A stretch of DNA of 62,339 bases from an uncultured Bacteroidota bacterium (lineage in GTDB: Bacteria; Bacteroidota; Bacteroidia; Flavobacteriales; Flavobacteriaceae), in the NCBI GenBank assembly GCA_902635895.1, contig CACPPV010000007.1, forward strand, positions 1 to 62,339. Reading direction: 5' to 3'. The notes beneath the pieces were generated by a model. It was given only the letters and a program-made list of their open reading frames with translations. It did no database searches and was not told where the DNA came from. Below are positions 1 to 62,339 of this stretch, piece by piece; position 1 is the first letter of the stretch, and each line of letters starts with the position of its first letter. Made by a program: the position numbers and the translations under genes.

Positions 1-351
1 CTTTGAAATCAAAAAAAATTAATGAAAAAGAATTAAAAAAAAATTGAAGGAGAAAATATTTTAAAAATCATTGAAAAAAATGAAGTTTTATTTTTATTAG
101 ATGAAAACGGTAAAAGTTTTAACTCAGTTGATTTTTCAAAATTTATTGAAAATAAAATTCAACAAAATAAAAACATAGCGTTTGCTATTGGGGGTGCCTA
201 TGGTTTTTCAAAAGAAGTTTATGAAAACTCTTCCCAAACAATTTCTATTTCAAAAATGACTTTTTCTCATCAGATAGCTAGACTGTTTTTTACTGAGCAA
301 CTTTTCAGAGCTTTTACAATCATAAATAACCACCCATATCATAACGACTAA
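1..351 (+). CDS. rlmH: RlmH, 23S rRNA pseudouridine-1915 N3-methyltransferase, 3' part, frameshifted
   Basis: This is the C-terminal part of the SPOUT-class methyltransferase that methylates pseudouridine 1915 in helix 69 of 23S rRNA. The frame ending at 351 gives the family landmarks AIGGAYGFS, SKMTFSHQIARLFF and the terminal NHPYHND. The 5' end lies outside the window. The reading is broken: bases 3-41 match the family in frame 3 (LKSKKINEKELKK), whereas bases 43 onward match in frame 1 (IEGENILKIIEKN). The switch is in a run of nine A at 35-43; with eight A the two halves join exactly. The stop is 1 nt before the rdgB start, so the two genes are probably co-transcribed. Whether the frameshift is real or a homopolymer error cannot be told from the sequence. 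Confidence 0.9.
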
Positions 352-352
352 T

Positions 353-922
353 ATGAATTTAATTTTTGCTTCAGGAAATCAAAACAAGGTTACAGAAATT
401 CAAAAAATTGTACCTCAAAACATAACAATAAAAAGCCTAAAAGATCTTAATTTCCATGAAGAAATTCCAGAGAACGAAAAAACAATTGAAGCCAACGCAA
501 TTTTTAAGGCGAAATTTATTAACTCACGATTTAAACTCAATGTTTTTGCTGACGACACAGGACTTGAGGTTAAACATTTAAATGGAGATCCTGGAGTTCA
601 TTCAGCTAGATATGCTGGGTTAGATTGTAATTCTACCAATAATGTTCAAAAATTACTTAAAAAGCTAGAAAATGTGGAAAACAGATCAGCAAGGTTTAAA
701 ACTGTTATAGCACTTATCATCAATAATAAAATTCAAGTATTTGAAGGAATTGTAGAGGGTTCTATTTTAAAAAAGCCGAGAGGGGATAATGGTTTTGGTT
801 ATGATCCTGTTTTTTGTCCAATGGGTTTTGACAAATCTTTTGCTGAACTATCATTAAAAGAAAAGAATTTAATTAGTCATAGATCATTGGCTATGAAGAA
901 ATTAATTGATTATATATCTTAA
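353..922 (+). CDS. rdgB: RdgB/HAM1-type XTP/dITP (non-canonical purine NTP) pyrophosphatase
   Basis: This house-cleaning enzyme hydrolyses dITP, XTP and related deaminated purine nucleotides to monophosphates and so keeps them out of DNA and RNA. The 189-residue length is normal for the family. Visible motifs are the N-terminal FASGNQNKVTEI nucleotide-binding loop (residues 5-16), ADDTGLEV with the metal-binding acidic residues (about 66-73), DPGVHSARYAG (79-89), GDNGFGYDPVF and the C-terminal SHRSLAMKKL. It starts 1 nt after the rlmH stop, which suggests one transcript. Its product is cytoplasmic and nothing in it is unusual. Confidence 0.95.
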   Translation: MNLIFASGNQNKVTEIQKIVPQNITIKSLKDLNFHEEIPENEKTIEANAIFKAKFINSRFKLNVFADDTGLEVKHLNGDPGVHSARYAGLDCNSTNNVQKLLKKLENVENRSARFKTVIALIINNKIQVFEGIVEGSILKKPRGDNGFGYDPVFCPMGFDKSFAELSLKEKNLISHRSLAMKKLIDYIS

Positions 923-969
923 TTTTTTCATAATTTTCATAAAATTGCTATATAATATTTAATTCATTG

Positions 970-977
970 TATTTTTG
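970..977 (+). promoter_or_regulatory. Bacteroidota -7 box (TATTTTTG)
   Basis: TATTTTTG matches the Bacteroidota primary-sigma -7 consensus TAnnTTTG. A TTG at 945-947 with a 22-nt spacer could serve as the -33 element. The box ends only 7 nt before the ATG at 984, so the mRNA would be leaderless or nearly so. It also overlaps the alternative TTG start at 975 and argues against it. Confidence 0.55.
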
Positions 978-983
978 AAATTC

Positions 984-1745
984 ATGAATAAAATTCATTT
1001 ATTGTTCCTCATTCTTTTAATACTTTCTTCAAGTACAATATTTTCACAAAATCTTGTAGCTACAGTTGAAAATTCCTCTGATAATAAACCAATCTCCAGC
1101 GTTCATGTAATAAATCTAACTCAGGTGGTTGGAGTAATAACTGATAAAGAAGGTAAATTTGAAATACCCGCCAAACTAAACGACACTCTTTATCTTTCAT
1201 ATCTAGGTTTTAAATCTATAAAAGTTCGAGTAACAAATGATTTGTTAAAGTTTGAAAATTCTAAAATACAATTAACAGAACTAGCTTATGCTTTAGAAGA
1301 AGTCATTGTTAAACCTTATGAGCTTACTGGATATCTAGAAATTGATGCTAAAAATGTCCCTGTAAGCCAATCTTTTCGATATAGTATTCCCGGTTTACCC
1401 TCAAGAGGGTATGAAGGAGGATCAAGAAATTCTGGTGCATTTTCAAAAGTGATTAATTCAATTTTTAATCCTGTTGATTTTCTCTACAATTTATTTGGTA
1501 AGAACCCAAGACAATTGAAAAAATTGAAACAAATGAAAGAAGATTACAGAATCCGAGAACTTCTATCTTCAAAATTTGACAGAGAGACATTGGTAGAGTT
1601 GTTACAAATTCAAAGAGTTGACATTGATGAAATTTTAAGGAATTGTAATTTTTCAGATAGTTTTATCGAAACAGCTAATGATCTACAAATTTTAGATGCA
1701 ATAAGTGGTTGTTACGAAGAATTTAAAGTTCTTAACCGTAAATAA
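984..1745 (+). CDS. Secreted protein with carboxypeptidase-D-like regulatory domain
   Basis: The protein has a Sec signal peptide (MNKIHLLFLILLILSSSTIFSQ) followed by a beta-sandwich domain of the CarboxypepD_reg-like type (about residues 22-105: VENSSDNKPISSVHVINL, GVITDKEGKFEIP, DTLYLSYLGFKSIKV). This fold is common in TonB-dependent receptors and other exported Bacteroidota proteins, but here there is no receptor plug or barrel, only a further 150 residues with no motif I recognise. I chose ATG 984 over TTG 975 because a -7 promoter box covers 975. The location is probably periplasm or cell surface. No enzyme function is implied by the domain, and the role is unknown. Confidence 0.75.
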   Translation: MNKIHLLFLILLILSSSTIFSQNLVATVENSSDNKPISSVHVINLTQVVGVITDKEGKFEIPAKLNDTLYLSYLGFKSIKVRVTNDLLKFENSKIQLTELAYALEEVIVKPYELTGYLEIDAKNVPVSQSFRYSIPGLPSRGYEGGSRNSGAFSKVINSIFNPVDFLYNLFGKNPRQLKKLKQMKEDYRIRELLSSKFDRETLVELLQIQRVDIDEILRNCNFSDSFIETANDLQILDAISGCYEEFKVLNRK

Positions 1746-1759
1746 TTTTCAAAAAAGCG

Positions 1760-1767
1760 TACATTTG
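1760..1767 (+). promoter_or_regulatory. Bacteroidota -7 box (TACATTTG) for purB
   Basis: TACATTTG matches TAnnTTTG and lies in the 47-nt spacer before purB, ending 26 nt before its ATG. No clear -33 TTG is visible at the usual 17-23 nt distance. Confidence 0.55.
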
Positions 1768-1792
1768 TGCTTGTTTTTCAAAGCAAATAAAT

Positions 1793-3134
1793 ATGAAACT
1801 CAACTCTTTAAATGCAATTAGTCCAATTGATGGAAGATACCATAGCAAAACCCTTAGCTACTCAAATTTCTTTTCTGAATATGCATTGATTAAATATCGT
1901 GTTTTAGTTGAGATTGAATACTTTATTGCTTTAACTAAATCAGAAATTCCAAATTTTAAGAATTTCCCAAAAGAAATAATCCCTGAAATCAAAAAGATTT
2001 ACACTGAGTTTAATGAAAATGATGCCCTTGAAATCAAAAAAATTGAAAAAGAAACTAATCATGATGTAAAAGCAGTTGAATACTTTATAAAAAAATGAGT
2101 TTAAAAAACTAAAACTAAACAACTACTTAGAGTTTATACATTTTGGATTGACTTCTCAGGACATAAATAATACAGCTGTTCCGCTTTCAATAAAAGAAGC
2201 CATTTCAACAGTCTATAACCCAGAAATTAATGAAATTATTGAGCTTTTAGATGAAAAGACAAAAGAATATGACAATTTACCAATGCTAGCTAGAACACAT
2301 GGTCAAGCAGCTTCTCCAACTAGATTAGGAAAAGAATTTGATGTTTTTAAAACAAGAATAATTGAACAACTCAACTTTTTAAATTCTATTCCATTTGCAG
2401 CAAAATTTGGAGGTGCTACAGGAAATTTCAATGCTCACAAAGTTGCATTTCCAAACATAGATTGGAAAAAATTTGCCAGCTCTTTATTAAAAGACCTAGG
2501 ATTAAAGCATTCTTTTCCAACAACCCAAATTGAACATTATGATCATTTAGCCTCCTTATTTGATTGTTTTAAAAGAATAAATACAATTATTATTGATTTT
2601 AATAGAGATATGTGGACATATATTTCAATGGATTATTTTAAACAAAAAATTAAAAAAAATGAAGTTGGTTCGTCTGCTATGCCTCATAAAGTTAATCCTA
2701 TAGATTTTGAAAACTCAGAAGGGAACTTAGGAATAGCTAATTCGATTTTTGAACATTTATCTTCAAAATTACCTGTTTCCAGACTTCAAAGAGATTTAAC
2801 GGACAGCACCGTTCTTAGAAATGTTGGTGTTCCTTTTGGTCACACTTCAATAGCATTCAAATCAACTATTAAAGGAATAAATAAATTAATAGTAAATAAA
2901 GAAAAAATTGAAGAAGATCTTGAAAATAATTGGCCTGTAATAGCTGAGGCTATACAAACTATACTTAGAAGAGAAGGATATCCAAATCCCTACGAAACGC
3001 TCAAAAAATTAACAAGAAAAAACTCTGAAATAAACATAAAAACCATTCACGAGTTCATAGATTCATTAAATGTAAATTCAAAAATTAAGTTGGAGTTAAA
3101 AAATATCTCGCCATCCAATTATACGGGAATTTAA
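1793..3134 (+). CDS. purB: Adenylosuccinate lyase, single-base frameshift in an A-tract
   Basis: PurB acts twice in purine synthesis: it cleaves SAICAR to AICAR and adenylosuccinate to AMP, releasing fumarate each time. With one A removed the gene codes for about 446 residues, the normal length. The N-terminal part (1793-2098) has LNAISPIDGRYHSKT and HDVKAVEYFIK. The rest continues NEFKKLKLNNYLEFIHFG, TSQDINNTA, ARTHGQAASPTR (about residue 168 of the restored protein) and the superfamily signature SSAMPHKVNPIDFENSEGN (about 292-310), whose Ser lies on the catalytic loop. The shift is in seven A at 2089-2095, followed directly by TGA. No second purB copy is in the window, and loss would cause purine auxotrophy, so assembly error or slippage is more likely than a dead gene. 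Confidence 0.92.
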
Positions 3135-3136
3135 AA

Positions 3137-4243
3137 TCAATCTTCAATATAAGGTCTTTCCACAGGACTAGTATCTAATCCAATATTAAAGTTTCCATTA
3201 GAAATTTTAGTAACATCTTTATCGATTTTAACGAACTCTTTGGATGTATCATTATAATGATTAACAGCTGCACTCAAAGATTTTCCAAGTCTATTATGAG
3301 AGTTTTGATATGAATTTAAATGATTTGAAAGTTTTTGAACATTTTTGATAACTTCATCAACTGATTTTTCAAATTTTAAGTTATTTAATGCTTTCATTGT
3401 TATTTGTAACATGGGAAACAAACTCATTGGAGAAACTATCATTACTTTTTTTTCGTATGCGTATGAGACTAAATCTTTAGAATTAATTTGTAGTGACCCT
3501 ACTCTATTATTTAAAAGATCTTGGTATAATCCATCAGCCGGAATAAACATAAAGGCATAGTCAAGTGTCTTTTCTGAAGGTTTGATATACTTTGAGGTTT
3601 CGTCTATTCTAGATTTAATATCTACCCTAAACTTTTTCTCCAAACCCTCAATTTCTAATTGATCTGAACTTTCAATCATCTTGTTGTAATTATCGAGAGA
3701 AAATTTAGCATCAATAGGAATAATATGATCATTCACTTTTACAATAGCATCTACTATCTCACCATTTGAAAAAGAGTATTGCATTTGAAAAATTTCAGGT
3801 GGTAATACATTAGATAATAAATTTTCTAATTGAATTTCCCCGAATATTCCTCTTTGCTTTTGGTTTCCTAGAATTTTTTCTAGTGATTTCATCTGATTTG
3901 CAAAGTTTAAAACTTGCTTATTTGTTCCTTTTATTTTCTCTAGTTCTGTTGTAACATCTTTAATTACCTTATTTGAATCTGAAAATTGTTTTTGAATGTC
4001 CTCCTTTGAAGATTTATGGAAGTTGTTAATCTCTTTATTTATAAGAGATAATTTAGATTCTAGTTCTAATCTATTTTTTTCTGAATTCTCCCCAACTTCT
4101 TTTCTAATACTCTGAATTTCGTTGCTAAGATTATTTGTAAGTTGAACAAATAATTCATTGGATCCAGAACTTGATTTGCTTTTAATTAAGTAGACTATAG
4201 TCGCCAATAAAACCAATAATAATATTAGAAGAATGTAATCCAT
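3137..4243 (-). CDS. rmuC: RmuC family DNA recombination protein
   Basis: The 368-residue protein begins with a hydrophobic segment (residues 2-20) that probably anchors it in the inner membrane. A long charged coiled-coil region follows (about 30-120), then the RmuC nuclease-like domain (about 125-330) with VDAIVKVNDHIIPIDAKFSLDNY, typical of the restriction-endonuclease-like fold. In E. coli RmuC limits inversions at short inverted repeats; the biochemical activity is not well defined. It starts 21 nt after carB, so it is probably co-transcribed with it. Its stop is only 2 nt from the purB stop on the other strand. Confidence 0.9.
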   Translation of the reverse strand: MDYILLILLLVLLATIVYLIKSKSSSGSNELFVQLTNNLSNEIQSIRKEVGENSEKNRLELESKLSLINKEINNFHKSSKEDIQKQFSDSNKVIKDVTTELEKIKGTNKQVLNFANQMKSLEKILGNQKQRGIFGEIQLENLLSNVLPPEIFQMQYSFSNGEIVDAIVKVNDHIIPIDAKFSLDNYNKMIESSDQLEIEGLEKKFRVDIKSRIDETSKYIKPSEKTLDYAFMFIPADGLYQDLLNNRVGSLQINSKDLVSYAYEKKVMIVSPMSLFPMLQITMKALNNLKFEKSVDEVIKNVQKLSNHLNSYQNSHNRLGKSLSAAVNHYNDTSKEFVKIDKDVTKISNGNFNIGLDTSPVERPYIED

Positions 4244-4264
4244 ATCTCTAATATAGAAATATTA

Positions 4265-7115
4265 TTATTTAGTTAAATACATTTTTCTTCTTGAATACAG
4301 TTCGTAGAACTGGTCATCTTTTAAATCATCAATAAAAAGAATACTTTCTCCAGTACTTTTCATTTCGGGACCTAGACTTTTATTTACATTAGGAAACTTA
4401 TTAAATGAAAAAACTGGTTGTTTAATAGCAAAGCCTTTTAGGTCTGGACTGTAATTAATGTCCTTAACTTTCATTTGACCTAACATGACTTTTGTAGCAT
4501 AGTTAACATAAGGTTGTTGATATGCCTTAGCAATAAATGGAACTGTTCTTGATGCTCTTGGATTAGCTTCAATCACATAGACCACTTCGTCTTTTATAGC
4601 AAACTGAATATTAATAAGACCCACTGTTTTTAAAGAAATAGCAATTTTTTTTGTGTGATCTATAATTTGTTGCATTACCAATTTACCTAGGTTGAAAGGA
4701 GGTAACGTAGCATTGGAGTCTCCAGAGTGAACTCCACAAGGCTCAATATGTTCCATAATACCAATAATTAAAACATCTTCACCATCGCAAATTGCATCAG
4801 CCTCTGCTTCAATAGCTCCATCCAGGTAATGATCTAAAAGTAATTTATTATTAGGAATTTTTTGTAAAAGGTCAACAACATGAGCTTCAAGTTCTTCTTT
4901 ATTAATTACTATTTTCATTCCCTGTCCACCAAGGACATAAGAAGGTCTAACTAAAATTGGAAAATTAAGTTGTTCAGAAAGAGTTAAGGCCTGGTCGGCA
5001 GTTTCTGCAACTCCAAATTCTGGATAAGGAATGTTATTTTCTTTCAATAGAGTAGAAAAACTCCCTCTATCTTCGGCAAGATCTAGTGCTTGATAAGTAG
5101 TTCCCATTATTTTAACACCATACCTGTCAAGTTTTTCAGCTAATTTCAAAGCTGTTTGTCCTCCAAGTTGAACAATTACACCTTCAGGTTTTTTCGTGTT
5201 CAATAATATCGTAAATATGTTCCCAAAAAACAGGTTCAAAATACAACTTGTCTGCAGTATCAAAATCAGTGGAAACAGTTTCAGGGTTACAATTGATCAT
5301 AATAGTTTCGTATCCACACTCAGCCGATGCTAAAACTCCATGTACACAACAATAATCGAATTCTATACCTTGACCTATTCGATTTGGGCCAGAACCTAAT
5401 ACAATTATTTTTTTCCTGTCAGAGGATTTACTTTCGTTTTCAGTGTAAACTGTCCCATCAGGAAGTTTAATCTCTTCCTCAAAAGTAGAATAATAATAAG
5501 GAGTCTTTGCTTTAAATTCAGCAGCACAAGTATCAACCAGTTTGTAAACTCTATTGATATTCATACTTTTTCTCTTTTTATAAACTACACTTTCTAAACA
5601 ACCCAAGGTGTGAGCAATTTGCCTATCTGCAAATCCTTTTTGTTTTGCTTCTAATAGAAGGTCTTTTGTTATAGTATCAATATTGTAATTGGATATTTCA
5701 TTTTCTAAATTAATTAAAGACTCATACTGTCTTAAATACCACATGTCAATTTTTGTAATCTCGAATATTCTATCTAAAGAAATACCCATTTTGATAGCAT
5801 CATAAATTACAAAAACCCTATCCCAACTTGGATTTGTAAGTTTATCAATAACCTGCTGGTAATTTGTATATCCTTTTCCATCTGCTCCGATTCCATTTCT
5901 TTTAATCTCTAGTGATTGAGTTGCTTTATGTAACGCTTCAATAAATGATCTACCTATTCCCATTACTTCACCAACAGATTTCATTTGAAGCCCAAGTGTT
6001 CTTTCTGATCCTTCAAACTTGTCAAAGTTCCATCTTGGAATTTTGACTATAACGTAATCCAAAGTAGGTTCAAATAACGCAGATGTAGACTTAGTAATTT
6101 GATTGTTTAACTCATCTAAGGTATAACCTATAGCCAATTTACTTGCAACTTTTGCTATTGGATAACCTGAGGCTTTAGAAGCAAGAGCAGATGATCTAGA
6201 TACTCTAGGGTTAATTTCAATGGCAATAATATCTTCTTTTTCATCAGGACTTACAGCAAATTGAACATTACATCCACCAGCAAAGTCTCCAATACTCCTC
6301 ATCATTTTGATAGCCATATCTCTCATTCTTTGATATGCTGAATCAGAAAGTGTCATTGCAGGAGCAACTGTGATAGAATCCCCAGTATGAATCCCCATAG
6401 GATCCATATTTTCAATCGTACAAATTATGACAACATTGTCATTCTTATCTCTAAGAAGTTCCAACTCGTATTCCTTCCAGCCCATTAAAGCTTTATCAAT
6501 TAAGACTTCATGAATTGGTGATGCTTCTAATCCTCTTGTTAGTAACTCATCAAAATCTTCTGCCTTGTAAACCAATGATGCACCACTACCTCCTAATGTA
6601 AAAGAGGGTCTAATAACTAATGGAAATCCAAATTCTTGAGCAATTTCTTTTCCTTTCAAGAAAGAGGTAGCTGTTTTTGCTGGAGCTACTGGGATTTCTA
6701 TTGTTTTTAATAATTGTTTGAACTGTTCTCTGTCTTCGCAAATGTTTATAGCATCTATATCAACTCCAATAATTTCGACATCAAAATCTTTCCAAATTCC
6801 TTTTTCATCGGCTTCAATGCATAAATTTAAAGCACTTTGTCCACCCATTGTTGGAAGCACAGCATCCACTTCATGAAGTGATAAAATTTCTTTTATAGAA
6901 TTGGTGGTTAATGGTTTTAAATATACATGATCAGCCATTACAGGATCAGTCATAATGGTGGCTGGATTTGAATTTATCAAAATAGTTTTTATTCCATCCT
7001 CTCTAAGCGATCTTAAGGCTTGAGATCCAGAGTAATCAAATTCACAGGCTTGTCCAATAACAATAGGTCCCGAACCTATTATTAAAATACTTTTTAAATC
7101 TTTTCTTAACGGCAT
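4265..7115 (-). CDS. carB: Carbamoyl-phosphate synthase large subunit, single-base frameshift in an A-tract
   Basis: CarB joins ammonia from CarA with bicarbonate and two ATP to make carbamoyl phosphate for pyrimidine and arginine synthesis. Two ATP-grasp halves are visible: IGSGPIVIGQACEFDYSG with the grasp domain to about residue 400, and a second LGSGPNRIGQGIEFDYC near residue 575 followed by its own grasp domain. The restored length is 949 residues, and the chain stops after GESILFIDDLKDDQFYELY; the C-terminal MGS regulatory domain of E. coli CarB is absent, as I expect in Bacteroidota. The frame breaks in six A (coding strand; 5189-5194), where GAA AAA ACC TGA should read GAA AAA CCT GAA (EKPEGVIVQLGGQTALKL). 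carA is far away at 46386-47483. Confidence 0.93.
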
Positions 7116-7149
7116 TTGGGTAGTTTATTTTCGGTTGATGAATATATAT

Positions 7150-7187
7150 AAAAAAAGGTGTTACTGAAAAAGTAACACCCTTTTTTT
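7150..7187 (-). terminator. Rho-independent terminator, bidirectional
   Basis: A perfect 9-bp stem, GGTGTTACT (7157-7165) with AGTAACACC (7171-7179), encloses a 5-nt loop. Seven A precede it and seven T follow, so it can end transcripts on either strand. It lies directly downstream of rpmH on the minus strand and separates rpmH from carB. Confidence 0.85.
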
Positions 7188-7204
7188 ATAAACTTTTTAT
7201 TCAC

Positions 7205-7363
7205 TTATTTTTTGTGTCGAGGTTCAGATGAAACGGAAATTTTATTTCTTCCTTTGGCTCTTCTACTTGCCAAAACCTTTCTACCACTTGGAGTAGACAT
7301 TCTCTCTCTAAATCCGTGTTTATTACGTCTTTTTCTTTTTGAAGGTTGAAAAGTTCTTTTCAT
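7205..7363 (-). CDS. rpmH: 50S ribosomal protein L34
   Basis: This 52-residue ORF reads [18 protein letters not shown], then [19 protein letters not shown] and ends SSEPRHKK. It is L34, a small basic protein of the large ribosomal subunit. The first two-thirds match the family almost residue for residue; the short C-terminal extension is usual in Bacteroidota. The gene is monocistronic: it has a -7 box 36 nt upstream of the ATG and a hairpin terminator downstream. The usual dnaA/rnpA neighbours of other phyla are not seen here. Confidence 0.95.
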
Positions 7364-7399
7364 TTGAATTAATTAACTATTTTTACTAAAATTTGAGGC

Positions 7400-7407
7400 C
7401 AAATATA
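7400..7407 (-). promoter_or_regulatory. Bacteroidota -7 box (TATATTTG) for rpmH
   Basis: Read on the minus strand, 7407-7400 is TATATTTG, an exact TAnnTTTG match. It lies in the 120-nt divergent spacer between rpmH and the gene at 7484. The rest of that spacer is AT-rich with no other clear signal. Confidence 0.6.
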
Positions 7408-7483
7408 CAATAAGTTTATTTAACTAAATGTGTATTGTTAAAAAAACTTTAATCTTTAAAATTAATTAATAATCTGATTCTCA

Positions 7484-7999
7484 ATGTATCCAAAAATAAT
7501 AAAGCTAATATTAGCTATTCTTACTCTTTCCTACTCAATTTTCCAATTTTATGAAAACAATATAGGTAATGGAATTGCTTTAATTTTTCTATCCCTTATT
7601 TTCATTTTTTTATACTATAAAAACGAGATTATTTTAATTATATTTTTCAAACTTAGAAAACAAGACTTTGTTGGAACCGAAAAATGGCTCAAAAAAATTA
7701 AAAATCCTGAAAGTTCTTTAACCACAAAACAAGTTGGGTATTATAATTATTTGTGGGGCATTGTTTATTCACAAACCAATCTAACTCAAGCTGAAAAATT
7801 TTTTAAAAAAGCTATCTCTATAGGTTTGTCAATGGATCATGACCTTGCTATGGCAAAATTGAGTTTAGCTGGAATTTTAATTCAAAAAAGAAGGAAAAGA
7901 GAAGCTACTACATTACTTAACGAGGCAAAAAAGTTAGACAAACAGAAAATGCTTTTAGATCAAATTAAAATGATGCAACAACAAATGAAAAGAATTTAA
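7484..7999 (+). CDS. Small membrane protein with TPR-like repeat
   Basis: The 171-residue protein has two hydrophobic segments near the N-terminus (about residues 5-22 and 28-55). A helical soluble part follows with at least one TPR-like unit: YNYLWGIVYSQTNLTQAEKFFKKAISIG, then AKLSLAGILIQKRRKREATTLLNEAKKL. TPR repeats mediate protein-protein contacts, so an inner-membrane scaffold or assembly role is possible, but no specific partner is indicated. The stop codon overlaps that of the convergent hydrolase gene by 4 nt (TTAA). I do not recognise a named family. Confidence 0.65.
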   Translation: MYPKIIKLILAILTLSYSIFQFYENNIGNGIALIFLSLIFIFLYYKNEIILIIFFKLRKQDFVGTEKWLKKIKNPESSLTTKQVGYYNYLWGIVYSQTNLTQAEKFFKKAISIGLSMDHDLAMAKLSLAGILIQKRRKREATTLLNEAKKLDKQKMLLDQIKMMQQQMKRI

Positions 8000-8655
8000 A
8001 TTAAGTTTTTTTCAAAAAATTTGTTCAACCAGTCTGCTCTCTTAAGTATAATTGCATGATCTCCCTTTTCCAGAGGAATGTAATTTTTCAAATTAATTAC
8101 AGGAAAAATAAGATCACGCGTTCCATGTATATGCACAACATTCTTAATAGGTTTTTCCTGTTTCCAATTAACAATTGTACTTATAGACCACTCTAAATAA
8201 TTTTTATCCCTTACAGATAAGTATTTTCGGTACAAATCAACTCTTCTTTTAATCCTAGGTCCAAACACAAATGCAATAAGATTCTCAAAGTCGTCAAGCC
8301 AAGAGACTGGTAAAAGTTTATAACTTTTAGTTTTTTTAGCAAATTTCATTGACACTGAAGATTCTTTATTTGTTTTAATGCTAGAAATTATAAAAACTTT
8401 TCTTGTATTAATTATTTTGGATAATTCTTGCACTATTAATCCTCCGAAGGAAACTCCAATTAAAATAGGATTTTCATGAACAATTAATTTTGATAGTCTT
8501 TTTGAATAATTTCCAATTTTTTCATCTTTTTTTGGGGGAATCCATTCCAAAAAATGAGATACAAATCCTTGAGGCAATTTAATACGTTCAAAAATCAAAG
8601 AATTTGCTGACATTCCGGGCATAAAATAAACGTGAATTTCCGTTTCTGAGTTCAT
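7996..8655 (-). CDS. Alpha/beta hydrolase
   Basis: The 219-residue protein has the landmarks of a cytoplasmic alpha/beta hydrolase: an oxyanion-hole strand (HVYFMPGMSAN, residues 8-18), the nucleophile elbow GVSFGG (about 63-68), HIHGTRDLIFP carrying the acidic residue, and GDHAIILKRAD with the presumed catalytic His. There is no signal peptide. The substrate cannot be told. It is convergent with the TPR gene (4-nt stop overlap) and divergent from the acetyltransferase gene at 8724. Confidence 0.8.
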   Translation of the reverse strand: MNSETEIHVYFMPGMSANSLIFERIKLPQGFVSHFLEWIPPKKDEKIGNYSKRLSKLIVHENPILIGVSFGGLIVQELSKIINTRKVFIISSIKTNKESSVSMKFAKKTKSYKLLPVSWLDDFENLIAFVFGPRIKRRVDLYRKYLSVRDKNYLEWSISTIVNWKQEKPIKNVVHIHGTRDLIFPVINLKNYIPLEKGDHAIILKRADWLNKFFEKNLI

Positions 8656-8682
8656 TGAGTCTACATTGAAATGTATTTTTCT

Positions 8683-8690
8683 TATCTTTG
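8683..8690 (+). promoter_or_regulatory. Bacteroidota -7 box (TATCTTTG)
   Basis: TATCTTTG matches TAnnTTTG and ends 34 nt before the ATG at 8724, in the only spacer that could hold the promoter of this gene. Confidence 0.5.
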
Positions 8691-8723
8691 AAAGACTGTA
8701 TAAAAATAGTTATTTGAATTTTA

Positions 8724-9017
8724 ATGGGAAATTTGATAATTAACGATAATTTATTTTTACGTCAATACGAGGTTGAAATTGAAGATGATTTGGCGATAAT
8801 AGAGTATGCTTTACAAGACAGGAAAATTTTTCTTACAAAATTAATTATACCCCCGTCAAATAAAGATGAAAATTTTGAAGAAACTTTCATTAGGGAAGTT
8901 TTTGAAATAATTAAAGAAAAAAATATCCGGATTATGCCTACAGCTCCTCAGGTAAGGAAATTTATAAAAAAAAATAAGGAGTTCAAAGAACTATTACCTA
9001 TTGGCGTTAGGCTGTAA
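8724..9017 (+). CDS. Small GNAT-like N-acetyltransferase (COG2388/YjdJ type)
   Basis: The 97-residue protein fits the short acetyltransferase-like family COG2388. It has an N-terminal strand pair (FLRQYEVEIEDDLAIIEY), a central strand with the turn ALQDRKIFLTKLIIPP, a helix, and the C-terminal MPTAPQVRKFIKKNKEFKELLP, where the family carries the P-x-V-x-x-F/Y-x-x-x-x-x-x-Y/F pattern. Such proteins are half-length GNAT domains and their substrate is unknown. The 3' end overlaps the convergent mtaB gene by 11 nt. Confidence 0.7.
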   Translation: MGNLIINDNLFLRQYEVEIEDDLAIIEYALQDRKIFLTKLIIPPSNKDENFEETFIREVFEIIKEKNIRIMPTAPQVRKFIKKNKEFKELLPIGVRL

Positions 9018-10341
9018 CTTTCGTCTTAGAAATTTCTCCAACAACAAGTCCATCATTATCTATTTTTTTCAATTGAAAAGGAACAATTTGATCAGTCAAA
9101 GATTTTCTCCATGGAGACTTAACTCTGACATAATTTCTAGAAAATCCATAAACATAACCATTTCTGTTTTCAGTCTCAAATAACACCTCATTTGTCTTTC
9201 CAACTTGAGATTTATAAAACTTTCTTTTTAAGTTTACCGAAAGTGCTCTTAAAAGTTTACTTCTTTTAGATCTTATTTTTTTTGGAACAACACCATCATA
9301 AGTGATTGCATCAGTATTATCTCTTTCCGAATAAGTAAAAACATGTAAATAAGATAGGTCCAAACTTTTAATAAAATTATATGTTTTTATAAACTCGTTT
9401 TCATTTTCTCCAGGGAAACCTACAATAACATCCGCACCAATACATGCATTCGGCATTAACTTTTTTATACGTTTTATCCTGTTGGAATAGAGCTTTGTCA
9501 AATATCTTCTTTTCATTTTCTTCAAAATAAGGTCACTACCACTTTGCATTGGAATGTGAAAATGAGGTACAAATTTTTCACTTTTAGAAACAAACTCAAT
9601 TATTTCATCAGAAAGTAAATTTGGTTCAATCGAAGAAATTCTAATTCTTGAAATTCCATCAACTTTATCTAATTCGTTTAATAATTCTAAAAAAGTGTTT
9701 TCATGTTTTTTATTTCCAAATTCACCTTTACCATAATCTCCTATATTAACGCCTGTTAAAACAATTTCTTTAATCCCAGAATCCGAAATTTCCTTAGCAG
9801 AATTTATAATATTTTCAAGTTTATCACTTCTAGAAATACCTCTTGCTAATGGAATAGTGCAATATGTGCATTTATAATCACAACCGTCTTGAACCTTTAA
9901 AAAAGATCTGGTTCTATCTCCAATAGAGTAACTCGATTTATAAAAATCGGTTTCATTAATTTCACAAGAATGTATAATTCCAGACTCATTTTTTTTAAAA
10001 TCGTTTAAATAATCTAAAATCTGAAACTTTTCTTTACTACCTAAAACTAAATCAACACCATTAATATTAGCGAGTTCTTCAGGTTTAAGTTGAGCATAAC
10101 ATCCAATTGCTATAACAAAAGCCTCTGGATTAATTTTTAAAGCTTTTGAAACGTAAGACTTAAACTGTTTATCTGCATTTTCGGTAACAGAACAGGTATT
10201 TACAACGTATATATCTGAAAATTGATCAAAATCAACAATAGAATAGCCAATGTTTTTAAATTGTCTAGAAATTGTAGAGGTTTCAGAGTAATTTAATTTA
10301 CATCCAAGAGTTGTTAAAGCAACTTTGTGATTTTGGTTCAT
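9007..10341 (-). CDS. mtaB: tRNA (N6-threonylcarbamoyladenosine(37)-C2)-methylthiotransferase MtaB
   Basis: MtaB is a radical-SAM methylthiotransferase that converts t6A37 to ms2t6A37 in tRNAs reading ANN codons. The N-terminal UPF0004 domain supplies three cysteines for one Fe-S cluster (Cys14 in TLGCKLNYSE, Cys50 in VNTCSVTEN, Cys81 in AIGCYAQ). The radical-SAM domain has CDYKCTYC (Cys154, 158, 161). A TRAM-like C-terminal region follows (from about residue 375). The GCKLNYSET variant of the first motif separates MtaB from MiaB and RimO. The 444-residue length is normal. It has its own -7 box upstream at 10369-10376. Confidence 0.92.
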   Translation of the reverse strand: MNQNHKVALTTLGCKLNYSETSTISRQFKNIGYSIVDFDQFSDIYVVNTCSVTENADKQFKSYVSKALKINPEAFVIAIGCYAQLKPEELANINGVDLVLGSKEKFQILDYLNDFKKNESGIIHSCEINETDFYKSSYSIGDRTRSFLKVQDGCDYKCTYCTIPLARGISRSDKLENIINSAKEISDSGIKEIVLTGVNIGDYGKGEFGNKKHENTFLELLNELDKVDGISRIRISSIEPNLLSDEIIEFVSKSEKFVPHFHIPMQSGSDLILKKMKRRYLTKLYSNRIKRIKKLMPNACIGADVIVGFPGENENEFIKTYNFIKSLDLSYLHVFTYSERDNTDAITYDGVVPKKIRSKRSKLLRALSVNLKRKFYKSQVGKTNEVLFETENRNGYVYGFSRNYVRVKSPWRKSLTDQIVPFQLKKIDNDGLVVGEISKTKVTA

Positions 10342-10368
10342 CTAGAATTAATCTATTAATTTAGCCTG

Positions 10369-10376
10369 CAAATATA
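10369..10376 (-). promoter_or_regulatory. Bacteroidota -7 box (TATATTTG) for mtaB
   Basis: On the minus strand 10376-10369 reads TATATTTG. It ends 27 nt before the mtaB ATG, much the same distance as for purB, purL and carA. It sits in the 48-nt divergent spacer with the OppA-like gene. Confidence 0.6.
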
Positions 10377-10389
10377 TGAATCAATATTA

Positions 10390-12000
10390 ATGAATAGCAA
10401 TTATAAAATAATTAGAATTATCCTCACATTACTTTTGATTTTTAATTTTATTAGTTGCTCTAAAGAAAATAATTTCGAAGAAAATAAAATTTTTAGATAC
10501 AATGAACATTCTAATGTTTCATCTTTAGATCCAGCATTTTCAAGTACTTTAAGAAATATTTGGCCCGTTAACCAACTTTTTAGTGGATTAGTTCAACTTG
10601 ATAAAAACCTTAAAATAATTCCAGATCTGGCCAAAAGCTGGGAAGTTTCCAATGATGGTCTTAAATATATTTTCAATTTAAAAAAAGAAATATATTTTCA
10701 TGAATCTGAAAGTTTTGGAAAAAAATTAACAAGACCTGTAATTGCAAAAGATTTTGAATACAGTTTTAACAGATTAAAAGATCCAAAACTAGGGTCACCA
10801 GGTCTTTGGGCATTAAAAAATATAAAAAGCCTCAAAGCAGAAAACGATAGCATATTTATTATTGAGTTAAAACAACCATTTTCAGCATTTTTAGGAATTC
10901 TTTCAATGAAATATTTTTCAGTTGTTCCTGAGGAATCTATAAAATTTTACAAAGAAAAATTTGGAAAAAATCCTGTTGGAACAGGGCCTTTTAAGTTCAA
11001 AAAATGGGAAGAAAATGTAAAATTGGTTCTGAGAAAGAATAATTTGTATCATGAATTAGATAGTATAGGAAATCAATTACCATATCTAGAAGCCATTTCT
11101 ATTACTTTTCTTCCAGATAAAAAAAGTGAGTTTATGGAATTTGCTCAAAAAAAAATAGATTTTATTAATTCCATAGATTCATCATTTAAAGATCAATTAG
11201 TTTCTTTAGATGGAGATCTAAAACCTGAACATAAAAGTTCTATAAATTTAATTTCAGGACCATATCTAAATACAGAATATTTGGGGTTTTATTTAGGCAA
11301 CGAGAATAATATTGTGAACTCAAAAAAACTCAGACAAGCAATTAATTATGGAATTGACAAGAGTAAAATGATAAAATATTTGAGAAATAATATTGGTTAT
11401 GTAGCTAAAAATGGATTTGTTCCTTTGGGACTAAATGATAAAAATAAAATAAGAGGATATACTTATAACTTAACAAAAGCAAAACAACTGATTATTGATT
11501 TTAAAAAAGAAAATAATCTTGAGGAAGTAAAACTTAATCTGACAACTGATGCGAATTATTTGGATATTGTAGAATTTGTGCAAAGAGAACTTCAAAAAAT
11601 CGACATTAATATTGAAATAAATATGGTTCCTCCATCAACCCTAAGACAAGGAAAATCAACAGGAAAATTTGAATTATTTAGAGCTAGCTGGATAGCAGAT
11701 TATCCTGATAGTGAAAATTACTTAGGCTTATTTTATTCAAAAAATTTAACTCCAAATGGTCCAAATTACACGCATTTTAAAAATAGTATTTACGATAAAT
11801 TGTATGAGGAAAGCTACACCGAGAAAAATGAAACAATAAGGAAAATAATATATAAAAAGTTAGATAGCTTAATTATAAATGAAGCCCCAATTGTACCATT
11901 ATATTACGATAAAGTAATGAGATTTACACACAAAAACGTGATGGGATTGGAATCAAACCCTGTTAATCAATTGAATTTAAAAAAAGTATATAAGAAATAG
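10390..12000 (+). CDS. ABC transporter substrate-binding lipoprotein, OppA/DppA family
   Basis: The protein is a family-5 extracellular solute-binding protein (536 residues). A lipoprotein signal peptide ends in the lipobox FISC (Cys at about residue 23). The mature domain shows SSLDPAFSSTLRNIWPVNQLFSGL, AKSWEVSNDGLKYIFNL, PVIAKDFEYSFNRL, NPVGTGPFKFKKW, LRQAINYGIDK and SWIADYPDSENYL, all standard for peptide-binding proteins of this family. It should capture oligopeptides at the outer face of the inner membrane. No permease or ATPase genes are adjacent, so the transporter partner must lie elsewhere. The gap to the convergent rpmE2 stop is 1 nt. Confidence 0.88.
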   Translation: MNSNYKIIRIILTLLLIFNFISCSKENNFEENKIFRYNEHSNVSSLDPAFSSTLRNIWPVNQLFSGLVQLDKNLKIIPDLAKSWEVSNDGLKYIFNLKKEIYFHESESFGKKLTRPVIAKDFEYSFNRLKDPKLGSPGLWALKNIKSLKAENDSIFIIELKQPFSAFLGILSMKYFSVVPEESIKFYKEKFGKNPVGTGPFKFKKWEENVKLVLRKNNLYHELDSIGNQLPYLEAISITFLPDKKSEFMEFAQKKIDFINSIDSSFKDQLVSLDGDLKPEHKSSINLISGPYLNTEYLGFYLGNENNIVNSKKLRQAINYGIDKSKMIKYLRNNIGYVAKNGFVPLGLNDKNKIRGYTYNLTKAKQLIIDFKKENNLEEVKLNLTTDANYLDIVEFVQRELQKIDINIEINMVPPSTLRQGKSTGKFELFRASWIADYPDSENYLGLFYSKNLTPNGPNYTHFKNSIYDKLYEESYTEKNETIRKIIYKKLDSLIINEAPIVPLYYDKVMRFTHKNVMGLESNPVNQLNLKKVYKK

Positions 12001-12001
12001 A

Positions 12002-12253
12002 TTATTTTTTATGCTTTGCGTATCTATTTTTAAACTTATCGATTCTACCAGCCGTATCAACAAGCTTAGTTTTACCAGTGTAATAAGGGTGTGAAGTTCT
12101 TGAAATTTCCAACTTGACTAGAGGATATGTAACACCTTCGTGTTCAATTGAGTCTTTACTTTCAACCGTTGATTTAGTAATAAATATATCATTATTAGAC
12201 ATATCTTTAAAAGCTACTAATCTATAATTTTCTGGGTGTATACCTTCTTTCAT
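12002..12253 (-). CDS. rpmE2: 50S ribosomal protein L31 type B
   Basis: The protein is a type B (zinc-free) L31: MKEGIHPENYRLVAFKDMS, then ISRTSHPYYTGKTKLVDTAGRIDKFKNRY. No CxxC pair is present. I start it at ATG 12253 (83 residues), not at the upstream TTG at 12301. The family starts at this Met, and the TTG at 12301 is the -33 element of a good promoter whose -7 box (12279-12272) lies between the two candidates. Confidence 0.92.
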   Translation of the reverse strand: MKEGIHPENYRLVAFKDMSNNDIFITKSTVESKDSIEHEGVTYPLVKLEISRTSHPYYTGKTKLVDTAGRIDKFKNRYAKHKK

Positions 12254-12271
12254 CTTTGTAATAATTGGATG

Positions 12272-12301
12272 CAAATTTAATTCTTTTTTGTGAATTTGCA
12301 A
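12272..12301 (-). promoter_or_regulatory. Complete Bacteroidota promoter (-33 TTG, 19 nt, -7 TAAATTTG) for rpmE2
   Basis: On the minus strand TTG at 12301-12299 is followed by exactly 19 nt and then TAAATTTG at 12279-12272. This is the best full-length match to the Bacteroidota consensus in the window. Transcription would begin about 12-15 nt before the rpmE2 ATG. Confidence 0.7.
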
Positions 12302-12366
12302 CTTTAAATTATTTTATATCTGACAGGTATTTAAATTATAGCTATTTTTACTAAAAATTAAATATT

Positions 12367-12885
12367 ATGGATGAATTAGGTTCGAAAAAATACATACTGA
12401 ATTATGGTCTAATAACTAGTGTAGTATTAACTACATTTAGCTTGATGTTATTTTTTCTTGAAGCTCATTATGAGCAAGATGCATTTGTGCAAATTACAAA
12501 TACTTTGATAACATTTTTAGGTATAACTCTAGGTTGTTTAGCATATAAAAAAGCAAATGATAATAAAATTCTTGGCTCAAGTGTCAGAAAAATAGGAACT
12601 GGAATATCATTAATAATTGCAATTGTTTCAGTACTTTATACTTTATTTCTAACAAATATTTTGGATACTGGATTTTGGGACAAAGTTTTAGAAATTTCAT
12701 ACTATCAAACTCTCGAAGATTATCCTGAACGTTTAAATGGAATGAATCTTTCTGAATTTATTGAACAAAGCAAACCTTATGTTGGTTACTTTACATATCC
12801 TGCAATTATTTTATTTACAATTTTATTTGGGTTTATTTACAGTGTTATTTTAGCATTATTTATAAAAACAAAAAAGCAGCTTTAA
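12367..12885 (+). CDS. DUF4199 family membrane protein
   Basis: The 172-residue protein has four predicted membrane segments (about residues 10-30, 38-60, 72-95 and 138-165). A soluble stretch rich in acidic and aromatic residues (DYPERLNGMNLSEFIEQSKPYVGY) lies between the third and fourth. This layout and its position directly before a GT2 glycosyltransferase are typical of the DUF4199 family in Bacteroidota. The molecular function is unknown. The 13-nt gap to the next gene indicates one operon, so a role in envelope glycan or lipid assembly is plausible. Confidence 0.8.
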   Translation: MDELGSKKYILNYGLITSVVLTTFSLMLFFLEAHYEQDAFVQITNTLITFLGITLGCLAYKKANDNKILGSSVRKIGTGISLIIAIVSVLYTLFLTNILDTGFWDKVLEISYYQTLEDYPERLNGMNLSEFIEQSKPYVGYFTYPAIILFTILFGFIYSVILALFIKTKKQL

Positions 12886-12898
12886 TTTTTGATGAAAA

Positions 12899-13846
12899 AT
12901 GGATCTTTCCGTAGTCATCCCTTTATTAAATGAACAAAACTCTCTTGAAGAATTAGTTGTTAAAATTAGTTCTGTTCTCAAGAAATTAGAATTAAATTAC
13001 GAGATAATTTTAATAGATGATGGCAGCAAGGATGACTCATGGAAATCAATTATTGAGATCACTTCATCAAACAAAAATGTAAAGGCGTTAAGATTTTTGA
13101 AAAATTATGGAAAATCACAAGCTCTTTCAGCTGGTTTTAAGGCCTCTAAAGGAGACGTTATTATAACTATGGATGCTGATTTACAAGACGATCCTAATGA
13201 AATTCCTGAGCTATACCGTTTAGTTAAAGAAGAAAAATTTGATTTGGTCTCTGGATGGAAAAAAGTTAGACACGACTCATATTTTTCTAAAAATATTCCT
13301 TCAAAAGTTTTTAATTGGGCTGCAAGAGTAACCTCAGGAATAAAATTGAATGATTTTAATTGTGGAATAAAAGCTTATAAAAAAGATCTCATCAATCAAA
13401 TAAAATTAACAGGAGGAATGCACAGATACATTCCAGTTCTTGCAAAAAATGCAGGTTACAGCAAAATAACTGAAAAAGTAGTGATTCATCATCCCAGAAA
13501 ACATGGAAAAACAAAATATGGGTACGACAGATTTATTAAAGGTTTTTTGGACCTGATTACACTATGGTTTATTCACAAATTTGGAAAAAGACCAATGCAT
13601 TTTTTTGGATTAATAGGAACTGTAATGCTATCAATAGGGTTTTTGTTTTCGATTTATCTTGGTGTCGATAAACTTTTTATAGATACATCTGGTCGGCTTA
13701 TAACAGAAAGACCTGAATTTTACATTGCTTTGGCTACTATGATAATGGGATCTCAATTTTTTCTTGCTGGATTTTTGGGTGAGATAATTTTAAGAAATAA
13801 AAAAATTAAAAAACAATACATTATAACTGAAAAGATAAATGAGTAA
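12899..13846 (+). CDS. Glycosyltransferase family 2, DPM1/GtrB-like, membrane-bound
   Basis: The GT-A domain (residues 1-225) has VVIPLLNEQNSLEELV, the nucleotide-binding IDDGSKDDSW (40-48) and the metal-binding DADLQDDP (92-99). Two C-terminal membrane helices (about 232-255 and 270-293) follow, as in dolichyl/undecaprenyl-phosphate sugar synthases. It probably transfers a hexose from a nucleotide sugar to a polyprenyl phosphate at the inner membrane for use in surface glycans. The donor sugar cannot be read from the sequence. The last 8 nt overlap the start of the phosphohexomutase gene, so translation is likely coupled. Confidence 0.88.
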   Translation: MDLSVVIPLLNEQNSLEELVVKISSVLKKLELNYEIILIDDGSKDDSWKSIIEITSSNKNVKALRFLKNYGKSQALSAGFKASKGDVIITMDADLQDDPNEIPELYRLVKEEKFDLVSGWKKVRHDSYFSKNIPSKVFNWAARVTSGIKLNDFNCGIKAYKKDLINQIKLTGGMHRYIPVLAKNAGYSKITEKVVIHHPRKHGKTKYGYDRFIKGFLDLITLWFIHKFGKRPMHFFGLIGTVMLSIGFLFSIYLGVDKLFIDTSGRLITERPEFYIALATMIMGSQFFLAGFLGEIILRNKKIKKQYIITEKINE

Positions 13847-15542
13847 AGAAGAGTTACTAAAAAAAAATTACGAAATATGGACTAATGAACCTTTTGATTA
13901 TAAAACAATTAAAGAGGTTAAAGAATTAAAAAATAATAATCCTTTAGAATTTCAAGAATCTTTTTATAAAAACTTATCCTTTGGAACAGGTGGAATGAGA
14001 GGAATTGTGGGAGTTGGACCTAACCGGGTTAACAAATACACATTTGGAAAAAATTCTCAAGGAATTGCCAATTACATTAATAAAATATCATCAAAAAAAG
14101 AGTCTGTTGTTATTGCATACGATTGTAGAAACCAAAGTAAAGAATTAGCAAATCAAGTTGCTGAAATTTTTAGTTCGAACAATATTAAAGTTTATCTTTT
14201 TGAATCCATTAGACCTACTCCAGAACTTTCTTACTCTGTAATAAAGCTTAAATGCATTTGTGGAATAGTATTAACAGCTTCACATAATCCACCTGAATAT
14301 AATGGATACAAAGTTTATTGGAAAGACGGAGGCCAAATTGTTCCACCCATAGATAAAAATCTTATAAGTGAAATTGAATCAGTGAAATTCAATGAAATAA
14401 ATTTCGAAAAAAACGATTCCAATATTGAAATTATTGGAGACAAGATAGATTCTGATTTTGTTAAAGATTCAATAAAAAATGGTAAAATCGGAAATTCCAA
14501 CAGAGAAAATTATAAAGTTGTATTTACCGCTTTACATGGAACTTCTTACAAACTTCTTCCTGAAGTTTTAATTGGGGCTGGTTTTAAAGATTTCAATGTA
14601 GTAGAAGAGCAACATAATCCTGATGGAAATTTCAGTACTGTTCAATCACCAAATCCTGAAGAACCTGAAGCATTAAGTTTAGGAATTAAATTGGCAAAAA
14701 AAATTAACGCGGACATAGTAATTGGAACCGATCCAGATGCAGATAGAGTTGGACTAGCTGTAAAACACAATAATGATTTTCAAATTTTAAATGGAAATCA
14801 AATGATGATTGTTTTGACTGAATTCATTCTTAGCAAAAAAGAAAATTTGAATAAATCATTTTTTATAGGCTCAACAGTAGTTTCGACATCAATGATCAAA
14901 CAGGTAGCCAATTTTTATAATGTAGATTTTAAAGTTGGTCTTACAGGCTTCAAATGGATTGGAAAAATGATAAATGATTTTAAAAATCAGAAATATATCG
15001 CTGGTGGTGAAGAAAGTTTTGGTTATATGGTTGGAGACTTCGTTAGAGATAAAGACGCTTTAACATCCTCTTTGGTTGCCTGTGAATTAGGATCAGAATG
15101 CAAGTCAAAAAATATTTCATTAATTGATTACTTAATTAAATGTTATATTAAATATGGGTTTTATAAAGAAAAATTAATTTCTATTAAAAAAGAAGGCGAA
15201 AAAGGTTTAGAAGAGATAAGTTCTATAATGAATAATTTAAGATCTTCTAAAAAAGATTTTATAGATGGAAGCAAAACTATAACAATTAAAGATTTTAATA
15301 GTTCAAAAACATACGATTTAAAAAACAATAAAGCTTTCAATTTGGACTTTCCAAAATCAAATGTTTTAATATTTGAATCTGAGGATGGTTCAACCGTAGC
15401 AGCAAGACCAAGTGGAACAGAACCAAAAATAAAGTTTTACATTAGTGTAAATTGTAGATTAAGCTCTAAAGAAGATTTTGAAAAGAAAAATTCCTTGCTT
15501 GATGAAAAAATTAATAGAATCATAAAAGAGTTTCAATTTTAA
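13839..15542 (+). CDS. Phosphoglucomutase/phosphomannomutase (alpha-D-phosphohexomutase)
   Basis: The enzyme interconverts hexose 1- and 6-phosphates and supplies precursors for nucleotide sugars. All four family signatures are present: the active-site phosphoserine loop TASHNPPEYNGYK (Ser148), the Mg-binding GTDPDADRVG (about 297-306), the sugar-recognition loop GGEESFGYMVGDFVRDKDA, and the phosphate-binding RPSGTEPKIKFY near the C-terminus. The 567-residue length fits the PgcA-like bacterial group. It overlaps the glycosyltransferase by 8 nt and lies 2 nt before the ABC exporter. Glucose versus mannose preference cannot be decided. Confidence 0.92.
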   Translation: MSKEELLKKNYEIWTNEPFDYKTIKEVKELKNNNPLEFQESFYKNLSFGTGGMRGIVGVGPNRVNKYTFGKNSQGIANYINKISSKKESVVIAYDCRNQSKELANQVAEIFSSNNIKVYLFESIRPTPELSYSVIKLKCICGIVLTASHNPPEYNGYKVYWKDGGQIVPPIDKNLISEIESVKFNEINFEKNDSNIEIIGDKIDSDFVKDSIKNGKIGNSNRENYKVVFTALHGTSYKLLPEVLIGAGFKDFNVVEEQHNPDGNFSTVQSPNPEEPEALSLGIKLAKKINADIVIGTDPDADRVGLAVKHNNDFQILNGNQMMIVLTEFILSKKENLNKSFFIGSTVVSTSMIKQVANFYNVDFKVGLTGFKWIGKMINDFKNQKYIAGGEESFGYMVGDFVRDKDALTSSLVACELGSECKSKNISLIDYLIKCYIKYGFYKEKLISIKKEGEKGLEEISSIMNNLRSSKKDFIDGSKTITIKDFNSSKTYDLKNNKAFNLDFPKSNVLIFESEDGSTVAARPSGTEPKIKFYISVNCRLSSKEDFEKKNSLLDEKINRIIKEFQF

Positions 15543-15544
15543 AA

Positions 15545-17368
15545 ATGAATTATTTTAAAAGAATATTTAAATATGCAAAACCTTTTAAGAAATATATTTT
15601 TTTAAATATTTTTTTTAATGCACTTTATGCTCTATTTAGTGCCTTGTCATTTTTATCTCTTATGCCAATGTTAGAGGTATTATTTGGCGAAAACAATAAA
15701 ACATATTCTAAACCTGAATTTAATGACATCTACAGTTTAGGAAATAATCTTGAAGGTTGGCTTAACTATCAAGTCAGTAACTACGCAGGCCAAGATCCCC
15801 AAAAAGCTCTAATTTTTGTAATTAGCGCCATAATTATTTTGTTTTTCTTAAAAAACTTTTTCAACTATTTGGCAATGTTTTTCATAACATTTTTAAGAAA
15901 TGGAATTTTAACCAAACTGAGAGAGGATGTTTACAAGAAAATAATTGGTATGCCGATTTCTTATTTTACCAATAAGAAAAAAGGTGATGTGATTTCCAGA
16001 ATCACAGCAGATGTTCTTGAAATTCAACACTCATTTTTATCAATTTTAGAATTAATTGTTAGAGAGCCATTGACAATTTTCTTTACAATATCAGCTATGT
16101 TTTTAATTAGTTTTAATTTAACAGCTTTTGTGTTGATTTTTATTCCCCTTTCGGGCTTTATAATATCTCTAATTGGAAGATCTTTAAAAGCTACCTCTAC
16201 TCTTGTTCAAAATGAACAAGCAGAATTCTTGTCAATAACTGAAGAAACTTTAAATGGTCTTAAGATTATTAAAGGTTTTGTTTCTGAATTATTTTTCATT
16301 GAAAAATTCAGAAAATCTAATAATAGGTTTTATAATCTTTCAAACAAACTTATTAATAGGCAAAACCTAGCAAGCCCTATGAGTGAATTTTTAGGAATTT
16401 CTGCAATTGGAGTATTACTTTGGTACGGAGGAAAACTGGTTTTAATTGACCAAGAATTAAATCCTGCTGCTTTTATAACTTATATGGGACTAGCCTACGG
16501 AGTTTTAACACCAGCAAAAGCAATCAGCAAAGCATCGTATTCAATTAAAAAAGGAAATGCTGCTGCTGAGAGAGTATTAGAAATTTTGGACTCAGAAAAC
16601 TCAATAAAACAAGAAGCAAATGCAGAAAAAAAATTAGACTTTAAATCAAATATAAAATTTGAAAATGTAAGCTTTAAATATGAAAATGAAAAAATAATTG
16701 ATAACATCAATTTTGAAATAAAAAAAGGTCAAACCATTGCTCTTGTAGGACAATCTGGAAGTGGAAAATCAACAATTGCTAATCTAATACCAAGATTCTA
16801 TGATGTTTCAGAAGGCAAAATATCCATAGATGGAATAAATATTAAAAAAATAAACAAGAACAATTTAAGAGGTTTAATTGGTTTAGTCTCACAAGATTCT
16901 ATATTGTTTAATGACACAATTATAAATAACATAAAACTTTCTAAATCCGAAACAGAATTGGATGATATAATTAACTCGGCTACCATAGCTAATGCAGACG
17001 ATTTTATCAAAAAGTTTGAAAAAAAATACGAAACGAATGTTGGAGATGGAGGGGGTAAATTATCAGGAGGTCAGAAACAAAGAATCTCTATTGCAAGAGC
17101 CGTCTTTAGAAATCCACCAATAATGATTTTAGATGAAGCAACGTCTTCCCTTGACTCAGAATCAGAAAAGTTAGTACAACAGGCTTTAGAAAAATTAATG
17201 AAAAACAGAACCTCACTTGTCATCGCGCACAGGTTATCTACTATTCAAAAAGCTGACTTGATTTTAGTAATTAGTGAGGGTCAAATCATCGAGAAAGGAA
17301 CACATAATGAATTGATTGGCAAAAACGGAACTTACTCAAAATTAATCAAACTACAGTCTTTCTCTTAA
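15545..17368 (+). CDS. MsbA-like ABC exporter (fused permease and ATPase)
   Basis: This is a half-transporter of 607 residues that would act as a homodimer in the inner membrane. The N-terminal ABC type-1 domain holds six membrane segments (about 20-320). The ATPase domain has Walker A GQSGSGKST (about 401-409), signature LSGGQKQR (about 506), Walker B MILDEATSSLDSE and the switch His in IAHRLSTI. MsbA-type proteins flip lipid A core or other lipid-linked products. Its place after a polyprenyl-phosphate glycosyltransferase and a hexomutase supports a lipid or glycolipid substrate, but drug export cannot be excluded. Confidence 0.9.
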   Translation: MNYFKRIFKYAKPFKKYIFLNIFFNALYALFSALSFLSLMPMLEVLFGENNKTYSKPEFNDIYSLGNNLEGWLNYQVSNYAGQDPQKALIFVISAIIILFFLKNFFNYLAMFFITFLRNGILTKLREDVYKKIIGMPISYFTNKKKGDVISRITADVLEIQHSFLSILELIVREPLTIFFTISAMFLISFNLTAFVLIFIPLSGFIISLIGRSLKATSTLVQNEQAEFLSITEETLNGLKIIKGFVSELFFIEKFRKSNNRFYNLSNKLINRQNLASPMSEFLGISAIGVLLWYGGKLVLIDQELNPAAFITYMGLAYGVLTPAKAISKASYSIKKGNAAAERVLEILDSENSIKQEANAEKKLDFKSNIKFENVSFKYENEKIIDNINFEIKKGQTIALVGQSGSGKSTIANLIPRFYDVSEGKISIDGINIKKINKNNLRGLIGLVSQDSILFNDTIINNIKLSKSETELDDIINSATIANADDFIKKFEKKYETNVGDGGGKLSGGQKQRISIARAVFRNPPIMILDEATSSLDSESEKLVQQALEKLMKNRTSLVIAHRLSTIQKADLILVISEGQIIEKGTHNELIGKNGTYSKLIKLQSFS

Positions 17369-17411
17369 ACTTTAACTAAATTTAATTGTCAAACAATTAA
17401 AACTTCGTAAG

Positions 17412-17963
17412 TTGAAAGATGAATCTAAATTTATCGAAAGTCTCATAGATCCTGAAACAAGGGACTTAGCTTTTGAAAAATTAGTTCAAGATTTCAAAAA
17501 ACCTATTTACTGGCACATTAGAAAAATAGTTCTTGATCATGATGATGCGCATGATGTTTTACAAAATACTTTTATAAAAGTTTTTAGAGGAATTGATAAG
17601 TTTAAATTTAAGAGCAAACTATACACTTGGATTTACAGAATAGCTACAAACGAATCCCTAAATTTCATTAAATCTAAAGCGAAAAAATTTTTGATGACAT
17701 CAGAAGAAATGATGACTTACCAAATAAATAACTTGAAAGAAGACCCTTATTTTGATGGGAACGAACTTCAGATTTCACTTCAAAAAGCAATAAACTCGTT
17801 ACCCACTAAACAAAAATTGGTTTTTCAAATGAAATATGAGCAGGATATGAAATTTAAAGAAATAGCTGAAATTCTTGAAATAAGCGAAGGTGGATTGAAA
17901 GCTTCATATCATATCGCAGTAAAAAAAATAAAAAAAGAATTGATCGAAAATCAAACCTTTTAA
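17412..17963 (+). CDS. ECF-type RNA polymerase sigma factor
   Basis: The protein (183 residues) has region 2 (DLAFEKLVQDFKKPIYWHIRKIVLDHDDAHDVLQNTFIKVF) with the core-binding DDAxDVLQNTFIK motif, and region 4 (LPTKQKLVFQMKYEQDMKFKEIAEILEISEGGLKASYHIAVKKIK), a helix-turn-helix for the -35 element. The start is a TTG at 17412: the conserved N-terminus MKDESKFIESL begins there and no in-frame ATG occurs before region 2. The two genes downstream look like its regulators. The regulon is unknown. Confidence 0.9.
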   Translation: MKDESKFIESLIDPETRDLAFEKLVQDFKKPIYWHIRKIVLDHDDAHDVLQNTFIKVFRGIDKFKFKSKLYTWIYRIATNESLNFIKSKAKKFLMTSEEMMTYQINNLKEDPYFDGNELQISLQKAINSLPTKQKLVFQMKYEQDMKFKEIAEILEISEGGLKASYHIAVKKIKKELIENQTF

Positions 17964-17986
17964 CTAAATGATTGTCAAAGTATTAG

Positions 17987-18439
17987 ATGAGTAAAGAAAA
18001 GAAAATAAATATTGATAAAAATAGATTTAAAACACCTGAGGGATATTTTGAAAATATTTCTTTAAATAACCTATTGTTATCTAATAAAAATAATTTTAAA
18101 ACTCCATTAAACTATTTTGAAAATATAAATTTTGACTTTTCTAATCAAAAAACAAAATCAAAAAGATTTCTGATTAAAAATATAGTTTACAGTGGAATTG
18201 CCGCAATATTTATCTTTGGAATTGTTTCAGATTTTTACTTTACAGATTCAGATAATTTTACAGAAGATGAAATAATTTCCTATTTAAATTACGATTTCAT
18301 TGATCAGTTTATCTCAGAATATTCAGAATGGTTTGATGAAACGAAAATTGAAATTAATCCTGAAATTCTAACAGAAAATGAATACGAATATTTTATTGAA
18401 ACCAACTTCAACAATGATGATTATATAATATTTGAATAA
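17987..18439 (+). CDS. Putative membrane-bound regulator of the adjacent ECF sigma factor
   Basis: The 150-residue protein has two copies of an aromatic motif in its cytoplasmic N-terminal part: FKTPEGYFENI (about residues 13-23) and FKTPLNYFENI (about 38-48). One membrane segment follows (about 57-75), then a very acidic C-terminal part. Such FxxPxxYF motifs occur repeatedly in small proteins after sigma genes in Bacteroidota. The topology (cytoplasmic motif, one TM, outer tail) is that of an anti-sigma factor, though no zinc-binding anti-sigma domain is visible. The function is inferred from context only. Confidence 0.6.
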   Translation: MSKEKKINIDKNRFKTPEGYFENISLNNLLLSNKNNFKTPLNYFENINFDFSNQKTKSKRFLIKNIVYSGIAAIFIFGIVSDFYFTDSDNFTEDEIISYLNYDFIDQFISEYSEWFDETKIEINPEILTENEYEYFIETNFNNDDYIIFE

Positions 18440-18441
18440 TT

Positions 18442-18897
18442 ATGAAAAAAATAATTTTATCCATATCGTTAATTATAGCATTTAATATGTCCAATGCTCA
18501 AAGTCAAAGAGTTAACTCAGAAAAAATAGATGCATATAAAAAAATTTATTTAACTGAAAAATTAAATCTTGATCAAAAAAATGAGTCAAAATTTTGGGAA
18601 GTTTATGATATTTATCAAGAAAACCTAAAGGATAATTATAGAAAAAGGAGATTAAAATATAGAACTATTAATTTAGATAGCAGTAATTTTACTGATGAAG
18701 AATACGAACAATACATCAATGATTTTTTAGATTATGAAAAAAAGAAAATTGATTTAAGAGCTAAATTAATTGTTGATCTTAAAGAATTCATGTCGTTAAA
18801 GAAAACCAGTTATTTATTTAGACTTGAGGATGATTTTAGGCGAGAAATGATGGATAAATTAAGAGCAAACAGAAAAAATAATAAGATCAAAAAATAA
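18442..18897 (+). CDS. Small secreted protein, 'sensor of ECF-type sigma factor' type
   Basis: The 151-residue protein has a signal peptide (MKKIILSISLIIAFNMSNAQ). The rest is a highly charged helical mature part: YLTEKLNLDQKNESKFWEVY, then FLDYEKKKIDLRAKLIVDLKEFMSLKKTSYLFRLEDDFRREM. The pattern of a conserved KLNL-x-x-x-x-x-x-KFW-x-x-Y segment followed by long helices resembles periplasmic Spy/CpxP-like proteins that flavobacterial annotations call sensors of ECF sigma factors. It starts 2 nt after the membrane protein gene, so it completes a three-gene signalling operon. The ligand is unknown. Confidence 0.65.
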   Translation: MKKIILSISLIIAFNMSNAQSQRVNSEKIDAYKKIYLTEKLNLDQKNESKFWEVYDIYQENLKDNYRKRRLKYRTINLDSSNFTDEEYEQYINDFLDYEKKKIDLRAKLIVDLKEFMSLKKTSYLFRLEDDFRREMMDKLRANRKNNKIKK

Positions 18898-18943
18898 ATT
18901 TAAGTTTTATTATTTCTTTTCTAAAATGATCTAGTTTTAAAAC

Positions 18944-18951
18944 TATATTTG
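18944..18951 (+). promoter_or_regulatory. Bacteroidota -7 box (TATATTTG)
   Basis: TATATTTG followed by CGC matches the extended consensus TAnnTTTGC. It ends 14 nt before the ATG at 18966, predicting a 5' leader of only about 8-10 nt. Confidence 0.6.
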
Positions 18952-18965
18952 CGCAAAAGTTTTAA

Positions 18966-20177
18966 ATGCGTCTTCATAAAAATTTAGTGGTAGCAGTGAT
19001 CAAGATTCTTGATGGAACTTTTAATCAAAATTTCTATGCTGACAAAACCATAGAAAAAATCTTAAAATCAGATAAAAGATGGGGAAGTCGCGACAGAGGT
19101 TTTATTGCCGAAACAAGCTACGAAATTATCAGATGGAAAAGATTATACTCACAAATTTCTGAAACAAAAAGTCCATATAAATATGGAGAATTATGGAAAA
19201 TGTTTTCCGTTTGGGCTGTACTAAAAGGAATTCAACTTCCCAATTGGAAAGAATTTGAAAATACACCTGCAAGAAGAATTAAAGGAAAATTTGATTCACT
19301 AGTGAAAATCAGAAAGTTTAGAGAGTCCATTCCTGATTGGCTTGACAAAACTGGTTGTGACGAACTTGGAGAAAATAGATGGACAAGCGAATTGTCAGCT
19401 TTAAACAAGAAAGCAAACGTTATTATTAGAGCAAATTCATTAAAAATAAATGTAAATGATTTAAGAAAAGAACTCCTAAAAGAAGATATTCAAGTGGAAA
19501 AAATTAATGGGTTTTCAGAAGCATTAAAACTTAGAGAAAGAAAAAATCTATTTAAAACTAAGGCATTTCAAAATGGCTATTTTGAACTTCAAGATGCATC
19601 CTCACAATTAGTTGCTCCTTTTCTAAAAGCTGAAAAAGGAATGAAAATATGTGATGTTTGTGCTGGGGCTGGAGGAAAAACATTGCATTTATCAGCAATC
19701 ACTGAAAACAAAGGACAAATAATTGCAATGGACATCTTCAAAAATAAATTATTTGAACTCAAAAGAAGAGCAAAAAGAAACAATGCATTTAACATTGAAA
19801 CTAGATTAATTGAAAATAATAAAAGTATCAAAAGGTTACATGGAAAAATTGATAGACTTCTTATCGATGCTCCATGTAGTGGTTTAGGTGTTCTAAGAAG
19901 AAATCCTGACTCAAAATGGAAGCTTTCTCAAAATTTTTTAGACAAAATCAAAGATACTCAACAAGAAATTTTAAAAAGGTATAGTCCAATGCTAAAAGAA
20001 AATGGAAAGTTAGTTTACGCTACTTGTTCTATTTTGCCCTCAGAAAACGAACTTCAAATAAAGAGGTTTTTAAAAACCGAACAAGGAAAAAAATTTAAAG
20101 TTGAAGATGAAAAAAAAATAAGTCCAGCTCAATCAGGTTTTGATGGATTTTATATGGCAAGATTAAGCTTTAAATAA
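18966..20177 (+). CDS. RsmB/NOP family rRNA (cytosine-C5) methyltransferase
   Basis: The enzyme uses SAM to methylate C5 of a cytosine in rRNA; the nearest E. coli relative is RsmB (C967 of 16S rRNA). The SAM-binding motif I is DVCAGAGGKTLHLSA (about residues 228-242). The two catalytic cysteines of this class are in DAPCSGLGVLRRNP (about 300) and YATCSILPSENE (about 352). The N-terminal part is a NusB-like helical domain. The 403-residue length fits. The exact target base is assigned by homology only. It has its own promoter. Confidence 0.88.
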   Translation: MRLHKNLVVAVIKILDGTFNQNFYADKTIEKILKSDKRWGSRDRGFIAETSYEIIRWKRLYSQISETKSPYKYGELWKMFSVWAVLKGIQLPNWKEFENTPARRIKGKFDSLVKIRKFRESIPDWLDKTGCDELGENRWTSELSALNKKANVIIRANSLKINVNDLRKELLKEDIQVEKINGFSEALKLRERKNLFKTKAFQNGYFELQDASSQLVAPFLKAEKGMKICDVCAGAGGKTLHLSAITENKGQIIAMDIFKNKLFELKRRAKRNNAFNIETRLIENNKSIKRLHGKIDRLLIDAPCSGLGVLRRNPDSKWKLSQNFLDKIKDTQQEILKRYSPMLKENGKLVYATCSILPSENELQIKRFLKTEQGKKFKVEDEKKISPAQSGFDGFYMARLSFK

Positions 20178-20249
20178 TGCTGTTAATAAGTAGTTAAAAA
20201 TCGTTATTTAAATTTCATATTTATTCAATTCATTCTCCTTTTTTTCTTA

Positions 20250-20257
20250 TATTTTTG
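20250..20257 (+). promoter_or_regulatory. Bacteroidota -7 box (TATTTTTG) for purL
   Basis: TATTTTTG matches TAnnTTTG and ends 26 nt before the purL ATG. The remainder of the 106-nt spacer is AT-rich with no hairpin or riboswitch-like structure that I can see. Confidence 0.45.
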
Positions 20258-20283
20258 AAACTTACTTTTAACAACTTCCATTA

Positions 20284-23200
20284 ATGGTTCTTTTTTTTAA
20301 AGATGAATTTAACGTAGTTTTTGCAGTTGATTCAACCAAACTATTTTCCAAAGAGGATATTAAAAAATTAGAGTGGCTTTTCAAAGCCAAAAAATTAGAA
20401 ACAAATACTATTGATTCAACTTTCATAGGTCCAAAAAAAACTATGGTTTCTCCATGGAGTACTAATGCAGTAGAAATAACTCAAAACATGGCTATTTCAG
20501 GAATTGTAAGGATTGAAAAATTTGTCTTAAAAAAATCATCAAATGGAAATCATGATCCAATGATTTTCGAAGAATATAAAGCCTTGGATCAAAATTTATT
20601 TAATATTTCCGTAAAGCCACAACCCATTTTAAAAATTGATAATATCTCAGAGTATAATGATAAAGAAGGGTTAGCTTTGAACCCTGAAGAAATTAATTAT
20701 CTTGAAGACTTATCAATTAAATTAAATAGAAAATTGACAGACAGTGAAGTTTTTGGATTTTCTCAAGTTAATTCTGAACATTGTCGACACAAGATTTTTA
20801 ATGGCAAGTTTATAATTGATGGAACTGAAAAAAAAGATTCACTTTTTAAACTCATAAAAAAAACTTCAAAACTTAATCCCAATGAAATTGTTTCGGCTTA
20901 TAAAGACAATGTAGCATTTGTAAAAGGACCAAGTGTTGAACAATTTGCTCCCACTCATGGAGATTTACCATCATTTTTTGAAAAAACAACTTTTAAGTCT
21001 GTTGTTTCTTTGAAAGCAGAAACACATAACTTTCCTACTACTGTTGAGCCATTTAACGGAGCAGCAACAGGATCTGGTGGTGAGATTAGAGACAGATTAG
21101 CCGGTGGAAAAGGATCTCTTCCTCTAGCTGGAACAGCTGTCTACATGACCTCTTATCCAAGATTTGAAAACGACAGAAAATTAATAACAAAAGAAAGAAA
21201 TTGGCTTTATCAAAGTCCAGTTGATATTTTAATCAAAGCATCTAATGGGGCTTCTGATTTTGGAAATAAATTTGGACAACCGTTAATTTCAGGTTCTGTC
21301 TTAACATTTGAACATGAAGAAAATAACAAAACTTTAGGTTTTGATAAAGTTATTATGCTTGCCGGAGGAATTGGTTATGGAAAAGATAATCAAAGTCTAA
21401 AAAGTAAACCTAAAGAAGGAGATGTAATTGTAATTCTTGGTGGAGACAACTACAGAATTGGAATGGGAGGTGCAGCTGTATCTTCAACCGAAACAGGTAA
21501 ATACAGCTCTGGTATTGAACTTAATGCAGTACAAAGATCAAATCCAGAAATGCAAAAAAGAGTAGCTAATGCTATTAGAGCCTTTGTTGAATCTGAAAAT
21601 AACTCTATTGTATCAATACATGACCATGGAGCTGGAGGGCATCTTAACTGTCTTTCTGAACTAGTTGAAGAAACGGGTGGAATCATCAACTTAGACAAGT
21701 TACCAGTTGGAGACAAAACACTGTCTTTCAAAGAAATTATTGGAAATGAATCTCAAGAAAGAATGGGATTAATTATTCCCAAAAATAAATTTTTAAAACT
21801 CAAAACTATTGCTGAGAGAGAAAAAGCACCATGTTACAAGGTTGGTATAATAAAAGAAAATGGAAAATTTATAATTAAATCTGAAAACAACAATGCATTA
21901 CCAATAGATCTATCACTGTCTGATTTTTTTGGAAGCTCTCCAACCACTGTAATGAGAGACAGTTCAGTTAAAACTAAATTTTCTGACAAGAAATATGAAA
22001 TAAAAAATTTAGAAAATTATTTAAAAGATGTATTGTCTTTGGAGTCAGTTGCATGTAAAGACTGGTTAACTAATAAAGTTGACCGATGTGTTACTGGAAA
22101 AGTTGCTAAACAACAATGTGTTGGATCACTACAACTCCCTTTAAACAATTGTGGTGTAATGGCTTTAGATTACAGTAATTTAAATGGAGTAGCTACCTCA
22201 ATTGGTCATTCACCTTTATGTTCATTAATAGATCCTGCTGCAGGTTCAAGAATTGCTATTGGTAAAGCACTAACTAATATAATATGGGCTCCATTAGAAA
22301 ATAGCCTTGAATCTGTTACTCTTTCGGCAAACTGGATGTGGCCATGCAATAATAAGGGTGAGGATGCTAGGCTTTACAAGGCTGTTCAATCTTGTTCTGA
22401 TTTTGCAATAGGACTGGGAATAAATATCCCAACGGGAAAAGATTCATTATCAATGAAACAAAAATACGTTGATAAAGAAGTTTTGTCACCTGGAACAGTA
22501 ATTATTTCATCTGCGGCTAATTGTAATGATATAACGAGCATTATTGAACCTCAATTTAAATTCAATAATGATAATATTTACTATATCAACCTGTCTGAAA
22601 ATAATTTTAATTTGGGTGGATCTGCATTTGGCCAAACTCTTGGTTTCATTGGTTCATCTACAATTGACTCAGCTGACCCAAGTTATTTCAAGAAAACTTT
22701 TAATGTTTTTCAAAAATTGATTAAATATAATTTAATAAGCTCAGGACACGATATTAGTTCTGGAGGTCTAATAACCACATTACTTGAAATGTGCTTCTCA
22801 AATAATAACATTGGGGCTGACATTGATCTTGATTTATTTAAAGAAAAAGATCTGATAAAACTATTGTTTAGTGAAAGTTTAGGTTTAGTTTTTCAAGGAA
22901 AAAAAGAAGTCGAAAATATTTTAGATGAAAATGAAATAAGTTTTATTAGAATTGGAAAGACAAAAGAATCTGGTTCTCTGACCTTGTCAAATAAGTACAA
23001 AGATTTAAATTTTAACATAGAGTATTATAGAGATTTATGGTATAAAAAATCTTTTCAGTTAGATTCGATTCAAAGTGGAAAAATTAAAGCTAAAGAACGA
23101 TTTGATAATTATAAAAAACAACCTCTAAAATATATTTTTCCAAAAAGTTTTAACGGACTAAATAAATTTAAATCAAAAAAAATAAAAGCCGCTGTAATTA

Positions 23201-23928
23201 GAGAAAAAGGAAGTAATTCTGAAAGAGAGATGGCATTTGCAATGGACTTAGCTGGTTTTCAAGTTAAAGACGTTCACATGACAGATTTAATTTCTGGAAG
23301 AGAAAGTCTTGATGATATCAATTTTATAGTTGCAGTTGGCGGATTTTCTAACTCTGATGTCTTAGGATCAGCCAAAGGTTGGGCAGGTTCATTTTTGTAT
23401 AATGAAAAAGCAAAGTCAAGTTTGATGAATTTTTACAAACGAGAAGATACTTTATCTTTAGGAGTTTGCAATGGATGTCAATTGTTTATTGAGCTTGGTC
23501 TACTTCATCCTGAACATGAAAAAAAACCAAAAATGGATCATAACGATTCCAAAAAATTCGAATGTGTCTTCACATCAGTTGAAATACAGACCAACGATTC
23601 TATAATGTTTAAAAATCTTTCAGGTTCAAAACTTGGTATTTGGTCTGCTCATGGTGAAGGAAAATTTATATTACCTTATTCAGAAAATAATTACAATATT
23701 ATCGGTAAATATGGATACAAATCCTACCCTGCCAATCCAAATGGATCTGACTACAATACTGCTATAATTAGTAGTAAAAATGGAAGACATATTGCCATGA
23801 TGCCTCACCTTGAGAGATCAACTTTTCCTTGGAATTGGCCTTACTACCCTGAAAATAGGAACGATAAAATATCTCCTTGGGTAATGGCTTTTGAAAATGC
23901 CTACAACTGGTTAAATTCTAAAGTCTAA
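20284..23928 (+). CDS. purL: Phosphoribosylformylglycinamidine synthase (large, single-chain PurL)
   Basis: PurL converts FGAR, glutamine and ATP to FGAM in step four of purine synthesis. This is the large single-chain form (1214 residues). It has an N-terminal PurS-like segment, then the ATP-binding FGAM synthase core with QVNSEHCRHKIFNGKF, LKAETHNFPTTVEPF and ATGSGGEIRD, then SIHDHGAGGHLNCLSELVEE. A C-terminal class-I glutaminase from about residue 965 carries the nucleophile in GVCNGCQLF (about 1060) and the His in MMPHLER. Its promoter spacing resembles that of purB, the other purine gene here, but no shared operator is evident. No frameshift is present in spite of several A-tracts. Confidence 0.96.
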   Translation: MVLFFKDEFNVVFAVDSTKLFSKEDIKKLEWLFKAKKLETNTIDSTFIGPKKTMVSPWSTNAVEITQNMAISGIVRIEKFVLKKSSNGNHDPMIFEEYKALDQNLFNISVKPQPILKIDNISEYNDKEGLALNPEEINYLEDLSIKLNRKLTDSEVFGFSQVNSEHCRHKIFNGKFIIDGTEKKDSLFKLIKKTSKLNPNEIVSAYKDNVAFVKGPSVEQFAPTHGDLPSFFEKTTFKSVVSLKAETHNFPTTVEPFNGAATGSGGEIRDRLAGGKGSLPLAGTAVYMTSYPRFENDRKLITKERNWLYQSPVDILIKASNGASDFGNKFGQPLISGSVLTFEHEENNKTLGFDKVIMLAGGIGYGKDNQSLKSKPKEGDVIVILGGDNYRIGMGGAAVSSTETGKYSSGIELNAVQRSNPEMQKRVANAIRAFVESENNSIVSIHDHGAGGHLNCLSELVEETGGIINLDKLPVGDKTLSFKEIIGNESQERMGLIIPKNKFLKLKTIAEREKAPCYKVGIIKENGKFIIKSENNNALPIDLSLSDFFGSSPTTVMRDSSVKTKFSDKKYEIKNLENYLKDVLSLESVACKDWLTNKVDRCVTGKVAKQQCVGSLQLPLNNCGVMALDYSNLNGVATSIGHSPLCSLIDPAAGSRIAIGKALTNIIWAPLENSLESVTLSANWMWPCNNKGEDARLYKAVQSCSDFAIGLGINIPTGKDSLSMKQKYVDKEVLSPGTVIISSAANCNDITSIIEPQFKFNNDNIYYINLSENNFNLGGSAFGQTLGFIGSSTIDSADPSYFKKTFNVFQKLIKYNLISSGHDISSGGLITTLLEMCFSNNNIGADIDLDLFKEKDLIKLLFSESLGLVFQGKKEVENILDENEISFIRIGKTKESGSLTLSNKYKDLNFNIEYYRDLWYKKSFQLDSIQSGKIKAKERFDNYKKQPLKYIFPKSFNGLNKFKSKKIKAAVIREKGSNSEREMAFAMDLAGFQVKDVHMTDLISGRESLDDINFIVAVGGFSNSDVLGSAKGWAGSFLYNEKAKSSLMNFYKREDTLSLGVCNGCQLFIELGLLHPEHEKKPKMDHNDSKKFECVFTSVEIQTNDSIMFKNLSGSKLGIWSAHGEGKFILPYSENNYNIIGKYGYKSYPANPNGSDYNTAIISSKNGRHIAMMPHLERSTFPWNWPYYPENRNDKISPWVMAFENAYNWLNSKV

Positions 23929-23938
23929 AAAAATCAAT

Positions 23939-23964
23939 AAAATACTATGCATGCATAGTATTTT
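23939..23964. promoter_or_regulatory. 26-bp perfect palindrome, probable MarR operator
   Basis: The half-site AAAATACTATGCA (23939-23951) is followed directly by its exact reverse complement. The palindrome occupies about -44 to -19 relative to the start site predicted by the -7 box at 23969-23976, so a bound dimer would block the -33 region. It stands immediately before a MarR-type regulator gene, which suggests autoregulation of the beta-oxidation operon. It can also fold as an 11-bp stem with a 4-nt loop followed by a T-rich stretch, so it may double as the purL terminator. Confidence 0.75.
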
Positions 23965-23968
23965 TTAT

Positions 23969-23976
23969 TAAATTTG
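23969..23976 (+). promoter_or_regulatory. Bacteroidota -7 box (TAAATTTG) for the marR-fad operon
   Basis: TAAATTTG matches TAnnTTTG. It ends 7 nt before the ATG at 23983, so the mRNA should have almost no leader. It overlaps the alternative TTG start at 23974, which is therefore unlikely to be used. Confidence 0.6.
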
Positions 23977-23982
23977 AGATCA

Positions 23983-24420
23983 ATGGAGAAAAAAACTATT
24001 GATCACTTAATGAGGTCCACATGGCAGGCAATTGCCAGAATGTATAATGAAGAAGCTTCAAAATACAACTCTACAATGGCAACTGGATTTGCACTATTAA
24101 GTATCGATCCAAAAAAAGGAACTCCTTCAACAGCACTCGGACCTAAAATGGGAATGGAAGCAACTAGCTTGTCTAGGACATTAAAAACATTGGAAGAAAA
24201 GAAATTGATAATTAGAAAACCAAATCCAAATGACGGAAGAAGTGTTCTAATTTACTTAACAGAAATGGGAAAAGTCAACAGAGATGCATCAAGAGTTGCT
24301 GTTTTAAAATTTAATCAAGCAATTAAAGATGAGATTGGTAATAAATCACTTGAAAATTTTTATGATACAATTGAAAAAATCAACAATTTAATTTCTAAGA
24401 AAAAAATTTTCAATTTTTAA
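23983..24420 (+). CDS. MarR family transcriptional regulator of beta-oxidation
   Basis: The protein (145 residues from ATG 23983) has the MarR winged helix-turn-helix: GTPSTALGPKMGMEATSLSRTLKTL forms the recognition helix and its support, and KKLIIRKPNPNDGRSVLIYLTEMGK is the wing with the family's D-x-R motif. It heads an operon of fatty-acid beta-oxidation genes and lies just after a 26-bp palindrome, so it is probably a repressor released by an acyl-CoA or fatty-acid ligand. Ligand identity is inference from context. Confidence 0.88.
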   Translation: MEKKTIDHLMRSTWQAIARMYNEEASKYNSTMATGFALLSIDPKKGTPSTALGPKMGMEATSLSRTLKTLEEKKLIIRKPNPNDGRSVLIYLTEMGKVNRDASRVAVLKFNQAIKDEIGNKSLENFYDTIEKINNLISKKKIFNF

Positions 24421-24439
24421 ATAACATAAAGTATTAATA

Positions 24440-26845
24440 ATGAAAAAAAATATTAAAAGTGTTGCGGTAATTGGATCTGGAGTTATGGGATCTGGAATTG
24501 CTTGTCATTTTGCTAATATTGGAATAAATGTTCTATTACTTGACATTGTTCCTAATGAACTTAACGAAAAAGAAAAAGAGCTTGGTTTATCACTAAGTGA
24601 TAAAAAAGTTAGAAATAGAATTGTTAGCGAAATGTTTCAAAGATGTGTAAAGTCAAAACCATCCCCTCTTTATCACAAAAACTTTGCTAACAGAATTGAG
24701 CTAGGAAATTTAAGTGACGATATTGAAAAAATAAGTAAAGTAAATTGGATTATAGAAGTTGTAACAGAAAAACTAAAGATAAAACAAATCGTTTTTGAAC
24801 AAATTGAAAAACACAGATCCCCTGGAACTCTAGTAACTTCTAACACATCTGGAATTCCAATCAAACAAATGAACGAGGGAAGATCCGAGGATTTTAAACA
24901 CAATTTTGCTGTTACTCATTTTTTTAATCCTCCAAGATATCTCAAATTATTTGAAGTAATACCTGGACCTGACTGTAAGCCAGAAATTATTGATTTTCTA
25001 CACGATTTTGGTGAAAGATTTCTTGGAAAAGATTTTGTATTAGCAAAAGATACCCCAGGTTTTATAGGAAACAGAATTGGAACATTTGCTATGGTCAATA
25101 TACTTAACAACGTTGAAAAACTAGATCTAAGTATTGAAGAAATAGATAATCTCACAGGTCCAATAATTGGAAGCCCAAAATCAGCAACATTTAGAACAAG
25201 TGATGTGGTTGGACTCGATACAACAGTTAATGTTGCTACAGGAATTTATGAAAATTGTCCTAAAGACGAATTTAGAGACACATTCAAACTCCCAGAATAT
25301 ATTCACAAAATGCTAGAGAATAATTGGCTTGGATCAAAAACTGATCAAGGTTTTTACAAAAGAATTAAAGATAAAAATGGAAAGTCAACCATTTTATCAC
25401 TTGATTTAAAAACACTTGAATATTCTCCAGTTAAAAAAGTTTCTTTTGAAACTGTAGGAAAAGCTAGAAAAATCAGTAAGGTGATTGACAGATTTCCTGT
25501 TTTAATTGAAGGAAATGATAAAGCAGGAGAGTTTTACAGGTTTAATTTTGGAACAATGTTCTCATACATACAAAACAAAATTCCAGAAATTTCAGATGAA
25601 CTTTATAGAATTGATGATGCTTTAAGAGCTGGATTTGGTTGGAAAAATGGACCTTTTCAAATTTGGGACTCAATTGGAATTAAAAAAGGAGTTGAAATAA
25701 TGGAAGTTTTAGATCACAAACCTGCTCCATGGATTTCAGAAATGGTTAAAAACAATCATAATAGTTTTTATAAAATCGAAAACGGAATAATCTATTATTA
25801 CGATTTAAAATCAAAATCATATATTAAAAAACCCGGCCAGGATTCTTTAATAATTTTGAACAATATTGAAAAAAAGAATATCATATGGGAAAATAAAGAT
25901 TCAATTATCAAAGATATTGGTGACGGCATAATAAATCTTGAATTCAGAACTAAAATGAATACTCTTGGACAAGGTGTTCTAATGGGAATTAATAAATCTG
26001 TTGACTTAGCTGAAAAAAACTATAAAGGAATTGTGATTGGAAATGAAGGTTCACATTTTTCAGCAGGCGCAAATTTGGGTGCGATTTTTATGGCATCTGC
26101 GGAGCAAGAATACGATGAAATAAACTTAGCTATAAAGTTTTTTCAAGACAGTATGATGAAGTTGAGGTATTCAAGCGTTCCTGTAATAGCCGCTCCACAT
26201 GGATTAACACTTGGTGGAGGTTGCGAGGTAACTATGCATTGTGATAAAGCTGTAGTTTATAGCGAAAGTTACATAGGTTTAGTTGAAGTTGGAGCAGGTC
26301 TTATTCCTGGCGGTGGAGGTTGTAAAGAAATGGCTTTAAGAGCTTCAAAAAAGTTTAGAAAAAATGATGTTGAATTAAATGTTCTTCAAGAATATTTTCT
26401 AAATATTGGAATGGCCAAAACATCAACATCTGCTCATGAGGCCATAGATTTAGGATATTTAGAACCAAATAACGATACCATAGTTATGAACAGAAACCAT
26501 CAAATATCAATAGCAAAAAAACATGCTATTTTGATGTCAGATTATGGTTATTTACCTCCATGTAAAGAAAAAAATATCAAAGTTTTAGGTAAACAAGCTT
26601 TGGGAATGTTTATGGTTGGTAGTGATACTATGAAAGCAGGAAAATACATTTCTGATCATGACAAAAAAATAGCAAATAAAATTGCTTACGTTATTAGTGG
26701 TGGTGACTTATCACAAGCCACATTTGTTGATGAACAATACCTTTTAGATCTTGAAAGAGAAGCTTTTCTTTCACTATGTTCTGAAAGAAAGACTCTAGAG
26801 AGAATTCAACACATACTAAAAACAGGTAAACCATTAAGAAATTAA
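24440..26845 (+). CDS. 3-hydroxyacyl-CoA dehydrogenase / enoyl-CoA hydratase fusion (FadN-like)
   Basis: The bifunctional enzyme (801 residues) hydrates enoyl-CoA and oxidises the 3-hydroxyacyl-CoA with NAD. The dehydrogenase comes first: a Rossmann motif VIGSGVMGSGIACHFANIG (residues 10-28), then DTPGFIGNRIG, and a second C-terminal dehydrogenase domain to about 430. The crotonase-fold hydratase is at the C-terminal side (about 490-700), with EGSHFSAGANLGA and APHGLTLGGGCEVTMHCD lining the oxyanion hole and active site. This order is the reverse of E. coli FadB/FadJ and like B. subtilis FadN. It starts 19 nt after marR. Confidence 0.9.
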   Translation: MKKNIKSVAVIGSGVMGSGIACHFANIGINVLLLDIVPNELNEKEKELGLSLSDKKVRNRIVSEMFQRCVKSKPSPLYHKNFANRIELGNLSDDIEKISKVNWIIEVVTEKLKIKQIVFEQIEKHRSPGTLVTSNTSGIPIKQMNEGRSEDFKHNFAVTHFFNPPRYLKLFEVIPGPDCKPEIIDFLHDFGERFLGKDFVLAKDTPGFIGNRIGTFAMVNILNNVEKLDLSIEEIDNLTGPIIGSPKSATFRTSDVVGLDTTVNVATGIYENCPKDEFRDTFKLPEYIHKMLENNWLGSKTDQGFYKRIKDKNGKSTILSLDLKTLEYSPVKKVSFETVGKARKISKVIDRFPVLIEGNDKAGEFYRFNFGTMFSYIQNKIPEISDELYRIDDALRAGFGWKNGPFQIWDSIGIKKGVEIMEVLDHKPAPWISEMVKNNHNSFYKIENGIIYYYDLKSKSYIKKPGQDSLIILNNIEKKNIIWENKDSIIKDIGDGIINLEFRTKMNTLGQGVLMGINKSVDLAEKNYKGIVIGNEGSHFSAGANLGAIFMASAEQEYDEINLAIKFFQDSMMKLRYSSVPVIAAPHGLTLGGGCEVTMHCDKAVVYSESYIGLVEVGAGLIPGGGGCKEMALRASKKFRKNDVELNVLQEYFLNIGMAKTSTSAHEAIDLGYLEPNNDTIVMNRNHQISIAKKHAILMSDYGYLPPCKEKNIKVLGKQALGMFMVGSDTMKAGKYISDHDKKIANKIAYVISGGDLSQATFVDEQYLLDLEREAFLSLCSERKTLERIQHILKTGKPLRN

Positions 26846-26848
26846 ATT

Positions 26849-28033
26849 ATGAAAGACGCATATATAGTTAAAGCATACAGAACAGCTGTTGGTAAGGCTC
26901 CAAAAGGATTGTTTAAGTTTAAGAGACCTGATGAACTAGCATCAGAAACTATAAACCATATGGTCAGTGAAATTCCAGAGCTAGACAAGACTAGAATAGA
27001 TGATGTGATTGTTGGAAATGCAACTCCTGAAGCTGAACAAGGTTTAAATATCGGAAGAGTGATTTCATTAATGGGGTTAAACGTTGAGGATGTTCCTGGA
27101 GTAACAGTTAATAGATATTGTGCATCAGGATTAGAAACAATTGCAATGGCATCGGCTAAAATAAAATCTGGAATGGCAGAGTGTATCATAGCTGGTGGTG
27201 TAGAAAGCATGAGCTTTATTCCTATGGGAGGGTATAAACCAGTTCCTGATTATGGAATAGCTAAAGATGGTAAAGAAGATTATTATTGGGGAATGGGGCT
27301 TACCGCAGAACAAGTTGCTCAACAATTTAACATAAACAGAGAAGATCAAGATGAATTTGCTCTTAATTCTCATAAAAAAGCTGTTAATGCAATTGAAAAT
27401 GGAAAATTTAAGTCTCAAATAGTGCCAATTAAAGTTAATGAAACCTATCTGGATGAAAATGGAAGAAAAAAAACAAGAGAATACACTGTAGATACTGATG
27501 AAGGTCCAAGAAAAGATACTAATTTAAAAGTGCTAAATAAATTAAGACCAGTTTTTTCAATGAATGGTAGTGTCACAGCAGGAAATTCCTCTCAAATGAG
27601 CGATGGAGCTGCCTTTGTACTAATTATGAGTGAAAAAATGGTAAAAGAGTTGAATATTGAACCGATTGCTAGACTTGTAAATTATGCAGTTGCTGGAGTT
27701 CCTCCAAAAATTATGGGAATTGGTCCAGTTAAAGCTATACCTAAAGTTTTAAAACAATCTAATATGAACATTAATGACATAGACTTAATTGAACTCAATG
27801 AAGCTTTTTCTTCTCAATCCCTCGCAGTAATTAGAGAATTAAATCTAAACCAAGACATAATCAATGTAAACGGTGGAGCAATTGCTTTAGGACATCCACT
27901 AGGATGTTCAGGTGCCAAGCTTTCTGTTCAATTATTTGAGGAAATGAGAAACAGAAAATCTAAATACGGGATGGTAACAATGTGTGTTGGAACTGGACAA
28001 GGAGCTGCAGGCATATACGAACTTTTAAATTAA
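26849..28033 (+). CDS. fadA: Acetyl-CoA C-acyltransferase (beta-ketothiolase)
   Basis: The thiolase cleaves 3-ketoacyl-CoA with CoA to release acetyl-CoA, the last step of each beta-oxidation round. Both active-site cysteines and the catalytic His are present: Cys91 in VNRYCASG, His349 in ALGHPLG, and Cys379 in TMCVGTGQG. The 394-residue length is typical. It starts 3 nt after the hydroxyacyl-CoA dehydrogenase gene, and the pair presumably forms a trifunctional-like complex. The gene name follows the pathway role; biosynthetic thiolases are less likely in this operon. Confidence 0.92.
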
Positions 28034-28038
28034 AAAAT

Positions 28039-29841
28039 ATGAGTGTTGAAGAAAAAAATATCACAAGAGGAGGCGAATTTATAATCAAAGAAACAGATTG
28101 CAATAATGTGTTTACCCCTGAAGACTTTAATGAAGAACAATTAATGATGAAACAAGCTGTTCATGATTTTATTGAAAAAGAGGTTATACCACACAAGGAA
28201 AGATTTGAAAATAAAGATTACAAGTTAACTGAAGAGGTGATGAAAAAAGCAGGTGATCTTGGGTTTTTGAGTGTTGCCGTTCCAACTGAATATGGTGGTA
28301 TGGGAATGGGGTTTGTCTCAACAATGCTTGTGTGTGAAACTATTTCAGGTGCTTGTGGGTCATTATCAACTGCATTTGGAGCTCACACTGGAATTGGTAC
28401 CATGCCTATCGTTCTTTATGGTAATAAAGAACAAAATGAAAAATATGTTCCAAAACTAGCTTCTGGTGAGATGTTTGGATCTTACTGTCTAACCGAACCA
28501 ACTGCAGGCTCTGATGCAAATAGTGGAAAGACAAAAGCAGTTCTTTCAGAGGATGGCAAATACTATAAAATAACTGGTCAAAAAATGTGGATCTCTAATG
28601 CAGGTTTCGCAAAACTATTTATTGTTTTTGCAAGAATTGAAGATGATAAAAATATTACCGGATTTATTGTACCTAACGAAACAGATAATGGAATTACATT
28701 GGGAGAAGAAGAAAAGAAACTAGGAATTCATTCCTCGTCTACAAGACAAGTTTTTTTCAATGAAACAAAAGTTCCTGTAGAAAATATGCTCTCTAAAAGA
28801 GGCAATGGTTTTAAAATTGCCATGAATTCATTAAATGTTGGTAGAATTAAATTAGCTGTAGCATGCCTAGACGCTATGAAAAGAGTTAGCTCTCATGCCA
28901 TTCAATATGCTAATGAAAGAACTCAGTTTAAAACTAAAATTATTGACTTCGAGGCTATTAAAGAAAAATTAGCTCAAATGGCCACTGAAACATATGTAGG
29001 TGAGTCTGCTACTTACAGAGCCGCAAAAGATATAGAAGATCGAATTAAAATTCGACATGATAGCGGAAATAGTTTTCAAGAGGCTGAACTTAAAGGAGTT
29101 GAAGAGTATGTAATTGAATGCTCAATTTTAAAAGTTGCAGTAAGTGAAGACATGCAAAATATTGCTGATGAAGGTATTCAAATTTTTGGCGGAATGGGAT
29201 TCTCGGCTGAAACTCCTATGGAGGGTGCTTGGAGAGACTCTAGGATTGGTAGAATTTACGAAGGAACAAATGAAATAAATAGAATGCTAAGTGTTGGTAT
29301 GCTCATAAAAAAAGCGATGAAAGGTCATTTAGATATTATCACACCAGCAACAAATGTTGGAAAGGAACTTATGGAAATACCTTCATTTGAAGTTCCAGAT
29401 TTAACAGAGCTATTTTCGCAAGAAAAACTTATAATAAAAAATTTAAAGAAGGTTTTCTTAATGCTTGCAGGTGCGGGAATTCAGAAGTATGGTGAAAAAT
29501 TAGAAGAACATCAACAAATGCTTTTAAATGTTTCTGATGTATTAATAGAGGTTTACATGGCTGAATCTGCTTTACTAAGAACAGAAAAAAATGTAAAACG
29601 TTTTGGTGAAGAAAAACAAAAAAATCAAATTAGAATGACAAAATTGTATTTGTATCAAGCAGTAGATGTCATTCAATCCAAAGCAAAACAAGTAATTATT
29701 TCATCATCTGAGGGTGATGAACAAAGAGGTCTTTTAATGGGTTTGAAAAGATTCACAAAATACTACGAATTTCCAAATACGATTGAATTAAAAAATAAAA
29801 TTGCAGAAACATTAAAATCCGAAAACAAATATTGTTTTTAA
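28039..29841 (+). CDS. Acyl-CoA dehydrogenase, long form
   Basis: The flavoenzyme introduces the trans-2 double bond into acyl-CoA. The domains are the N-terminal helical part with MKQAVHDFIEKEVIPHKE, the middle beta domain with YCLTEPTAGSDANSG and GQKMWISNAGFA, and the C-terminal part with RIYEGTNEINRM, containing the catalytic-region Glu. An extra helical segment of about 150 residues follows (to residue 600), as in VLCAD-like dehydrogenases. I start at ATG 28039 (MSVEEKN), 5 nt after the thiolase stop, because the upstream extension lies inside the thiolase gene. It is the last gene of the operon. Confidence 0.92.
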   Translation: MSVEEKNITRGGEFIIKETDCNNVFTPEDFNEEQLMMKQAVHDFIEKEVIPHKERFENKDYKLTEEVMKKAGDLGFLSVAVPTEYGGMGMGFVSTMLVCETISGACGSLSTAFGAHTGIGTMPIVLYGNKEQNEKYVPKLASGEMFGSYCLTEPTAGSDANSGKTKAVLSEDGKYYKITGQKMWISNAGFAKLFIVFARIEDDKNITGFIVPNETDNGITLGEEEKKLGIHSSSTRQVFFNETKVPVENMLSKRGNGFKIAMNSLNVGRIKLAVACLDAMKRVSSHAIQYANERTQFKTKIIDFEAIKEKLAQMATETYVGESATYRAAKDIEDRIKIRHDSGNSFQEAELKGVEEYVIECSILKVAVSEDMQNIADEGIQIFGGMGFSAETPMEGAWRDSRIGRIYEGTNEINRMLSVGMLIKKAMKGHLDIITPATNVGKELMEIPSFEVPDLTELFSQEKLIIKNLKKVFLMLAGAGIQKYGEKLEEHQQMLLNVSDVLIEVYMAESALLRTEKNVKRFGEEKQKNQIRMTKLYLYQAVDVIQSKAKQVIISSSEGDEQRGLLMGLKRFTKYYEFPNTIELKNKIAETLKSENKYCF

Positions 29842-29870
29842 ATTTTATTTTTTTTAGATTAAATTTAGGT

Positions 29871-31205
29871 ATGAAACATTTTAAATTCATACCTATTTTT
29901 TTTATTACAACTCTGTGCTTTTCGCAAAATGATAAAGATTTTTATGACATTATAGAAAAAGTCTCAGAAGACAGAATAGAAAACAGCATAACAAAATTAG
30001 TTTCATTTGGAACTAGACACACACTTAGTGATACGGTATCAAATGATATAGGAATAGGTGCGGCACGAAGATGGATAAAAAAAAGTTTTGAAGAAATTTC
30101 TAATAATTGTAACAATTGTTTGGAAGTTTTTTATCAAAAAAACTTCTTCAAGAAAAATAAACGGAGACTTGTAAAAGATGTTTGGATAAATAATGTTATA
30201 GCTATTCAAAGAGGAAAAAAACACCCAAATAGATTCGTCATAATGAGTGGAGACATTGACAGTAGAGTTAGTGATCCCAATGATTTTACTTCACCATCAC
30301 CAGGTGCTAATGATAATGCTTCTGGAATGGCTGGTGTTATTGAAGCCGCAAAAGTGTTAAGTAATTATGAATTTGATAATAGTATTATATACGCAGGTCT
30401 CTCCGGTGAAGAACAAGGCTTATTTGGTGGAGCAGGGTTAGCTAATTATGCTAAAAAAAGTGGCTGGGAAATTATTGGAGTTTTAAATAACGATATGATT
30501 GGCAATATTGAAGGTGTTGATGGTATAATTGATAACATAAGTTTTAGAATTTTTTCTGAAGCAACACCTGGAAATGAAACTGAAATTTCTGCTAAAAGAA
30601 GAAGATTTTATGGAGGTGAAATTGACGGAAATTCAAGACAACTAGCTAGATATATTCATAAAAATACAATGAAATACATGCCTCTTATGAATCCTATGCT
30701 AATTTACAGATTAGATAGATTTGGTAGAGGTGGACATCATAAGCCATTCAATGATCTAGGATATGCTGGAGTCAGAATAATGGAAGCACATGAAAATTAC
30801 AACAGACAACATCAAGATATTAGAACTGAGAACGGTATTAGCTATGGAGATGTAATTTCAGGATTGGATTTTAATTATGCTAAAAAACTTACAGCTGTTA
30901 ATGCGATTAATTTAGCGAGTTTAGGTTGGAGTCCACCAGAACCAAAAAATGTAAAAATTGGTGGAGCAGTTAAACCGTACACTACATTAAAATGGGCTAA
31001 ATCAGAAGATTCGAATATTAAGGGTTATAAAATTTATTGGAGAGAAACTACTTCACCCTATTGGGACAATAGCAAGTTTGTTGGAAATGTAAATAGTTAT
31101 ACTTTAAATGGAATTGTAATTGATAATTATTTGTTTGGAGTATCTAGTGTAGGAAAAAACAACCAAGAAAGCATTGTAGTGTTTCCAAGCCAAGTATTTA
31201 ACTAA
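29871..31205 (+). CDS. Secreted M28 family zinc aminopeptidase with C-terminal Fn3-like domain
   Basis: The protein begins with a signal peptide (MKHFKFIPIFFITTLCFSQ). Its M28 catalytic domain shows MSGDIDSRV, the metal-binding PGANDNASG, LSGEEQGLFGG with the catalytic Glu pair, and NNDMIGN. The C-terminal 95 residues (PEPKNVKIGGAVKPYTTLKW, then IKGYKIYWRETTSPYW) look like a fibronectin type III module. It should trim amino acids from peptides outside the cell membrane. I start at ATG 29871 because the longer frame has no plausible signal peptide. The stop overlaps that of dpaL by 4 nt. Confidence 0.88.
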   Translation: MKHFKFIPIFFITTLCFSQNDKDFYDIIEKVSEDRIENSITKLVSFGTRHTLSDTVSNDIGIGAARRWIKKSFEEISNNCNNCLEVFYQKNFFKKNKRRLVKDVWINNVIAIQRGKKHPNRFVIMSGDIDSRVSDPNDFTSPSPGANDNASGMAGVIEAAKVLSNYEFDNSIIYAGLSGEEQGLFGGAGLANYAKKSGWEIIGVLNNDMIGNIEGVDGIIDNISFRIFSEATPGNETEISAKRRRFYGGEIDGNSRQLARYIHKNTMKYMPLMNPMLIYRLDRFGRGGHHKPFNDLGYAGVRIMEAHENYNRQHQDIRTENGISYGDVISGLDFNYAKKLTAVNAINLASLGWSPPEPKNVKIGGAVKPYTTLKWAKSEDSNIKGYKIYWRETTSPYWDNSKFVGNVNSYTLNGIVIDNYLFGVSSVGKNNQESIVVFPSQVFN

Positions 31206-32320
31206 CTTTCAATAATTTTTTTAAAATTTTTCTTATCTGTGTCACCTTCAGTATTAAATAATAAAATTTTTGATTCAGAATTTATATTTAGAAAAGATTT
31301 TAGCTCAATTAAATCTTTATTATTGATTAGTTTTAGTAAACCTGCTAATCCTGCAGCTCCAGATTCACCAGATATTATTTTGGGGTCATTATTTTTTGAA
31401 TAATACAATCTAGTCATAGCTTTTTTAACATCACTGTCCGATATTTTTAAAACAGCATCGCAACCTCTTTTTATGATTTCCCACGCACTTTTGGAAGGTA
31501 TGCCGCAATTTAGTCCAGCCATTATAGTTTTAAAACTTGTAGTTGGAGTGGATCTTTTACCTTTTAAAAACGATTCGTAAACACCACATGCTTCTTCAGG
31601 CTCAATAAGAACAATTTTTGGTCTATTCTCATTATAAAAGTTATAATAATACCAAATACAAGATGCAGCCCAACTACCCACACCGCACTGTAAAAAAATA
31701 ACATCATATTTTGATTTATCACTATCCTTTTTTGGGTATTCAATCTCTTTAAAATGTGTTAAATAACCAGACATAATTAAAGCGGGAATTTCTTCGTAAT
31801 TATCCCATGATGCATCCTGGACTAAACACCAATCATTCGTCTTACTTTCATCAGAAGCATAAATACAAGTGTCTTCGTAATTAAGGTCAAGTTTTTTGAC
31901 TTTTGCATCTTGTTTTTTAATAGAATTAATTCTTTCTGTTGATGTATCTTTAGGTACGTACACAATACAGTTTTTATGTAGTTTTCTTGAAGCCCAAGCT
32001 AATCCTTTACCGTGATTGCCGTCTGTTGCCGTACAAAATGTATTTATATATTCCTTCTCTTTTAATATTTCATGTAGAGCATAAGTTGAACCAAGTATTT
32101 TAAAAGAATCTAAACCAAATCTATCAGATTCATCTTTTATAGAAACACTTTTTAACCCGAGTTCAATTGATAAATTATCTAGTTTATATAATGAAGTATT
32201 ATTGTAGTATGACTGAGATTTATGAAAATCAAAAGAGTTGCTAGCAGAAAGAATTTTATTAGTTAAATTATTTTTTAAAGATTTTTTTGAATTGTTTAGA
32301 AAAAAATCTTTTGTAATCAT
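31202..32320 (-). CDS. dpaL: Diaminopropionate ammonia-lyase-like PLP enzyme
   Basis: This is a fold-type II PLP enzyme of 372 residues that matches diaminopropionate ammonia-lyase (E. coli YgeX), which splits 2,3-diaminopropionate into pyruvate and two ammonia. The PLP lysine is Lys74 in FGLDSFKILGSTYA. The two acidic residues required in the E. coli enzyme have counterparts in Asp100 (CTATDGNHGKG) and Asp169 (CLVQDASWDNYEEIP). SGESGAAGLAGLL near the C-terminus also fits. The start codon overlaps the stop of the cysteine-synthase-like gene (ATGA), which implies coupled translation. Serine or threonine deaminase activity is a lesser alternative. Confidence 0.82.
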   Translation of the reverse strand: MITKDFFLNNSKKSLKNNLTNKILSASNSFDFHKSQSYYNNTSLYKLDNLSIELGLKSVSIKDESDRFGLDSFKILGSTYALHEILKEKEYINTFCTATDGNHGKGLAWASRKLHKNCIVYVPKDTSTERINSIKKQDAKVKKLDLNYEDTCIYASDESKTNDWCLVQDASWDNYEEIPALIMSGYLTHFKEIEYPKKDSDKSKYDVIFLQCGVGSWAASCIWYYYNFYNENRPKIVLIEPEEACGVYESFLKGKRSTPTTSFKTIMAGLNCGIPSKSAWEIIKRGCDAVLKISDSDVKKAMTRLYYSKNNDPKIISGESGAAGLAGLLKLINNKDLIELKSFLNINSESKILLFNTEGDTDKKNFKKIIES

Positions 32321-33303
32321 ATATCTAACTTAAAATTATTTTTTTTCATCCATTCGTCATTGTAGATTTTTCCAATATAACGACTTCCAGAATCGTGTAA
32401 AAGAACAACAACTACGTCATCTTTTTTGAAATTTTCTTTTAATTGAATCAAACCTTTTACTGCAGCTCCACATGAATTGCCTGCAAAAATACCTTCTTCT
32501 TTTGCTAATTTTCGAGTAAATATAGCAGCATCCTCGTCAGTAACTTTTTCAAATTTATCAATCAAATCAAAATCAACATTTTTGGGAATTATATCTTCAC
32601 CTATTCCTTCTGTAACATAGGGATAAATTTCATTTTCATCAAAAATACCAGTTTCATGGTATTTTTTAAAAACTGATCCATAAGTATCTATTCCCCAAAT
32701 TTTAATTTTTGGATTTTTTTCCTTTAAGAACTTAGCAACACCCGAAATTGTTCCTCCAGTTCCGACACCAACTACAAAATGAGTAACTTTTCCGTTTGTT
32801 TGTTCCCAAATTTCTGGGCCTGTAGTTTGATAATGTGCAAGCGTATTTGAAGGATTATCGTATTGGTTTACATACCATGAGTTAGGAGTTTCTTCTCCAA
32901 TTCTTTTGGCAGTGGAGTAATAAGAACGAGGATCATCAGGTTTAACATCAGTTGGACAAACTATAACTTTTGCACCCACTGCTTTTAAAACATCAAACTT
33001 TTCTTTAGACTGCTTATCAGTTGACACACAAATTAACTTGTATCCTTTTACAATTGCAGCTAAAGCCAAACCCATTCCTGTATTTCCCGATGTTCCTTCT
33101 ACAATAGTATATCCTGGTTTTAATCTTCCATCTTTTTCTGCCTCTTCAATCATTTTAAGAGCCATCCTATCTTTAATTGAACTCCCTGGATTAAAATATT
33201 CAACTTTAGCTAAAACTAAAGCGTCAATTTCTTTTGTCAGTTTATTGAGCTTAACAAGAGGAGTATTTCCAATAGTTTCTATAATATTATTAAAATACTT
33301 CAT
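32317..33303 (-). CDS. Cysteine synthase / cystathionine beta-synthase family PLP enzyme
   Basis: The 328-residue fold-type II enzyme has IGNTPLVKL (residues 11-19), the PLP lysine in NPGSSIKDR (Lys44), the phosphate/substrate loop VEGTSGNTGMGLA (68-80), and a glycine loop GVGTGGTISGVAKFL for the cofactor phosphate. It would perform a beta-replacement on O-acetylserine or serine. There is no CBS regulatory domain. I start at ATG 33303, not at the TTG at 33315, because a -7 promoter box covers 33320-33313. The product could be cysteine, cystathionine or, given the partner gene, a diamino acid. Confidence 0.87.
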   Translation of the reverse strand: MKYFNNIIETIGNTPLVKLNKLTKEIDALVLAKVEYFNPGSSIKDRMALKMIEEAEKDGRLKPGYTIVEGTSGNTGMGLALAAIVKGYKLICVSTDKQSKEKFDVLKAVGAKVIVCPTDVKPDDPRSYYSTAKRIGEETPNSWYVNQYDNPSNTLAHYQTTGPEIWEQTNGKVTHFVVGVGTGGTISGVAKFLKEKNPKIKIWGIDTYGSVFKKYHETGIFDENEIYPYVTEGIGEDIIPKNVDFDLIDKFEKVTDEDAAIFTRKLAKEEGIFAGNSCGAAVKGLIQLKENFKKDDVVVVLLHDSGSRYIGKIYNDEWMKKNNFKLDI

Positions 33304-33312
33304 TAGAGGATG

Positions 33313-33320
33313 CAAATGTA
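33313..33320 (-). promoter_or_regulatory. Bacteroidota -7 box (TACATTTG) for the cysK-like/dpaL operon
   Basis: On the minus strand 33320-33313 is TACATTTG. It ends 10 nt before the ATG at 33303, so the leader would be only a few nucleotides. It fills the 46-nt gap after the permease gene. Confidence 0.55.
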
Positions 33321-33349
33321 ATGATATAGAAATTTATTATTCATTGAAT

Positions 33350-34582
33350 TTAATTTATTTTAACTGATTCAGATGGTGAAATTTTTGTTATAACTAAAGA
33401 AGGGAGTATTAACATCAAAAAACAAAGAACTAAAACGCCAATATTTAAAAATAGTATGGAAGAAAAGTTAAAGTCAAATGGAAGTTCGGAAACATAATAA
33501 GTTTCAGGATCTAAATTAATAAAACCTATTTTATTTTGAAGAAAAATTATTAAAATGGAAATTAAATTTCCAATTACCATTCCTAAGCTAATTAAATAAG
33601 TGCCATTTATTAAAAAAATACTTCGGATACTGTTATTTGAACTGCCCAGAGTTTTTAAAACACCAATTAAAGATGCTTTTTCAAGAACAGTTACTAATAA
33701 AGCTGTAATCATGTTTATTCCACCCACTAGTATCATTATTATTATAATTAGAAGAACGTTTATATCAAATAAAGCAATCCAATTGAAAATTTCAGGAAAT
33801 CGTTCCTTTATAGATAGAACGTTCAAAGCGCTTGATGTTTCGTCGTATAATTCTTGAGTTATATTATCAATTTCATCGAAATTTTCAATTATAACTTCAA
33901 TGCTTCCAATTTCATGTCTTTGCCATTTATTCATTTTTTGAATATGTCGAATATCGCCAATGAAGTAAACTTCATCAAATTCATTGAAACCTGATTTATA
34001 AATGCCTACTACTTTAAAAATTCTTTCATTTGGGGCTACAATTGAATTAGATTTAAAAAAAGTAGTTTTAAATTTTTGATTTACTTCTAAAGATAATTTT
34101 TTAGATAAATATTCAGAAATAATTACATCATTAGTAATTTCATTTGTGGTATTTACTACATTTCCATCAATTATATAATTAGAAAAAACGCTCCAGTCAA
34201 AATTTGAGGAAATACCTTTGAAAATAACTCCTTCAAAGCTTTTTTTATTTATTATTAACCCTGATTTATATGCAACATATTGAATATTTGAAATTTTAGG
34301 GTTTTTTATTAATACTTCTTTTTTTAAGTCAATTTTAATTGGTTTTAAAGAACTTAAAGAACTATTGTTTTCAAAATTTGAAATTGATATATGGCCAAAA
34401 AATGAAGAAACTTTAGTTTGAATTGTATTTTGTAATCCGACGCTGGAAGAAATTGAGATGATCATCATTACAATACCTATAACTATAGAACTAACAGATA
34501 TTTTTATAATTGGTGAGGAAACGGTACTTTTATATGAGTTAGATTTTCTAAATCTATTAGCCATATAAGTCTCAAAATTCAT
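33350..34582 (-). CDS. ABC transporter permease, LolC/LolE/FtsX type
   Basis: The 410-residue protein has the type VII ABC permease layout: one membrane helix near the N-terminus (about 23-48), a large periplasmic domain (about 50-270), and three C-terminal helices (about 275-300, 320-345 and 370-400). The start MNFETYMANRFRKS and ISVSSIVIGIVMMIISISSSVGLQ are typical of Bacteroidota lipoprotein-release permeases. It probably helps extract lipoproteins from the inner membrane with an ATPase encoded elsewhere. Its start codon is only 4 bp from the divergent start of the muramidase gene. Confidence 0.85.
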   Translation of the reverse strand: MNFETYMANRFRKSNSYKSTVSSPIIKISVSSIVIGIVMMIISISSSVGLQNTIQTKVSSFFGHISISNFENNSSLSSLKPIKIDLKKEVLIKNPKISNIQYVAYKSGLIINKKSFEGVIFKGISSNFDWSVFSNYIIDGNVVNTTNEITNDVIISEYLSKKLSLEVNQKFKTTFFKSNSIVAPNERIFKVVGIYKSGFNEFDEVYFIGDIRHIQKMNKWQRHEIGSIEVIIENFDEIDNITQELYDETSSALNVLSIKERFPEIFNWIALFDINVLLIIIIMILVGGINMITALLVTVLEKASLIGVLKTLGSSNNSIRSIFLINGTYLISLGMVIGNLISILIIFLQNKIGFINLDPETYYVSELPFDFNFSSILFLNIGVLVLCFLMLILPSLVITKISPSESVKIN

Positions 34583-34586
34583 TCTT

Positions 34587-35768
34587 ATGAAATTAAATTT
34601 TCTAGATTATAAAATTACCTTTTTTTTAGTACTTAGTCTTTTTTTCAAAATTTCTTTATCTCAAACTTTTGATGAAAATAATTTGGGAGCAAATAGAACT
34701 GAGTTGTATTTAAAAGATTTGGTTAATAAAAATGTAGCAGTAGTCGGAAATCACTCTTCACTGATTTTCAATAATGGAAAATACGTTCATTTAATTGACT
34801 CTTTGCTTGCATTAAATATTAATGTAATAAAAGTTTTCTCACCTGAACATGGTTTTCGTGGTGAGGCAGATGCAGGTGAAAAAATAAAAGACAATATTGA
34901 TAATAAAACTGGTCTTAAAATTATATCTCTCTACGGATCAAACAAAAAGCCAACCAAAAATCAATTGAATGATGTTGATATTTTAATTTTTGATATTCAA
35001 GACGTTGGAGCCAGATTTTATACTTATATATCAACCTTACATTATGTAATGGAAGCAGCAGCTGAAAATAATATTAAACTAATCGTACTAGATAGACCAA
35101 ATCCTAATGGTCATTATGTTGATGGACCAGTAAGAAAAAAAGATTTAAAAAGTTTTATAGGAATGCATGCAGTTCCCATAGTTCATGGAATGACTATAGG
35201 AGAATACGCAATGATGGTTAACAATGAAGGATGGTTAAAAAATAGTATTTATTGTGATTTGAGAATAATTAAAATGAAAAACTATTCAAGAAATATGATT
35301 TATGACACTCCATTAAAACCCTCTCCAAATTTACCAAATAGAAAATCGATTAACCTATACCCTAGCCTTTGTTTGTTTGAAGGAACTAATGTTAGTATTG
35401 GTAGAGGAACAAATCAACAATTTCAAGTAATTGGTAATCCTTCTTGGACAAATTATGAATATACATTTACCCCAAAATCAATGTCAGGAGCTAAATTTCC
35501 AAAGCACTTAAATACACTCTGTTATGGATTAGATTTAAGAGATTCTAAAGAACTAAGTGAAATTAATTTAGAATGGATTTTAGAAGCTTATAAAATTAGT
35601 AATGAAAAAAAGACTTTTTTTAAAGATAGTTTTGATTTACTAGCTGGAAATCATGAGTTAAAACAACAAATTATTGATGGTAAAAGTGAAAAACACATCA
35701 GAGAAAGCTGGACTAAAGAATTATCTGATTTCAAGAAAATTAGATCTAAATACTTAATATATAATTAA
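34587..35768 (+). CDS. namZ: Secreted DUF1343 protein, NamZ-like exo-beta-N-acetylmuramidase
   Basis: A signal peptide (MKLNFLDYKITFFLVLSLFFKISLSQ) precedes a DUF1343 domain: NKNVAVVGNHSSL, FSPEHGFRGEADAGE, DILIFDIQDVGARFYTY, VLDRPNPNGH and FEGTNVSIGRGTNQQFQ are all family landmarks. DUF1343 proteins characterised from Bacteroidota remove terminal MurNAc from peptidoglycan fragments (NamZ). The 393-residue length fits. No other muropeptide-recycling gene is in the window. The 3' end overlaps queE by 4 nt (TTAA). Confidence 0.85.
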   Translation: MKLNFLDYKITFFLVLSLFFKISLSQTFDENNLGANRTELYLKDLVNKNVAVVGNHSSLIFNNGKYVHLIDSLLALNINVIKVFSPEHGFRGEADAGEKIKDNIDNKTGLKIISLYGSNKKPTKNQLNDVDILIFDIQDVGARFYTYISTLHYVMEAAAENNIKLIVLDRPNPNGHYVDGPVRKKDLKSFIGMHAVPIVHGMTIGEYAMMVNNEGWLKNSIYCDLRIIKMKNYSRNMIYDTPLKPSPNLPNRKSINLYPSLCLFEGTNVSIGRGTNQQFQVIGNPSWTNYEYTFTPKSMSGAKFPKHLNTLCYGLDLRDSKELSEINLEWILEAYKISNEKKTFFKDSFDLLAGNHELKQQIIDGKSEKHIRESWTKELSDFKKIRSKYLIYN

Positions 35769-36397
35769 GGAATTTTTAGATATTTATGAGTCTGAAGTGA
35801 AACCTTCCAATGAGGATTTTCCTTAACATATTTAACAATTAAAGGCATTATTTTTTTTCGTTTGCTCCACTCAGGCTGTAGATATAATAAACAGTTATTA
35901 GAAACTTTTTTTGATTCTCTTTCAGCAAATTTAAAGTCATCGAGATTATAAATAATTACTTTTAATTCATTAGCTAAAGTATAAATGTCATTTAAGGGAA
36001 GTTTATTTTTTTTTGGACTCAAACAAATCCAATTCCATTTTCCTGTTAACTTGTAAGCACCAGATGTTTCTATATGAGTCTTAATATTATTTTTTAATAA
36101 AAGGTCTGTAAGTTTACTCATATCATATATCAATGGCTCTCCGCCTGTAATAACAACTAAATCAGATTTTTTTCTTACCTCAGAAACAATTTTTTTAATT
36201 CCCATAGGTGGGTGAATATTTGGATCCCAACTTTCTTTTACATCACACCAATGACATCCTATATCACAACCACCAATTCTTACAAAATATGCTGCAGTTC
36301 CTTTGTGATAACCTTCGCCTTGTATTGTATAAAAAGATTCCATGACTGGAAGCTCCAAACCTGCATCAATTTTTTTATAATCAAGTTTAAATTTCAC
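35765..36397 (-). CDS. queE: 7-carboxy-7-deazaguanine synthase
   Basis: QueE is a radical-SAM enzyme that contracts CPH4 to 7-carboxy-7-deazaguanine on the way to queuosine. The cluster motif is CDIGCHWC (Cys44, 48, 51), preceded by SFYTIQGEGYHKG and followed by VVITGGEPL, where SAM binds. The 210-residue length is normal for Bacteroidota. The start is a GTG at 36397: the ATG two bases upstream is out of frame and is followed at once by TGA. A -7 box ends 5 nt upstream of the GTG. No other queuosine gene lies next to it. Confidence 0.9.
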   Translation of the reverse strand: MKFKLDYKKIDAGLELPVMESFYTIQGEGYHKGTAAYFVRIGGCDIGCHWCDVKESWDPNIHPPMGIKKIVSEVRKKSDLVVITGGEPLIYDMSKLTDLLLKNNIKTHIETSGAYKLTGKWNWICLSPKKNKLPLNDIYTLANELKVIIYNLDDFKFAERESKKVSNNCLLYLQPEWSKRKKIMPLIVKYVKENPHWKVSLQTHKYLKIP

Positions 36398-36401
36398 ATG
36401 G

Positions 36402-36409
36402 CAAATATA
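36402..36409 (-). promoter_or_regulatory. Bacteroidota -7 box (TATATTTG) for queE
   Basis: On the minus strand 36409-36402 is TATATTTG, ending 5 nt before the GTG start. If transcription begins at the usual distance, the message is leaderless or begins within the ATGTGA start-stop. Confidence 0.6.
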
Positions 36410-36455
36410 TATGTATTTAAAACTAATTACTACATTTAATAAAGTTTAGTATAAT

Positions 36456-37001
36456 ATGAGGAAAATAAGTTTAATTCTATCCATTTTTATTATTTATAGT
36501 TGTTCGCAAAATGAATATAGAATTGAAAAAGGAAAAGTAGGTAAATTAATCAAGGAAAATACAGTTAGACAACTAGATTCAATTTACAGTAACGATTCTA
36601 TTGTAAAAAGAATTGGTGAGGGTGATTACATGTTTTCTGGAGATGATAAATATTTAATTTACAGCAGAAAAAAAGAACACCTATTGACATTAACTCCAAG
36701 AAATCAACATGATCCAAGCGAACCTATTGAAACTATTCAAATAATAAGTGATCTTTTTCAAACTAAAAAAGGAATAAATGTGAATAGTACATTTGGTGAA
36801 ATAGATAAAAAACATCAAATCAATGGTATTCAAAACACTATAAATAATCTTATTGTTTATGTAGATAATATTGATGCTTATTTTATAATAGATAAGAAAA
36901 ATTTACCTTTAGAACTTAGATTAGGAACAGAAAATAAAATAGAAAAAATTAATATTCCTACTGATAGTAAAATAAAAAGATTCATGATTGGTTGGAACTA
37001 A
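36456..37001 (+). CDS. Lipoprotein of unknown function
   Basis: The protein has a short lipoprotein signal with lipobox IYSC (Cys at about residue 16) and a mature part of about 165 residues that looks globular and mainly beta-strand. KRIGEGDYMFSGDDKYLIYSRKKEHLLTLTPR, STFGEIDKKHQI and LRLGTENKIEKINIP could be strands of a small barrel. I recognise no named family. It should be membrane-anchored in the periplasm. The gap to the VOC gene is 11 nt, so the two are probably co-transcribed. Confidence 0.6.
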   Translation: MRKISLILSIFIIYSCSQNEYRIEKGKVGKLIKENTVRQLDSIYSNDSIVKRIGEGDYMFSGDDKYLIYSRKKEHLLTLTPRNQHDPSEPIETIQIISDLFQTKKGINVNSTFGEIDKKHQINGIQNTINNLIVYVDNIDAYFIIDKKNLPLELRLGTENKIEKINIPTDSKIKRFMIGWN

Positions 37002-37012
37002 AATTAAACTCT

Positions 37013-37432
37013 ATGAACAATTTATCACCCTTTCATTTAGCAATTCCAGTTTCAAATTTGGAAGAAAATAGAAAATTCTACAGAGATATATTAGAATGTA
37101 TTGAAGGTAGAAGTAGTGATCATTGGGTTGATTTCAACTTTTTTGGTCATCAACTAGTAATACATTTAGATGAAAAAGAGAAAAACGTGAATTCAAATCC
37201 GGTTGATGGAAAAAGTGTTCCAATTCCACATTTTGGTGTTGTTTTAGATTGGGATGTTTTTCATTCTTTTGCAAAAAAAATAAAAAATAAAAATATTCAT
37301 TTTATAATTGAACCCTATATACGATTTAAAGGTCTAGTCGGGGAACAAGCTACAATGTTCTTTAAAGATCCGTCAGGAAATGCATTAGAGTTTAAATCGT
37401 TTAAAGATCCAAGTCAAATTTTTGCAAAATAA
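37013..37432 (+). CDS. VOC (glyoxalase/dioxygenase-like) family protein
   Basis: The 139-residue protein has two beta-alpha-beta-beta-beta modules of the vicinal-oxygen-chelate fold. Candidate metal ligands are the His in SPFHLAIPVSNLEENRKFY, the His in VPIPHFGVVLDW and the Glu in NALEFKSFKD near the C-terminus. FKDPSGNALEFK is the classic C-terminal VOC motif. The substrate is unknown, and dioxygenase, isomerase or glyoxalase activity are all possible. I use ATG 37013, since the earlier TTG lies inside the lipoprotein gene. Confidence 0.85.
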   Translation: MNNLSPFHLAIPVSNLEENRKFYRDILECIEGRSSDHWVDFNFFGHQLVIHLDEKEKNVNSNPVDGKSVPIPHFGVVLDWDVFHSFAKKIKNKNIHFIIEPYIRFKGLVGEQATMFFKDPSGNALEFKSFKDPSQIFAK

Positions 37433-37442
37433 TTTGAATAAA

Positions 37443-38324
37443 CTATTTGTTTTTTGATAAGCTTTTGGATAACAATGTATTTTTTAAAAGCATGGCTATT
37501 GTCATTGGACCAACACCTCCCGGAACTGGAGTTATATAACTTGCCTTATTTTTTACAGATTCAAAATCAACATCACCCTTTATGACATAACCTTTTTCTT
37601 TACTACTATCTTCAACTCTAGTTATTCCAACATCAATAATTACAACATCATTTTTTACCATTGAAGCTTTAACAAACTCGGGAATTCCTAATGCTGAAAC
37701 TAAAATATCAGCATTTTTGGTATAAAATTCTAAATTTTTAGTTCTGCTATGAACAACAGTTACTGTAGAATCACCAGCTTCACCTTTACTATTCATTAAT
37801 ATACTGATTGGTCTACCAACTATGTGGCTTCTGCCAATCACAACTGTATGTTTTCCAGATGTTTCAATATTATACCTTTTTAAAAGTTCAATTATACCAA
37901 ACGGAGTAGCTGGAATAAATGTATCCATATTCAGAGCCATCTTACCAAAATTAGTTGGATGAAATCCGTCAACATCCTTTTCGGGTTTGATAGCCATTAA
38001 TATTTTTTCTTCATCAATATGTTTAGGTAAGGGTAATTGGACTATAAAACCATCAATGAGTTTGTTATTATTTAACTTATTAATTTCCTTTATTAGAGAA
38101 GATTCAGTTATTGTAGAAGGTAATCTTATTAATGTCGAATCAAAACCCACTTGTTTACACGAACGGACTTTGCTTCCTACATATGTAAGACTTGCTCCAT
38201 CTTCTCCAACAAGAACCGCTGCTAAGTGTGGAACTTTTTGGTTGGAGGCAATAATAGAATCTACCTCCTTTTTAATTTCGTCTTTAATTTGATTTGAAAT
38301 TTTTTTACCGTCTATAATTTTCAT
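37443..38324 (-). CDS. folD: Bifunctional methylenetetrahydrofolate dehydrogenase / methenyltetrahydrofolate cyclohydrolase
   Basis: FolD interconverts 5,10-methylene- and 10-formyl-tetrahydrofolate with NADP, feeding purine and formyl-Met-tRNA synthesis. The catalytic Lys52 is in TYVGSKVRSCKQVG. VQLPLPKHID, KDVDGFHP, TPFGIIELL, the NADP-binding GRSHIVGRP and the terminal TPVPGGVGPMTIAMLL are all present. The 293-residue length is standard. It lies 7 nt downstream of ffh on the same strand, so the two are probably co-transcribed. Confidence 0.95.
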   Translation of the reverse strand: MKIIDGKKISNQIKDEIKKEVDSIIASNQKVPHLAAVLVGEDGASLTYVGSKVRSCKQVGFDSTLIRLPSTITESSLIKEINKLNNNKLIDGFIVQLPLPKHIDEEKILMAIKPEKDVDGFHPTNFGKMALNMDTFIPATPFGIIELLKRYNIETSGKHTVVIGRSHIVGRPISILMNSKGEAGDSTVTVVHSRTKNLEFYTKNADILVSALGIPEFVKASMVKNDVVIIDVGITRVEDSSKEKGYVIKGDVDFESVKNKASYITPVPGGVGPMTIAMLLKNTLLSKSLSKNK

Positions 38325-38331
38325 AAATACA

Positions 38332-39660
38332 TTATTTCATTCCTTTCATCATTTGCATCATTTTACTAGCTCCTCCACCTTGCATCATTTTCATCATTTT
38401 AGCCATTTGATCAAATTGTTTTAGAAGTTTATTTAACTCTTGAACATCTAATCCACTTCCTTTTGAAATTCTTTTTTTTCTACTAACATCAATAATTTTA
38501 GGATTCGAACGTTCTTTTGGAGTCATTGAATAAATCAGTGCCTCAATATGTTTAAATGAATCATTATCAATTTCAGTATCTCCTAAAGCTTTACTTGCTC
38601 CTGGAATCATACCTACCATATCTTTGATATCACCCATTTGTTTTATTTTTTTAATCTGATCCAGAAAATCGTCTAAACCAAACTGACTTTTTGCAATTTT
38701 TTTGGAAAGAATTCTAGCTTGTTTTTCATCGTAAACATCTTGAGCTTTTTCTACTAATGAAACAATGTCACCCATCCCCAATATCCTGTCTGCCATTCTT
38801 TGTGGATGAAAAACATCAATAGCATCCATTTTTTCACCTGTTCCAATAAATTTGATTGGTTTATTTACAACTGATTTTATCGATAAAGCAGCACCTCCTC
38901 TAGTATCACCATCAAGTTTGGTTAAAACAACACCATCAAAATTAAGTATATCATTAAATGCCTTAGCAGTGTTAACAGCATCTTGCCCAGTCATTGAGTC
39001 AACTACAAATAAAGTTTCTTGAGGATTAACAGCATCATAAATTTCTCGAATTTCAATCATCATTTGATCATCAATAGCTAACCTACCAGCTGTATCAATT
39101 ATAACAGTATTTTTTCCCGTTTGTTTTGCGTACTTAACAGATTCTTTAGCAATTTTTACTGGGTTTTTTTCTTCAATATTAAAAAACACTTCAATGCCAA
39201 GTTGATCTCCCAAAACCTTTAACTGTTCAATAGCAGCAGGTCTGTAAACATCACAAGCAACAAGTAATGGGTTTTTACTTTTTTTATTTTTTAAATATTT
39301 AGATAGTTTACCAGAAAATGTTGTCTTTCCTGATCCTTGAAGACCTGACATTAGAATAACTGACGTTGTACCTGACAAGTTAATCCCCTCAGAATTTCCA
39401 CCCATAAGTTGTGTTAATTCATCCTTAACAATTTTAACCATTAATTGGCCAGGGTTAATTGTAGTTAAAACATTTTGACCAAGGGCTTTTTTCTTTACAT
39501 TAAGTGTAAACTCTTTGGCTGTTTTAAAATTAACATCTGCTTCTAAAAGGGCTCTTCTTACTTCTTTTAAAGTTTCAGCAACATTAATTTCAGTAATTTT
39601 CCCTTGGCCTTTAAGGACTTTTAAAGCAGAATTAAGTTTGTCAGTCAGATTATTAAACAT
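38332..39660 (-). CDS. ffh: Signal recognition particle protein Ffh
   Basis: Ffh binds signal sequences of nascent membrane proteins together with 4.5S RNA and hands them to FtsY and SecYEG. The N domain (1-85) is followed by the G domain with GLQGSGKTT (about 106-114), DTAGRL and TKLDGDTRGGAALS. A C-terminal methionine-rich M domain (about 300-442) ends MMKMMQGGGASKMMQMMKGMK-like, which is usual. No SRP RNA gene was seen in the window. Confidence 0.95.
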   Translation of the reverse strand: MFNNLTDKLNSALKVLKGQGKITEINVAETLKEVRRALLEADVNFKTAKEFTLNVKKKALGQNVLTTINPGQLMVKIVKDELTQLMGGNSEGINLSGTTSVILMSGLQGSGKTTFSGKLSKYLKNKKSKNPLLVACDVYRPAAIEQLKVLGDQLGIEVFFNIEEKNPVKIAKESVKYAKQTGKNTVIIDTAGRLAIDDQMMIEIREIYDAVNPQETLFVVDSMTGQDAVNTAKAFNDILNFDGVVLTKLDGDTRGGAALSIKSVVNKPIKFIGTGEKMDAIDVFHPQRMADRILGMGDIVSLVEKAQDVYDEKQARILSKKIAKSQFGLDDFLDQIKKIKQMGDIKDMVGMIPGASKALGDTEIDNDSFKHIEALIYSMTPKERSNPKIIDVSRKKRISKGSGLDVQELNKLLKQFDQMAKMMKMMQGGGASKMMQMMKGMK

Positions 39661-39693
39661 TACAAATCAAATATTTTTAAATTTAGTTAATTA

Positions 39694-41473
39694 TTACATT
39701 TTATTAGGCACATCAATTCCTAACAATTGCATTGAAGATTTTATAATTAAACCTATTTTATAACTTAAGGATAATCTAAAAGTTCTAACTAATTTACTTT
39801 CAACTTTAAGAATTGAATTAGATTGATAATAAGAATTAAAGTTTTTTACTAATTCATAAGTGTAGTTAGCAATCAAAGCAGGATTTAAATTATCAGCTGA
39901 AGTCTTAATTGTTTCAGGATATAATGTAATAAATTTCAACAATTGTTTTTCCTTATCATTGATTTCAACTTCATTACTAAACTCAGTTTTTTTAAAATTT
40001 GATTTAGTAATTAAAGATTGAATTCGTGCGTATGTATATTGAATAAAAGGTCCAGTATTTCCATTAAAATCAATAGAGTCATTTGGATCAAAAAGTATTC
40101 TTTTTTTTGGATCAACTTTAAGTATGTGATACTTCAGTGCACCAAGACCAATTGTTCTATTTAGGGCTATTTTATCATTAGATGTCATACCCTCCAACTT
40201 ACCCAACTCATTTGACAATTTAGATGCACTACTAGTCATTTCTGAAATTAATTCATCGGCATCTACGACCGTTCCTTCTCTACTTTTCATTTTTCCTGAG
40301 GGTAAGTCGACCATACCATAACTTAAATGAAATAGGTTTTCAGCCCAGTCAAATCCTAATTTTTTTAAAATTTTGAATAGAACTTTGAAATGATAATCTT
40401 GCTCATTTCCAACTGTATAAATTAGCCCTTTCATTTCTGGATTATTTTTATACCTTTTATATGCTGTACCAAGATCTTGAGTCATGTAAACTGAAGTTCC
40501 GTCAGATCTCAATAAAAGTTTTTCATCTAATCCATCCTCAGATAAATCAATCCAGACAGAATTATCTTTTTTTCTGAAAAAAATATTATTTTTTAAACCA
40601 TGATCTATAATATCTTTTCCGATTAAATAAGTGTCACTTTCATAATAATACGAATCAAAATTAACACCTAAATCATCATAAGTTTTATCAAATCCTTCAT
40701 ACACCCACCCATTCATTAATTTCCATATACCAAGTACTTCTTTGTCGCCTGACTCCCACTTCATTAATAAATCTTTAGCTTCAAGAAAAATTGGAGCTTT
40801 TTTTTCAGCCTCATCCTTTGAAAAACCCTTTTTAACTAATTCACCAATCTCTTCTTTGTATTTTTTGTCAAAGAGTATATAATATTTACCAACAAAAAAA
40901 TCACCTTTCTCATTTTTTTTCTGAAGGGGTTTCATTATTTCCAAATTTTAACCATGCAACAATAGATTTACAAATATGAATTCCTCTATCATTAATTATT
41001 TGAGTTTTATGAATTCTTTTTCCAGATGCTTCTAAAATTTTAGAAATTGAGAAACCGAGCAAAATATTTCTAATATGGCCCAAATGAAGTGGCTTGTTTG
41101 TATTTGGTGATGAATATTCGACCAAATATATTGGACTATTTGAACTTAATTTGACAAAACCATAGTTATCATCATTTAAACAATTTTTTAAAAATTCTAA
41201 ATAATAAAATGAAGAAATAGTCAAATTAAGAAATCCTTGTATTACATTGAATCCTGTAACTTGTTGTGAATTATTTAAAATAAAAGTCCCTAGTTCATTC
41301 CCAAGCTTTACTGGGTTTTTTTTTAGTAACTTAATGAGAGGAAAAATCACAACAGTAATATCTCCTTCAAAATCTTTTCTAGTTTGTTGAATTTCAAAAT
41401 CGTGAAAATCAATTTCATATTTTAACCTTAAGTATTTAGAAAATTCAGATTTAATTATGGTATTGATGTCCAT
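39694..41473 (-). CDS. argS: Arginyl-tRNA synthetase, single-base frameshift in an A-tract
   Basis: ArgS charges tRNA-Arg and is essential. With one A removed the gene codes for 592 residues, the normal size. The N-terminal part (41473-40910) holds the class-I signature HLGH (130-133) after SSPNTNKPL, and the anticodon-binding add-1 domain. The second part continues NEKGDFFVGKYYILFDKKY, includes the KMSKS equivalent MKSREGTV and ends with a DALR-type anticodon domain. The break lies in eight A of the coding strand (40920-40913) and is followed directly by TGA. Without the extra A, GAA AAA AAT GAG AAA continues the family alignment. No second argS is in the window. Confidence 0.93.
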
Positions 41474-41530
41474 TGAAATAATTTGAGTAAATATAATTAT
41501 AAAATAGATAAAAAAATTTTATGTAAAAGT

Positions 41531-41538
41531 TATCTTTG
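41531..41538 (+). promoter_or_regulatory. Bacteroidota -7 box (TATCTTTG)
   Basis: TATCTTTG matches TAnnTTTG and ends 22 nt before the ATG at 41561, in the 87-nt divergent spacer with argS. No clear -33 TTG is seen at the expected distance. Confidence 0.45.
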
Positions 41539-41560
41539 ATGTATAATTCTGGTGTAAAAA

Positions 41561-41962
41561 ATGTTAAAAAATGTTTCTTATAATGATGATAAAACCATTA
41601 ACGAAATAGATGATTTTGTTGGAAAACCTTTTAGCATTTTTGAACGTTTAAAAATTGGCGGAATTGGATCCTCTAAATTACTAATTACTAAAACTGATTC
41701 AATAATTAATAATTTGTTAGAACTAGACAATAATATCAATTTTTGTAATATTGAGATAAGGCCAAAAGGGATTATTTTAAGATTTAGATCATTATTAGAA
41801 ACTTATGCATTAGTAATACCCTATTATAAACTGAAATTATTTAAAGGGAAATCAAATGAATATTCAGTTTATATTGATAAATATTTCGTAAAAGTGCATG
41901 TAAGAAAAAAAAGTGAGCATAATTTTTTTAAAAAGATATCTAGTCTTAGAATTTCTAATTAA
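41561..41962 (+). CDS. Conserved-looking small protein of unknown function
   Basis: The 133-residue protein has no signal peptide and no clear membrane segment. It appears to be an alpha/beta or mainly beta protein: FGKPFSIFERLKIGG-like N-terminal segment, then ICNIEIRPKGIILRF-like strand, then YALVIPYYKLKLFKGKSNEYSVY and FVKVHVRKKSEHNFF. The even codon use and the presence of its own promoter support a real gene. I recognise no family. It sits between divergent argS and convergent ctlX, whose 3' end it overlaps by 8 nt. Confidence 0.6.
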   Translation: MLKNVSYNDDKTINEIDDFVGKPFSIFERLKIGGIGSSKLLITKTDSIINNLLELDNNINFCNIEIRPKGIILRFRSLLETYALVIPYYKLKLFKGKSNEYSVYIDKYFVKVHVRKKSEHNFFKKISSLRISN

Positions 41963-42875
41963 AAACTTCTGCAATCATACATCTAACACTTCCACCACCA
42001 CAAGATTCAATTGTATCAACGCTGGAATAAATGATTTCTGAATAGTTATTAATTGAAGAAAGTTGATTTTTGCTTAAAGATTTAAAAGCTGTTTCACTCA
42101 TAACCAAATAGCTTTTTTTATTATAAATTAATTCTATCATATTTCCTGAAAAACAATCTAATTGTTTGGATGAAATTTCTATTATCTCCTTACCATCATC
42201 TATTAGGCTTTGTTTGACTTTTTTCTTTTCATCTTCAAACTTTATAGATTCAAGACATATTACAGAATATTTATCAGCAACACACATCATAACATTTGTA
42301 TGATAAATCAAATAACTTCTCTTACCATGATTTTGATAAGATTCAAAAACAATAGGCATGTAATTAAACTCATCACAAAATTCGTATAGTAAAATTTCAG
42401 ATGTTCTTTCTGAAATACTAGCATAAGCTTTTTTGTTTTTTCTGTCTAAAACCATACTTCCTGTTCCTTCTAAAAATTGATTATTCAGTTCAGCTTTAGT
42501 GTAATCAAGGATTGTATCAATTATAACACCAGTAGATTCAACTTTTTTTATAATATTTTCATTTCGCTCTAAACGTCTATTTTCAGCATACATGGGATAC
42601 AACACAATTTTTTTTTCAGTATGAAAGCTTATCCAATTATTTGGAAATATAGAATCAGGGGTATCAAAAATCAAATCGTCTTGAAATACGGTAACTGGAA
42701 TTCCATAAGATCTTATTTTATTAACTAAATTATCAAATTCAATTAAAGTTTTTTGCAGAATTATTTCGTCTGAAGAATCTGATATTTTCTGAAAATGATT
42801 ATTTTGAAGGGTTTGAGTATTTGTTCTAAAACTTGAGGGTCTAACCATTAAAATTGAATGTAAATTACTCATCAT
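41955..42875 (-). CDS. ctlX: Citrulline utilization hydrolase CtlX-type pentein protein
   Basis: The 306-residue protein belongs to the guanidine-modifying (pentein) superfamily. It has MVRPSSFRTN, DTPDSIFPNNWISFH, LYPMYAENRRLER, FLEGTGSMVLDR with the Glu of the active site, NVMMCVAD and the terminal Cys segment SCGGGSVRCMIAEVF that carries the nucleophile. This matches the CtlX family. It overlaps the ddaH-like gene by 11 nt, so expression is coupled. The reaction (citrulline or arginine hydrolysis) is by homology only. Confidence 0.82.
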   Translation of the reverse strand: MMSNLHSILMVRPSSFRTNTQTLQNNHFQKISDSSDEIILQKTLIEFDNLVNKIRSYGIPVTVFQDDLIFDTPDSIFPNNWISFHTEKKIVLYPMYAENRRLERNENIIKKVESTGVIIDTILDYTKAELNNQFLEGTGSMVLDRKNKKAYASISERTSEILLYEFCDEFNYMPIVFESYQNHGKRSYLIYHTNVMMCVADKYSVICLESIKFEDEKKKVKQSLIDDGKEIIEISSKQLDCFSGNMIELIYNKKSYLVMSETAFKSLSKNQLSSINNYSEIIYSSVDTIESCGGGSVRCMIAEVFN

Positions 42876-43779
42876 ATCTAATTAGTGGTAAGGATGTACA
42901 TCTAAATAATCCTTCTTGTTTAGAAACCTCAGAAAAATCTACCTCCTCAACTACAAAATCATTAGATTTTAACCAACTATTTAATCTTTTAAATTTTGAT
43001 TGAGTAATTACTGTTTTTTGATCTATTGATAAGACATTTGAAGTCATTTCGTACATTTCTTGATTGTTGATTTCAAAAATATTTTTCTTTCCAAATAATT
43101 CAACTAACATTAAATAATCTTTTTTATATGTAAAAGCATCAGGATGAATTATTGCTTTATTGCTGCCAACAATTTGTAAACAGCAATCTAGATGTAAAAT
43201 ATTTTTTTTTGGATCATTTAAGGACTTATTCAAATGAAGAGGAAAAATTTTTTTTTCTGGAAAAAAATTTAAAAAACAATCTATTGCTTTTTTATTTGTT
43301 CTTGCAGTGAATAAATCTGAGTAATCGTCTAGATCATAGTAACCAATAAAGATTATATTATTGTGATACAAAACATCTCCACCTTCAACATGAACATTTT
43401 CTGGAAGCTCAATGATATTATCATTAAAATTTGATAAAATTGAATCTATAGCCTGAAATTCTTTAGCTCTTTTTGGTAAAATATTGGATTTAAAAAAAAA
43501 ATTGTCAATAACAAAACCTACATCTCTTGTAAAGATTTGATTGTAGTTATTAATTAATTTTGGTCTGTAAACTGTAACATTGTGTTTTTGTAAAACATCT
43601 ACAAAACTCTCGAGTTCAAGAACCATATCAGATTCTTTTGGATAGGTTCCTTTTTTTAAATTTTCTATTGACTTCGGATCATATAAGTCATCAATTTGAG
43701 GAGTTTTTCCATTACTATTTGCTATTCCAATAATTACCGATTTTAGTTTAGAAGTTTCACTACTAACTAAAAAATTCAT
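42865..43779 (-). CDS. Arginine deiminase / dimethylargininase-like amidinotransferase-family protein
   Basis: The second pentein protein of the pair (304 residues) has the catalytic set of hydrolytic members: TRDVGFVID, the acidic VHVEGGDVL, the HLDCCLQIVG segment with the catalytic His, and a near-terminal Cys in LFRCTSLPLIR. Such enzymes remove the guanidino or dimethyl-guanidino nitrogen of arginine derivatives. It lies 16 nt after gltA and overlaps ctlX, so the two pentein enzymes are expressed together and may act in sequence on arginine-derived compounds. Substrate specificity is not readable. Confidence 0.8.
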   Translation of the reverse strand: MNFLVSSETSKLKSVIIGIANSNGKTPQIDDLYDPKSIENLKKGTYPKESDMVLELESFVDVLQKHNVTVYRPKLINNYNQIFTRDVGFVIDNFFFKSNILPKRAKEFQAIDSILSNFNDNIIELPENVHVEGGDVLYHNNIIFIGYYDLDDYSDLFTARTNKKAIDCFLNFFPEKKIFPLHLNKSLNDPKKNILHLDCCLQIVGSNKAIIHPDAFTYKKDYLMLVELFGKKNIFEINNQEMYEMTSNVLSIDQKTVITQSKFKRLNSWLKSNDFVVEEVDFSEVSKQEGLFRCTSLPLIRYDE

Positions 43780-43795
43780 AATTATAATTTAAGGG

Positions 43796-45079
43796 TTACC
43801 TTGATTTAATATCAGAAAATAATCTGTGAGTCTGACCTATGTAAACTTGTCGTGGTCTTCCAATTGGTTCTTTTCTGATTCTCATTTCTCTCCAATGAGC
43901 AACCCAACCTGGAAGTCTTCCTAGTGCAAACATGACAGTAAACATCTCAGCAGGAATATCAAGTGCCTTATATATGATTCCTGAATAAAAATCAACATTC
44001 GGATATAATTTTCTATCAACGAAATATTTATCCTCTAATGCCTCCTTTTCTAATCCTTTGGCTATATCTAAAATTGGATCGTTAATACCTAAATCTTTCA
44101 GAACTTCATCAGCAGCTACTTTAATAATCTTAGCTCTTGGATCAAAATTTTTATAAACACGGTGACCAAAACCCATTAGTCTGAAAGGATCTGTTTTATC
44201 TTTTGCCTTAAGCATATATTTTTTGGTGTCACCACCATCACTATCAATAGCTTCTAACATTTCAATTACAGCTTGATTAGCTCCACCATGTAATCTACCC
44301 CACAATGCGGAAATACCTGCTGAAATAGAAGCAAACAAACCTGCGTGAGATGATCCTACAATTCTAACAGTTGAAGTAGAGCAATTTTGCTCATGATCAG
44401 CGTGTAGAATTAGTAATTTATTTAATGCACTTACAACAGTTTTATTTTGAATGTATTCTTTATTAGGTCGTTGAAACATCATTTTTGCAAGGTTCTCTAC
44501 ATATCCTAATGATGTATCTCCATATTCTAACGGTAAGCCCTTTCTTCTTCTATATACCCAAGCTACAAGAACAGGTATTTTAGCTAATAAATTCAATATA
44601 GCATCGTACATGTCTTCTTCGTCATCTATATCAACTGCTGATGGATCAAAAGCAACAAGTCCACTTGTAAGTGAAGAAAGAATTCCCATAGGATGTGCAG
44701 ATTTAGGGAAACTGTTTAAAATTATTCGCAAATCTTCATCAATAATTGCTCTTTCTTTAATATCGTCAGAAAGTTTATTTAATTGATCCTGAGTAGGAAG
44801 TTCCCCAAATATTAAAAGATATGCAACTTCAAGAAAATCTGCTTTTTCAGCTAATTCTTCAATTGAATATCCTCTGTATCTCAAAATACCCTTTTCTCCA
44901 TCTAAAAAAGTGATAGCACTTTGGCATGACCCAGTATTTTTAAACCCAGCATCAAGGGTAATCAAATTTGCATCTGATCTTAATTTACTTATGTCTAAAG
45001 CAACTTCTTTTTCAGATCCAGTAATAATATCAATATCATGAGTATTATCATTAATATTAATTGTTGCTTTATTGTTCAT
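43796..45079 (-). CDS. gltA: Citrate synthase
   Basis: The enzyme condenses acetyl-CoA and oxaloacetate at the entry of the TCA cycle. The 427-residue chain is the type II form: an N-terminal domain with DGEKGILRYRGYSIEELAE, the catalytic His in GRLHGGANQAVIE, a second His in GFGHRVYKNFDPRA, and the catalytic Asp in NVDFYSGIIY. Type II enzymes are often NADH-sensitive, which is not visible here. It lies 21 nt after eno. Placing glycolysis (eno), the TCA cycle and carA in one operon is a known flavobacterial arrangement. Confidence 0.96.
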   Translation of the reverse strand: MNNKATININDNTHDIDIITGSEKEVALDISKLRSDANLITLDAGFKNTGSCQSAITFLDGEKGILRYRGYSIEELAEKADFLEVAYLLIFGELPTQDQLNKLSDDIKERAIIDEDLRIILNSFPKSAHPMGILSSLTSGLVAFDPSAVDIDDEEDMYDAILNLLAKIPVLVAWVYRRRKGLPLEYGDTSLGYVENLAKMMFQRPNKEYIQNKTVVSALNKLLILHADHEQNCSTSTVRIVGSSHAGLFASISAGISALWGRLHGGANQAVIEMLEAIDSDGGDTKKYMLKAKDKTDPFRLMGFGHRVYKNFDPRAKIIKVAADEVLKDLGINDPILDIAKGLEKEALEDKYFVDRKLYPNVDFYSGIIYKALDIPAEMFTVMFALGRLPGWVAHWREMRIRKEPIGRPRQVYIGQTHRLFSDIKSR

Positions 45080-45100
45080 AATTTTAAATTTAATAAACTT

Positions 45101-46393
45101 TTAAAAATTTACTTTAAAAGCTTCTTTTTTTGGATAAAATGCTTTTTCAGCTAATTCCTCTTCAATTCTCAAAAGCTGATTGTATTTAGCTATTCTATCA
45201 CTTCTTGATGCTGATCCTGTTTTAATTTGTCCAGTGGATAATCCAACGGCTAAGTCAGCAATAGTGTTATCTTCTGTTTCACCTGATCTGTGGGACATTA
45301 CACAAGTAAAACCAGCTTCGTGAGCCATATTAACAGCATTAATAGTTTCAGTTAAAGTTCCTATCTGATTTACCTTAATTAATATTGAGTTGGCAATATT
45401 ATTTTTTATTCCATTACTTAATCTCTCAACGTTAGTAACAAAAAGATCATCTCCGACTATTTGTACCCTGTCACCGCATATTTGAGTCAAATGTGACCAA
45501 CCATCCCAATCATTTTCATCCATTCCATCCTCAATTGAAATTATAGGATATTTTGAAGATAAATCAGCTAGATATTCTGCTTGTTCTTTTGAGGTTAGAA
45601 CTTTTCCATTATCACCTTCAAAAATTGTATAATCATATTTACCATCTTTATAAAACTCAGATGATGCGCAATCAAGAGCAATCATTACTTGTTTTCCTGC
45701 TATGTAACCAGCTTTTTCAATCGATTTAATAATAGTTTTTAAAGCATCTTCGGTACCATCTAGTTTGGGAGCAAACCCTCCCTCATCACCTACTGAAGTT
45801 GTAAGTCCTCTTTGAGAAAGTATTTTTTTGAGGTTATGAAAAATTTCCGAGCCTATCTGCATAGCATGGGTAAAACTATCAGCGTCAACTGGCATGATCA
45901 TAAATTCTTGAAATGCTATAGGCGCATCAGAGTGAGAACCTCCGTTAATAATATTCATCATAGGGACAGGCAAAGTTTTGCCAGAATTTTGAGAAATATA
46001 AGAATGCAAAGAAACACCTTTTGATTCACTAGCTGCTTTAGCTAAAGCTAATGAGACACCAAGGATAGCATTAGCACCTAAATTTGCTTTATTAGGTGTA
46101 CCATCAATTTTTATCATTAAATTATCAATAGATTCTTGATCAAAGACTGAAAGTCCTATAATTTCTTTTGAAATAATATTATTTACATTAGAAACTGCAT
46201 TTAGAACACCTTTTCCCATGTAATCAGATCCTCCATCTCTTAACTCTACCGCTTCATGTTCACCAGTCGAAGCACCAGAGGGAACAGCTGCTCTACCTAA
46301 AACACCTTCATCTGTAATTATGTCAACTTCAACAGTTGGATTACCTCTCGAATCAAAAATTTGTCGAGCTACTACTTTACTTATTTTACTCAT
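45101..46393 (-). CDS. eno: Enolase
   Basis: Enolase interconverts 2-phosphoglycerate and phosphoenolpyruvate. [15 protein letters not shown], the loop [28 protein letters not shown] with the general-base-region Glu, the metal ligands in [11 protein letters not shown] and [12 protein letters not shown], the catalytic Lys in [13 protein letters not shown] and the signature [18 protein letters not shown] are all present. The 430-residue length is standard. The first 8 nt overlap the end of carA, so translation is probably coupled. Confidence 0.97.
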
Positions 46394-47483
46394 TAATATT
46401 AGATTTTATTAGTTCAATAAATTGATCAAAAAGATAGCTTGAATCGTGGGGACCCGGACTTGCTTCAGGATGATATTGAACTGAAAAACATTTTTTATTT
46501 TTTATACTTATCCCTGCAATGGTGTCATCATTTAAATGAAGATGTGTAATCTCAACATCAGAATTAGATTCTGTTTCAACTTTACTAATTGCAAATCCAT
46601 GATTTTGAGATGTTATTTCACCTTTACCAGTAATTAAATTTATTACTGGATGGTTAATTCCTCTATGACCATTGTGCATCTTGTATGTGGATATTCCGTT
46701 TGCTAATGCAATAATTTGATGACCTAAACATATTCCAAAAAGTGGTTTATTAGCTTTTAAAACATCTTTAGCAAACTGAATAGCTGAAGAAAGTGGTTCA
46801 GGATCTCCTGGTCCATTAGAAATAAAATAACCATGAGGTTTCCAGTCTGATAAATCCTTAAAACTAGAATTGTATGGAAAAACCTTAATATATACTCCTC
46901 TTTTGGACAAGTTTCTCAAAATATTTAGTTTTATTCCTAAATCAAGTGCAGCAATTTTAATTTTAGATTCAGGATTTCCAAAGAAGTAAGGTTTTTTTGT
47001 TGAAACTTTAGATGCTAACTCGAGACCTTCCATTGAGGGGAAATTAGATAGATCTGTTTTTAGTTTATCAACATTATTTAGATCAGTGGATATAACTGCA
47101 TTCATAGCACCATTATCTCTAATATGAGAGACTAAAGCACGAGTATCAACATCAGAAATCGCTACAATACTATGATCAGTAAAAAAATTTTGAAGTGATC
47201 CACTAGCTGCCGGTCTAGAATATTGTTGATTGAAATTTTTACAAATTAATCCAGCTATTTTTGGAGAATTTGATTCAATATCATCGTCATTAACACCATA
47301 ATTTCCAATATGAGCATTGGTAGTAACCATAAGCTGGCCATAATATGATGGATCAGTGAAAATTTCTTGATAACCAGTCATTCCAGTATTGAAACATAGT
47401 TCACCAAATGCAGAACCTTTGACACCTAATGCTTTGCCATAAAAAGTGGTTCCATCCTCTAGTAAAATAAATGCTTTTTTCAA
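46386..47483 (-). CDS. carA: Carbamoyl-phosphate synthase small subunit
   Basis: CarA hydrolyses glutamine and channels ammonia to CarB. The N-terminal CPSase domain ([31 protein letters not shown]) is followed by a class-I glutaminase with the nucleophile in FGICLGHQI and the His/Glu pair in [13 protein letters not shown]. The length is 365 residues. It is the first gene after the ribosomal operon terminator and has its own -7 box. carB is about 40 kb away, and unlike carA it is frameshifted in this sequence. Confidence 0.95.
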
Positions 47484-47508
47484 ATTTTTGGTTGTTTTAG
47501 TTTGACTT

Positions 47509-47516
47509 CAAAATTA
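47509..47516 (-). promoter_or_regulatory. Bacteroidota -7 box (TAATTTTG) for carA-eno-gltA
   Basis: On the minus strand 47516-47509 reads TAATTTTG, ending 26 nt before the carA ATG and just downstream of the rplQ terminator. No good -33 TTG is visible because the hairpin occupies that region. Confidence 0.5.
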
Positions 47517-47519
47517 ATA

Positions 47520-47550
47520 TAAAAAAAGGGATAAACATTGCGTTTATCCC
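47520..47550 (-). terminator. Rho-independent terminator of the ribosomal superoperon
   Basis: A perfect 9-bp stem, GGGATAAAC (47528-47536) with GTTTATCCC (47542-47550), has a 5-nt loop and, on the minus strand, is followed by seven T. It lies 36 nt after the rplQ stop and separates the ribosomal genes from carA. Confidence 0.85.
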
Positions 47551-47585
47551 CTTATATTTAAAAAATTATTAAAAAATTATTTTTT

Positions 47586-48209
47586 TTAAGAATCAGCTCC
47601 TTTTTTTTCAGAATCTTTTGAATTTGTTTCGATATCTTCATTTTTAGAAACATCATTTGAACCTTCAACAGAAGGTGCAGCTTCTTCAACAGAAGGTGCA
47701 GCTTCTTCAACAGAAGGTGCAGCTTCTTCAACAACAGCTTCTTCAACAACAGCTTCTTCGACAGCAGGTGCAGCTGTTTCATCTGATTTCTTTGTTGATT
47801 TTCTTCTTCTTCTAGTTTTCTTTTTAGAATCTGAACCTGAATTATAAATAGTATTATAATCAACTAATTCGATTAAAGCCATACTGGCATTATCTCCAAG
47901 TCTATTACCAAGTTTTATAATTCTCGTATAACCACCAGGTCTATCACCAATTTTAACAGAAATATCTCTGAACAATTCAGTAACTGCGTATTTATTTTTT
48001 AAATAACTAAATACAATTCTTCTATTGTGAGTTGAATCATTTTTAGACTTAGTAATTAATGGTTCAATATATCTTTTTAAAGCCTTTGCTTTAGCTACAG
48101 TTGTATTAATAGATTTATGCTCAATTAAGGAACAGGCCATATTAGCTAACATGTACTTTCGATGTGGAGCTTTCCTGCCTAAATGTGCAAACTTTTTTCC
48201 GTGTCTCAT
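47586..48209 (-). CDS. rplQ: 50S ribosomal protein L17 with long acidic C-terminal tail
   Basis: The first 125 residues are a normal L17 ([69 protein letters not shown]). A basic linker ([13 protein letters not shown]) and an acidic, Ala/Glu/Val-rich tail of about 65 residues follow. The tail holds tandem heptads EEAAPSV and pentads EEAVV, encoded by 21-bp and 15-bp DNA repeats. Extended L17 tails are known in Bacteroidota, but their job is unclear. It is the last gene of the ribosomal superoperon. Confidence 0.95.
47664..47756 (-). repeat. In-frame tandem repeats in rplQ (three 21-bp, two 15-bp units)
   Basis: Three identical 21-bp units (47664-47684, 47685-47705, 47706-47726) are followed by two identical 15-bp units (47727-47741, 47742-47756). 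The 15-bp unit is the 21-bp unit with 6 bp removed, so both arose from the same seed. Unit sizes are multiples of three, so copy-number change keeps the frame. Confidence 0.95.
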
Positions 48210-48218
48210 GATATTAAA

Positions 48219-49211
48219 TTATTCTTTGTCTAATTTATATTTAGATAGATCCATGCCAAAGTTAAGACCTTTAACAATTACTAATTCTTCAAGTTCAGTT
48301 AGAGATTTCTTTCCAAAATTTCTAAATTTCATTAAATCACTTTTATTAAAAGAAACAAGATCTCCTAAAGTGTCAACTTCAGCAGCTTTTAAACAATTTA
48401 GAGCTCTAACTGAAAGATCCATGTCTATAAGTCTTGTTTTAAGTAATTGTCTCATATGTAATGATTCTTCATCATAAGTTTCAGTTTGGGCAATTTCGTC
48501 AGCTTCAAGTGTAATTCTTTCGTCAGAAAACAACATAAAATGATGAATTAATGTTTTTGCTCCTTCTGTTAAGGCGTCTTTTGGATGAATAGAACCATCT
48601 GTAATAATCTCAAAAACTAGTTTTTCATAGTCAGTTTTCTGCTCAACTCTAAAGTTTTCAATAGAATATTTAACATTCTTAATTGGCGTAAAAATAGAAT
48701 CCATGAAAATTGTACCTATTGGAGCACCAAGTTTCTTATTTTCTTCGGCAGGCACATAACCTCTCCCTTTTTCAATTGTTAATTCGAAGTTTAAAGAAAC
48801 ATTCTTTTCTAAATTACAAATTACTAAGTCAGGGTTTAATACTTGAAATCCAGAAATAAATTTTTGTAAATCTCCTGCTAAAACTTGTTCTTGTCCTAAA
48901 ATAGAAACTGATACATTTTCATTTTCAACAGAATCAATTTGTCTTTTTAAACAAACTTGTTTTAAATTTAAAATTATCTCTGTTACGTCTTCAACTATTC
49001 CAGGAAGAGATGAAAATTCGTGTTCAATATTTTCAATTTTAACTGATGTAAAAGCAAAGCCTTCTAAAGAAGATAATAAAACTCTTCTTAAAGCATTGCC
49101 CACTGTTAAACCGTAGCCTGGTTCAAGAGGTCTAAATTCGAATTTACCTTCGAATTCAGAGGAATCAATCATTATTACTTTATCTGGTTTTTGAAAATTA
49201 AATACTGGCAT
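48219..49211 (-). CDS. rpoA: DNA-directed RNA polymerase subunit alpha
   Basis: The alpha subunit (330 residues) dimerises to start core polymerase assembly. The N-terminal domain shows [20 protein letters not shown] and the dimer-interface segments to about residue 230. The C-terminal domain (about 260-320) has the helix-hairpin-helix [20 protein letters not shown] and [14 protein letters not shown] for DNA and activator contact. It lies between rpsD and rplQ as in most bacteria. Confidence 0.97.
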
Positions 49212-49224
49212 AATTAATAAATTT

Positions 49225-49830
49225 TTATTTCGAATATAATTCGACGATTAACTGTTCTTTAATGTTTTCTGGTATTTGGTCTCTTTCTGGAACGGAAACG
49301 AAAACTCCTTCCATTCTATCGTTATTCCAAGACATCCATTCATAGACAGATGAATTGTTAGCAAGAGAATTTTCAATGGAACTAATTGTTTTAGATTTTT
49401 CTCTGACTCCAATAACCTCACCAGCTTTAATTGTTCTGGATGGGATATTGCATAGTGTTCCATTTACAGTAATATGTCTATGACTAACTAATTGTCTAGC
49501 AGCACTTCTTGTCGATGCTATACCTAATCTGTAAACTATATTATCTAGTCTTGATTCACAAAGTTGAAGCAAAACTTCACCAGTAACACCCTTACTTTGG
49601 TTAGCTCTTTTAAAAAGATTTCTAAATTGTCTTTCTAGAATACCATATGTATACTTGGCTTTCTGTTTTTCCATTAACTGAATAGCATATTCAGATTTCT
49701 TTCCTCTTCTTCTGTTATTACCGTGCTGGCCTGGAGGATAGTTCTTTTTTTCGAAGGATTTGTCTTCTCCGAAAATTGGTTCACCAAATTTTCTCGCAAT
49801 TTTGGTTTTTGGACCGGTGTATCTTGCCAT
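49225..49830 (-). CDS. rpsD: 30S ribosomal protein S4
   Basis: S4 nucleates assembly of the 30S body. The 201-residue chain begins [18 protein letters not shown] and has the S4 RNA-binding fold in [29 protein letters not shown]. The N-terminal zinc-finger cysteines of zinc-type S4 are absent. A 58-nt spacer separates it from rpsK, longer than most spacers in this operon. Confidence 0.97.
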
Positions 49831-49888
49831 ATTTTTCTATTTTTTCTTTTTGTGAATTAAGGTCTGTCCTTCGACAAAAATTTATTAT

Positions 49889-50272
49889 TTATACTCTTCT
49901 TCTTTTTGGAGGCCTACATCCATTATGAGGCATAGGTGTAACATCAAAAATTTCAGTTACTTCAATACCATTATTATGGATAGTTCTGATAGCGGATTCT
50001 CTACCGTTGCCAGGACCCTTTACATAAACTTTAGCTTTTCTCATTCCTGCATCGTGAGCAACTTTAACAGCTTCTTCAGCAGCTAATTGAGCAGCATAAG
50101 GAGTATTTTTCTTTGAACCTCTAAAGCCCATCTTACCTGCAGAGGACCATGAGATAACTTCTCCTTTTTTATTAGTTAATGATATAATAATGTTGTTAAA
50201 CGAAGCATTTATGTGAGCTTCTCCAAACGAATCTACTATAACTTTTCTTTTTTTAGATACTGATTTAGCCAT
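49889..50272 (-). CDS. rpsK: 30S ribosomal protein S11
   Basis: S11 lines the mRNA exit on the 30S platform. The 127-residue chain has [45 protein letters not shown] and the universally conserved basic end [14 protein letters not shown]. It begins 8 nt after rpsM. Confidence 0.97.
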
Positions 50273-50280
50273 ATTATATA

Positions 50281-50655
50281 TTATTTAGTTACTTTCTTTT
50301 TATTAGCAACTGTTTTTCTTTTACCTTTTCTTGTTCTAGAATTATTTTTAGTTCTTTGACCTCTTAGCGGAAGTCCAGTTCTATGTCGAATTCCTCTGTA
50401 ACAACCAATATCCATTAATCTTTTAATATTGATTTGATTCTCAGATCTTAGCTCACCTTCAATTTTAAAGTTTCCTACAGCCTCTCTAATTTTAGCTGTA
50501 TCATCATCATTCCAATCAGAAACTTTTTTGTCCTGACTAACATTAGCTGATTCTAAAATTTTCTTTGCTCTAGATTTACCTATTCCAAAAATATAGGTTA
50601 AAGCTATTACTCCTCTTTTTTGTTTGGGTATATCAACCCCTGAAATTCTTGCCAT
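50281..50655 (-). CDS. rpsM: 30S ribosomal protein S13
   Basis: S13 forms bridges to the 50S subunit and contacts P-site tRNA. The 124-residue chain has [18 protein letters not shown], the helix-two-turn-helix [14 protein letters not shown], and the basic end [18 protein letters not shown]. It follows rpmJ after 3 nt. Confidence 0.97.
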
Positions 50656-50658
50656 AAT

Positions 50659-50775
50659 TTATCCTTGTCTTTGTTTGAATCTAGGATTCTTTTTGTTTAT
50701 TACATATAGTCTTCCCTTTCTTCTAACAATTTTACATTCGGGACTTCTTTTTTTTATTGATGCTCTAACTTTCAT
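50659..50775 (-). CDS. rpmJ: 50S ribosomal protein L36, zinc-free form
   Basis: The 38-residue ORF reads [20 protein letters not shown], then [18 protein letters not shown]. This is L36 in its C-minus form: only one of the four zinc ligands of the CxxC...C...H set is left. It lies between infA and rpsM, its usual place. Confidence 0.95.
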
Positions 50776-50779
50776 AATT

Positions 50780-50995
50780 TTAATGTCTATACGTTATTCT
50801 AGCTTTGGTTAAATCGTATGGACTCATTTCTAATTTAACCTTATCTCCAGGTAATAATTTGATATAATGCATTCTCATCTTACCAGAAATATGAGCAGTT
50901 ACAACATGACCATTTTCTAACTCAACTCTAAACATTGCGTTTGAAAGAGCTTCAATTATAGTACCGTCTTGTTCTATTGCCGCTTGTTTTGCCAT
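50780..50995 (-). CDS. infA: Translation initiation factor IF-1
   Basis: IF-1 (71 residues) occupies the ribosomal A site during initiation. It is a single OB fold: [58 protein letters not shown]. It starts 1 nt after the secY stop. The genes map and adk, often found here in other bacteria, are absent from this position. Confidence 0.97.
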
Positions 50996-50996
50996 T

Positions 50997-52343
50997 TTAT
51001 GCTAATTTTCTTTTTTTACCAGTTTTCATTAAACCATCATAGTGACGATTTAATAGATATGCGTTTATTTGCTGTATTGTATCGATTGCTACACCAACCA
51101 TAATTAAAAGTGATGTTCCACCATAAAATAATGCCCAACCTTGTTGCATTCCCATAATTTGAACTATAATAGCAGGTAAAACAGAGACCGCAGCTAAAAA
51201 CAATGAACCTGGAAATGTTATTAGAGACATTATCTTATCTAAAAAATCTGCTGTCTCACTTCCGGGTCTAATTCCTGGAACGAATCCACCACTTCTTTTC
51301 AAATCATCTGACATTTTGTTTGTAGGAACAGTAATAGCCGTGTAAAAATATGTGAAGACTATAATTAAAAATCCAAATAATATATTGTACCATAATCCGA
51401 ACATGTCAGAAAATGATGTTTGAAGCCATTGACCAAAGCCTGAGTTTCCAAACAATTGACCGATATATGCTGGCGCAAACATAATTGCCTGAGCAAAAAT
51501 TATGGGCATTACACCTGAAGCATTAAGTCTTAGTGGGATATATTGTCTTGAACTAGCTTGATTTTTATCAAAACCTCCTGAAGCTGTTCTTCTAGCATAT
51601 TGAACTGGGACTTGTCTAACAGCTTTAACAAGTAATACACACAATGCTATTACTACAACCCAAATTACTAGTTCAATTAGTATTGTAATTAATCCTCCGT
51701 TACTTTGAGTAACTCTTGAGGTAAACTCTTGAAAAAAAGCTTGAGGTAAAGAGGCTATAATTCCAACAGTAATAAGTAAGGAAATACCATTTCCAATTCC
51801 TTTGTCTGTAATTTTTTCACCAAGCCACATTGCAAAAACACATCCTGTTACTAAAATAATTACAGATGATATAACAAATACAGGTGTTTTACCAATAATA
51901 AATGCACTTTCAGGAACTCCTAAAGCGCCTAAACTATATAAATATGCTGGAGCTTGAACAACACATATTAAGATTGTTAACCATCTAGTTATTTGGTTTA
52001 TTGTTTTTCTACCGCTTTCTCCCTCTTTTTGTAGTTTTTGTAAATATGGCACAGCAATACCCATAAGTTGTACAACAATGGATGCAGAAATGTATGGCAT
52101 AATCCCCAAGGCAAAAACTGATGCATTAGCAAAAGCTCCTCCTGTAAAGGCGTTTAAAATACCTAATAAACCACCACCTTGGGTTCTGTCAGAAAGTTCA
52201 GCTAATTGAACAGAATCAATTCCTGGTAAAACTACCTGAGCTCCTAATCTGTAAATAGCTAAAAAGAAAAGAGTTATAAAAATTCTGTCTCTTAACTCGG
52301 TAATTTTCCAAATATTTTTTAATGTTTCAAAAAAACTGTACAT
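50997..52343 (-). CDS. secY: Protein translocase subunit SecY
   Basis: SecY is the channel of the Sec translocon. The 448-residue protein has ten predicted membrane helices. Landmarks are [27 protein letters not shown] in TM2, [28 protein letters not shown], the cytoplasmic loop QYARRT with TM7-8 after, and [22 protein letters not shown]. It follows rplO after 6 nt, in the standard spc order. Confidence 0.97.
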
Positions 52344-52349
52344 ATTGAA

Positions 52350-52802
52350 TTATATAGTTATTGCTTCTCCACCGTTTTTTTCAATTTTTGCTATTGCACT
52401 TTTAGAAAATTTATGGGCAGTTATTTTAATTGCTGATTTAATTTCTCCATTACCTAATACCTTAATGAGATCATTTTTACTGGCTAATCCATTATCAATA
52501 AAACTCTGAAAATCCATTGATCCTTTAACTTTTTTATTTTCAATTAAAGATTGAATAGTTTCAAGGTTAACTGGTTGATATTCAACTCTATTAATATTTT
52601 TAAAACCAAACTTAGGAATTCTTCTTTGTAATGGCATTTGTCCTCCCTCAAATCCTAATTTCTTCGAGTATCCAGATCTAGATTTAGCACCTTTATGACC
52701 TCTTGTGGCAGTACCGCCTTTTCCAGAACCTTGACCTCTACCAACTCTCTTCTTAGATGTATGAATGGATCCTTCTCCTGGTTTTAAATTACTTAAATTC
52801 AT
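52350..52802 (-). CDS. rplO: 50S ribosomal protein L15
   Basis: L15 (150 residues) has the unfolded, glycine-rich N-terminal arm (KRVGRGQGSGKGGTATRG, KSRSGYSKKLGFEGGQMPL) that threads into 23S rRNA. A globular C-terminal part ends in ITAHKFSKSAIAKIEKNGG. The gap to rpmD is 6 nt. Confidence 0.97.
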   Translation of the reverse strand: MNLSNLKPGEGSIHTSKKRVGRGQGSGKGGTATRGHKGAKSRSGYSKKLGFEGGQMPLQRRIPKFGFKNINRVEYQPVNLETIQSLIENKKVKGSMDFQSFIDNGLASKNDLIKVLGNGEIKSAIKITAHKFSKSAIAKIEKNGGEAITI

Positions 52803-52808
52803 AATTAT

Positions 52809-52985
52809 TTATTTTTCAACAGAAACTAAATGTTCAACTTTTTTTATCATACCTAGTATGTTTGGAGTATCTTCATGCTCAACTACTTGGCCAATTTTTT
52901 TTAAACCAAGTGCGATAAGAGTCTTTTTCTGATCTCCAGGTCTATTTATTTCGCTTCTAGTCTTTTTAATTTTAATTTTTGCCAT
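52809..52985 (-). CDS. rpmD: 50S ribosomal protein L30
   Basis: This 58-residue ORF reads [20 protein letters not shown], then [18 protein letters not shown] and [19 protein letters not shown]. It is L30, in its normal place between rpsE and rplO, with 2 nt to rpsE. Confidence 0.95.
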
Positions 52986-52987
52986 AA

Positions 52988-53506
52988 TTATCCGTTAAAA
53001 ACTTTTTCTAGTGAAACACCTCTTTCTTTAGCTACAGTATCAGCATTTCTAAGCCTCAACAACGCATCAAAAGTTGCCTTTACTACATTATGGGGATTTG
53101 AAGATCCCTGAGATTTAGATAATACATCTTGAACCCCTAGCGATTCTAAAACAGCTCTAACTGCTCCACCTGCTATAACTCCAGTACCCTGTGAAGCTGG
53201 TTTTATAAATACTTTAGCACCGCCGTGCTTACCTTTTTGTTCATGAGGAAGAGTAGAATTGTTTAAGGCTATTCGAACTAAATTCTTTTTTGCATCTTCA
53301 ACGGCTTTTGCAATAGCAGTAGCAACTTCTTTAGACTTTCCAAGTCCATGACCAACAACTCCATTTTCATCACCAACAACTACTATTGCTGTGAATCCAA
53401 ATGCTCTTCCACCTTTAGTTACTTTAGTTACTCTCTGGATACTAACTAACCTGTCTTTCAAGTCTAATCCACCAGGTTTTACAAATTCGTTTTTATTATT
53501 TCTCAT
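52988..53506 (-). CDS. rpsE: 30S ribosomal protein S5
   Basis: S5 (172 residues) has the double-stranded-RNA-binding fold ([38 protein letters not shown]) and the C-terminal S5 domain ([19 protein letters not shown]). It takes part in decoding accuracy at the mRNA entry channel. Confidence 0.97.
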
Positions 53507-53509
53507 AAA

Positions 53510-53866
53510 TTAAAATTTAAGGCCAGCTTCTCTGGCACCTTCTGCTAATGATTTCACTCTTCCATGGTATAAATATCCATTTCTATCAAATCCTATTTTT
53601 TCAATTCCAGCTTTAACAGCTTTAGTACCAATCGAAATACCTACTAACTTTGATAATTCTGTTTTAGTTTTTTTACTATCAGCTATATCTTTATCTCTAG
53701 AAGATGCTGACATTAAAGTCTTTCCATTAACATCATCAACTAATTGAGCATAAATTTCTTTATTACTTCTAAAAACTGAGAGTCTTGGTCTGTTTTCACT
53801 TCCCAAAACATGGTTTCGAATTCTCCTTTTAATTTTATTTCTTTTTTTAATTTTTGATAAACTCAT
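53510..53866 (-). CDS. rplR: 50S ribosomal protein L18
   Basis: L18 (118 residues) binds 5S rRNA. The basic N-terminus (KIKKRNKIKRRIRNHVLG) precedes RPRLSVFRSNKEIYAQLVDD and the C-terminal FDRNGYLYHGRVKSLAEGAREAGL, all conserved. Confidence 0.97.
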   Translation of the reverse strand: MSLSKIKKRNKIKRRIRNHVLGSENRPRLSVFRSNKEIYAQLVDDVNGKTLMSASSRDKDIADSKKTKTELSKLVGISIGTKAVKAGIEKIGFDRNGYLYHGRVKSLAEGAREAGLKF

Positions 53867-53878
53867 TTTAAAAAAATT

Positions 53879-54421
53879 TTATGCAGACTTCCCTGCTTTT
53901 CTACGTATTTCTTCACCAACATATTTAACACCTTTTCCTTTGTATGGTTCTGGTTTTCTAAAACTTCTAATTTTTGATGCTATAGACCCAACCAACTGTT
54001 TGTCATGAGATGTTAATTTAATAAGTGGATTTTTACCTTTTTCAGAAACAGTTTCAACTTTGACTTCAGATGGAATTTGGAAGACAATATTATGAGAGAA
54101 ACCTAGTGCTAATTCTAATTTTTGTCCTTGATTACTAGCTCTATACCCAACTCCAACTAATTCTAGTTCTTTTGTCCAACCCTTAGATACTCCCTCAATC
54201 ATATTAAAGAATAATGCTCTATACAAACCGTGTTTTGCTTTAGAGGGTTTAGAATCGTTTTTTCTATTAATTGTGATCACGTTATCAGACTGATCAATTG
54301 ATACCAAATCGTATTGTTGTGATAATTCTCCTAATTTCCCTTTAACAACGAAAAGATTAGGTTGAATCTCTACTGAAACACCTTCTGGAATTGTAATTGG
54401 ACTATTTCCTATTCTTGACAT
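53879..54421 (-). CDS. rplF: 50S ribosomal protein L6
   Basis: L6 (180 residues) is a two-domain protein near the factor-binding site. It starts SRIGNSPITIPEGV, and the second domain ends in the family signature RKPEPYKGKGVKYVGE. It follows rpsH by 10 nt. Confidence 0.97.
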   Translation of the reverse strand: MSRIGNSPITIPEGVSVEIQPNLFVVKGKLGELSQQYDLVSIDQSDNVITINRKNDSKPSKAKHGLYRALFFNMIEGVSKGWTKELELVGVGYRASNQGQKLELALGFSHNIVFQIPSEVKVETVSEKGKNPLIKLTSHDKQLVGSIASKIRSFRKPEPYKGKGVKYVGEEIRRKAGKSA

Positions 54422-54431
54422 TTTTTTAAAT

Positions 54432-54830
54432 TTAATGTACGTAACAAAGGATTTCTCCTCCTACGTTTGATTGTTTTGCTTTTTTACCAGTCATAAGACC
54501 TTTTGATGTTGAAACTATAGCAATTCCTAAACCATTTAATACTCTAGGTAAGCTTTCTGAATCAGAATACTTTCTCAAACCAGGTTTACTAATCCTTTCT
54601 AGCTTTTTGATAACTGGTTCTTTAGTATAAGAATCGTACTTAAGTGCAATTTTTATGCTTCCTTGAGTCGAATCATCTTCAAACTTGTAACTTAAAATAT
54701 ATCCTTGATCAAATAATATTTTAGTTATTTCTTTTTTAAGATTTGAAGCAGGAATTGAAACTACCTTGTGACCAGCACTGTTGGCATTTCTAATTCTTGT
54801 TAAATAATCTGCGATTGGATCTGTATTCAT
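54432..54830 (-). CDS. rpsH: 30S ribosomal protein S8
   Basis: S8 (132 residues) binds helix 21 of 16S rRNA; in E. coli it also represses the spc operon, which I cannot test here. [18 protein letters not shown] at the N-terminus and [20 protein letters not shown] at the C-terminus are diagnostic. Confidence 0.97.
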
Positions 54831-54844
54831 CTTAATATTAAATT

Positions 54845-55114
54845 TTACCAGCTAGCTTTTCTAACACCTGGAATTAAACCTTTATTTGCCATTTCTCTAA
54901 ACATTACCCTTGAAATCCCAAACTGTCTCATATAACCTTTGGGTCTTCCGGTTAGTTTACACCTATTGTGTGCTCTTACAGGTGAAGAATTTTTTGGAAG
55001 CTTTTGTAAAGCCTCATAATCTCCAGCTTTTTTTAATGCTTTTCTTTTTTCAGCATATTTAGCACACATTTTTGCTCTTTTGACCTCGCGGGCCTTCATT
55101 GATTCTTTAGCCAT
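54845..55114 (-). CDS. rpsN: 30S ribosomal protein S14, zinc-free form
   Basis: S14 (89 residues) has the long, zinc-free form: [58 protein letters not shown]. The CxxC...CxxC set of the short zinc form is absent. It lies 2 nt after rplE. Confidence 0.96.
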
Positions 55115-55116
55115 AT

Positions 55117-55668
55117 TTAATTCTTTTTAAATGGTAAACCTAACTCAGTTAGTAATGATTTTGCTTCTTTATCAGTTCTTGCACTAGTTACAAATGTTAT
55201 ATCCATTCCAGAGATTTTATTTACCTTATCAATATCAATTTCTGGAAATATTATCTGTTCAGTAACTCCTAAATTATAATTACCTCTTCCATCAAAACCA
55301 GAAGCTTTAATCCCTTGAAAATCACGAACTCTAGGTAAAGCAGTTGTTATTAATCTATCAAGAAATTCATACATTCTTTCTGATCTTAATGTAACCTTAG
55401 CACCAATTGGCATTCCTTTTCTTAGCTTAAAAGAAGCAACATCTTTTTTAGATAATGTAGCAATAGCTTTTTGACCTGAAATAGTCGTTAACTCTTCAAT
55501 TGCATGGTCAATCAATTTCTTATCTGCAACAGCTCCACCAACTCCTTTGCTAATAACAATCTTTTCAAGTCTTGGAACCATCATTACATTACTGTAAGAA
55601 TATTCTTCTTTTAAAGAAGAAATAATTCTTTCATTGAATTCTTTTTTTAATCTTGGTTGATAGCTCAT
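55117..55668 (-). CDS. rplE: 50S ribosomal protein L5
   Basis: L5 (183 residues) binds 5S rRNA and touches P-site tRNA. Conserved segments are [53 protein letters not shown] and the C-terminal [18 protein letters not shown]. Confidence 0.97.
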
Positions 55669-55670
55669 AA

Positions 55671-55982
55671 TTAAATTATTTCATCCGATTTTAACGCAAT
55701 TCTATTCTTTTTACCGTCAACAGTCTTATATCCAATTCTAGTAGTCTCTCCTTTAGAAGTTAGTAGAGACAAATTAGAAATGTGAATAGGGGCTTCTTGC
55801 TCAGTAATACCTCCTTTTGGATTTTGAGAACTTGGCTTGTTATGTTTTTTTACCATATTAACTCCTTCAACGATAGCTAAGTTTTTTGATTTTAATAACT
55901 TAACTATTTTACCTTCAGAACCCTTGTGGTCTCCAGCTAAAACTCTTACTTGATCTCCGGTCTTTAATTTTAATTTTATCAT
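55671..55982 (-). CDS. rplX: 50S ribosomal protein L24
   Basis: L24 (103 residues) is an early assembly protein at the exit tunnel. It carries the KOW motif ([20 protein letters not shown]) and [20 protein letters not shown]. It starts 2 nt after rplN. Confidence 0.97.
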
Positions 55983-55984
55983 AA

Positions 55985-56353
55985 TTATAAAACTTCAGGT
56001 GCTAATGAAACTATTTTCATAAATTTTTTATCTCTCAATTCTCTAGCAACAGGACCAAAAACACGTGTCCCTCTCATCTCACCAGCTGCATCCAATAATA
56101 CACAAGCATTATCATCAAATCTGATATATGATCCATCTTTTCTTCTAACTTCCTTTTTAGTTCTAACTACAACTGCAGTCGAAACTTGTCCTTTTTTAAC
56201 TGTTCCATTCGGGGTAGAATTTTTTACAGTTATAACTATTTTGTCACCAACAGATGCATATCTTCTTTTTGTACCACCTAAAACTCTAATAGTTAGCACT
56301 TCTTTAGCACCAGTGTTATCAGCAACAGTCAGTCTTGATTCTTGTTGTACCAT
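55985..56353 (-). CDS. rplN: 50S ribosomal protein L14
   Basis: L14 (122 residues) forms an intersubunit bridge. [40 protein letters not shown] and the end [20 protein letters not shown] are diagnostic. Its start overlaps the rpsQ stop by one base (TAATG). Confidence 0.97.
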
Positions 56354-56610
56354 TATTTAGCTCTTTCTAAAATTTGTACAAGTCTCCAACATTTTGATTT
56401 ACTTAGAGGTCTTGTTTCCATTATTTTTACAGTATCTCCAATATTACACTCGTTTTTATCATCATGTGCAATATATTTCTTAGTTTTTAAAACGAACTTA
56501 CCATACATTGGATGTTTTACTTTGTTAACCTCAGAAACGACAATAGATTTCTCCATTTTGTTGCTGGTAACTATTCCAATTCTTTCTTTTCTTAAATTTC
56601 TTGTTTCCAT
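56353..56610 (-). CDS. rpsQ: 30S ribosomal protein S17
   Basis: S17 (85 residues) is an OB-fold protein: [40 protein letters not shown] and [20 protein letters not shown] match the family. It overlaps rplN by one base. Confidence 0.97.
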
Positions 56611-56621
56611 CTTTAAATTTT

Positions 56622-56813
56622 TTATTGAACTGACCTTACAGTTAATTCAGTATTAATTCGAGCAATAGTTCGTCTTAAATTTTTTATTTGCATTGGATTT
56701 TCGATTGGAGAAATAGCGTGTGTCATTTTCAAATCAGAAAGTTCTTTTTGAAAGGATAGTAACTTTTCATTTAATTCGTCAATCGATAATTCTTTTACTT
56801 CTTTTTGTTTCAT
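56622..56813 (-). CDS. rpmC: 50S ribosomal protein L29
   Basis: L29 (63 residues) is a two-helix hairpin near the tunnel exit. [20 protein letters not shown] and [20 protein letters not shown] are the two conserved helices. Confidence 0.96.
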
Positions 56814-56822
56814 TTTCTAAGT

Positions 56823-57242
56823 TTATGCTTGATAATCTCTAGCAATTATAAATTTAGTTTTAACTGGAAGTTTTTGAGCAGCTAGCCTAAGAGCTTCTTT
56901 AGCAACTTCAATTGGAACTCCAGCAACTTCAAACATTATTCTACCTGGCTTAACAACAGCAACAAAATATTCTGGAGCACCTTTACCTTTACCCATCCTA
57001 ACTTCAAGTGGCTTTTTAGTAATTGGTTTATCTGGAAATATTTTTATCCACAATTGACCCTCACGCTTCATGAATCTTGTAGCGGCAATACGTGCAGCTT
57101 CAATTTGTCTTGAAGTAATAAAACATGCATCAAGAGATTTTATCCCAAACATTCCGTTTGAAAGGACATGTCCTCTTTGTGAAAGACCCTTCATTCGGCC
57201 TTTCTGCATTTTTCTAAATTTTGTTCTTTTCGGTGATAACAT
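56823..57242 (-). CDS. rplP: 50S ribosomal protein L16
   Basis: L16 (139 residues) organises the A-tRNA-binding region of the 50S subunit. [37 protein letters not shown] and [19 protein letters not shown] are diagnostic. Confidence 0.97.
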
Positions 57243-57257
57243 TATACTATAATTAAA

Positions 57258-57971
57258 TTATCTTCTTCTTTGTTTTCTTGACTTATTACCTCCTTTAGAT
57301 TTAGCAGATTTTAAACTTAAACCTACTAAAGGAGATAATTCTCTTTTACCATATACTTCTCCCTTCATTATCCAAACTTTAATACCAAGTTTTCCATATG
57401 TTGTTTGTGCTTCAACTTGAGCATAGTCTATGTCGGCTCTAAAGGTTGATAAAGGGATTCTACCTTCTTTGTATGATTCAGATCTTGCCATTTCAGCACC
57501 ATTTAATCTTCCAGAAATTTGAATTTTAATTCCCTCTGCATTCATTCTTATTGAGGCAGCGATTGCCATTTTAATTGCTCTTCTATATGAAATTCTACTT
57601 TCAATTTGTCGAGCAATGCTTGTTGCTACAAGTTGAGCTTCAAGTTCTGGACGCTTAATCTCTATTATGTTAAGTTGAACTTCTTTACCAGAAATCTTTT
57701 TAAGTTCTTCTTTAAGTTTGTCAACTTCCTGACCAGCTTTTCCAATTATAATTCCAGGCCTAGCTGTTGTGATAGTTAGAGTTACTAGTTTAAGAGTTCT
57801 TTCAATAATAACTCTTGAAACACTAGCTTTAGATAATCTAGCAAAAACATAATTTCTTAATTTTTGATCTTCAGCAAGTTTATCACCATAATCGTTTCCA
57901 CCGTACCAATTAGATTCCCAACCTCTAATTATACCTAATCTATTACCTATTGGATTTGTTTTTTGTCCCAT
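57258..57971 (-). CDS. rpsC: 30S ribosomal protein S3
   Basis: S3 (237 residues) lies at the mRNA entry and has helicase activity in the 30S subunit. [20 protein letters not shown] starts it. The KH domain is [20 protein letters not shown], and the C-terminal domain holds [20 protein letters not shown] basic tail ends the chain. Confidence 0.97.
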
Positions 57972-57972
57972 A

Positions 57973-58380
57973 TTAACTATCTATTGAATTTTGTGAACCA
58001 AGTATTAACGTAACGTGATTAGAACGTTTTCTAATTCGATGAGCTCGTCCTTGAGGAGCAGGTCTAAGTCTTTTTAACATACCGGCACTGTCAACCCTAA
58101 TTTCTTTTACAAATAAATTTGCTTGCTCGACATCAGCATCTTCATTTTTTGCTTGCCAATTAGAAATAGCTGACATTAGTAACTTTTCTAATTTATTAGA
58201 TGCTTCTTTTTGACTAAACTTTAAAATTGTTAAAGCTGTATCAACTTTTTTTCCTCTGACTGTGTCAGCAACCAATCTCATTTTTCTTGGTGAAGTTGGA
58301 CAGTTATTAAGTTTAGCAAATGCAACATCTTTTTTTGCTTCCTTAATTTTTTCCGCAGTTTGTCTTTTTCTTAGTCCCAT
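57973..58380 (-). CDS. rplV: 50S ribosomal protein L22
   Basis: L22 (135 residues) lines the exit tunnel. The globular part has [20 protein letters not shown], and the extended hairpin reads [20 protein letters not shown], the site of known macrolide effects in other bacteria. A 1-nt gap precedes rpsC. Confidence 0.97.
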
Positions 58381-58391
58381 TGCAAATTAAA

Positions 58392-58670
58392 TTATTTCTT
58401 TCCTTTGTTTTTAGCTCCAGCATGACCTCTGAACGAACGAGTGGGAGAAAATTCTCCAAGCTTATGACCCACCATATTTTCTGTAATATAAACCGGAACA
58501 AATTGTCTTCCATTATGAACAGCAATTGTTTGACCTACAAAATCAGGTATTATCATAGAAGCCCTTGACCATGTTTTTACAACAGTTTTTTTATTAGTAT
58601 CCAGATTGTTCTGAACTTTTTTAATCAAACTATAATGGACATAAGGTCCTTTCTTTAGTGAACGTCCCAT
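58392..58670 (-). CDS. rpsS: 30S ribosomal protein S19
   Basis: S19 (92 residues) is in the 30S head. [40 protein letters not shown] and [18 protein letters not shown] are diagnostic. It directly abuts rplB with no gap. Confidence 0.97.
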
Positions 58671-59495
58671 TTATTTCTTTTTTCTTTCAATTATATATTT
58701 ATTACTAGCTTTTTTCTTATCTCGAGTTCTGAAACCTTTAGCTGGAATACCATTTTTAGATCTTGGATGTCCACCAGAAGCTCTACCTTCTCCACCACCC
58801 ATTGGATGATCAACAGGATTCATAGCTACTGGACGAGTTCTTGGTCTTCTACCTAGCCATCTTTTAGATCCAGCTTTACCAAATACAGTTAACTGATGAT
58901 CTGAATTTGATACAGATCCAACGGTAGCAAAACATGTAGACAAAATAAGTCTAGTTTCACCAGAGGGAAGCTTTACGGTAACGAATTTTCCATCTTTTGC
59001 CATCAATTGAGCAAAAGATCCAGCACTTCTAGCAATAGAAGCTCCTTTTCCAGGACGCATTTCAATACAAGAAATTATAGTACCTAATGGAATATCAGAA
59101 AGAGGCATACAATTTCCAATGTCTGGCGATTTTTTTGAACCAGAAACAATCTTATCACCAACTTTCAAACCCTTAAGGGCTATAATGTATCTTTTTTCAT
59201 TGTCATCAAACTTAGTTAAAGCAATAAATGCTGATCTGTTAGGGTCATATTCAATAGAAAGAACCTCAGCAGTATCATCATGACGATCTCTTTTGAAATC
59301 GATTATTCTGTATCTTTTTTTATGTCCACCTCCGATGTATTTCATAGTCATTTTACCTTGACTATTTCTACCACCTGATCGTTTTTTTGGAGCAAGTAAG
59401 CTTTTTTCAGGCTTGTTAGTTGTGATGGAATCAAATCCATTGACAACTCTTCCTCTTTGTCCTGGTGTAATCGGCTTTAACGCTTTAACTGACAT
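58671..59495 (-). CDS. rplB: 50S ribosomal protein L2
   Basis: L2 (274 residues) is needed for subunit association and peptidyl transfer. Conserved parts are [20 protein letters not shown], the RNA-binding core [16 protein letters not shown], and the C-terminal [19 protein letters not shown] with the invariant His. Confidence 0.97.
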
Positions 59496-59507
59496 TATCT
59501 TATTATT

Positions 59508-59798
59508 TTAAAGTTTACTATAAAAATCAATTGTATCTCCTTCAGAAATCTGAACTACCGCTTTTTTTGTAGTTACAGATTTTCCTCTTTGAATTCCAGT
59601 TTTAGTATATCTTGTTCTTCTTTCAGCACCGTATCTCATGGTTCTAACCTTGTCAACTGAAACACCATAAGTGTCTTCCACTGCTTTTTTAATTTGAACT
59701 TTATTAGCATTAGTATCTACTAAAAAAGTGAATCTATTTTTTAACTCACTATCAGCAGTAGCTTTTTCTGTAATTACGGGTTTAAGTAAAATATTCAT
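59508..59798 (-). CDS. rplW: 50S ribosomal protein L23
   Basis: L23 (96 residues) is the docking site for trigger factor and SRP at the tunnel exit. KPVITEKATADSELKNRFTF and VDTNANKVQIKKAVEDTYGV are diagnostic. It starts 1 nt after rplD. Confidence 0.97.
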   Translation of the reverse strand: MNILLKPVITEKATADSELKNRFTFLVDTNANKVQIKKAVEDTYGVSVDKVRTMRYGAERRTRYTKTGIQRGKSVTTKKAVVQISEGDTIDFYSKL

Positions 59799-59799
59799 A

Positions 59800-60426
59800 T
59801 TAACTTAAATTTGATTCAATTTGCTCTAACGAACTTTCCAACAAAACCAAATGTTGGGCGTTCATTATATTATATGTACTTATTTCTGAATTAGTGACAA
59901 CACTACTTCTTTTTAAATTTCTAGATGATAAGTAAATGTTCTTATTAACACTCCCTAAAACAAAAAGAGCTTTTTTATCTGATAATCCTAATGCATTTAC
60001 AACATCAGTAAATGATTTAGTTTTTGGAGTATCAAAATCAAAGTCCTCAACAACAGAAATTGCTTTTTCTTTCATCTTTATACTTAAAGCTGACTTTCTT
60101 GCAAGTTTCTTAACATTTTTGTTTAGTTTTTGAGAGTAGGACCTAACTCTTGGGCCAAAAATAGTACCCCCTCCTCTAAAGAGAGGATTTTTAATACTAC
60201 CAGCTCTAGCAGTACCTGTTCCTTTTTGTTTTTTAATCTTTCTTGTACTACCAGCGATTTCAGCTCTTTCTTTAGTTTTGTTTGTTCCTTGACGATTGTT
60301 AGCCAAGTATCTTTTAACATCTAAATAAACAGCATGGTCATTAGGTTTTACTTCAAAAATAGACTTTGAAAGTTCAACAGATCTTCCAGTTTCTTTTCCT
60401 TTTATATTTAAAACAGATACTTTCAT
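59800..60426 (-). CDS. rplD: 50S ribosomal protein L4
   Basis: L4 (208 residues) lines the tunnel. The extended loop reads KTKERAEIAGSTRKIKKQKG then GTARAGSIKNPLFRGGGTIFG. In E. coli L4 represses the S10 operon; no such leader can be judged here because the operon start is outside the window. Its start overlaps the rplC stop by one base (TAATG). Confidence 0.97.
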   Translation of the reverse strand: MKVSVLNIKGKETGRSVELSKSIFEVKPNDHAVYLDVKRYLANNRQGTNKTKERAEIAGSTRKIKKQKGTGTARAGSIKNPLFRGGGTIFGPRVRSYSQKLNKNVKKLARKSALSIKMKEKAISVVEDFDFDTPKTKSFTDVVNALGLSDKKALFVLGSVNKNIYLSSRNLKRSSVVTNSEISTYNIMNAQHLVLLESSLEQIESNLS

Positions 60427-61043
60427 TATTTTCTAATTATTACATAAGAGTTTTTATGTCCAGGAACACATCCTTTCAATAGAATTAAATTCTTTTCAGA
60501 AACAACTTTTAAAACTCTTAAATTTTGTACCGTAACTTTTTCATTACCCATTCTACCTGCCATTCTCATACCCTTGAAAACTCTTGCTGGATAAGAAGCA
60601 GCACCAATAGATCCAGGAGCTCTAAGTCTGTTATGTTGACCGTGAGTTGCTTGTCCAACACCAGCAAAACCGTGTCTTTTAACAACCCCTTGAAAACCTT
60701 TACCTTTTGAGTTTCCTGACACATCAACAAACTCTCCCTCAACGAAATGATCAACAGAAACAGAATCTCCAAGATTTAATTCTTGGTCAAAATTTTGAAA
60801 TTCAACTAATTTGTATTTTGCTGTAGACTTCGATTTTGAAAAATGACCAGCTTCAGCTTTGTTAGAGTGTTTTTCGTTTTTGTCATTATAACCTAACTGA
60901 ACGGCATTGTAACCATCAACCTCATCAGTTTTTATTTGAGTAACGACACAAGGACCAGCTTCAATGACAGTACAAGGAATATTTCTTCCTTTTTCATCAA
61001 ATATGCTTGTCATTCCTATTTTTTTTCCTATCAACCCGGACAT
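60426..61043 (-). CDS. rplC: 50S ribosomal protein L3
   Basis: L3 (205 residues) starts [20 protein letters not shown] and has the loop near the peptidyl-transferase centre [20 protein letters not shown] followed by [20 protein letters not shown]. The family signature is complete. Confidence 0.97.
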
Positions 61044-61060
61044 TTCTTTAAATATTTAAA

Positions 61061-61366
61061 TTATACTTTAATCTCAACTTCAACTCCACTTGGAAGTTCC
61101 AATTTCATTAAAGCGTCTATAGTTTTAGATGACGAACTGTATATATCCAATAATCTTTTGTATGATGATAATTGAAATTGTTCTCTTGATTTCTTATTAA
61201 CGTGAGGCGATCTTAACACAGTAAAAATTTTCTTGTGTGTTGGTAATGGAATTGGTCCAGTTACTATTGCCCCGGTAGTTTTAACAGTCTTTACGATTTT
61301 CTCAGCGGACTTATCAACCAAATTGAAGTCGTATGATTTTAATTTTATTCTAATTTTTTGACTCAT
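61061..61366 (-). CDS. rpsJ: 30S ribosomal protein S10
   Basis: S10 (101 residues; also NusE in antitermination) reads [40 protein letters not shown] and ends in GVEVEIKV. It follows fusA by 10 nt. Confidence 0.97.
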
Positions 61367-61376
61367 TATATTGGTA

Positions 61377-62339
61377 TTATTCGGTTTCTCCTTTAATTGA
61401 TTTTATAACTTGCTCCGAAACATTTTGGGGAGTAGCAGCGTAATGATCAAACTCCATAGTAGATGTAGCACGTCCAGAACTTAAAGTTCTAAGAGCAGTA
61501 ACATATCCAAACATTTCAGAAAGTGGAACTTGAGCTTTTACAACTTTAGAACCAGCTCTATCGTCCATACTATTAACTTGACCTCTTCTTCTATTTAAAT
61601 CTCCAACCACATCACCCATATTTTCTTCAGGTGTAAGAACTTCAAGTTTCATTATTGGCTCCATAATAACTGATTTAGCCATTTTTGCAGAGCTTTTAAA
61701 TCCTAATTTAGCAGCTAGTTCGAATGATAGTGAATCTGAATCGACCGCATGAAATGAACCATCTTTAAGGGTTACTTTCATAGCATCCATCTCAAAACCT
61801 GCTAATGGACCATTTTTCATAGCTTCTTTAAATCCTTTTTCAACAGAGGGAATAAATTCACGAGGAATATTACCTCCTTTGATAAGATTAACAAATTCTA
61901 AACCTGTTTTACCTTCTTCAGCTGGTTCAATTGTAAACACAATATCAGCAAACTTTCCTCTACCACCAGATTGTTTCTTATAAACTTCTCTGTGATCTGC
62001 AGAAGCAGTGATTGCTTCTTTGTATTCAACTTGAGGTTGTCCTTGATTTACTTCAACCTTAAATTCTCTTTTAAGTCTATCAACAAGAATATCAAGATGT
62101 AATTCACCCATTCCTGAAATGATTGTTTGACCTGAAGCTTCATCTGTTTTGACCTGGAAAGTCGGATCTTCTTCAGCAAGTTTACCAAGTGCCATTCCTA
62201 ACTTATCAACATCAGCCTTTGTTTTTGGCTCAACAGCAATACCAATTACAGGGTCTGGAAAAACCATACTTTCTAAAACAATAGGACTTTTTTCTGCAGA
62301 TAAAGTATCTCCAGTCTTGATATCTTTAAATCCAACAGC
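61377..62339 (-). CDS. fusA: Elongation factor G, C-terminal part
   Basis: The frame runs to the window edge, so 321 codons from the 3' end are seen. [19 protein letters not shown] closes domain II. Domains III to V follow: [55 protein letters not shown], and the C-terminal [20 protein letters not shown] then [23 protein letters not shown] drives translocation. The 5' half is outside the window. Its place before rpsJ is the standard str-S10 junction. Confidence 0.96.

Follow-up and report, generated by a model that had tools for sequence, protein, structure and literature searches.

How bacteria control the breakdown of fatty acids is well described for proteobacteria and Firmicutes, with FadR of Escherichia coli (GntR family), which represses fad genes and activates fabA, and FadR of Bacillus (TetR family) as the regulators of degradation. 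CouR, in turn, is a MarR-family autorepressor of a catabolic operon, with p-coumaroyl-CoA as its signal. Bacteroidota are major degraders in sea and soil, and our literature searches of open-licence papers found no named regulator or operator for fatty-acid breakdown in this phylum.

Here we analyze a stretch of 62,339 nucleotides (the window) from an uncultured member of the Flavobacteriaceae, in which a palindrome stands before a marR gene and a set of beta-oxidation genes. Like the FadR proteins of E. coli and Bacillus, the MarR protein would be a single regulator over beta-oxidation operons and, as in Bacillus, over etf genes too; unlike both, it belongs to the MarR family by Pfam and its putative operator is different. 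With CouR it shares the arrangement of a small winged-helix MarR protein, a palindromic candidate operator at its own promoter and a CoA-dependent catabolic operon, and the structure of CouR with p-coumaroyl-CoA (PDB 5cyv) is found among both the fold matches (Foldseek) and the profile matches of the window protein. It differs from CouR in sequence (about 20% identity) and in operator sequence, and the substrate of CouR is an aromatic acid. The promoter has the same -7 box, TAnnTTTG, as the promoter map of Flavobacterium psychrophilum (PMC9723704). Catabolic operons under a MarR protein that also controls its own gene are familiar, and the regulon described here is apparently new: no description of the motif, operator or regulon was found in searches of open-licence papers, and the main text of PMC9723704 contains neither "MarR" nor "palindrom" and proposes no operator or regulator.

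A perfect palindrome at the marR promoter

The 26-bp palindrome AAAATACTATGCA/TGCATAGTATTTT (Table 1) is gapless, its 13-bp arms are 100% complementary, and 4 nt separate it from the -7 box. The first-pass annotation of this DNA, which had described half-sites without mismatch and the same 4-nt gap, was accurate on both points, and Pfam bears out the gene order that it had given: MarR, then hydroxyacyl-CoA dehydrogenase/hydratase, thiolase and acyl-CoA dehydrogenase. The start of the last gene in Table 1 is a probable ATG, picked by inference within an open reading frame that opens at 27982.

Table 1. Features at and around the dyad, in window coordinates.
Feature	Position	Strand	Basis
purL, codirectional upstream gene	20284..23928	+	ORF list, Pfam
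Perfect 26-bp palindrome, putative operator of the MarR regulator	23939..23964	.	Arms, simulations, conservation before marR, etfB and TonB receptor
Conserved 18-bp dyad TACTATGCATGCATAGTA	23943..23960	.	Matrix from 30 marR loci, pattern searches
-7 promoter box TAAATTTG (TAnnTTTG) of marR	23969..23976	+	Predicted +1 at about 23981
marR, MarR-family regulator, 145 aa, winged helix	23983..24420	+	Pfam, AlphaFold2, Foldseek
Fused 3-hydroxyacyl-CoA dehydrogenase/enoyl-CoA hydratase	24440..26845	+	ORF list, Pfam
Thiolase (acetyl-CoA acyltransferase)	26849..28033	+	ORF list, Pfam
Acyl-CoA dehydrogenase	28039..29841	+	ORF list, Pfam

Gapless perfect palindromes with arms of at least 8 bp occur only twice in the whole window. 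The longest arm in 60 windows simulated from its dinucleotide statistics (first-order Markov) was 12 bp, seen in one of them, and 13 bp was reached in none; the core ATGCATGCAT occurs once in the window, against 0.03 expected. Based on these simulations, the rarity of ATGCATGCAT and the conservation upstream of marR, we reject a chance origin of the palindrome.

In F. psychrophilum the sigma-A box TAnnTTTG occupies positions -12 to -5 (PMC9723704). Applied to the box in the window, this rule puts the predicted +1 at about 23981 and the dyad center at about -29.5, where the dyad would cover the -33 region and the spacer. With this placement the marR leader would be about 2 nt long, nearly leaderless, versus about 10 to 16 nt or more in most family relatives.

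The window protein is an ordinary MarR-family member. It scores 40.1 bits against PF01047, above the curated cut-off of 24.6, and its AlphaFold2 model (pLDDT 92.4) has a winged-helix fold with helical ends and a DxR wing; the 50 Foldseek matches listed are, judging from their titles and from recall, presumably all MarR-family regulators. D84 and R86 are invariant across 37 aligned MarR sequences, among which identity to the window protein drops to 38%. The Pfam results hold only MarR-type and related winged-helix matches, with no GntR or TetR DNA-binding domain, and no named NCBIfam MarR equivalog is reached (best score 36.5 bits versus a cut-off of 200).

Conservation of the dyad upstream of marR

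The core ATGCnnGCAT stands within 250 bp upstream of marR in all 30 family loci, 35/40 order loci and 21/24 class loci, being missing from five and three of the latter two sets, respectively. It thus precedes marR in 86 of 94 loci altogether, as opposed to 1/373 control windows of the same loci (0/114 family, 1/171 order, 0/88 class). The family loci were drawn from 159 matching genomes, the order loci are further ones picked from other families within the order, and the class loci are those left of 30 after six family loci were set aside. A family-trained matrix reaches 12 bits at 30/30, 29/40 and 15/24 of these marR loci, respectively; its score falls outside the family while the core persists, indicating that the flanks drift and the core stays. 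Within the 18-bp dyad the TGC/GCA half-site cores are fixed and the outer positions vary. Aligning the upstream regions of orthologous marR genes, one of the checks that the first-pass annotation had suggested, shows the dyad to be conserved in most loci examined. The annotation had also offered the bare core ATGCATGCAT as a means of finding the rest of the regulon. The motif does recover further sites, but this core is narrower than the real motif, and TAnTATGCnnGCATAnTA fits the relatives better.

At five loci, four from family f11 and one from the window's family, tandem dyad-like copies lie about 27 to 29 bp apart upstream of marR, perhaps reflecting cooperative binding.

The dyad begins 10 nt past the stop codon of purL, a neighbor left unmentioned in the first-pass annotation, and is followed by a T run, an arrangement that could also be read as the intrinsic terminator of purL rather than an operator. 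Its RNA fold has an energy of -9.4 kcal/mol (z -3.5), purL is likewise its immediate upstream neighbor in the congener G248, and the upstream ORF is codirectional in 28 of the 29 family marR loci having one. However, the same dyad sits between the divergent genes etfB and pdhB, and the nearest upstream ORF of at least 90 codons ends more than 150 bp away in 19/29 family marR loci. The hairpin has an A-U-rich stem poor in G-C pairs, unlike the G+C-rich hairpin that precedes the U run of an intrinsic terminator, and it is absent from the terminators that the scan predicts. A terminator would also leave unexplained the conservation of ATGCnnGCAT, the fixed distance to the promoter and the joint absence with MarR. 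We consider it very unlikely that the dyad is a terminator instead of an operator, and reject termination of purL as its sole role given the etfB/pdhB sites and the conservation; in this genus the dyad might have a double role, with the hairpin and T run also terminating purL transcription. The T run is mostly absent at etfB sites, and on this ground we reject it as a part of the operator.

Recurrence of the motif at fatty-acid genes

Three places in the source assembly (1.32 Mb, 68% complete) match TAnTATGCnnGCATAnTA without mismatch and the next four have 2 mismatches, compared with three places at up to 2 mismatches for the reversed control. All three exact sites precede fatty-acid-linked or CoA-linked gene clusters. 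The second has its center 58 nt upstream of the etfB start codon, with the ETF domain of the product, the electron acceptor of acyl-CoA dehydrogenases, confirmed; the neighboring gene is divergent, and we take it to be pdhB. The third stands before an MDR-type oxidoreductase gene, which comes after an enoyl-CoA hydratase gene and a further gene that presumably encodes a carboxylase. Genome G248, a congener, has one site at a similar reductase gene (best NCBIfam model CurA reductase, below cut-off) and another at a 4Fe-4S protein gene. A genome search for the dyad before fatty-acid genes, also suggested by the first-pass annotation, thus finds it before etfB and the MDR-type reductase, and finds it in relatives as well.

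Across the family sample and the source genome, at least 33 of 92 places adjoin marR and at least 27 adjoin etfB, counts that are lower bounds since some marR and NMO genes were missed. The other neighbors include genes for TonB receptors, KAS III-like, NMO/FabK-like and MDR-type proteins, and also thioesterase, hydrolase, GDSL lipase and biotin carboxylase genes. Seven of the eight neighbors of outer-membrane-protein length are TonB-receptor-like, the eighth being an S9 peptidase. At least five places have no fatty-acid neighbor (at a subtilase, a peptidase M3 and an aminotransferase gene, and at L093 and L073).

When trained on nothing but the 30 marR sites, a matrix detects the dyad before etfB in 30/30 cases (the best 30 of 59 genomes with etfB) and before the TonB receptor in 22/30 (the best 30 of 46 genomes, with a query that had itself been found via the motif), as opposed to 0/60 shuffled controls, which keep base content only. 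An exact 24-mer is present at no fewer than 119 loci in a collection of 84,980 species. Among the 119 loci listed, 106 adjoin marR (66), etfB (33), acyl-CoA dehydrogenase (4) or pdhB (3). For seven of the other 13, we take the neighbors to be 2,4-dienoyl-CoA reductase (3) and acyl-CoA carboxylase beta (4) from their first residues, and at the last six the available sequence runs out within 400 bases. Of the 80 titled loci listed, 79 name Bacteroidota and one (Algicola sp.) is ambiguous; 67 of the 80 adjoin regulon genes. On viral contigs, the exact 18-mer TACTATGCATGCATAGTA occurs at 14 loci, with no homolog of 18 regulon proteins within 1.5 kb.

Taken as sequence evidence, these results indicate that the same putative DNA switch precedes fatty-acid breakdown genes in many Bacteroidota, and that the predicted regulon in relatives includes etfB and a TonB receptor, joined in a smaller number of genomes by KAS III-like and NMO/FabK-like genes, lipases and thioesterases.

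Co-occurrence of the motif with MarR

At up to one mismatch, the motif is found in 37 of 41 family genomes and its reversed control in none. All 37 motif-bearing genomes have MarR and all four motif-free genomes lack it (41/41 concordant; Fisher p 1e-5, with shared ancestry not corrected for). These four genomes are 84 to 99% complete, a profile search confirmed that they have no MarR, and three of them keep etfB. At the order level, the motif is present in 124/246 genomes versus 2 control matches, and a MarR match in 159/246, including 123 of the 124 motif-bearing genomes, one of these matches being weak (G040). This comparison is weaker than it looks because 40 of the 87 MarR-free genomes belong to family f16, with tiny genomes. 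Another 36 of the 159 MarR-bearing genomes have no motif at one mismatch, some of them because their sites differ (e.g., ATGCTTGCAT).

Such distribution patterns also speak to the idea that a regulator other than the adjacent MarR binds the dyad. Two genomes would fit it: G011 has two sites and no MarR ortholog by profile search, and G040 has a site with only weak MarR matches. It is at odds with the joint presence or absence of motif and MarR throughout the family, with the MarR match in all but one of the motif-bearing order genomes, and with the position of the core upstream of marR itself in the great majority of loci, and we regard a different binder as scarcely probable. The two sites of G011, a 99% complete genome, are near hydrolase-like genes (named by eye) and could be a relic, a target of another binder, or chance.

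Promoter spacing and possible modes of action

The distance from the dyad center to the -7 box at marR is 17 to 18 nt in 28/30 family promoters, and a TAnnTTTG box lies 14 to 20 nt from the center in 29/30. Spacing in other families is looser, mostly 7 to 22 nt, with no recognizable box within 80 nt in 8/56, and such variation is compatible with steric blocking. At etfB, the box follows at 24 to 31 nt in 29/30 promoters, and at the TonB receptor at 42 to 50 nt in 20/22. These three spacing classes are gene-specific and do not overlap, no class having a box in the range of another. The box flavor likewise goes with the gene: TTTG in 29/30 at marR, TTCG in 23/30 at etfB, and TTGC, TTGG or TTGT in 19/22 at the TonB receptor. 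Fourteen of the 22 TonB-receptor boxes match TAnnTTGY, the motif SM5 of PMC9723704, whose authors count it with those that alternative sigma factors most likely control. In the TonB-receptor promoters the promoter-side half-site is usually degenerate, reading AATTAT in 17/22.

The position of the marR dyad, at about -30, fits repression. Simple occlusion does not fit at the TonB receptor, where the dyad at about -58 is too far upstream and leaves the promoter uncovered, so activation is possible there. MarR could then be a dual regulator, repressing from about -30 and activating from about -58 and perhaps, at etfB, from about -40, for which the three exclusive spacing classes, each with its own box flavor, would speak. 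However, positions alone do not demonstrate activation, etfB is needed together with the operon so that co-repression would be expected, and eight of the 30 TonB-receptor genes have no site, several of them still with a -7-like box. We consider dual action rather unlikely.

A probable MarR switch for fatty-acid breakdown

Our preferred reading, to which we assign a probability of about 0.88, is that the adjacent MarR uses the dyad as its operator, represses its own gene and the beta-oxidation operon, and is released by a metabolite. The dyad, its position, its conservation, the regulon and the co-occurrence with MarR are computed, and from them we infer binding, repression and ligand. A MarR dimer would contact each TATGC/GCATA half-site with one of its winged helices, and the complex, centered at about -29.5 if the box is placed as in F. 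psychrophilum, would cover the -33 and spacer region and block RNA polymerase, thereby repressing marR together with the beta-oxidation genes on the same transcript. Once there are fatty acids to break down, MarR would be loosened from the DNA by a metabolite and the operon would be induced; this signal is most likely a fatty acyl-CoA, given the target genes and CoA-thioester-sensing relatives such as CouR. In the same genome, MarR would also control etfB and the MDR-type reductase. The sites found upstream of beta-oxidation and etf genes are as expected for the class of acyl-CoA-responsive fatty-acid repressors. Expression of the beta-oxidation genes of F. psychrophilum rises strongly in the presence of fish mucus and plasma (PMC9723704), a response that fits a derepressed regulon and names no regulator.

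A broader and more doubtful extension is a class-wide fatty-acid regulon of Bacteroidota under one dual MarR whose action is set by distance, repressing the beta-oxidation operon from about -30 and activating an outer-membrane TonB receptor for lipid-related uptake from about -58, where the promoter is of the TAnnTTGY type and may use another sigma factor. If true, E. coli FadR would have a convergent parallel here, built on an unrelated protein family.

Conservation, recurrence at fatty-acid genes and co-occurrence of MarR and motif support the operator and regulon proposed in the first-pass annotation, an inference that is correct as far as sequence tells and extends well beyond this operon. 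The dyad is very probably a conserved switch bound by the adjacent, putative MarR-type repressor. Moreover, the motif ties a TonB receptor of unassigned substrate to lipid metabolism, and a specific 18-bp operator, together with a candidate regulator and a target list, makes fatty-acid control in Bacteroidota directly testable.
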